A stretch of DNA of 27,615 nucleotides, from the IMG/VR virus record IMGVR_UViG_3300025652_000412, positions 1 through 27,615 of that record; one strand, written 5' to 3'. Both the position numbers and the translations under genes were made by a program. How positions within the stretch are numbered: the stretch's first letter is position 1; each line of letters begins with the position of its first letter. Source of the stretch: a virus. Under the pieces are notes generated by a model. The model saw only the letters and a program-made list of their open reading frames with translations, ran no database searches and was not told the DNA's origin. Shown here one piece after another: positions 1 to 27,615 of the stretch.

Positions 1-475
1 TGAACCCATCGCCGTGCGGCTTGTTGTAAGACTTCTTCAGCCATCGAGTGCAGGGCCCGTATCGGTACTGAACGTGATGCGCCACCTCGTGGGCAACAGT
101 CGCGGCAATGACCGCCTCAACGTCGTTAGTCTTGAACGCTCCGATGACGGGATCGTTTTCGAAAGCTCTGTACTCGTGGAACTTGCCGACCTTGGCTTCT
201 CGATGGGCACCCTTGATATCGATGTTTATTTCCCAAGCACCACCGTTAGAGCGCTGTCCGCTCCCTTTGCAGTAGACATAAATGTTGCCAATCATGTCGG
301 CGTGCTTGACCGGCTTGGCTATCGCAGGGTTGAAAAGATGACGCCACCCGTCGTAGCCGTCAGCGATCTCGTAGTCTTTCTTCGCCAACTCCTTGAGACA
401 CTTCTTGACCCACTTGGCGACCAAGTTACGGTCAGCGACGCTGACGTTCTTGGCTTTGTCGATTCGGAGTTTCAT
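1..475 (-). CDS. SprT-like zinc metalloprotease, partial (C-terminus off the left edge)
   Basis: Reading leftward from an ATG at 475, an open frame runs 158 codons to the window edge without a stop. Residues 129-133 are HEVAH, the HExxH zinc-protease motif (H129 and H133 as zinc ligands, E130 as catalytic base). About 20 residues later comes KPHGDGF with H154, a plausible third ligand. This layout is typical of SprT-like/SPRTN-type domains, which in cells cleave DNA-crosslinked proteins. Phage members are of unknown role. The N-terminal ~110 residues are basic and rich in Lys. The start overlaps the stop of the 43-aa upstream gene (ATGA at 472-475), so the two are translationally coupled and share the leftward promoter at 636-664. 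The zinc motif is seen directly; the DNA-repair role is inference. It could also be another zincin family. The C-terminal part is outside the window. Confidence 0.72.
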   Translation of the reverse strand, partial: MKLRIDKAKNVSVADRNLVAKWVKKCLKELAKKDYEIADGYDGWRHLFNPAIAKPVKHADMIGNIYVYCKGSGQRSNGGAWEINIDIKGAHREAKVGKFHEYRAFENDPVIGAFKTNDVEAVIAATVAHEVAHHVQYRYGPCTRWLKKSYNKPHGDGF

Positions 476-603
476 GCAATGCCCTCCAGCAGTTTGTGAA
501 TTTCGGCGATACGCGCCTCAACCTTGGCGTTGTCCGCGTCGGACAACTCGCCTCGAATCTCAGCGAGGCAAACCAGTTCGTTCATCAGCGCGTCTCGGTC
601 CAT
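472..603 (-). CDS. Small helical protein, 43 aa, upstream of SprT-like gene
   Basis: A short leftward frame begins with ATG at 603, preceded by a good Shine-Dalgarno (GAGGAG, about 7 nt upstream on the minus strand). It encodes 43 residues beginning MDRDALMNELVCLAEIR. The composition is Glu/Ala/Leu-rich and it is probably one or two amphipathic helices. Its TGA overlaps the ATG of the SprT-like gene by ATGA, the arrangement of a two-gene operon. I do not recognise the family. Support comes from the RBS, the stop/start overlap and the promoter-like hexamers just upstream rather than from homology. Confidence 0.6.
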   Translation of the reverse strand: MDRDALMNELVCLAEIRGELSDADNAKVEARIAEIHKLLEGIA

Positions 604-635
604 CTCAAATCTCCTCAATCCCAATCAACAAACCC

Positions 636-664
636 ATCTTACTCCTTTCCGTGTCGATGTGCAA
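636..664 (-). promoter_or_regulatory. Leftward sigma70-like promoter for the 43-aa/SprT operon
   Basis: On the minus strand the hexamer TTGCAC (659-664) and TAAGAT (636-641) are separated by exactly 17 bp. This places transcription start near 629, about 26 nt before the ATG at 603. The -35 and the first part of the spacer (TTGCACATCGACACG) are identical to the rightward promoter at 1609-1637, which argues that this is a functional, co-regulated element. Confidence 0.55.
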
Positions 665-703
665 CCCTTTATACAAATAAATGCGGGGTGTATGAATGTG
701 AAT

Positions 704-728
704 ATTTCACAAGTTCTTTTGTGGAAAT
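704..728. repeat. Imperfect inverted repeat in the divergent intergenic region
   Basis: The 200-bp stretch between the divergent genes (604-803) has no convincing gene. It holds arms ATTTCACAA (704-712) and TTGTGGAAAT (719-728), which pair except for one extra base, around a 6-nt centre. It lies between the leftward promoter and the rightward gene at 804, so it could be an operator for a repressor. A weaker relative of the shared promoter element (ACAACGACACG) follows at about 734-744. Regulatory function is inference. Confidence 0.3.
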
Positions 729-803
729 GTGTAGACAACGACACGGCAATATGAGACCATGTACTTGAAGTCGAGGGGGTCTCGACATTGACAGGGAGGC
801 AAG

Positions 804-1046
804 ATGATCAAAGCGGCAAAGAAGGACGGGCCAGTTCTGAACATTGACAGACTGGTTCGTTCCGCCGCGAGAGAGGAAGCGTACTGCGCTTTCATTCTCG
901 ACGGGATCGGACTGGTTGATGGTAGCAATTACGGCATCGAATGGTTCGATTGGTTTTGGGACGAAGAGGTCGCCAACTCTGACCTCTCTGTCAAAGAGTT
1001 CTGCTTGGTCTGGAAGGCCAAGCTCGCCAAGGGAGAAGCGGCATGA
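804..1046 (+). CDS. Hypothetical protein, 80 aa, acidic
   Basis: This is the first gene of the rightward block. The ATG at 804 has a strong Shine-Dalgarno (GGGAGG at 794-799). The product is a small soluble protein with an aromatic-rich middle (WFDWFWDEE) and a short Lys-rich C-terminus. There is no signal peptide, membrane segment or motif I can name. Its end overlaps the next start by ATGA, so genes 804, 1043 and 1273 form a translationally coupled run. Position next to a divergent control region suggests an early or accessory phage function, which is inference only. Confidence 0.65.
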   Translation: MIKAAKKDGPVLNIDRLVRSAAREEAYCAFILDGIGLVDGSNYGIEWFDWFWDEEVANSDLSVKEFCLVWKAKLAKGEAA

Positions 1047-1276
1047 ACAAGTTAATCGGCAAAGAGGTGATCGGCGACTACGGCGCAATGATCCCGATAG
1101 CTGAAGGTGTGATCGCGGGGTCAAGAATTTCTGATGACTTTGCTCATCGCGAGGTGCTGGTGAATTGGGAGGGTGGCGATAGCGACTGGATTCCACTGCT
1201 CAAAATCAAAAAGCTCGGCGAGAAAACTGCCAACGGATCTCCGATTGGCATCTTTTGGAAAATGGAGGCGATATGA
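1043..1276 (+). CDS. Hypothetical protein, 77 aa, possible small beta-barrel
   Basis: The start ATG overlaps the upstream stop (ATGA at 1043-1046). The stop TGA likewise overlaps the ATG of the next gene (1273). The sequence alternates hydrophobic and charged residues, with short strands around Gly and Asp turns (for example VLVNWEGGDSDWIPL). This is reminiscent of SH3- or Tudor-like small barrels, but that is only a shape impression. I recognise no family. Coding status rests on the double stop/start overlap and reasonable codon usage. Confidence 0.6.
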   Translation: MNKLIGKEVIGDYGAMIPIAEGVIAGSRISDDFAHREVLVNWEGGDSDWIPLLKIKKLGEKTANGSPIGIFWKMEAI

Positions 1277-1605
1277 ATATCGACGCACTAATGGAAGACG
1301 CGCATGACTTCATGCCCAATTTCGACAAGGTGAACTTTGCGAAGTTCAAGACTGCAAAGGCGGCGGCGAATGCCGCTTACAAAGCGCTGGTCAAGGACTG
1401 CAAGTTGCACGGCATGAATCCAGACTACGAAGTCTACAAAAGAAAAGAGGGAGGCGCTGGCGTAGATGGCTACCTGCGAATTGGCTGGGAATCTGGTCCT
1501 TACCAGTGGGCAGTCAAGCGATTCGTCAACGGTCCTTGGGGATACGCCGAGCCGCATTTCTCTTTCGATCTCTGCTTTTACGACACGAGTAACTGGTCGC
1601 GCTGA
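1273..1605 (+). CDS. Hypothetical protein, 110 aa
   Basis: A longer reading from TTG at 1255 is possible, but ATG at 1273 is preferred. It has GGAGG at 1264-1268 at good spacing and overlaps the previous stop by ATGA. The N-terminal half is helical and Ala/Lys-rich. A CKLH motif near residue 46 (DCKLHGMNPDYEVY) resembles TCKLHDIDIVYE in the 77-aa protein at 1735, so the two may share an origin. The C-terminal half is rich in Trp, Tyr, Phe and Gly. No catalytic motif is evident. It is the last gene before the promoter region at 1609. Confidence 0.6.
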   Translation: MNIDALMEDAHDFMPNFDKVNFAKFKTAKAAANAAYKALVKDCKLHGMNPDYEVYKRKEGGAGVDGYLRIGWESGPYQWAVKRFVNGPWGYAEPHFSFDLCFYDTSNWSR

Positions 1606-1608
1606 TAT

Positions 1609-1637
1609 TTGCACATCGACACGCAGTTTGCTATTAT
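1609..1637 (+). promoter_or_regulatory. Rightward sigma70-like promoter before the recombinase operon
   Basis: TTGCAC (1609-1614) and TATTAT (1632-1637) are spaced by 17 bp, close to the sigma70 consensus. The transcript would start near 1644 and carry the 20-aa leader, the 77-aa gene and the serine recombinase. The 15 bases TTGCACATCGACACG (1609-1623) are repeated exactly, in opposite orientation, in the leftward promoter at 636-664. Confidence 0.6.
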
Positions 1638-1643
1638 TTAATT

Positions 1644-1656
1644 GCGCGACACGCGC
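1644..1656. repeat. Short perfect palindrome at the predicted transcription start
   Basis: GCGCG (1644-1648) and CGCGC (1652-1656) flank ACA and are followed by four T residues. The element sits at about +1 to +13 of the promoter at 1609-1637. It could be an operator or a 5' stem-loop; it is too short and too close to the start to be a convincing terminator. Confidence 0.35.
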
Positions 1657-1675
1657 TTTTATCAGGGAGAACGTA

Positions 1676-1738
1676 ATGATCACTTATTTTGATTACAACC
1701 TGCTCAAGAATGCCAGTGGCGGCAACCCCTTCGCATGA
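1676..1738 (+). CDS. Leader micro-ORF, 20 aa, coupled to the next gene
   Basis: ATG at 1676 follows GGGAG (1665-1669) at ideal spacing and encodes MITYFDYNLLKNASGGNPFA. Its TGA overlaps the ATG of the next gene (ATGA, 1735-1738). The next gene has no clear Shine-Dalgarno of its own, so the micro-ORF probably recruits ribosomes and passes them on by translational coupling. It may be a regulatory leader peptide or a genuine microprotein. It has no motif. The evidence is the RBS, promoter position and overlap only. Confidence 0.5.
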   Translation: MITYFDYNLLKNASGGNPFA

Positions 1739-1968
1739 ACGCGGCCGAGAAGAAAGTTTTCTACAACCGCGTGCGGCGCACCTGCAAATTGCACGACATC
1801 GACATCGTGTATGAGGGTGTGCCGAAAGCCTACCGCTCGGTCTGCTTAGTCAAGGACGGCCACACAATGTTTGCAGATCGCGCGCAGGACTGGCGGCCAC
1901 TCAACATTGACTGGAAGCGACTGCACGAAGAGATGACCGACTACGGATTCACGGGCGGCATCAAGTGA
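1735..1968 (+). CDS. Hypothetical protein, 77 aa, basic
   Basis: The gene starts in the ATGA overlap with the 20-aa leader and ends in a GTGA overlap with the serine recombinase, so all three are likely translated from one message. The product is basic at its N-terminus (MNAAEKKVFYNRVRRTCK). It carries the CKLH...YE segment that resembles the 110-aa protein at 1273. A role linked to the recombinase, such as a directionality or accessory factor, is possible from position alone; nothing in the sequence proves it. It has no recognisable helix-turn-helix or metal motif. Confidence 0.6.
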   Translation: MNAAEKKVFYNRVRRTCKLHDIDIVYEGVPKAYRSVCLVKDGHTMFADRAQDWRPLNIDWKRLHEEMTDYGFTGGIK

Positions 1969-2762
1969 TCGTTAGGCCAGTCTACGGCCAAGTCAACCGC
2001 ATCTATGGCTACATTCGTCAGTCGCACTCGGAGCATCGATTTCCTGATCTTGCTGTTGAGCGGCAGAAAAAGCTGATCACCAAGTTTTGTGCAAATAAGT
2101 ATGAACGTGCGGTGGATGAGTTTTTTATTGACCATCCCTGCACAGGCACCGTCGACATTCTGGACCGCGAAGCCTCTCGCGCCATGACGGATGTCGTTGA
2201 CCAGCATGATGTGATTATCGCCACGCGCCTTGATCGACTGTCTCGATCAGTGGATAACCTTTTGACAATTATTCCGCAGTTGCAGGAAGTTGGTGTCGAT
2301 CTGTACTTTTGTGAGCAGTTCGGCGATTTTCCCGTAGCTTACCGAAAACCCGAGCGCATCAAGGGTATTGAACATCATGTGGATTTTTCTGATCAGATTC
2401 ATCAGGCTTTTCTGATGGCGCTGAAAGCCGCAGATGGCTTGGCTCGGGCGCGCGAGTTGGACATCATCGAAGATGGGCGGATGGAGTGGGCGGCGAAAGG
2501 ATATTACTTGGGCGGCAGGTTGCCTTACGGCTACAAAACCGAGGGTGTCGAAATTGACGGCAAGATCAGAAAGAGGCTTTTACCAGATCCAGAGCAACAA
2601 CGATGGATTGAGGTGATGAAAAAAATGCGGAAACGAAAGCTGTCTTATCATCAAATTGCGAAGCAAATGAACTCGTTACAGAAAGATCGCAAGTTTCATT
2701 ACAAGTCAATTGAGCGCATTTTGCTCCCTCGGCGTGGATTGCAGGCTGTTACTAAAGAATAG
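1965..2762 (+). CDS. Serine recombinase (resolvase/invertase superfamily), 265 aa
   Basis: The N-terminal catalytic domain carries YGYIRQS with the likely nucleophile Ser20, VERQ with Arg33, and TRLDRLSRS (88-96) with R88, D90, R91 and R94. This is the active-site set of serine recombinases, which cut and religate DNA through a 5'-phosphoserine link. A second region with GGRLPYGY (183-190), followed by Leu/Pro and helical segments to about residue 255, matches the Recombinase domain of larger family members. At 265 aa it is longer than a ~185-aa invertase yet lacks the long coiled-coil and zinc part of large integrases. GTG at 1965 overlaps the previous stop. It may be an integrase, a multimer resolvase or an inversion enzyme. 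Lying just before the fibre genes, it makes fibre switching a question, but I saw no inverted crossover sites. Confidence 0.88.
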   Translation: MIVRPVYGQVNRIYGYIRQSHSEHRFPDLAVERQKKLITKFCANKYERAVDEFFIDHPCTGTVDILDREASRAMTDVVDQHDVIIATRLDRLSRSVDNLLTIIPQLQEVGVDLYFCEQFGDFPVAYRKPERIKGIEHHVDFSDQIHQAFLMALKAADGLARARELDIIEDGRMEWAAKGYYLGGRLPYGYKTEGVEIDGKIRKRLLPDPEQQRWIEVMKKMRKRKLSYHQIAKQMNSLQKDRKFHYKSIERILLPRRGLQAVTKE

Positions 2763-2776
2763 AAACGCTGTATGAT
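2749..2776 (+). promoter_or_regulatory. Candidate promoter before the tail-fibre module
   Basis: TTACTA (2749-2754) and TATGAT (2771-2776) are 16 bp apart at the 3' end of the recombinase gene, about 30 nt before the ATG at 2808. The -10 is good and the -35 is weak. A late promoter here would separate fibre expression from recombinase expression. Confidence 0.35.
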
Positions 2777-2807
2777 ATTGACTGCAAATTAACCGCACGA
2801 AATTTTT

Positions 2808-3533
2808 ATGGCAAGCATTCAAGGCTGGGGCAGAGAGGCTTGGGGATCTGGGGCTTGGGGAGAGCAAGCGCCAGTAGAAGTGACGGGGCTTGCGATCACG
2901 TCGGGTCTAGGCAGTCCCACTCCTGCGGCAAATGCCGACGTTGCCCCCACGGGTCTGGGAGTCACCTCGGGCCTCGGCACCGCCAGCGCATTCAGTATTT
3001 TTAACGCAGAGGTAGCTGGGCTTCAAATAACTTCTGGCTTGGGCACCGCTGTCGCCTCAATACCCAAAAGTTTTTCTGTCACGGGATTGGGCGCTTCATT
3101 TGGTCTTGGTAGCGTAACTACCATTGCCCAAGCCGATATAACGGTCTCTGGGCTCGGGATCACATCTGGTCTCGGAACAGCTACGGCTCTTGAAAATCAC
3201 GAGGTGCAAAATGGCTGGGGCAGAGAGGCTTGGGGATCTGGACCGTGGGGGCAAGAAGACCCTATAGAGGTGACAGGCTTAGCCATGACGGCTGGCGTCG
3301 GCACCGTTTCGGTTACTCAAAACACCAATATCTCCGTAACCGGCCTAAGTTCTACTGTTTCTGTCGGCAGTGTTATTGCTTCAATTAGCATCGACGCGCC
3401 GGTCACGGGACTTTCCATGACTGCTTCCGTGGGGTCGATGTTTTTGTGGTTTCCGATTGATACTGGACAGACACCGAACTATATTCACGTTGCGACTGCT
3501 CAGTCTCCAAACTATACTCAGATAGAGCGCTAA
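2808..3533 (+). CDS. Repeat-rich virion/tail surface protein, 241 aa
   Basis: The protein is built from about eight repeats of roughly 20-28 residues with the core TGLxxTSGLGT (for example TGLAITSGLGS, TGLGVTSGLGT, TGLGITSGLGT). The later copies drift to VSVGS and ASVGS. Two aromatic-glycine boxes GWGREAWGSG occur, at the N-terminus and again 130 residues later, encoded by a 29-bp exact DNA repeat. Such short beta-repeats suggest an elongated fibre or surface decoration. Similar proteins are common in marine phages, from memory, without assigned function. No Shine-Dalgarno is visible before ATG 2808; the upstream sequence is A/T-rich. A related TGLGITANVGT tail ends the small protein at 26051. 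There is no enzyme motif. Confidence 0.75.
   Translation: MASIQGWGREAWGSGAWGEQAPVEVTGLAITSGLGSPTPAANADVAPTGLGVTSGLGTASAFSIFNAEVAGLQITSGLGTAVASIPKSFSVTGLGASFGLGSVTTIAQADITVSGLGITSGLGTATALENHEVQNGWGREAWGSGPWGQEDPIEVTGLAMTAGVGTVSVTQNTNISVTGLSSTVSVGSVIASISIDAPVTGLSMTASVGSMFLWFPIDTGQTPNYIHVATAQSPNYTQIER
2823..3241 (+). repeat. 29-bp exact in-frame direct repeat (2823-2851 and 3213-3241)
   Basis: Two identical 29-bp copies lie 390 bp apart, an exact multiple of three, and encode the WG-rich box of the surface protein. The third codon positions are also identical, which points to recent duplication or gene conversion rather than protein-level selection alone. Recombination between them would delete 130 codons in frame. 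Confidence 0.85.
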
Positions 3534-3545
3534 GAGGATTTTAAA

Positions 3546-4886
3546 ATGCCAACCTATGTCAACGACTTAAGGCTCACAGAACTTAACACGGGTGAGGGCT
3601 CTGGAACGTGGGGCACCACCACCAACACAAATTTAGAGTTGATCGGCGAATCTTTGGGATTTGGAACGCAGGCGGCGTTTGCAAGTGACGCCAACGCGAC
3701 CACCACCATCGCTGACGGCTCTACTGATCCCGCTCGTGCGATGTACTTTAAAGTCACGTCGGGAGCGACCCTCTCTGCTACCCGCGAGTTGACCATCGCG
3801 CCAAACACCGTATCGCGCGTGATGTACATTGAAAACGCCACGACGGGTACTCAGTCAATCACAATCAAGCAGGGGTCAGGCGGCACCGTTACCATCGCCA
3901 AAGGAAACTCGGCTATCGTTTATTTGGACGGCGCGGGATCGGGTGCCGCAGTTGTCGATGCCAATACTTCGCTGGCCGCGACCAAAATCGATGCGACTAC
4001 TTTGGCGATTGGCGGCACGTCTGTCACATCCACCGCCGCAGAACTCAACATTCTGGACGGCGTGACCTCTACCGCCGCCGAATTGAATCTTGTTGACGGG
4101 TCAAGCGCTGGCACGATTGTAAATTCAAAGGGCGTCATTTACGGCTCTTCTGGACAGGTGAACGGTACAACTTTGCAGATCGCGGGCACCTCAATCACCT
4201 CGACTGCCGCAGAGCTTAATCTTATCGACGGCTCTAGCGCGGGCACGATTGTCAACTCCAAGGCTGTAATTTACGGCTCATCTGGCGAAGTAAATGGCAC
4301 AACCCTGCAAATTGCAGGCACGTCGATTACCTCGACTGCGGCGGAGTTAAACATTCTTGATGGAGTCACAAGCTCGACGGCGGAGTTAAACATTCTTGAT
4401 GGCGTAACTAGCACCACCGCAGAGCTTAATATTTTAGACGGCGTGACAGCGACGGCGGCAGAGGTCAATTATCTCGACATCACCACGCTTGGCCTGTCTC
4501 AAGCATCGAAGGCTGTAACGGCAGATGCCAACGGAGTTGTTACCTTTGACAACGGCACCATTGATGAGTCTACGACAATAACCTCTAGCTCTAATGCGGC
4601 GACACTTAACCTGCGTGACGGTAATTCGTTTTTGCACGACCTGACCGAGAACGTCACCTACACATTTAGCAACCCTGCGGCAAGCGGCAAAGCCTCTATG
4701 TTTGTGCTGAAGGTAATTCAAGACAGTTCTGCTAGAGCCATTACATGGCCCTCTAGCGTTGATTGGGCGGCGGCAACAGCGCCTACACTGACGGCTACTA
4801 ATAATGGGGTAGACGTTTTTGTCTTCTTCACAATAGACGGCGGCACCACTTATTACGGCTTTACTGCTGGACAGGCGATGGGCTAA
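3546..4886 (+). CDS. Tail fibre-like protein with ELN-ILDG repeats, 446 aa
   Basis: ATG 3546 follows AGAGGA. The N-terminus (residues 1-40, with GTWGTTTNTN) resembles the virion-attachment start seen in many marine phage fibres. Residues 161-313 contain seven copies of TAAELNILDG-like units, including a 44-residue block repeated twice (about 184-227 and 228-271). These are probably trimeric beta or coiled shaft elements. The C-terminus (about 320-446) is beta-rich and ends in aromatic/Gly residues (TYYGFTAGQAMG), the likely receptor-facing tip. The role, adsorption to the host envelope, is inferred from family resemblance. The next gene begins inside its stop (TAATG), so fibre and propeller genes are coupled. 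Confidence 0.8.
   Translation: MPTYVNDLRLTELNTGEGSGTWGTTTNTNLELIGESLGFGTQAAFASDANATTTIADGSTDPARAMYFKVTSGATLSATRELTIAPNTVSRVMYIENATTGTQSITIKQGSGGTVTIAKGNSAIVYLDGAGSGAAVVDANTSLAATKIDATTLAIGGTSVTSTAAELNILDGVTSTAAELNLVDGSSAGTIVNSKGVIYGSSGQVNGTTLQIAGTSITSTAAELNLIDGSSAGTIVNSKAVIYGSSGEVNGTTLQIAGTSITSTAAELNILDGVTSSTAELNILDGVTSTTAELNILDGVTATAAEVNYLDITTLGLSQASKAVTADANGVVTFDNGTIDESTTITSSSNAATLNLRDGNSFLHDLTENVTYTFSNPAASGKASMFVLKVIQDSSARAITWPSSVDWAAATAPTLTATNNGVDVFVFFTIDGGTTYYGFTAGQAMG
4026..4475 (+). repeat. Internal tandem repeats of the tail-fibre gene
   Basis: Seven units coding TSTAAELNILDG-type sequence occur here, two of them carried by a duplicated 132-bp block. Spacing of units is 13-14 or 44 codons, always in frame. 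Copies differ mostly at synonymous positions, so the array is older than the 29-bp repeat at 2823. Such arrays let fibre length change by recombination. Confidence 0.8.
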
Positions 4887-5962
4887 TGAGTAACGGAGCC
4901 TTAAAACTACTTGCGGCGTCGGGCGCAAAAACTGTCGCCGCTGACCTTGCTGTCGTTCCCTTTGAGGATAGCGGCGGCGGCGTCCATACCATAGACATAT
5001 CAGACCCGACCAATATGTCGATACTTGCGACACTAGCCAGTTCAGCGGCTATGACGAAGCCTTTTGGGGCTAAACTCGACATCACTAACGGTCGTGCGTT
5101 TATTTGCTGTGAGGACGACAGTATCGCGGTGATAGACGTCTCAAACCCAAGCTCGCCTTCCATTACAGGGGCGCTCGCACAGCAAGACGGCCTCAAATAT
5201 CTCGACATTGACCCGACTCGCGACGTTGCTTATGGATCGGTATTTTCAAACCCCGGCGGGATCATTGCTTATGATGTAAGCGATCCTACCAGCCCGAGTG
5301 AAACCGGAGATGAGCTATCTACGGCGTACAGATCATCTATGGGAATTGCGAATCATAGAGGCATAGATCATTGCTTTTCGGTAGACCATACCGCAATGTA
5401 TTGCTGGAGAGTCACAACGGGAAATCCCGCACACGTCAGCACTTTAAGCAGCGCCAGTTTAAGTAATGCGGGGGCAATCAAATTAGATGAAAGCAACAAT
5501 ATTGCTTTTGTCGCGGCGAATGGCGGTATCGTATCAGTAAACATAGCCAACACAAGCAGTATGGCTATTTTAGATACGGCCGCAGGAACTTCGTCTGGAG
5601 ACAATTACGATATTGCGATAGATCTAGAAGCAGGAATTGCATTTGTGACCATTGCCCAATATAACCAATACGGGCTAATGTGTTTTGACATTAGCAACCC
5701 AAGCAGTATTTCTTTACTTGACACTTTAAAAGACAACACGAATCTCATTGGGGCTAGAGGCGTGGCGTATGACCCCGGGGCAAAGGTTGCTTACGTTTCT
5801 TGCGGGCAAGGGGCTGGAGCAAATAGTAAGTTCACGGCGGTTAGTGCAAGCAACACTTCCAGCCTAAGCGTTTTGGGGTCGGTGGGTACGAGCAACGCAC
5901 CCGCGAGAGCGGCAATAAATACTACGCCACGGGAGGCAACAAATGCCGAGGAGACAAGTTAA
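4886..5962 (+). CDS. LVIVD-type seven-bladed beta-propeller protein, 358 aa
   Basis: Seven repeats of the form [V/I]xx[I/Y]D[I/V]S[D/N]PxxPxxxxxL are visible at about residues 33-50, 80-97, 126-141, 171-187, 215-231, 264-281 and 316-332. The 44-52 residue spacing is the period of LVIVD repeats, which form beta-propellers in bacterial surface proteins. Seven copies suggest a closed seven-blade ring. There is no signal peptide. It sits between the fibre gene and the tail chaperone, and the start overlaps the fibre stop. It is therefore most likely a fibre tip or receptor/glycan-binding virion protein, though binding is inference. I see no enzymatic residues. The last ~20 residues are polar and disordered. 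Confidence 0.78.
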   Translation: MSNGALKLLAASGAKTVAADLAVVPFEDSGGGVHTIDISDPTNMSILATLASSAAMTKPFGAKLDITNGRAFICCEDDSIAVIDVSNPSSPSITGALAQQDGLKYLDIDPTRDVAYGSVFSNPGGIIAYDVSDPTSPSETGDELSTAYRSSMGIANHRGIDHCFSVDHTAMYCWRVTTGNPAHVSTLSSASLSNAGAIKLDESNNIAFVAANGGIVSVNIANTSSMAILDTAAGTSSGDNYDIAIDLEAGIAFVTIAQYNQYGLMCFDISNPSSISLLDTLKDNTNLIGARGVAYDPGAKVAYVSCGQGAGANSKFTAVSASNTSSLSVLGSVGTSNAPARAAINTTPREATNAEETS

Positions 5963-6409
5963 ATGATACGTTATCGAATTCGAGCAAGCGGCGATGTTGT
6001 CAGCAAGCAAGAAGTAAAAAAATTGCATCCGAATACGTCGCTCCCTTCTGTTTGGGGAGAAAACGTCTGTGACGGACTTGGGATTGATCCCGTGTTGTTT
6101 ACACCAAAACCATCCCCATCTAGCGCCTACAAGTTAGTAACGGAGGCAACCCCCAGCCAAGATTCAGACGGGAATTGGGTGGGCGCATGGTCTGAGCAAG
6201 ACATGAATGACGAACAAAAGGCTGACTGCGATCAACTCAAGTCGGAGGAAGTCAGAGGCCGTCGAGATACATTACTGGCGGAAACCGATTTTTTTGCGCT
6301 GTCTGATGTAACCATGTCATCAGCAATGTCAACCTACAGGCAGGCTTTGCGAGACACGCCACAACAGGCGGGCTTTCCGCATACCATCACATGGCCTACC
6401 AAGCCTTAA
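5963..6409 (+). CDS. Phage tail (fibre) assembly chaperone-like protein, 148 aa
   Basis: The C-terminal ~50 residues match the phage tail assembly chaperone pattern: RRDTLLAETD, then YRQALRDTPQQAGFP (125-139) and a WP pair near the end. Proteins of this kind are usually encoded directly after a fibre gene and help fold or trimerise it. The N-terminal ~80 residues are variable with a Trp-rich segment (NWVGAW, 71-76) and may hold the fibre-specific part. ATG 5963 follows the propeller stop immediately. No frameshift site is needed for this gene. I am confident of the family and less so of the exact client, fibre or propeller. Confidence 0.75.
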   Translation: MIRYRIRASGDVVSKQEVKKLHPNTSLPSVWGENVCDGLGIDPVLFTPKPSPSSAYKLVTEATPSQDSDGNWVGAWSEQDMNDEQKADCDQLKSEEVRGRRDTLLAETDFFALSDVTMSSAMSTYRQALRDTPQQAGFPHTITWPTKP

Positions 6410-6415
6410 TAATGC

Positions 6416-6643
6416 TTGAAAACAATTTTTTTGTATTTGGTTCTGGATACTTACGTTCACACTTGGGCCATAGGGAGCAGGACTCGCCTTAAAACTTACA
6501 AGATGTGCGTCTACAGGGAGATTGAGGGAAACCCCGAGAAGACGTGGACTTTTTATTTGGATTTTCAGACAGGGAGATGTGATCCGTATGTAATACATAG
6601 GGTGTCTGATGATCGATCCAATCTCCGCCGTGGCGGCCGCTAG
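6416..6643 (+). CDS. Uncertain small ORF, 75 aa
   Basis: The gap 6410-6608 is covered by one open frame, starting at best with TTG 6416 without a clear Shine-Dalgarno. The middle (KTYKMCVYREIEG, then KTWTFYLDF) reads like real protein. The last 35 nt overlap the well-supported gene at 6609. An ATG at 6412 in another frame gives only 26 codons, and a run of seven T residues follows it, where a slip would join the two frames. It may be a true small gene with an internal start (ATG 6503), a decayed gene, or noncoding. No function can be given. Confidence 0.35.
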   Translation: MKTIFLYLVLDTYVHTWAIGSRTRLKTYKMCVYREIEGNPEKTWTFYLDFQTGRCDPYVIHRVSDDRSNLRRGGR

Positions 6644-7088
6644 TCAAGCCTACGCTGGCGTGAGGGCGTTTATCGAAGCAGGCAAAAGCATTGAAGATAC
6701 CTTCCAAGTCGTGGCTCGCTGGCAAGGCCATGCGTCAGATGTAGTCTACGCAAGTGAGCGTCATAAAAAAAAGGCAAATCCCTTCAAAAAGCTGGTGTTT
6801 TCTGGATCTGTAGAGGCTGAAGCGGCTGAGCTTTTTGCTCACAGGAAACGCATTCAAAATCAACGAAAAGAAATAATCCAGCTTTTGCGATATGCCTATG
6901 GAAATGAAGGCTTGGAAGAATACCGAGCTTGCATGAAGGAAGTTCAAGCTCAAAGGCAACGTGAAGTTTACGCCCAGCAGGAAACCAAAGACAATTTAAT
7001 CAAGTCTTTTTGGATTATTGTGCTCTTGGGGGTTGCTGGGGGCCTCATCAACGTCATTGTAAGAGCAGTCACAAATAAGGGTGGGTAA
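6609..7088 (+). CDS. Phage membrane-anchored protein, 159 aa, C-terminal TM
   Basis: The N-terminus MIDPISAVAAASQAYAGVRA is a small-residue helix typical of a protein family I recall from many marine phages, function unknown. Residues 25-130 are charged and helical, probably coiled coil (for example HRKRIQNQRKEIIQLLRYAYG). A single hydrophobic segment spans about 133-152 and is followed by a short basic tail. The layout, a long soluble helix ahead of a tail anchor, and the place at the head of the lysis module suggest an inner-membrane lysis or superinfection factor; this is inference. The stop overlaps the 36-aa membrane gene (TAATG). Confidence 0.68.
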   Translation: MIDPISAVAAASQAYAGVRAFIEAGKSIEDTFQVVARWQGHASDVVYASERHKKKANPFKKLVFSGSVEAEAAELFAHRKRIQNQRKEIIQLLRYAYGNEGLEEYRACMKEVQAQRQREVYAQQETKDNLIKSFWIIVLLGVAGGLINVIVRAVTNKGG

Positions 7089-7198
7089 TGAGTAGCGACA
7101 GAATAGAGGCTTTTTTGACAACTGCGGCGATTTCTACAGGGCTCCTTGCGGTGATTTTAGTGGGCTTGATTTGCGGGGCGATTGCTTGGATTATATAA
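7088..7198 (+). CDS. Single-TM microprotein, 36 aa
   Basis: ATG at 7088 lies in a TAATG overlap with the preceding stop. The frame runs 36 codons to TAA 7196-7198. The product begins MSSDRIEAFLTTAA and continues as one hydrophobic helix (about 15-36) with a single Cys, ending at the membrane. It lies between a tail-anchored protein and a secreted protein, inside a block of holin-like genes, so a holin accessory or antiholin role is possible. No family is recognised. Support is the overlap, the clean TM profile and context. Confidence 0.55.
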   Translation: MSSDRIEAFLTTAAISTGLLAVILVGLICGAIAWII

Positions 7199-7215
7199 GA
7201 TTACACTGATAGTAT
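7186..7215 (+). promoter_or_regulatory. Candidate extended -10 promoter in the lysis module
   Basis: TGATAGTAT (7207-7215) is an extended -10 (TGn plus TAGTAT), with TTGGAT (7186-7191) 18 bp upstream. A start near 7222 gives a ~30-nt leader to the gene at 7253. The block TACACTG before the -10 also occurs at 16652-16658 upstream of the gene at 16714. Confidence 0.35.
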
Positions 7216-7252
7216 TGTGGTAGGTCGGCAAGGCTTAACAAGGGAGCGCCAC

Positions 7253-7597
7253 ATGAAGCATACTTTTGCATTGTTTTTTACAATCTTTTCTCTAACCGCC
7301 GTTGGGCAAACGGTGATTTATTACGAAGACGGTTCTGTCTATACCGTCAAGCCGAACGAACGAGTTTATGTGGAAACGGCCAGCACTCTTTACACAAAAA
7401 CTGGCTATACAAACGGTAATGAGTTCTTTATACACCGAAAACCAAACGAAAAGATTGATTATGAGGCGCAACCATACGATGACGAAGAGCCGGGCTCAAC
7501 GAAATGGTGCGAGGAGTACGGACCGTATCTTTATTCGAATGGATATACTTGGGATGATCAAATTTACCTTCGCGCCTGTGACAGAGGTGATGACTGA
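7253..7597 (+). CDS. Secreted (periplasmic) small protein, 114 aa
   Basis: A longer frame could start at GTG 7217, but ATG 7253 is chosen because AGGGAG precedes it and the protein then opens with a signal peptide. That peptide is MK, a hydrophobic stretch to about residue 17, and a likely cut after VGQ (no lipobox Cys). The mature part is acidic and Tyr-rich (VIYYEDGSVYTV), with two Cys (86 and 109) that could form a disulfide. It lies between membrane and holin genes, so a periplasmic role in lysis is likely by position. It does not look like a spanin because there is no lipid anchor or proline-rich arm. Family unnamed. Confidence 0.65.
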   Translation: MKHTFALFFTIFSLTAVGQTVIYYEDGSVYTVKPNERVYVETASTLYTKTGYTNGNEFFIHRKPNEKIDYEAQPYDDEEPGSTKWCEEYGPYLYSNGYTWDDQIYLRACDRGDD

Positions 7598-7806
7598 TGG
7601 GGGAAGATATGAAGCAAGTTGTTGATACTGTCTCCGTAGCAACCGCTGTCGGCACAATCTCCGCAATCTTGCCCCCCTTGGCCGCGCTTTTTACAATTGT
7701 TTGGACTCTCATAAGAATTTGGGAGACAGATACGGTGCAAGATCTTTTTGAGAAAAAGCGGAAGCGGGATGCGAAGGGGCGTTTCATCTCTGAGGATGAT
7801 GACTGA
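7597..7806 (+). CDS. Holin-like membrane protein, 69 aa, possible dual start
   Basis: The protein has a hydrophobic region at about 12-41 (VSVATAVGTISAILPPLAALF and on), broken by PP, and then a highly charged tail (FEKKRKRDAKGRF, EDDD). This is the size and layout of small phage holins, which form holes in the inner membrane at a set time. Two in-frame starts exist. ATG 7597 has GAGGTG upstream, and ATG 7609 has GGGGAAG directly upstream; the longer form adds MGED. Two starts that differ by a few N-terminal residues recall the holin/antiholin pairs of lambda-type S genes. Holin activity is inference from layout and neighbours. Confidence 0.65.
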   Translation: MGEDMKQVVDTVSVATAVGTISAILPPLAALFTIVWTLIRIWETDTVQDLFEKKRKRDAKGRFISEDDD

Positions 7807-8207
7807 TGCTCGAAGCCTTGATAGCTCCGGTTACTGGACTTCTTGATAAGTTCATCCCCGATGCAGACGAGCGTAACCGCTTAGCCCACGAGATTGCCAC
7901 CATGTCGGAGCGTCATGCTCACGAATTGGCGAAGGGCCAAATTGAGATCAATAAGGCCGAAGCAACGCACAAATCGATCTTTGTAGCTGGCTGGCGTCCG
8001 GCAACCGGCTGGTGCTGTTCAATCGCATTAATGTGGCATTTCGTGCTACAGCCATTGGCTACCTTTGTAATTGCTTACACGGGGGTAGAAGCTCCGCCGC
8101 TTCCCGAATTTGATATGGACAGTCTACTGACGGTGCTTCTCGGAATGCTCGGTCTTGGCGGGTTACGCACCTTCGAAAAGACTAAGGGGATTTCCAGAGA
8201 AAAATGA
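7806..8207 (+). CDS. Holin of the GTA 3TM type, 133 aa
   Basis: An amphipathic N-terminal helix region (1-55, with EIATMSERHAHELAKG) leads to SIFVAGWRPATGW (57-69), the hallmark of the 3TM holin family found in gene-transfer agents and phages. Hydrophobic segments follow at about 67-92 and 105-122, then a basic tail. The family supports release of particles by letting the lysozyme reach the wall. The start overlaps the 69-aa holin stop (TGATG) and the end overlaps the next small membrane gene (ATGA), which gives a tight three-gene membrane unit just before the lysozyme. Confidence 0.8.
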   Translation: MLEALIAPVTGLLDKFIPDADERNRLAHEIATMSERHAHELAKGQIEINKAEATHKSIFVAGWRPATGWCCSIALMWHFVLQPLATFVIAYTGVEAPPLPEFDMDSLLTVLLGMLGLGGLRTFEKTKGISREK

Positions 8208-8407
8208 TCACGCCAGAAGTTCTTGATCGGTGGAGAGTGTTGCCTCGGTTTGTCATGTTCGTAATGATCGTGATGACTTATCGAGTGGTCGAATGGTTCA
8301 TGGATTTGCCTGACCCCAATCCAGAACAAGCGGCCTTGGTCAGCGTAATGACGGGGGCCCTTACCGGCGCTTTCGGGCTTTTTCTGGGGTCTGGCAAGAA
8401 AGAATAA
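8204..8407 (+). CDS. Small two-TM holin-like protein, 67 aa
   Basis: MITPEVLDRWRVLPR is a short cytoplasmic start that I recall from a family of small phage membrane proteins. Two hydrophobic helices follow (about 17-34 and 44-62), joined by an acidic loop (DLPDPNPEQ), and the protein ends GKKE. It overlaps the 3TM holin (ATGA) and abuts the lysozyme start. A third holin-type protein in a row suggests timing control (holin, antiholin or pinholin pairs), but which one forms the hole cannot be read from sequence. Confidence 0.68.
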   Translation: MITPEVLDRWRVLPRFVMFVMIVMTYRVVEWFMDLPDPNPEQAALVSVMTGALTGAFGLFLGSGKKE

Positions 8408-8850
8408 TGCACACCTCACAGGAAGGTATTGATCTCATCAAGCATTTTGAGGGCTGTGAGACAAAAGCCTATCAATGTAGTGCTGACGTATGGACTATTG
8501 GCTATGGCCATACTTTCTGCGTCAAAGAAGGCGACAAAATCACCGAAGAAGAGGCCGAGGCCCTTTTGAAAGAGGATCTTTGCGAATTCGAAGAGCACGT
8601 TGACCGGCTTGTCACGGTCAGTTTAAACCAAGATCAATTTGATGCCTTGGTGTCTTGGACGTTTAATCTCGGTCCCACCAATCTCAAGGAAAGCACCCTC
8701 CTCCGCAAGCTCAATGAAGGCCATTATGATGATGTGCCCGCAGAAATGGCGCGCTGGAATCGCGCTGGTGGAGAAGTTCTTGAGGGGCTAAAACGCCGCC
8801 GCAAGGCCGAGGGCGCGCTTTGGAAAGGCTTAGAGTGGCGAGATGTCTAG
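8407..8850 (+). CDS. Endolysin: GH24 lysozyme (muramidase), 147 aa
   Basis: The catalytic triad pattern of phage lysozymes is visible: Glu15 in FEGCE, Cys24 at the Asp/Cys position, and Thr30 in VWTIGYGHT (28-36). The 8- and 5-residue spacings match the P22/T4 lysozyme class. A central FNLG motif and the C-terminal RWNRAGGEVLEGLKRRR are also family hallmarks. It cleaves the MurNAc-GlcNAc bond of peptidoglycan. There is no signal or SAR helix at the N-terminus, so it needs one of the upstream holins to cross the membrane. Length is normal. Its end overlaps the terminase start by 8 nt. Confidence 0.93.
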   Translation: MHTSQEGIDLIKHFEGCETKAYQCSADVWTIGYGHTFCVKEGDKITEEEAEALLKEDLCEFEEHVDRLVTVSLNQDQFDALVSWTFNLGPTNLKESTLLRKLNEGHYDDVPAEMARWNRAGGEVLEGLKRRRKAEGALWKGLEWRDV

Positions 8851-10327
8851 CTTAGCGCTGAAAGATTTTGAAATACTATCCGAGCAAGAGCAACAAGAGG
8901 CTCTTGCGCTTCTCGATAGATACAAGAGAATAGAAAAACAAGAGGTTTGCCAAAAAGACTTTATTAAATTTATCAAAAGCCAGTGGCCCGATTTTGTTGA
9001 GGGCCGTCACCACAGAATAATTGGGGAAAAATTCAATCGAATCGCGCAGGGCAAGCTCAAAAGATTAATTGTGTGCCTGCCCCCAAGGCACACCAAGTCA
9101 GAATTTGCTTCTACATTTTTCCCTGCTTGGATGATGGGATTAAGAGGCAATCTCAAGATAATTCAGACAACTCACACCGCTGAGCTTGCAGTAAGATTCG
9201 GCCGTAGGGTGCGAAATATCATTGATTCAGACGAGTATCAAACGGTTTTCCCCGATCTAAAACTTCAAGCTGACAACAAATCTGCGGGTAGATGGACTAC
9301 AAATGAGGGTGGGGAATCTTTTTACGCGGGGGTCGGCGGCGCGATCACAGGTCGCGGTGCGGATTTGCTGATCATTGATGATCCGGTGTCGGAACAGGAT
9401 GCCTTGAGCCCAACCGCCATGGATTCGGTGTATGAATGGTACACCTCTGGTCCTCGTCAGCGTCTTCAGCCGGGCGGTATTATCGTTATCGTAATGACTC
9501 GGTGGAGCACGAAAGACCTCGTGGGCCGAGTTTTGAAGAAGCAAGGCGATGACTACGCGGATCAGTGGGAATTAGTGGAGTTTCCCGCCATCATGCCCGA
9601 ATCAGATGCTCCGCTTTGGCCAGAATATTGGAAAAAAGAAGAACTGCTTTCCGTTAAGGCGTCGTTGCCGCTGTCAAAGTGGAACGCGCAGTGGATGCAG
9701 GATCCCACCGCCGAAGAAGGCTCGATTGTAAAGCGAGACTGGTGGCGAAGGTGGGAAGAGGGCTATGTTCCAGAGTATAGCTATGTCATACAGAGCTATG
9801 ACACGGCATTTTCCAAGAAAGAAACGGCTGACTACTCCGCTATTACCACTTGGGCCGTGTTTCAGCCTCAAGATGGCGACCCCGAGCAGATCATTTTGCT
9901 GGATGCCAAGCGTGTACGGGCAGATTTCCCAGAACTGAAGAAATTGGCTTGGGAAGAATATAAATATTGGGAGCCAGACTGCGTGCTGATTGAGGCAAAA
10001 GCGAGCGGTACGCCATTAACGCAAGAATTGCGTCGAGTCGGTATTCCCGTGACTGCCTATACACCAAGTCGGGGGCAGGATAAGATTGCCAGAATGAACT
10101 CTGTTGCCCCGATTTTCGAGTCAGGCATGGTTTGGGCACCAGATGAAAGCTTTGCCGAGGAAGTCATTGAAGAAATGGCCGCTTTTCCTTATGGCGACCA
10201 TGATGATTTTTGTGACTCGGCCACAATGGCGCTTATGCGTTTTCGGCAGGGCGGCTTTTTGTCGTTAGGTGATGACTATGACAGGGAGATTCATCCGATG
10301 CGGCGGGATAGAAGGGCTTATTACTGA
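8843..10327 (+). CDS. terL: Terminase large subunit (ATPase and nuclease), 494 aa
   Basis: The N-terminal ATPase has a Walker A-type loop PPRHTKSE (80-87), Walker B LLIIDDP (175-181) and the coupling motif MTRWS (218-222). The C-terminal RNase H-like nuclease shows Asp320 in SYDTAFS, Glu384 in LIEAKASG and the acidic cluster DHDDFCDS (452-459). TerL drives genome DNA into the prohead through the portal and cuts concatemers. The gene is complete and of usual size. It overlaps the lysozyme by 8 nt and the portal gene by the TGATG at 10325-10329. No small terminase was recognised next to it, so TerS is elsewhere, divergent or absent. Confidence 0.95.
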   Translation: MSSLALKDFEILSEQEQQEALALLDRYKRIEKQEVCQKDFIKFIKSQWPDFVEGRHHRIIGEKFNRIAQGKLKRLIVCLPPRHTKSEFASTFFPAWMMGLRGNLKIIQTTHTAELAVRFGRRVRNIIDSDEYQTVFPDLKLQADNKSAGRWTTNEGGESFYAGVGGAITGRGADLLIIDDPVSEQDALSPTAMDSVYEWYTSGPRQRLQPGGIIVIVMTRWSTKDLVGRVLKKQGDDYADQWELVEFPAIMPESDAPLWPEYWKKEELLSVKASLPLSKWNAQWMQDPTAEEGSIVKRDWWRRWEEGYVPEYSYVIQSYDTAFSKKETADYSAITTWAVFQPQDGDPEQIILLDAKRVRADFPELKKLAWEEYKYWEPDCVLIEAKASGTPLTQELRRVGIPVTAYTPSRGQDKIARMNSVAPIFESGMVWAPDESFAEEVIEEMAAFPYGDHDDFCDSATMALMRFRQGGFLSLGDDYDREIHPMRRDRRAYY

Positions 10328-12834
10328 TGGCTATTGAAAAAAGAGAACTAGGAACAGATACCAACCCCGATGTCATACCCCTCGGCCGCGCAATGGAGGT
10401 CATTCCAGAGCCTAGCCGCCAAGATTTAATACGCGAAGCGGCACAAGTCTTGGTGACAGATGACGAAATCCTTGTTGATAACGAAATCGAGGCCCCGCCA
10501 GAAGCGCCACCCGCGATACCTTTCGATGCAAATCTTGTCGACTTTGTAGAAGACAATGATTTGATGCTTTTGGCAAAAGACACGATTGCCAACATCGAAA
10601 ATGACAAAGAAAGCCGCTCTGATTGGGAAAAAACCTATGTCGACGGGCTGAAATACTTGGGCATGAAGTTTGATGAAATGCGAAGCTCGCCATTTCAAGG
10701 CTCGTCTGGGGTTATCCATCCGATTCTTGCCGAAGCTGTCACTCAGTTTCAAGCGCAGGCTTACAAAGAAATGTTGCCTGCGAAGGGCCCCGTTAAGACT
10801 GAAATAATGGGCGCTCGCACTCCCGAAACAGAGGCTCAAGCATCTCGGGTAGAAGGATTTATGAACTTCTACATTTTGAATGTCATGCAAGAGTTTGATC
10901 CAGAGCTAGACATGATGTTGTTTTACTTGCCCCTCGCGGGAACTGCATTCAAAAAAGTTTACTTTGACACGGCGGTGAATAGGGCCATGTCAAAGTTTAT
11001 CGAGCCGCAGGATTTGGTGGTGCCCTACGAGTCTTCCGACCTAACAACGGCAGAGCGGGTAACTCATGTGCTTAGAATGTCGCCCAATGAGATTCGCAAG
11101 CAACAGCTAAACGGGTTTTACGCGGACGTGGAAATTAAGAGCGGCAATTACGTCCCAAATCGCGATGAAATCGAGGAGCAAATTGATTCGATTGAAGGAT
11201 TAGAACCCAACGGGATGAATGAGCGCGATCATGTTGTGTATGAGGTGCATACGGTGCTCGATCTCGTCGGATTTGAGGATCTAGGCGCAGATGGACAGCC
11301 CACAGGGCTTAAATTGCCTTACATCGTCACTATTGACGAGCGCAGTCAAAAGGTTTTGTCGATCAGGCGCAATTACCTTGAAGCCGATGAACTCAAGGCA
11401 AAAATCAACTATTTTGTGCAGTACAAGTTTTTGCCCGGCCTTGGATTTTACGGACTGGGCCTCAGCCACATGATTGGGGGTCTTGCCAAAGCGTCTACAT
11501 CTATTCTTAGACAGCTTATTGACGCGGGCACACTGGCCAACCTGCCTGCTGGGTTTAAAGCGCGTGGGATGCGTATTCGAGACGAGGACGAGCCTCTACA
11601 GCCCGGCGAATTTCGTGATATTGACACTACTGGCGGCAGTTTGCGCGAGAACCTAATACCCTTACCTATAAAAGAGCCCAGTAATGTCCTGATGAGCTTG
11701 CTTGGCCTTCTGGTGGAGTCAGGTAAGCGGTTTGCGTCGATTGCTGACATGAATGTCGGCGATATGAATCAAGCGATGCCAGTGGGAACCACCGTGGCCC
11801 TACTAGAGCGCGGCACCAAGGTTATGTCCGCGATACACAAACGCCTACATTACAGCCAACGAATTGAGTTTCAACTTTTAGCACGAGTATTTGCCGAATA
11901 TTTGCCGCCTGCATATCCATACATGACTGGCTCTGGGCCGTCAGAGGTCAAGGTTGAGGACTTTGACAGTCGAGTCGACATTATTCCTGTCAGCGACCCC
12001 AATATTTTCAGCCAGAGCCAACGGATTACCTTAGCTCAAGAGCTTTTACAGCTTGTGCAGTCAAACCCGCAGGTACACGGTCCCACAGGAGTATATGAAG
12101 CCTACAGAAGAATGTACGCGGCTTTGGGTGTTGATAACGTGGAGGGGCTGTTACAGCCGCCTGCACCGCCCCCTACTCCACAGCCTGTCGATGCGGGATT
12201 AGAAAATAGTGGCTTTATGATGGGTAACCCCGCGCAGGCATTCCCGCAACAGAATCATCAGGCGCACATTGACGCCCACAGAAGTCTTTTTCTTACGGAA
12301 ATCGTCAAAACGACGCCCGCCTTGCAGGGCGGAATTATTGCTCACATGATGCAACACTTGCAATTCATGGCAAGCGCCATGGCTTCCGAGCAAATTCCTC
12401 CAGAATTGCAACAGCAAATGGCTCAGTTAGAGCAGGCGGCGGCGACAGGCCAAATTCCACCAGATCAAGTGCAGGCAATGCAACAGGAGATGACTGGCAT
12501 TGTAGAGCGGGTCTCCTCACCTATTTTGGCGCAATTAACTCAAGAGCTTTTGCTTAGCATTGGGCAGGGTAGCGCAGACGATCCTCTAGTTGCGATTAGA
12601 GAACAAGAACTGGCCTTGCGCCAAGCAGAAATGGAGCAAGACCAACAACAATTTGAAGTGCGCGAGGAGGCTAAAGCGAATGAAAAGTTGCTCGAAGCTG
12701 AGATCGCAAAACAGAGGATCGATGCGACTGAGCGCAATAATTCTGAGAAAATGGATTTAGCAATTCAAAGATTGGCCCAACAAGCTAATTTAAAATTGAC
12801 AGAACTGGCCACAAAATATGGCCCATTACAATAG
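10327..12834 (+). CDS. Portal protein, 835 aa
   Basis: Position after TerL and the conserved core support a dodecameric portal, the DNA gate at the head vertex. Core features are MKFDEMRSSPFQGSSGVIHP, a MLPAKGPVKTE segment, PQDLVVPYESSD, and a Gly-rich hinge FLPGLGFYGLGL. A Pro-rich linker near residue 610 (PPAPPPTPQP) leads to a Gln/Glu/Ala-rich helical C-terminus (about 640-835) that may form the inner barrel, as in P22 portals, which are similarly long. The first ~85 residues are acidic and probably flexible. It is much longer than lambda-type portals. Identification is by context and remembered family pattern, and it is strong. Confidence 0.85.
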   Translation: MAIEKRELGTDTNPDVIPLGRAMEVIPEPSRQDLIREAAQVLVTDDEILVDNEIEAPPEAPPAIPFDANLVDFVEDNDLMLLAKDTIANIENDKESRSDWEKTYVDGLKYLGMKFDEMRSSPFQGSSGVIHPILAEAVTQFQAQAYKEMLPAKGPVKTEIMGARTPETEAQASRVEGFMNFYILNVMQEFDPELDMMLFYLPLAGTAFKKVYFDTAVNRAMSKFIEPQDLVVPYESSDLTTAERVTHVLRMSPNEIRKQQLNGFYADVEIKSGNYVPNRDEIEEQIDSIEGLEPNGMNERDHVVYEVHTVLDLVGFEDLGADGQPTGLKLPYIVTIDERSQKVLSIRRNYLEADELKAKINYFVQYKFLPGLGFYGLGLSHMIGGLAKASTSILRQLIDAGTLANLPAGFKARGMRIRDEDEPLQPGEFRDIDTTGGSLRENLIPLPIKEPSNVLMSLLGLLVESGKRFASIADMNVGDMNQAMPVGTTVALLERGTKVMSAIHKRLHYSQRIEFQLLARVFAEYLPPAYPYMTGSGPSEVKVEDFDSRVDIIPVSDPNIFSQSQRITLAQELLQLVQSNPQVHGPTGVYEAYRRMYAALGVDNVEGLLQPPAPPPTPQPVDAGLENSGFMMGNPAQAFPQQNHQAHIDAHRSLFLTEIVKTTPALQGGIIAHMMQHLQFMASAMASEQIPPELQQQMAQLEQAAATGQIPPDQVQAMQQEMTGIVERVSSPILAQLTQELLLSIGQGSADDPLVAIREQELALRQAEMEQDQQQFEVREEAKANEKLLEAEIAKQRIDATERNNSEKMDLAIQRLAQQANLKLTELATKYGPLQ

Positions 12835-12843
12835 GAGTTGGTT

Positions 12844-13053
12844 ATGCCTCTGAAAGCTGGAAAAAGCCAAAAAGTTATAAGCGAAAATATTCGCAATGAG
12901 AAAAAAACAGGGAAATCGCAGGACCAAGCAGTCGCTATTGCTATGCAAAATGCTAAAAAATACGGTCAAGGCGGCCTTGTGAAGCGAGTAAAGAAGAAAA
13001 TTAAAGGCGGCGGTGCGGCGACAAAGGGCCTTGGCTTTTATGAGATTGAATAA
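12844..13053 (+). CDS. Small basic phage protein, 69 aa
   Basis: ATG 12844 (MPLKAGKSQKVIS) is preferred over an upstream TTG, because AGGAG (12833-12837) lies six bases ahead and overlaps the portal stop. The product is Lys/Gly-rich, with a short helical core (AVAIAMQNAKK) and a KRVKKKIKGGG stretch. I recall MPLKxGKSQKVIS-type starts from many phage genomes, without function. It may be a nucleic-acid or capsid-interior binding protein. It joins portal and GroES-like genes in one operon. Confidence 0.7.
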   Translation: MPLKAGKSQKVISENIRNEKKTGKSQDQAVAIAMQNAKKYGQGGLVKRVKKKIKGGGAATKGLGFYEIE

Positions 13054-13235
13054 TGGACGACATTGATCTGGCCCACCGAATTAAGCGGACTATTGAAGAG
13101 CGCAAGGGCTTAATTCAAGATATGCTCATGGGCGGTGGACTTAATTCCATAGAACACTACAAAAGTGTACAAGGAGAATTAACCGCGCTATCATTGATTG
13201 AAGAACAAATCTCAGACTACTTTAGGGAGAAGTAA
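13053..13235 (+). CDS. Small helical protein, 60 aa
   Basis: The protein starts and ends in TAATG overlaps with both neighbours. It is almost wholly helical with a heptad-like pattern (AHRIKRTIEERKGLIQDML and LTALSLIEEQISDYF) around a central GGGLNS turn, which suggests a helical hairpin that dimerises. Its place between portal and scaffold genes suggests an assembly or connector factor. I do not recognise a named family. Confidence 0.65.
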   Translation: MDDIDLAHRIKRTIEERKGLIQDMLMGGGLNSIEHYKSVQGELTALSLIEEQISDYFREK

Positions 13236-13645
13236 TGGGAGCAGAAGAAGCCTACGTCGAATCGGATCGGGTTGTACTCGATCCTAGTCTTTTAGAAAAA
13301 AGCGCTATCGAGCGAATGCCAGATCCAACAGGCTGGAGAATGCTCGTCTTGCCGTGGTCAGGAGTCGCGAAATCCAAGGGCGGCATTCATCTGACAAAAG
13401 CCACCATGGATCGCGAGGCGCTTGCCACTGTGGTCGCATATGTGGTCAAAATGGGGCCGCTTTGCTATAACGACACGGATAAGTATGGCGACACGCCGTG
13501 GTGTAAAGAGAGACAGTGGATTTTAATCGGCCGTTACTCAGGTGCCAGATTTAAACTGGACGACGGCGCGGAGGTGCGGATCATCAACGATGATGAGGTG
13601 ATTGGCACAATTTTTAACCCTGACGATATAGTGAGCATCCTATGA
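13235..13645 (+). CDS. GroES-like co-chaperonin (Cpn10 fold), 136 aa
   Basis: Residues 28-136 follow the Cpn10 pattern. GWRMLVLP (33-40) corresponds to the first strand. A mobile-loop-like stretch, GVAKSKGGIHL (43-53), carries the GGI anchor by which GroES binds GroEL. Then come VVAYVVKMGP (66-75), a loop, and the closing DDEVIGTIFNPDDI. Phage co-chaperonins such as T4 gp31 replace GroES so that the host GroEL can fold the major capsid protein. Here the gene lies between portal and scaffold, upstream of the capsid gene. An extra loop at about 76-96 (with WCKERQW) and a 28-residue N-terminal extension make it longer than the ~97-aa bacterial GroES. Family call is firm; capsid folding as the job is inference. 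Confidence 0.78.
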   Translation: MGAEEAYVESDRVVLDPSLLEKSAIERMPDPTGWRMLVLPWSGVAKSKGGIHLTKATMDREALATVVAYVVKMGPLCYNDTDKYGDTPWCKERQWILIGRYSGARFKLDDGAEVRIINDDEVIGTIFNPDDIVSIL

Positions 13646-14595
13646 TTGAAAAAGCTGAAGTACAGCAACCCGAAGAAGAGCTTCAGATTGAAATATCCGA
13701 TGCGCCAGAGCAGGAAGGTCAATCCGAAGACGAGCTAACCGAATACTCAAAGAGGGTTTCTCGCAGAGTCAACAAGCTGAATCAAAAGGCAAGGGACGCA
13801 GAACAGCGTGCCGAAGCCGCAATAAACATTGCTCAGCAACGAGAACAAGAGCTTCAGCATTATCGACAGCTATCGACTCAACAGCATACTACAACCTTGC
13901 AGGCCGAAGAGGACAAGGTTAAAGCCCAAGAGTCGCAAGTCGATGATTTGTATCGTCAAGCCGTAAACAGCGGCGATGCTGATTTAATGTCGCAGGCTAC
14001 GACCTTAAAAAATGAAATAGCAATTAAGAAAGAAAAAATTAAAACGGCAAAATCAAGGCAAGAGCAACACGCTCAGCAATCTCAACAGTATCAGCAGTAT
14101 CAGCAGTATCAACAGGCCCAACAGCAAGCACAGCCGCAGGCAGGACCACAGCAAGAAATCAAGCCCACCGAGCAAGCTCTGGGCTGGCATGAAAAAAATA
14201 AGTGGTATGGCGACGCTGAGAATGAAGAAAATATGCAGGCCACTCAGTTTGCATATTTTACGCACTTTAACTTAATCAACGAGGGCTATGAGCCCGACAG
14301 CGAAGACTATTATCAGGCACTAGATTCCCGAATCGGAAAAGCGTATCCTGATATAGACAGAGGCCAAGAGGCACCTGTCGCCGCAGGAAGTGAATCGCGA
14401 CCCGCCGTGCAAAGAGTCGCTTCAGCCACGCCAAGTGGTCGGCAACAATCACGAGGAAAGCAAAGCGGTGTTCGTTTCTCTAATAGCGAACTCGAAAGGA
14501 TTCGCGGACTCAAGCCGCATAATATGTCTGAAGACCAATGGTTGAAGACTGTGGCTCGTGAAAAGCAAAAAATCCAGCAGAGAGGAGCTAGGTAA
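13642..14595 (+). CDS. Scaffolding-type protein, 317 aa
   Basis: The acidic N-terminus (PEEELQIEISDAPEQEGQSEDE) is followed by a long coiled coil (about 35-145), a Gln/Tyr-rich linker (147-172) and a C-terminal basic helix region (about 270-317, with LERIRGLKPHNMSEDQW). This layout, and the position between portal and capsid genes, fits an internal scaffold that guides capsid assembly through a basic C-terminal helix. A conserved middle segment (ALGWHEKNKWYG) is seen in scaffold-type proteins I recall. It overlaps the GroES-like gene by ATGA. No protease motif is present, so the scaffold would leave or be cut by another enzyme. Confidence 0.75.
   Translation: MIEKAEVQQPEEELQIEISDAPEQEGQSEDELTEYSKRVSRRVNKLNQKARDAEQRAEAAINIAQQREQELQHYRQLSTQQHTTTLQAEEDKVKAQESQVDDLYRQAVNSGDADLMSQATTLKNEIAIKKEKIKTAKSRQEQHAQQSQQYQQYQQYQQAQQQAQPQAGPQQEIKPTEQALGWHEKNKWYGDAENEENMQATQFAYFTHFNLINEGYEPDSEDYYQALDSRIGKAYPDIDRGQEAPVAAGSESRPAVQRVASATPSGRQQSRGKQSGVRFSNSELERIRGLKPHNMSEDQWLKTVAREKQKIQQRGAR
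14086..14112 (+). repeat. Three tandem 9-bp units in the scaffold gene
   Basis: Three copies of CAGTATCAG/A run head to tail and code for QYQ repeats in the flexible linker. In-frame 9-bp units can gain or lose copies by slippage without breaking the gene. Confidence 0.85.
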
Positions 14596-15059
14596 TGACA
14601 GAGGAAAAAAACCGCAAAAGTCGTGAAAGCGGAGCGCACGTTAATAAAGCTCGGCGACAACCATGGCGTCCAGTGCGGAAGTTAGAAACTCCCCCTGCAC
14701 CACCCGGCTACATTTATAGGTGGATTAGAGAGAGCATGATGGGAAACGAAGACCGAGCTAATGTCTCGCGTCGGATTCGCGAAGGATGGGAATTAGTGCG
14801 CGGCACTGACCTCCCTCCTGAGTGGCAGTTGCCCACCATGGATAACGGAAGGCATAATGGAGTCGTGTATAACGAAGGGCTTTTGTTGGCAAAGATTCCA
14901 GAGGAGACTGTTCAAGAGCGTAATGAATATTACAATCAAAAAACAGAAACAGCGAAGGACGCATTGGATAACACCGTATTCAATGAAGCCGCCGCTGACT
15001 CCCGTTATGTGAGGTATGAACCTAGCCGCTCAAGCCGTGTAACTTTTGGCAAGCAATAG
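14595..15059 (+). CDS. Phage capsid-region protein, 154 aa, unknown function
   Basis: The basic, Arg/Pro-rich start (to PPAPPGYIYRWIRESMMG) leads to NVSRRIREGWELVR, then MDNGRHNGVVYNEGLLLAKIPEETVQERN. The C-terminus is polar. I recall this pattern in many marine phages just upstream of the capsid genes, where it is a conserved protein with no proven role. It may be virion-associated or help assembly. It starts in a TAATG overlap with the scaffold. Coding status is certain; function is not. Confidence 0.72.
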   Translation: MTEEKNRKSRESGAHVNKARRQPWRPVRKLETPPAPPGYIYRWIRESMMGNEDRANVSRRIREGWELVRGTDLPPEWQLPTMDNGRHNGVVYNEGLLLAKIPEETVQERNEYYNQKTETAKDALDNTVFNEAAADSRYVRYEPSRSSRVTFGKQ

Positions 15060-15071
15060 GAGAGCTAAAGC

Positions 15072-15659
15072 ATGGCAAATAAAGATGCCGCTTTTGGACT
15101 AAAACCTGCTCGAATGATGGGTGGCGCTCCGTTTAGTGGGGGCCAATCGCGTTATAGAATCGCCAACAACCAGTCAGGCGCAATTTTCCAAGGTGACTTG
15201 GTAAAGCAATTGACTGGCGGCACTGTATCTCGCGCGGCCGCCTCCTCTACTGTTCCTGTCGTTGGTGTTTTCAACGGCGTTCAGTACACGGACCCAACCT
15301 CTAAAGAGCAAATTTTCGCAAATCATTACCCCGGCGGTGTAGCCGCTGATGACATCATTGCTTTCATCGTTGATGATCCAAATGTTGTTTTCGAGGTGCA
15401 GGCAGACGATGCCTTCCCTGTGGCCGATCTTTTCGGCAACTTTGATATCGTTGACCAATCCACCACGGGTGATACTTCATCTGGCCGTTCAAACATGGAA
15501 CTTGATGTGACGACTGGTGCTACCACCACGACCTTACCACTCAAGGCCATTGACATCAGTCAGGATCCCGACAACGACGACGTAGCGAGCGCTAACACCA
15601 ACGTGATGGTTGTAATTCAAAACCATATCGCGGGTGTTAAAGGCGCTGGCTTAGCATAA
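15072..15659 (+). CDS. Head decoration/structural protein candidate, 195 aa
   Basis: The start MANKDAAFGLKP, with Gly/Ser-rich turns and a beta-rich body, is typical of a structural family that I remember directly before capsid genes in marine phages. There is no signal peptide, membrane segment or catalytic motif. AGGAG precedes ATG 15072. It could decorate or cement the capsid, as small accessory shell proteins do, or be a minor head protein. Its stop is 12 nt before the capsid ATG, and the strong RBS in that gap suggests high expression of both. Confidence 0.65.
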   Translation: MANKDAAFGLKPARMMGGAPFSGGQSRYRIANNQSGAIFQGDLVKQLTGGTVSRAAASSTVPVVGVFNGVQYTDPTSKEQIFANHYPGGVAADDIIAFIVDDPNVVFEVQADDAFPVADLFGNFDIVDQSTTGDTSSGRSNMELDVTTGATTTTLPLKAIDISQDPDNDDVASANTNVMVVIQNHIAGVKGAGLA

Positions 15660-15671
15660 GGAGGCTGACGG

Positions 15672-16589
15672 ATGGCTATTTCACGCGCACAACTCGCCAA
15701 AGAACTTGAGCCCGGCCTCAATGCACTGTTTGGCATGAGCTATGACTCTTACGACAAGGAGTACGAGGAGATCTTCGCTATTGAAGACTCTGAGCGCGCC
15801 TTCGAGGAAGAGGTTTTGATTACGGGTTTCGGCACCGCGCCGACGAAGACTGAGGGCGCTGGCGTTTCTTTTGACACTGCATCTGAAGGTTTTACAGCCC
15901 GGTATGTTATGGATACGATAAGTTTAGCATTTTCGCTCACGGCTGAAGCTGTAGAGGACAATCTCTATGACTCTCTTGGTCGGCGATATGTGAAAGCGCT
16001 TGCGCGATCCATGGCAAACACCAAAGAAGTTAAGGGTGCTGATGTGCTGAACAACGCCTTCAATACCAACTTTGCTGGTGGAGACGGGCAACCGTTGATT
16101 GCGACTGCACACCCGCTTGCGGGTGGTGGCACGCTGGCAAACCGCGCGACCACTATGGCAGACCTTAACGAAACTTCATTGGAGGACGCGCTGATCGACA
16201 TTAGCACTTTCACTGATGATCGTGGTCTGACTATTTCGGTTCAAGCGACCAAGCTAGTTGTTCCTCCGCAGTTGGTGTTTGTTGCAGACAGGATTTTGAA
16301 CTCAACCTTGAGATCAGGAACTGCTGACAACGACATCAATGCTATTCGCAACACTGGCGTTCTTCCTCAAGGCTACACGGTCAATCATTATTTGAGCGAC
16401 CCTGACGCCTTCTTCCTGTTGACTTCGGTAACTGATGCAGGCGAAGGACTAAAGATGTTCCAGCGTACCGCGATGGAAACTTCAATGGAGCCCGATTTCT
16501 CAACGGATAATATCCGTTATAAGGCTCGTGAGCGATACTCATTCGGCTTTTCCGATTGGAGAGGCATTTATGGGTCACAGGGGGCTTAA
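15672..16589 (+). CDS. Major capsid protein (HK97-fold type), 305 aa
   Basis: A very strong Shine-Dalgarno (AAGGAGG) precedes ATG 15672, as expected for the most abundant virion protein. The protein has a helical acidic start (ELEPGLNALFGMSYDSYDKEYEEIF), a central ALARSMANTKEVKGADVLNNAF helix and a later strand-rich part, consistent with a phage Mu gpT/HK97-type major head protein. The length matches a ~300-aa capsid subunit without a delta domain. The C-terminus FGFSDWRGIYGSQGA is typical. It is the last gene before a strong terminator, so it ends the head operon. Confidence 0.82.
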   Translation: MAISRAQLAKELEPGLNALFGMSYDSYDKEYEEIFAIEDSERAFEEEVLITGFGTAPTKTEGAGVSFDTASEGFTARYVMDTISLAFSLTAEAVEDNLYDSLGRRYVKALARSMANTKEVKGADVLNNAFNTNFAGGDGQPLIATAHPLAGGGTLANRATTMADLNETSLEDALIDISTFTDDRGLTISVQATKLVVPPQLVFVADRILNSTLRSGTADNDINAIRNTGVLPQGYTVNHYLSDPDAFFLLTSVTDAGEGLKMFQRTAMETSMEPDFSTDNIRYKARERYSFGFSDWRGIYGSQGA

Positions 16590-16613
16590 GTCACCCTTTG
16601 TGAATCACTCCTC

Positions 16614-16637
16614 GGGGCCTTCGGGCCCCTTTTTTTT
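16614..16637 (+). terminator. Rho-independent terminator after the capsid gene
   Basis: GGGGCC (16614-16619) pairs with GGCCCC (16624-16629) around the stable tetraloop TTCG. Eight T residues (16630-16637) follow. It is the only strong intrinsic terminator I saw in the window. It would limit read-through from the head operon into the genes from 16714 onward. Confidence 0.92.
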
Positions 16638-16638
16638 A

Positions 16639-16667
16639 TTTTGTTTCGGAGTACACTGTCGTAGTCT
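16639..16667 (+). promoter_or_regulatory. Weak promoter candidate for the downstream structural operon
   Basis: Between the terminator and ATG 16714, TTTTGT (16639-16644) and TAGTCT (16662-16667) are 17 bp apart. The match is poor, but a new promoter is expected after a strong terminator. The TACACTG block just before the -10 is shared with the lysis promoter candidate at 7202-7208. Confidence 0.25.
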
Positions 16668-16713
16668 AACGGCTGTTGCATAGGGCGATGGCTGGTTCAT
16701 AAGGAGAACTGTT

Positions 16714-17424
16714 ATGACAACTCACTTTACCTCTGGCGTCACTAACGTAGGCGCTGGTAGCACGCTAGGCAAGGCAAAAATGCCAGCCCCAGCCAAGTAT
16801 CACGTTTATCACAACGATTTTGACACCTACCTTGCCAGCGACTGGACAATCACCACTACCGAGGCTGGGGCTGGCAATGCTTCAGAGGCTCTGGGCGATG
16901 GTGATGGCGGCCTTTTAGTCATCACAAACGATAATGCTGACAACGACAACGATTTCCTTCAGCTTGTCAAAGAAGGCTTCAAGTATGAAGCTGGAAAGCA
17001 GTTGGCTTTTAACGCGCGATTTAAAACGTCTGATGCCGACGCCTCTGATGTTGTGATGGGCCTACAAATTACCGACACCAGCCCGCTAGATGTCTCTGAC
17101 GGCATTTTCTTTTTGCTGACGGACGGCTCCACTACTTTGACGTTCATCGTGGAGAAAGACGGCACCCAGAGCACGCTGGATTTGCCTACAGTCATGGCTG
17201 ATGACACCTTTATGACGGTTGGCTTCATGTATGATCCGAAGGATCAAAAGTTTCACGTCTATCAAAACAATACCGAAGTTGGCGCTGTGGTTTCTACAAA
17301 TGCCCCTGATGACGAGGATTTGACTGTCAGCTTCGGCATCCAGAACGGCGCGGCGGCGGCAAAAGTCCTGACCGTAGATTACGTTACGGCGATGAAAGAG
17401 CGCACAGCCAGCACTGAACTCTAA
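16714..17424 (+). CDS. Phage structural protein, lectin-like beta-sandwich candidate, 236 aa
   Basis: AAGGAG lies just upstream of ATG 16714. The protein opens MTTHFTSGVTNV, and then the pattern HNDFDTYLASDWTITTTEAGAGNASE, DNDNDFLQLVKEGF, FNARFKTSDADASDVVMGLQI and FHVYQNNTEVG suggests a concanavalin-like jelly-roll. I recall close relatives in uncultured marine phages, where they are treated as virion proteins without assigned role. Asp/Asn-rich loops could bind calcium. It may coat the capsid or bind host glycans; both are guesses. Confidence 0.68.
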   Translation: MTTHFTSGVTNVGAGSTLGKAKMPAPAKYHVYHNDFDTYLASDWTITTTEAGAGNASEALGDGDGGLLVITNDNADNDNDFLQLVKEGFKYEAGKQLAFNARFKTSDADASDVVMGLQITDTSPLDVSDGIFFLLTDGSTTLTFIVEKDGTQSTLDLPTVMADDTFMTVGFMYDPKDQKFHVYQNNTEVGAVVSTNAPDDEDLTVSFGIQNGAAAAKVLTVDYVTAMKERTASTEL

Positions 17425-17438
17425 ATTGGAGGTTTCAC

Positions 17439-17843
17439 ATGGCGGATGCAGTCACTTCGCAAACCATTCAAGACGGTGAACGCAAAGCCGTCTTGAAATT
17501 CACTAACGCCAGTGATGGCACTGGTGAGTCGGCCGTTAAAAAGGTCGACGTTTCTGCCCTAACGTCCAACACTCGTGGAGAGGCGTGCTCTGCTGTCACA
17601 ATCAACAAAATTTGGTGGCAGTGTACTGGTATGTCTGTAAAGATAGAGTTTGATGCCACGTCGAATGTTTTGGCAATCGGTCTGTCAGAAAACTCAAATG
17701 GTCATCACGACTATTCTAATTTTTCTGGCATTCCGAATAATGCAGGCTCTGGCAAGACTGGAGACTTAGACTTTACGACTGTTGGTCATTCGAGCGGTGA
17801 TAGCTATATGATTATTCTGGAGCTAATCAAGAGTTACGGTTGA
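17439..17843 (+). CDS. Phage structural protein, beta-rich, 134 aa
   Basis: Starts at ATG 17439 after GGAGG. The sequence (MADAVTSQTIQDGERKAVLKF, later VGHSSGDSYMIILELIK) resembles a conserved small virion protein of marine phages that usually follows the gene type found at 16714, from memory. It is soluble and beta-rich, with no signal or membrane segment. The two genes probably form a structural pair. Function, such as decoration or tail-ring, is unknown. Confidence 0.65.
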   Translation: MADAVTSQTIQDGERKAVLKFTNASDGTGESAVKKVDVSALTSNTRGEACSAVTINKIWWQCTGMSVKIEFDATSNVLAIGLSENSNGHHDYSNFSGIPNNAGSGKTGDLDFTTVGHSSGDSYMIILELIKSYG

Positions 17844-17846
17844 TTT

Positions 17847-18131
17847 ATGGCTACGACCAAAGACGTTAAGCGACTCCCCTCTGGGCGATTGAGCTACAGG
17901 GGGGAGACTTTTGCTGGTTACAACAAGCCAAAGAGAACGCCCGGCAAGGCCAAGAAAAGCGCGGTTCTTGCCAAGAAAGGTAGCGAAGTTAAGCTCGTTA
18001 GATATGGCGACAGCAAGATGACGATTAAAAAAAGCCAGCCCGCAAGGCGTAAGTCTTTTCGAGCGCGGCATAAATGCGATACCGCAAAAGACAAATTTTC
18101 GGCCAGATATTGGTCATGTAAGGCTTGGTAA
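17847..18131 (+). CDS. Basic Cys-containing protein, 94 aa (DUF5872/6321-like)
   Basis: The protein is Lys/Arg-rich throughout. It ends in the conserved-looking block ARRKSFRARHKCD, then FSARYWSCKAW, with two Cys and aromatic residues. I recall this C-terminal block from a domain of unknown function shared by phages and large DNA viruses; the DUF number is not certain. Its KKSAVLAKKGSEVKLVRYGD middle is beta-like. With a strong positive charge it probably binds nucleic acid or the negatively charged inside of the head. It opens a run of small basic genes. Confidence 0.68.
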   Translation: MATTKDVKRLPSGRLSYRGETFAGYNKPKRTPGKAKKSAVLAKKGSEVKLVRYGDSKMTIKKSQPARRKSFRARHKCDTAKDKFSARYWSCKAW

Positions 18132-18145
18132 CGGGAGGATTAGGC

Positions 18146-19345
18146 GTGTCAAATCTAGCAAATCTAACAAATCTAATGAACAATCCATACGCTGGGCTTG
18201 CAAGCTCATTGCTACAACGTAGTGGGCCCGGCGCGCTGTACGGAGCGGCAAACTTGGCAAGCAATTATTTCACAGGCCAAACAATTCCACAGCATATCGT
18301 TGATTTTTTTAGAAACTCAGGCAGTGGATTGCCAAGAAATCCACAGCCAAATGTGCGCCAAGATGACATCTTGCCCGAGGACTCAGAGGTTTTACATAGA
18401 TTTTCGAGGCCCGTAGGCATGAAAGAGATTGTAACGCCTCCCCCGAAAAACACGTCAACGGTAAATCCGACGTTCAGTTTTTTCAATCAAGGCGGAGTAG
18501 CACAGACGTCTCCGCCAATACCGCCCCGCCCAATGAATCCATACATTCCCTCGCAGATGTCGCCCCCCATTGATACGACTGGCCGTCTTGGGCAGATACC
18601 GCCTTCGAGTGGCCCCGGCCCGTTTTCGGGGGGTGTCAATGTTGGCGCTCCTGCGAATCTTGGCGGGGCGCTTGGCGGAATGGGCGCAGACCCAAGCATT
18701 ATTGAGCGCATTAAAGCGTTGGCGGCAAATTATTCTGGCCAATCCGCGCCCAATCCGCAGGCTCAGTTCAATAATCTGACGCAATCCGTCCAAGGTCTTA
18801 CGGGCGGCTCTGAGCCGATGTCAAACCCCTTCAGAGGCGGCTCTCCGTTTGGCTTCAGCATAGATCAAAGCATGATTGACAGGGTAAGAGAAATAATCCG
18901 CCAACGGCAACAAGAGATGGGGCAGTCTACTCCACAGCAACCACAGATAGACCCTGCCGCGATCCAAGCAAGGCTCGATGAGTTTTTGGCCAATAACCCA
19001 GACAGTGGCCCTATCTCTTTACCCCTCGGTGGAAACCTTGATGTAGCCAACCTAAGAGATAGAATGGCGCGTCTATCAGCACTCATGGGTCGCGGGATGA
19101 GTTTTCAAGAGGCTACGGGCAATCAACGTGCGGCCATAGCACAAGGTCACGATCTCGATAACGACGGGATTGTGACTGATGCAGAATACAGGCAGTCAAC
19201 CACGCCTGCGGGCGGAGGCAGGATTAGCCAATTGATGAGCGCATTGCCGACTGGCGAATCTGCTATAAATCCTGCGTCTGGCACGCCCATGATAGAAGGC
19301 CGCATCAGCCAATTGATGAACGCATTAGGCGGAGGCAGGATGTAA
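18146..19345 (+). CDS. Pro/Gly-rich protein with one EF-hand loop, 399 aa
   Basis: GTG 18146 is preferred over TTG 18125, because GGGAGG (18133-18138) precedes it at good spacing. The N-terminal ~40 residues are helical (NLANLTNLMNNPYAGLASSL). The middle is long, Pro/Gly-rich and probably disordered. Helices with IDQSMIDRVREIIRQRQQE follow. Residues 336-347 read DLDNDGIVTDAE, a complete EF-hand calcium loop (D1, D3, D5, G6, E12), with an AIAQGH helix before it. The C-terminus repeats RISQLMxAL twice. It may be an internal virion or ejected protein; calcium binding is predicted and not shown. Its stop overlaps the next start (TAATG). Confidence 0.65.
   Translation: MSNLANLTNLMNNPYAGLASSLLQRSGPGALYGAANLASNYFTGQTIPQHIVDFFRNSGSGLPRNPQPNVRQDDILPEDSEVLHRFSRPVGMKEIVTPPPKNTSTVNPTFSFFNQGGVAQTSPPIPPRPMNPYIPSQMSPPIDTTGRLGQIPPSSGPGPFSGGVNVGAPANLGGALGGMGADPSIIERIKALAANYSGQSAPNPQAQFNNLTQSVQGLTGGSEPMSNPFRGGSPFGFSIDQSMIDRVREIIRQRQQEMGQSTPQQPQIDPAAIQARLDEFLANNPDSGPISLPLGGNLDVANLRDRMARLSALMGRGMSFQEATGNQRAAIAQGHDLDNDGIVTDAEYRQSTTPAGGGRISQLMSALPTGESAINPASGTPMIEGRISQLMNALGGGRM
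19221..19326 (+). repeat. Duplicated C-terminal segment of the EF-hand gene
   Basis: AGCCAATTGATGA is repeated at about 19226 and 19308, within longer near-identical stretches that encode RISQLMSAL and RISQLMNAL. The copies are in frame and 81 bp apart, so this is a small tandem duplication at the protein end. Confidence 0.7.
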
Positions 19346-19557
19346 TGCCAAGGGCAAAACCCAAGGCAAAGCCAAAGAAAAAGGCTAAATCTCGGGTTAA
19401 CGAGGCAGGCAATTACACTAAGCCAAGTCTTCGCAAAAGAATTTTTAATCGCATAAAGGCGGGCTCCAAAGGCGGAAAAAGTGGCCAGTGGAGCGCCAGA
19501 AAAGCTCAAATGCTGGCTTCTGAATACAAAAAATCTGGGGGAGGATATAAGGACTAA
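19345..19557 (+). CDS. Small Lys-rich protein, 70 aa (conserved in phages)
   Basis: MPRAKPKAKPKKKAKSRVNE is followed by AGNYTKPSLRKRIFNRIKAGSKGG and QWSARKAQMLASEYKKSGGGYK. The core AGNYTKP...GQWSARKAQMLA is a pattern I remember from a very common, unnamed phage protein family. The strongly basic, flexible N-terminus and a helical core point to nucleic-acid binding. Start and stop both overlap neighbours (TAATG). Function is unproven. Confidence 0.72.
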   Translation: MPRAKPKAKPKKKAKSRVNEAGNYTKPSLRKRIFNRIKAGSKGGKSGQWSARKAQMLASEYKKSGGGYKD

Positions 19558-19811
19558 TGGCTCTCAAGAAGTCACAAAAGTCCTTAAAGAAGTGGACAAA
19601 GCAAAAGTGGCGCACCAAGTCTGGCAAGCCCAGTACGCAAGGCAAGAAGGCCACAGGCGAACGATATTTGCCAGAAAAGGCCATCAAGGCTATGTCCGAC
19701 AAGGAATATGCGGCCACCACTAGGAAGAAGCGCGCGGACACCAAAAAAGGCAAGCAGTTCTCAAAGCAACCGAAGAAGGTTGCCAAAAAGACAGTGAGGC
19801 ATCGCAAATGA
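19557..19811 (+). CDS. Small Lys-rich protein, 84 aa (DUF5872-like)
   Basis: The sequence MALKKSQKSLKKWTKQKWRTKSG, followed by GERYLPEKAIKAMSDKEYAATTRKKRAD, matches the DUF5872 pattern I remember from phages and giant viruses. Lys plus Arg make up about one third of residues. The central helical unit suggests a small fold with basic tails, a design also seen in DNA-condensing proteins. The end overlaps the next gene (ATGA). Together with its neighbours it may compact DNA or bind RNA; this is inference. Confidence 0.75.
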   Translation: MALKKSQKSLKKWTKQKWRTKSGKPSTQGKKATGERYLPEKAIKAMSDKEYAATTRKKRADTKKGKQFSKQPKKVAKKTVRHRK

Positions 19812-19990
19812 AAATTGACGAAAAAAAGGCGGATCTCAACAAAGATGGCAAGCTGTCAGGTTATGAAAGAAAGCGTGGCGAAGCGGTTGCTCGCAACCTA
19901 AACAAAGGCGGTTATGTCGAAGTTCAAGGGCGCGGCTGTGGCGCGATGATGGAAGGCAGGCGCAAAAAAACCCGAATCCCCCAATCCTAG
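19808..19990 (+). CDS. EF-hand microprotein with GRGCGAMM tail, 60 aa
   Basis: Residues 9-20 read DLNKDGKLSGYE, a canonical EF-hand calcium loop (D1, N3, D5, G6, E12). A charged helix, RKRGEAVARNL, follows it. The C-terminal half has GGYVEVQGRGCGAMMEGRRKKTRIP, a motif that I recall at the ends of several phage proteins. One loop alone would need to pair with another EF-hand, and the protein at 18146 supplies one. The start overlaps the DUF5872-like gene. The protein could be a calcium-responsive virion component; binding is predicted only. Confidence 0.65.
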   Translation: MKIDEKKADLNKDGKLSGYERKRGEAVARNLNKGGYVEVQGRGCGAMMEGRRKKTRIPQS

Positions 19991-20002
19991 AGGAATTTTA
20001 AA

Positions 20003-20368
20003 ATGAAGACTGAAGGGCCTAAGAAAAAAAGCAAGAAACTTTCGACAGAAGAAAAGTCGGAGTTGTTAAGAAAGCTAAGCGATTCCAAAAACAAAAAAAC
20101 CGTTCCCGAAGACGTTTCGGATTTTATCAAAAATCGGATAAACTTTGCGAAAGGAGCAACCTCTGACAAAGAACTTGAACTATTTGATAAGGCTAAACCA
20201 ATGAAAAAAGGCGGCAAGATGATGTCAAAAGGCGGCTCCATGGGCGGCCCTATGAAGCCCAAAGGAATGGCCAAAGGCGGCGCAATGAAGACCAAAGGCG
20301 GATCAAAGGGCGGCAAAATGCGAGTGCGGCCACCGTCAGGCAAAAAGAGCGGCTTATACGGGAGATAG
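20003..20368 (+). CDS. Lys/Gly-rich disordered protein, 121 aa
   Basis: AGAGGA precedes ATG 20003. An N-terminal half of mixed helices (KKSKKLSTEEKSELLRKLSD, DVSDFIKNRINFAKG) leads to a C-terminal low-complexity tail (about 65-121) of KGG, MKKGG, GGPMKPKG and GGAMKTKGG repeats. The tail resembles basic, flexible phage proteins that condense DNA or stick to capsid walls. It ends the basic cluster, and the next gene starts immediately after its stop. No named family. Confidence 0.62.
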   Translation: MKTEGPKKKSKKLSTEEKSELLRKLSDSKNKKTVPEDVSDFIKNRINFAKGATSDKELELFDKAKPMKKGGKMMSKGGSMGGPMKPKGMAKGGAMKTKGGSKGGKMRVRPPSGKKSGLYGR

Positions 20369-21064
20369 ATGGCTTATTTGCAAAGTAATATCCCGCATTT
20401 TAAATGCTGGGTACGCAGGGAGTACACGCATAACCATCAAAAATACCACGGCGAGTTTCTTCACGCCATGGCTATTGCTGTCACCACCATGCCTACGAGA
20501 TGCCTTAGCTTTCAATTAATTTTTACTGGTTGCGAGGCTGACGATACGGATGACCCTAATATACATGGGGGCGCGATGTGGGCACGGATGCCCATTACGG
20601 CGCTGGTGGGCGACACGCCATTTGAGGAGTGGCCAGAGCCTATGCCTGTCTGGGCGGCTCAGCCATGGGATTGTAGCTCTCATCATCATGCTGTTTATAC
20701 GCTCGACAGAGCGAAACCGTGTCCTTGGCTTGCCATGATCGACGGGGAGATGTATCCCGCCAAATATTATTTCACTGTCGATTATGCAGAGAATGAGATC
20801 GCCGACGATCCCGCTCAGCATAAGCAGAGTCACGTTCTTGAGTTGCTAGATGCGGGACCATGGACAGGCAACATAGTAGCGTTGCCAAACAATCGAGTGC
20901 GAGTAACGCACCCCGCATGGTTTGAAACCGGCGAAGGGGCCCCTGACTTCAGACCCTCGCAACATATCCATTACTCAAAATCTGATTTAGACTACACCTT
21001 GGACGTAAATCAGGTTTTCAATAACCTATATGCGGGTGCTAAAGATGGCGACGAGCGGCAGTAA
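20369..21064 (+). CDS. Conserved phage protein, 231 aa, unknown function
   Basis: The start MAYLQSNIPHFKCWVRREY, with EFLHAMAIAVTTMPTRCLSFQLIFTG after it, is a pattern I remember from marine phages. The middle is rich in Trp, His and Pro (QPWDCSSHHHAVYTLDRAKPCPW). Several His, Cys and Asp residues could hold a metal, but I can name no site. It begins directly after the basic cluster and overlaps the adaptor gene by 20 nt. It could be a structural or morphogenesis protein. No signal or TM. Confidence 0.65.
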   Translation: MAYLQSNIPHFKCWVRREYTHNHQKYHGEFLHAMAIAVTTMPTRCLSFQLIFTGCEADDTDDPNIHGGAMWARMPITALVGDTPFEEWPEPMPVWAAQPWDCSSHHHAVYTLDRAKPCPWLAMIDGEMYPAKYYFTVDYAENEIADDPAQHKQSHVLELLDAGPWTGNIVALPNNRVRVTHPAWFETGEGAPDFRPSQHIHYSKSDLDYTLDVNQVFNNLYAGAKDGDERQ

Positions 21065-21740
21065 AGATTTTGAATTAGATGTAGCTGATTATGTAGAAGA
21101 AGCGTTTGAGCGATGCGGGCTTGAGCTTCGCACTGGCTACGATCTCAAGACGGCACAGCGATCCCTTAACCTGATGCTTGCGGAGTGGGCTAATCGCGGG
21201 CTAAATCAGTGGACTATCAATCAAAAAACAATAAGTGCAGTGCAGGATACAACTGTATACACAATTGATACTACAAATCCCACTTCGGTGATTGACGTGC
21301 TTGATGTGTTTGTCAGAGAAACCGTGTCAGGTACGACCTCAGACTTGCCTTTAACAAAGCTGTCGCGAGCGGAATACGCGCACATTGCAACGAAAACAAG
21401 CACCGGAAAGCCAAATCAGTATTTTGTCGACAAACAGATAACTCCGACGATTACGGTGTGGCCTGCGCCAGACAAAAGCTCCGCTTACACCATTTACTTA
21501 AATGTACTGAGTCGCATGGATGACGCTGACGTGGGAACAAATACCATGGAAGTTCCGTTTCGATTTTATCCATGCCTTGCGGCTGGGCTTGCCTACTACA
21601 TAGCTTTGAAACGCACCCCTGATAAGGTGCCTTTGTTGAAACAACTTTATGAAGAGGAGTTTGAGCGGGCCTTGTCACAAGATCAGTCTCGTGCGAGCTT
21701 CCGTGTAGCCCCTGACTTGACTATTTACAGGATTGCCTAG
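21045..21740 (+). CDS. Head-tail adaptor, P22 gp4-like, 231 aa
   Basis: ATG 21045 (MATSGSKDFELDVADYVEEAFERCG) is chosen over ATG 21030, because the conserved start follows it directly. The helical bundle opening, YDLKTAQRSLNLMLAEWANRGLNQWT, is characteristic of gp4-type proteins that bind beneath the portal and keep packaged DNA inside. A beta-rich middle and a C-terminal helix (LLKQLYEEEFERALSQDQSR) follow. Family call is from memory and from context: it precedes SU10-type adaptor and nozzle genes. The stop overlaps the next start (TAGTG). Confidence 0.72.
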   Translation: MATSGSKDFELDVADYVEEAFERCGLELRTGYDLKTAQRSLNLMLAEWANRGLNQWTINQKTISAVQDTTVYTIDTTNPTSVIDVLDVFVRETVSGTTSDLPLTKLSRAEYAHIATKTSTGKPNQYFVDKQITPTITVWPAPDKSSAYTIYLNVLSRMDDADVGTNTMEVPFRFYPCLAAGLAYYIALKRTPDKVPLLKQLYEEEFERALSQDQSRASFRVAPDLTIYRIA

Positions 21741-22063
21741 TGTCGTTCAGCGGGGGCAAAAATGCTTACGGGATTTGCGACATTACTGGATTCCGATACA
21801 AGCTGAGGGACATGAAAAAAACGTGGGATGGTCTGCTTGTTGGTCCTGATCAATGGTCTACCAAGCATCCCCAGCTACAAAGAAAGCCCTCCACTTACGA
21901 TCCAGAGGCGGTAAGAAATGCGCGAATAGATCCATCAAGCGATGGCAACGATGGCAATTTTTTTATTGTGTACACAAATGTGGGCAACGGTATACTTGGA
22001 GCGCAACTCGATACTTTTGAGATTAACAGTGCTGTTGGCGCTGTGGAGGTCACGATAACATGA
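21740..22063 (+). CDS. Small phage protein, 107 aa, connector-region
   Basis: GTG 21740 overlaps the adaptor stop. MSFSGGKNAYGICDITGFRYKLRDMKKTWDGLLV is a pattern common in marine phages near adaptor genes. The CD pair and GFRYK resemble a short zinc-ribbon-like start, but only one Cys is present, so no metal site is claimed. The C-terminus is beta-rich. It is probably a minor neck or tail component. The end overlaps the next ATG (ATGA). Confidence 0.62.
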   Translation: MSFSGGKNAYGICDITGFRYKLRDMKKTWDGLLVGPDQWSTKHPQLQRKPSTYDPEAVRNARIDPSSDGNDGNFFIVYTNVGNGILGAQLDTFEINSAVGAVEVTIT

Positions 22064-22707
22064 GCTTTACGCTTGCGAGTCTGAAATCAACTATCAAAGA
22101 CTACCTACAAGTAGATGAGACCACATTCAACGCAAACTTGGATACCTTCATTCGCGAAAGCGAGGACCGTATTTTCAAAAACGTAGAATTGCCCGAACAG
22201 CGTCAAAACGTGACCGGAAGCATGACGGCTTCCAAGCGCTTTTTGGCTACGCCCTCGGATTTTTACGCGCCATTTTCTTTGGCGGTGATTGACAGCAACG
22301 TCTATCACTATTTAGAGTTCAAGCATCCCAGCTTTATAAAACAATACTCCCCAAACTCAACCACTGAGGGCAGGCCAAAATATTATTCTTTGTTTGACGA
22401 CACGGCTTTCGAGCTTTCGCCTGTGCCTAATTCTAATTATTCAGTTGAATTGCACTATTTATACAAACCGGGAAGTTTAACGGCAGAAAGTGACTCAGGT
22501 ACTACTTTGTTGTCTACCGAACACCCAGATCCTTTGTTATATGGGGCCTTGGTTGAGGCCGCAGTATTCTTAAAAGAGCCCATGGATGTTGTGCAGACCT
22601 TTGAGGCTCGGTTTAAGGAAGGGATCGCGAGAATGAAAAACGTCAGCGAAGGGCGTGCGACTCGTGATGAATATCGTTATGATTTATTGAGAATAGGTGT
22701 GACTTAA
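22060..22707 (+). CDS. Phage adaptor protein, SU10-type, 215 aa
   Basis: MSFTLASLKSTIKDYLQVDETTF and NANLDTFIRESEDRIFKNVELP are the start of the SU10-type adaptor family, which forms the ring between portal and tail nozzle in short-tailed phages. The beta-rich middle (HYLEFKHPSFIKQY) and the C-terminal helix (VVQTFEARFKEGIARMKN) fit. Its presence along with the gp4-like gene gives two connector layers. There are no catalytic motifs. It starts within the preceding stop. Confidence 0.78.
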   Translation: MSFTLASLKSTIKDYLQVDETTFNANLDTFIRESEDRIFKNVELPEQRQNVTGSMTASKRFLATPSDFYAPFSLAVIDSNVYHYLEFKHPSFIKQYSPNSTTEGRPKYYSLFDDTAFELSPVPNSNYSVELHYLYKPGSLTAESDSGTTLLSTEHPDPLLYGALVEAAVFLKEPMDVVQTFEARFKEGIARMKNVSEGRATRDEYRYDLLRIGVT

Positions 22708-22709
22708 AA

Positions 22710-23432
22710 ATGTCTAAAATCAGGGAGCTAGAGGGAAAAAAAATTGCCCTCTTGGGGCTAGGTGCCTCTCAAATCGATTACGTTATATCGGTAGAAAATA
22801 GCAAAGAATGGGACGAGGTATGGTGCATCAACTCATCTTTGTCTGTTTTTGAGTGTGATCGCGTTTTTATGATGGACCCAGCATCACGGTATTTAGATAC
22901 TGATGATGCGGGCAATCAAACCGACGTGATGCGTAAGTTATTGCCCACGTTTGATAAACCAATTTACTCATGTGAGCTTGATGACAGGGTGCCTGCGCTT
23001 GTTGAGTATCCTATCGTTGACGTCATTGAAGATCAAAAATGTGCATATTTGAACAACACTGTAGCGTATGCGATTGCATTTGGACTGTATAACAAAGTTG
23101 GCCATATGGATCTTTTCGGCATGGATTTTAGTTATAAGCACAACCTACATTTTGCCGAAGCAGGCCGTGGGTGCGTGGAGTTTTGGATATCCCGTTGCAT
23201 AAGCGACGGCGTGAGCATCGGCGCGAGCCCTCGATCCGCTCTGTTAGACAGCAATGTTGACCCCCATGAGCGCCTTTATGGATATCATCGTCTTGAAGAC
23301 CCGTTGATGGCATTGACCGACCAGTCTGGACAGTGGATTGTCTGTCACCAATCTCGATTTGCTGAAGCGCAAGAAAAGTACGATTTCCAGCGAATCGAAA
23401 TGCCTAGCGCGCCGGAGCCATACAAAGGATGA
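22710..23432 (+). CDS. Rossmann-like enzyme candidate (DUF115/MAF-like), 240 aa
   Basis: Residues 11-20 (KIALLGLGAS) form a beta-strand and Gly-rich loop like a nucleotide-binding Rossmann motif. WDEVWCINSS, DRVFMMDPASRYLDTDD and LNNTVAYAIAFG follow, and then LFGMDFSYKHNLHFAEAGRGCVEFW. The layout resembles the DUF115/MAF group, some of which act on nucleotide-sugar or pterin diphosphate substrates. Such proteins occur in marine phages, from memory, with unknown substrate. It is odd inside a tail operon and may modify a virion or host surface molecule. It overlaps the next gene. The nucleotide-binding role is inference. Confidence 0.6.
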   Translation: MSKIRELEGKKIALLGLGASQIDYVISVENSKEWDEVWCINSSLSVFECDRVFMMDPASRYLDTDDAGNQTDVMRKLLPTFDKPIYSCELDDRVPALVEYPIVDVIEDQKCAYLNNTVAYAIAFGLYNKVGHMDLFGMDFSYKHNLHFAEAGRGCVEFWISRCISDGVSIGASPRSALLDSNVDPHERLYGYHRLEDPLMALTDQSGQWIVCHQSRFAEAQEKYDFQRIEMPSAPEPYKG

Positions 23433-23719
23433 TGGGCGCAAATATAGGCGCTTCTCTCGGGCAGGTCATGGTTGCTACGTCTGACAATCGGGGTCATGAG
23501 CCAGAGTTTTGGGCAGAGGTCGCAACCAACAAAATTTTGCAGATATCTGAGGACGCTCCACCCCACATTAGACAACAAGCCGAGGCTTTTCGGAATGAGG
23601 TGTATAGTGTTATTCTTCGCGGAATGAAAAATGCTATTTTTTCAGATAGAACTACAATCGCTCAGACATTGCGAGGTCAGGGGCACACACAGTTTGCGGA
23701 TATTTTAAAGGAGCTTTGA
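23429..23719 (+). CDS. Small helical phage protein, 96 aa
   Basis: The start overlaps the previous stop, with two ATG codons in tandem (23429 and 23432). MMGANIGASLGQVMVATSDNRGHEPEFWAE leads to helices with APPHIRQQAEAFRNEV and TLRGQGHTQFADILKEL. The pattern DNRGHxPEFWAE...APPHIRQQAEAF is one I recall from marine phages, function unknown. It is soluble and compact, with no catalytic motif. It is likely a tail-assembly or connector helper by position. Confidence 0.65.
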   Translation: MMGANIGASLGQVMVATSDNRGHEPEFWAEVATNKILQISEDAPPHIRQQAEAFRNEVYSVILRGMKNAIFSDRTTIAQTLRGQGHTQFADILKEL

Positions 23720-23720
23720 T

Positions 23721-24149
23721 ATGGCCATCACTTCTGCAATTTGCACGAGCTTTAAGCAAGAGTGTCTTGTTGGCACTCATAATTTCACAGCTAGTTCTGG
23801 CAATACTTTTAAGCTGGCTTTATACACAAGCTCAGCTACTTTGGGCGCGAGCACCACAGCCTTTACCACCACGGGGCAGTCCTCTGGAACCAATTACTCC
23901 TCGGGCGGCGGTACGTTAACGAGTGTAACGCCAGTCGCCGCTGGAACAACAGCAGTTTGCGATTTTGCAGACCTCACTTTTGGCACTGCAACCGTTACGG
24001 CTAGAGGAGCCCTGATATACAATTCTTCGGCTTCAAGCAAAGCCGTTTGCGCTTTGGATTTCGGGGGCGACAAAACCTCTACCGCAGGAAATTTTACTGT
24101 TGTATTTCCGTCACCCACCGCGACGGGCGCGATCATTAGGCTGGCGTAA
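23721..24149 (+). CDS. Phage minor structural protein, beta-rich, 142 aa
   Basis: AAGGAG precedes ATG 23721. MAITSAICTSFKQE leads to LALYTSSATLGAST, then GTNYSSGGGTLTSVTP, ARGALIYNSS and ALDFGGDKTSTAG. This is a small beta-sandwich type protein I recall in many phages (ending AIIRLA), likely a minor tail or neck component. It is Thr/Ser/Gly-rich, with no signal peptide and no enzyme motif. It directly precedes the nozzle gene. Confidence 0.68.
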   Translation: MAITSAICTSFKQECLVGTHNFTASSGNTFKLALYTSSATLGASTTAFTTTGQSSGTNYSSGGGTLTSVTPVAAGTTAVCDFADLTFGTATVTARGALIYNSSASSKAVCALDFGGDKTSTAGNFTVVFPSPTATGAIIRLA

Positions 24150-24155
24150 TGCCAA

Positions 24156-26051
24156 ATGCCACTGCAAACGCTTAATTTTAATCCGGGGATTGACAAAGAG
24201 GCTACAGATTACTCGGCAAAGGGAGGCTGGGTTGATGGCAACCTTGTTAGGTTCCGCAAAGGCAGAGTCGAAAAAATTGGTGGCTGGACTAAGCTGGGCG
24301 CTAATGCTTTTCTTGGCATTTGCCGCGCTTTGCATAGCTGGATTGAGTTGGGCGGCACTCGGTATCTGGGACTCGGCACGACGTTTAAGTATTACATCGA
24401 AGAAGGTAATGCCTACAATGATGTGACGCCGATTCGCTCTACAACGAGCGCAGGAGATGTTACTTTTTCCGCCTCAGACGGCTCTTCTACAATTACTGTG
24501 ACCGACACTGGGCATGGCGCAGTCAATAATGATTTTGTAACTTTTAGTGGGGCCGCCACGCTCGGCGGCAACATTACTGCGGCAGTAATGAATCAAGAAT
24601 ATCAAATTAGTTTGGTAACCTCTGCAAACGCTTACGAAATTACAGCAAAAGATACTTCTGGTGTCACCGTAACTGCAAATTCTTCTGACACCGGCAATGG
24701 CGGCTCTTCGGTTGTCGGAACCTATCAAATAAATGTAGGGCTAAATGTTTATTTGGCATCCACGGGCTGGTCCGTTGGAACGTGGGGAGATGGCGGGTGG
24801 GGGTCTACCTCCCCGACTTCTGACATTAATCAACTTAGACTCTGGACCCACGACAATTTTGGCGAAAATCTAATTATCAATCCTCGCGGCGGTGGCATTT
24901 TCCGTTGGCTGGACAGTGGAGGCTTTGGCACAAGAGCGGCAAAATTATCGACAACTAGCGGGGCAAACTTAGTTCCCACGGTGGGCCTGCAAGTCATTAC
25001 CTCGGAAGTCGACAGACACCTTATTGTGCTTGGCGCGGATCCTATTAGCGGGGGGTCTCGCACGGGCGTGCTTGACCCCATGCTTGTAGCCTTTTCTGAC
25101 GCCGAAAATGAGTTGGATTTTGAGCCATTAGCCACTAATTCTGCCGGTTCACTTAGAATTTCTTCGGGCTCATTTATCGTGGGTGCGACCAAAAGCCGTC
25201 AGGAAATATTGATCTGGACAGATACCAGCCTGTACTCCATGGCTTTTATCGGACCGCCTTTGACTTTTGCTGTCAACTTGGTGAACGAGGGCGCGGGGCT
25301 TATTGGTCCAAAAGCGGCGGTAACAGCGCCTAGCGGCGTGTTTTTTGCCTCTAAAACTGGGTTTTATGTATACAACGGCGCAGTCCAAAAACTACCTTGC
25401 ACGGTGCAAGAATATGTTTTTAACGATCTGGACTTGAGTCAAGCGTTTAAGTGTCACATGGGCTTGAACTCGGAATATGGAGAAATGTGGTTTTTCTATC
25501 CAAGCATTGAGGATGGCACGCAAGAAATATCTCGCTACATCATTTATAACTATGAAGAAAACCACTGGTCTATTGGGAGCTTGGTGCGATACGCATGGCT
25601 CGATGCAGGCATTGAGGACGCCCCAGTTGCGGCCGCCACAAGCTCATCTGAACAATTTATTTTTGAGCATGAAACGGGCTACGACGATTTGAACGCAGGA
25701 ATGTCTGATGTATTTATTGAAAGCGCAGACATCGATGTCGGCTCTGGTGAAGACTTCAGTTTTGTCAAAAAAGTAATTCCAGACGTCAATTTTATATTCG
25801 AGCCGTCCGTTTCAAACAATGCGGCGGTCAACTTTGTTTTGAAGCGCAGGAACTACCCCGGCGACTCGCTTATTACGGACAGCACCTCTCAGATTGAGGC
25901 GACCACTCAGTTCAAAAACCTTCGGAGCCGCGCTCGTCAAATTGTTTTGCGATTTGAGAGTGACGATGATCTAACGGGAAGCGACGCGCTTGGATATAAA
26001 TGGAGGATAGGGGCGACCCGTGTCGATATACAACCAAGTGGCAGGCGATAA
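24156..26051 (+). CDS. Tail nozzle / gp10-like stabilisation protein, 631 aa
   Basis: The N-terminal DGNLVRFRKGRVEKIGGW (27-44) is the hallmark of P22 gp10/T7 gp12-like tail nozzle proteins, which continue the DNA channel below the adaptor ring. The long beta-rich body contains propeller-like strands (for example LRLWTHDNFGENLIINPRGGG, RQEILIWTDTSLYSMAFIGPP). An inserted domain of about 60-100 residues (near 98-190, Ser/Thr/Gly-rich) resembles a bacterial Ig-like fold. The length fits P22 gp10 (472) or T7 gp12 (794). ATG 24156 is used; an ATG at 24149 is out of frame. The gene ends in TAATG with the next gene. Confidence 0.78.
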   Translation: MPLQTLNFNPGIDKEATDYSAKGGWVDGNLVRFRKGRVEKIGGWTKLGANAFLGICRALHSWIELGGTRYLGLGTTFKYYIEEGNAYNDVTPIRSTTSAGDVTFSASDGSSTITVTDTGHGAVNNDFVTFSGAATLGGNITAAVMNQEYQISLVTSANAYEITAKDTSGVTVTANSSDTGNGGSSVVGTYQINVGLNVYLASTGWSVGTWGDGGWGSTSPTSDINQLRLWTHDNFGENLIINPRGGGIFRWLDSGGFGTRAAKLSTTSGANLVPTVGLQVITSEVDRHLIVLGADPISGGSRTGVLDPMLVAFSDAENELDFEPLATNSAGSLRISSGSFIVGATKSRQEILIWTDTSLYSMAFIGPPLTFAVNLVNEGAGLIGPKAAVTAPSGVFFASKTGFYVYNGAVQKLPCTVQEYVFNDLDLSQAFKCHMGLNSEYGEMWFFYPSIEDGTQEISRYIIYNYEENHWSIGSLVRYAWLDAGIEDAPVAAATSSSEQFIFEHETGYDDLNAGMSDVFIESADIDVGSGEDFSFVKKVIPDVNFIFEPSVSNNAAVNFVLKRRNYPGDSLITDSTSQIEATTQFKNLRSRARQIVLRFESDDDLTGSDALGYKWRIGATRVDIQPSGRR

Positions 26052-26368
26052 TGAGCGCTTTATTGCCCACTCAGCTTCCGCTCAGCGCAAGACCGGGCAA
26101 TAAAGTTGATGCAGACATTTTCAACCGGCTTGTTAGAATACTGGAACTTAACCTTGGTGGCGTGGATTTCAGCATTTCGCCGCACTTTAACGCGACAGAA
26201 ATCTCCCAACTGCAATTTGCCACGGGAGCCATAATCTACAATACTACGCTTGAGATACACCAAGCCTTTGACGGCACGGTGTTCCGTAACTTATATGAGC
26301 ATCAGTCTTATCCGACTGGGCTCGGAATAACGGCCAATGTTGGGACCGTAACGGTGAGTACGCCATGA
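26051..26368 (+). CDS. Short fibre-like tail protein, 105 aa
   Basis: ATG 26051 overlaps the nozzle stop, so a start further upstream at 26000 is not needed. The protein has a helical start (KVDADIFNRLVRILELN), then FATGAIIYNTTLEIHQAFDGTVFRNL. This is the IxYNT...DGTxxRxL pattern of tail-fibre ends. It finishes with TGLGITANVGTVTVSTP (89-105), closely matching the repeat of the 241-aa protein at 2808. It may be a base or cap to which that repeat protein attaches. Short length and position fit a tail spike adaptor; function is inferred. Confidence 0.62.
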   Translation: MSALLPTQLPLSARPGNKVDADIFNRLVRILELNLGGVDFSISPHFNATEISQLQFATGAIIYNTTLEIHQAFDGTVFRNLYEHQSYPTGLGITANVGTVTVSTP

Positions 26369-27615
26369 ATCAATTTCTTCAACAAAGAATTTCTGCCATG
26401 GCTGGAATGCCTGCACAACCACAAGCGCCGATGATGATGGCGCGGGGCGGAGAAGTAGACACCAACGCAATTGATCTTCAAGACCCTCAAGTTCAATCTG
26501 ACATCGCAATGTCGGCGGAAATGCCAACAGACCCCAACACTGGGCTGAGAGAAACCATTGCTACGCTGATGCAGGATGCCGCCACAGCGGACGATCCGCT
26601 CGACGCCAAGGTTGCCTTGGGCTTCGCTCAAGCGGCAGAAGTTGGGACTCAAGCGCCCATGGCAGACATGGCCGTGCAACTTTCTCAGGCGGGCCGAGGC
26701 CCTGACGTTACTTTGGCTCACTTAGCGCCCGGCGAGGTTGTCTTGCCTCCGCAGATGATGGCTGATGCAGACTTTGAGCGAATTGTCGGCGAAAGATTCG
26801 AGGAGCTTGATTTAGATCCAGAACAATATGTAGTTGGCTCTGGTATCGCTTCTCTTAACCCCATTACTGGATTGGAAGAATTTGGTTGGTTTAGCAAGAC
26901 TTGGAAGTCTGTAAAAAAAGTTGCTAAGAAGGTAGTCAAGCCTATCGCCCAAGTCGCGCAATTTATACCCGGCCCTTGGCAAGTGCCTGCGGCCATGATT
27001 ACCAAAGGGTATGCGGCTTATGACGCCATTAAATCTGGCAATCCCTTAGCAGGGATAGCCGCTCTCGCCGCACCTATGCCCGGCGGAAGCGGAGGAGGCG
27101 GTTTCCAAATACCCGGTTTTGGCGGAAAAGGCGGTATTTCAGTCCCCGGTTTTGGCGGCGGCACATTTGGGAGCGGAAGCGGAGGAATTGCAAACTTGAC
27201 TAATTCAGCAGGTGGCGGCTCTAATATTTTTGGGGACATTTACGAGTACATTATGCCGGGTGCCGACAACCAAGGGTTGTTGGGCAACCTCGGAGAGACC
27301 TTTGGCATTGGAGGAGGAGGAAAAAGCGCGGCAGATATTTTGACCGAGGCCGCTCAAAACAACACACAGGTTCAAGAGATTATTAGGCAGGGCGGAGCGG
27401 CTGGCCTGACTCCAGAGCAAATTTTAGCTCAAGCGCAACAATCTGGCGCGATCAGCCCCTACACTGGCAAGGGGCTTTTGGGGTCTCTTGGAGAGTTTGT
27501 TTTTGCTGGCGATGATAATCAAAACGCCTTACAAAATCTTGGCGGCATCCTCGGCTTAGGCGGAGGTCAGCAAGGCGGTCAGCAGGGCAACCTCTTGAGT
27601 AGCCTGCTCGGAGGC
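26365..27615 (+). CDS. Gly-rich internal/ejection-type protein, partial (417 aa visible)
   Basis: ATG 26365 overlaps the previous stop, and the frame stays open to the window end. The N-terminus is Met/Gln-rich, followed by GRGPDVTLAHLAPGEVVLPPQMM, a motif I recall from phage virion proteins. Residues ~173-235 form a basic amphipathic helix (TWKSVKKVAKKVVKPIAQV) and a hydrophobic helix. A long Gly-rich, low-complexity region follows (GGSGGGGF, FGGKGG, GIGGGG). An amphipathic helix with Gly-rich spacers suggests membrane insertion, as in podovirus ejection proteins. The C-terminus, and hence full size or any transglycosylase domain, is outside the window. Confidence 0.65.
   Translation, partial: MNQFLQQRISAMAGMPAQPQAPMMMARGGEVDTNAIDLQDPQVQSDIAMSAEMPTDPNTGLRETIATLMQDAATADDPLDAKVALGFAQAAEVGTQAPMADMAVQLSQAGRGPDVTLAHLAPGEVVLPPQMMADADFERIVGERFEELDLDPEQYVVGSGIASLNPITGLEEFGWFSKTWKSVKKVAKKVVKPIAQVAQFIPGPWQVPAAMITKGYAAYDAIKSGNPLAGIAALAAPMPGGSGGGGFQIPGFGGKGGISVPGFGGGTFGSGSGGIANLTNSAGGGSNIFGDIYEYIMPGADNQGLLGNLGETFGIGGGGKSAADILTEAAQNNTQVQEIIRQGGAAGLTPEQILAQAQQSGAISPYTGKGLLGSLGEFVFAGDDNQNALQNLGGILGLGGGQQGGQQGNLLSSLLGG

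Follow-up and report, generated by a model that had tools for sequence, protein, structure and literature searches.

A portable EF-hand-like module in otherwise unrelated viral proteins

Two single EF-hand-type loops are encoded in one gene cluster of a virus record, which raises the question of what each of them does there and whether the two act on one another. The window that we analysed, by which we mean the whole record of 27,615 bases, encodes a portal resembling those of pelagiphages HTVC027P and HTVC023P, phage DSL-LC04 and roseophage CRP-901. A sequence-only reading of this DNA had described both loops as canonical, placed them in neighbouring genes and proposed that they pair in trans.

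Two EF-hand-type loops and their genes

18146..19345, plus strand: gene for a 399-aa protein, GTG start at 18146; Gly/Pro/Gln-rich and fast-evolving; bears loop 1
19151..19186, plus strand: loop 1, DLDNDGIVTDAE(Y), residues 336-347 of the 399-aa protein; the conserved stretch MSFQEATGNQRAAIAQGH precedes it
19345..19557, plus strand: gene for a 70-aa basic protein (phrog_17747, function not annotated); 1-base overlap with each neighbour
19557..19811, plus strand: gene for an 84-aa basic protein (phrog_14910, function not annotated); 4-base overlap (ATGA) with the 60-aa gene
19808..19990, plus strand: gene for a 60-aa protein, ATG at 19808; loop-2 module followed by the tail RGCGAMMEGRRKKTRIP
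19826..19903, plus strand: EF-hand-like portable module, KADLNKDGKLSGYERKRGEAVARNLN, containing loop 2 proper (19832-19867)
19832..19867, plus strand: loop 2, DLNKDGKLSGYE, residues 9-20 of the 60-aa protein
20369..21064, plus strand: gene for a 231-aa protein (phrog_3704), with a homologue 3' of the module gene in syntenic relatives
21030..21740, plus strand: gene for a 236-aa protein (phrog_12985), an adaptor (head-tail connector) candidate through its similarity to an annotated adaptor

Direct reading of the frames confirms both loops where they had been reported, and each has the 12-residue EF-hand loop, with ligands at positions 1, 3, 5 and 12, the expected position 6 and a hydrophobic position 8. 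The strict pattern D.[DN].[DN]G.[ILV]...E finds these two loops alone in all six frames of the window, and when the 42 likely gene products were shuffled over 2000 rounds the mean number of strict loops was 0.005 and two were never reached. The description of the loops as canonical stands in full for loop 1, which matches the entire PROSITE-style EF-hand pattern, and stands for positions 1-12 of loop 2, but not for its position 13, which is R and not hydrophobic. The two genes, which had been called neighbours, are not adjacent, since the 70-aa and 84-aa genes intervene. All four genes of 18146-19990 overlap by 1-4 bases and are therefore likely to be carried on a single transcript; the 84-aa protein is 96-100% identical among close relatives, and the adaptor candidate further downstream is 41% identical to the annotated adaptor of phage DSL-LC04. 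The acidic positions of both loops, whose loss would have spoken against the earlier proposal, are kept in nearly all relatives.

Conservation of the module around loop 2

Loop 2 is part of a module of 25-30 residues with the consensus LKNPxKADL[DN]KDGKLSxYEKKRGxAIEKxM, and a profile of it (the A2 model) has a single match in the window, at 19814-19906 (E 5.1e-18). With the 60-aa protein as query we found 79 viral loci, about 25 of which match along much of the protein (homologues with 62-100% identity occur at about 23 loci), while in the remainder the match is confined to the surroundings of the loop, which lie near either terminus or centrally in proteins ranging from about 50 to more than 500 aa. 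Because the loop was itself one bait in that scan, two further scans were each baited on one half of the module; both report the matches listed, the records are mostly fragments, and all counts of the module are to be read as "at least". With KRGxAIxKxM alone as bait, a canonical loop stands just upstream in 96 of the 118 matches listed, and most of the matches lacking one still keep D1, D/N3, D5 and E12, with K or H at position 6. With KADLxKDGKL alone as bait, S9, Y11 and E12 come next in all 107 matches listed, and R15 and A18 are present in 106 of the 107. Sixty-four of the 66 distinct module-like loops among the matches listed in the KRGxAIxKxM scan satisfy PROSITE positions 1-12, and position 6 in these 64 is G, K, D, N or H only, all of which PROSITE allows. 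We note that K, D or N replaces G at loop position 6 (e.g. DLDKDKEISSYE) in L091, L103, L107, L113, L114, L150, L162, L174, L175, L180 and L181.

Between proteins with unrelated flanks the 24 core residues are 76% identical, a figure to be read with the fact that the collecting pattern required D1, D/N3, E12, R15, A18 and I19, so that the half-bait scans give the cleaner per-position measure. Where residues are identical, the codons are identical at a frequency of 0.51 against 0.50 expected, which is the random level. Codon choice is thus random despite the amino-acid identity, and selection therefore acts on the protein; recent copying, or an element acting at the DNA or RNA level, is rejected as the source of the likeness on the same ground. 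This degree of identity between otherwise unrelated viral proteins, together with the randomised codons, indicates a strong constraint common to them, one that is not represented in the family libraries searched. Conservation extends beyond the ligand positions to L2, Y11, R15, A18 and I19, and metal binding alone therefore does not explain the module.

Host proteins, gene neighbourhoods and copy number

Grouping of the 219 distinct host proteins with the module masked yields 41 groups, and in 18 of these the part outside the module amounts to 80 residues or more; at least 18 groups lack detectable similarity in their flanks, although distant homology may merge some of them. The carriers include podoviruses, T4-like myoviruses, roseophages, an autographivirus and a Poseidoniales-associated virus, and are mostly marine as far as named sources show. 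Cultured phages among them are CRP-3, roseophage CRP-235, CRP-738 and pelagiphage HTVC041P, and the role of the module is thus open to experiment.

In the cases examined, in which part of the host groups could be placed, the module lies mostly among head or connector genes. In the T4-like L142 and L206 the host gene is directly 5' of the gene for the major head protein (phrog_138), the slot of scaffold gene 22 in T4-like phages; the host protein of these two loci has no match to any scaffold family. The module is found between the portal and coat genes in CRP-3, CRP-235 and CRP-738, in CRP-3 inside a 1292-aa protein with a cell-wall hydrolase domain, and in HTVC041P it constitutes a 45-aa gene between scaffold and capsid. 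A SU10-type portal adjoins the module gene in L116 and L322, and in L321, from a Poseidoniales single-cell assembly, the module lies between the portal and the prohead protease, with a terminase also nearby. In the window's relatives the module gene is 5' of the phrog_3704 gene and an adaptor-type gene, and in L320 and L323 it is directly 5' of the adaptor-type gene (phrog_12985). From this gene order we infer a virion location for the module proteins.

The host proteins vary in what accompanies the module. A unit of module plus Gly-Cys-Gly tail (RGCGAMM.., GCGAVMNNRRKVTT) occurs alone or behind varied front parts in the 60-aa group and related podoviruses, and the tail of the 60-aa protein recurs together with the module in other host groups. 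The front part is a tryptophan/cysteine-containing domain in L108 and L129, another cysteine-rich domain in L169 and L235, DUF5872-like (PF19197) in L028 and DUF5824 (PF19141) in L301 and L342; these last two families are fused ahead of the loop-2 unit, are unrelated to the module in sequence and are not EF-hands. As separate observations, the host proteins of L072 and L102 have a common C-terminal SDAPQFKGKSKxKKRxMAxAAKL, and those of L126 and L196, otherwise different, have a common C-terminal IRGTKFKGVF.

There is one module per record where it is present, and its presence is not universal. On 24 records of 15.7-196 kb the module profile gave exactly one match each at E<=0.001, and in a second set one strong match was found in 11 of 18 records; in the cellular assemblies G028 and G029 the extra matches were weak (E 0.06-0.6). 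No module match was found in HTVC027P, HTVC023P, CRP-901, DSL-LC04 or 023Pt_psg01, the nearest isolates by portal, and in L033 and L034 the tail of the 60-aa protein is retained with the loop missing. The module, being absent from these isolates and from the related gene in L033 and L034, is therefore not essential to the gene.

A search with the module consensus gave matches in four phage records at E<=1 and none in plasmid records. Across cellular genomes (one per species, 84,980 species) only six loci were confirmed, L318-L323, and for four of these (L320, L323, L321 and L322) a family search identifies a phage gene as neighbour. The gene content marks L321 (terminase, portal, prohead protease) and L322 (SU10-type portal) as viral; L319 has a viral look solely from the way its predicted proteins begin. 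A cellular origin of the module is rejected, given only six confirmed loci with four beside phage genes. A search of the available literature returned no description of the module.

Metal binding, docking and pairing

How far loop 2 belongs with known calcium-binding motifs can be judged from its likenesses and differences. With the EF-hand motif (Pfam EF-hand_1/5/6/8; PROSITE PS00018) it shares D1, D/N3, D5, G6, a hydrophobic position 8, S/T at 9 and E12, and several EF-hand models weakly match both loops; EF-hand_5 weakly matches 23 of the 28 members of one module alignment. Unlike an EF-hand, loop 2 has no predicted entering helix, is not hydrophobic at position 13, lacks a second hand nearby in almost all loci, is followed by a conserved predicted exit helix with KRGxAI, and falls below every cut-off: the best score of its hosts against the Pfam EF-hand models was 19.3 bits (cut-off 25.9), and that of the window's 60-aa protein 14.1. 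Loop 2 begins at residue 9, which leaves almost no preceding sequence for an entering helix, and AlphaFold2 predicts, with low confidence, the loop and then a helix at 18-32 with no entering helix (module pLDDT about 67-70, or about 43-62 in a second model). A loop and exit helix with no entering helix is also what is seen in the F-hand of type I dockerins (PF00404); apart from two enzymes, the profile matches in the PDB are to calcium-binding proteins of the EF-hand or dockerin kind, and the best include dockerins, one with KADLNNDG. A dockerin carries a tandem pair of F-hands, usually with D at position 12, whereas the module is single in the hosts read, has E at 12 and has a different helix. 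Against Dockerin_1 the protein of L108 scored 17.0 bits (cut-off 22.9), and the best E-value in the alignment was 0.0034.

The module is conserved as protein, is portable, occurs once per carrying record and, in the cases examined, lies mostly amid head-morphogenesis genes. On balance, and by a narrow measure, we favour the explanation that loop 2 is a metal-binding docking tag, composed of a single loop and an exit helix, on one head or connector assembly protein of mainly marine tailed viruses. Loop 2 would be half of an EF-hand, a metal-binding loop and then an exit helix, resembling one F-hand of a dockerin. It would bind Ca2+, as the kept ligand positions 1, 3, 5, 9 and 12 suggest, and binding would order the loop and helix, upon which the conserved helix face (Y11, R15, A18, I19 and M23) might contact a partner alike in kind across these viruses. 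Candidate partners are another copy of the module, a head protein or a host factor. More tentatively, it is possible, though we would not expect it, that tailed sea viruses, one of them archaea-associated, share a calcium-dependent, once-per-carrier docking tag that hopped between unrelated head-assembly proteins; if this is true, it would imply that these viruses have in common either a binding partner or a step of calcium sensing that is new to the literature.

It is also conceivable, if rather unlikely, that the module is a short docking motif that binds no metal, in which case the EF-hand look would be incidental and the whole 25-residue string would be a recognition peptide for a conserved partner. 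The non-ligand positions are as conserved as the ligand positions, position 13 is not hydrophobic, single EF-hands tend toward weak binding, and hosts in the scaffold position work in low-calcium cytoplasm, all of which would fit such a peptide. Nevertheless, the variation at position 3 (D/N) and position 6 (G, K, H, N, D) stays within what an EF-hand allows, position 12 is E, and EF-hands or dockerins account for the weak hits to families at the loop and for most of the weak ones to structures. We regard as improbable a second alternative, whereby the loop would hold no calcium in the cytoplasm, fill at the roughly 10 mM Ca2+ outside and stiffen a part of the virion, then empty and loosen on entry. 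The canonical ligands, the mostly marine distribution by named sources and the single copy on proteins encoded amid head and connector genes are in keeping with a seawater switch of this kind. However, in the T4-like relatives the host protein occupies the scaffold position, scaffolds act inside the low-calcium cell and those of T4 type are degraded before release, and Mg2+ exceeds Ca2+ in seawater.

The proposal that the two single hands pair in trans, with calcium driving or releasing the complex, depends on loop 1. The 399-aa protein that bears this loop matched nothing in phage records and could be assigned to neither a PHROG nor a Pfam family above cut-off; its syntenic relatives vary from 246 to 399 aa and change quickly in sequence, while the genes beside it are about 85-100% identical between the same relatives. 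Loop 1 is constrained inside this fast-evolving protein and is confined to the window's clade. It is kept, as DL[DN]NDGIVTDAEY, DLNNDGIVTDEEY or DLNNDGA[VI]TNAEY, in all examined syntenic clade relatives except L014, which has lost it, and in L027-L031 a different, coiled-coil-like gene without loop 1 takes the place of its gene. Summed over pairs, so that the counts are not independent, codon changes were 620 synonymous to 192 non-synonymous in loop 1 and 1120 to 1717 in the 33 codons 5' of it. A search for the loop-1 unit gave 21 loci, all with such a unit, and none in phage records. Its profile matched the PDB weakly, the matches being EF-hand proteins without exception, and its matches to EF-hand models were weak and below cut-off; loop 1 probably binds metal as well.

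EF-hands usually pair, every loop-1 contig that reaches the small gene carries loop 2, and the conserved, possibly helical stretch before loop 1 would complement the predicted helix after loop 2. The loop-1 cases all belong to one clade, however, so their co-occurrence with loop 2 may reflect shared descent, and the module stands without loop 1 in L014 and L027-L031 and in nearly all other module viruses. Apart from the module's own loop, the strict pattern is matched in 314 module loci (2.48 Mb, many of them overlapping) just by this clade's loop 1 and by a single loop in L198; these loci are overlapping pieces, and a distant second hand may lie beyond them. With hundreds of viral loci carrying the module, nearly all with no second canonical loop nearby, and with one strong module match in each carrying record examined, trans pairing is not supported as the working mode of the small protein and is rejected as a general mechanism, and we consider it very doubtful as an account of these two hands. 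Loop 1 is not the general partner of the module, but it may help the module's role, as an auxiliary link to loop 2 inside this clade. Chance resemblance in Lys/Gly-rich proteins, which are small and compositionally biased, has a negligible probability and is refuted by the shuffling, both half-module scans and the codon randomisation.

If the docking tag that we favour binds calcium, it gives direct access to the way in which marine viruses exploit the lower calcium level of the cytoplasm relative to seawater; should it bind none, the module would be a docking signal, and its partner would have to be shared by podoviruses, myoviruses and an archaea-associated virus. Fragments common to otherwise unrelated phage proteins were described by Smug et al. 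2023 (PMC10684548), whose sequence-based test counted a shared stretch only from 50 aa upwards, so that a module of 25-30 aa would fall outside it, and whose main text makes no mention of EF-hand, calcium or dockerin.

We also note several features elsewhere in the window. A 94-aa basic protein encoded at 17847-18131 has the C-terminal RARHKCDTAKDKFSARYWSCKAW and matches four PHROGs with differing annotation, all along one and the same stretch, perhaps another portable short module. By eye, the 265-aa ORF at 1965-2762 resembles a serine recombinase (RIYGYIRQSHSE...ATRLDRLSRSV) and the 147-aa ORF at 8407-8850 a phage lysozyme. The 136-aa gene at 13235-13645 lies roughly where HTVC027P and CRP-901 have an annotated GroES, and is assigned from position alone.
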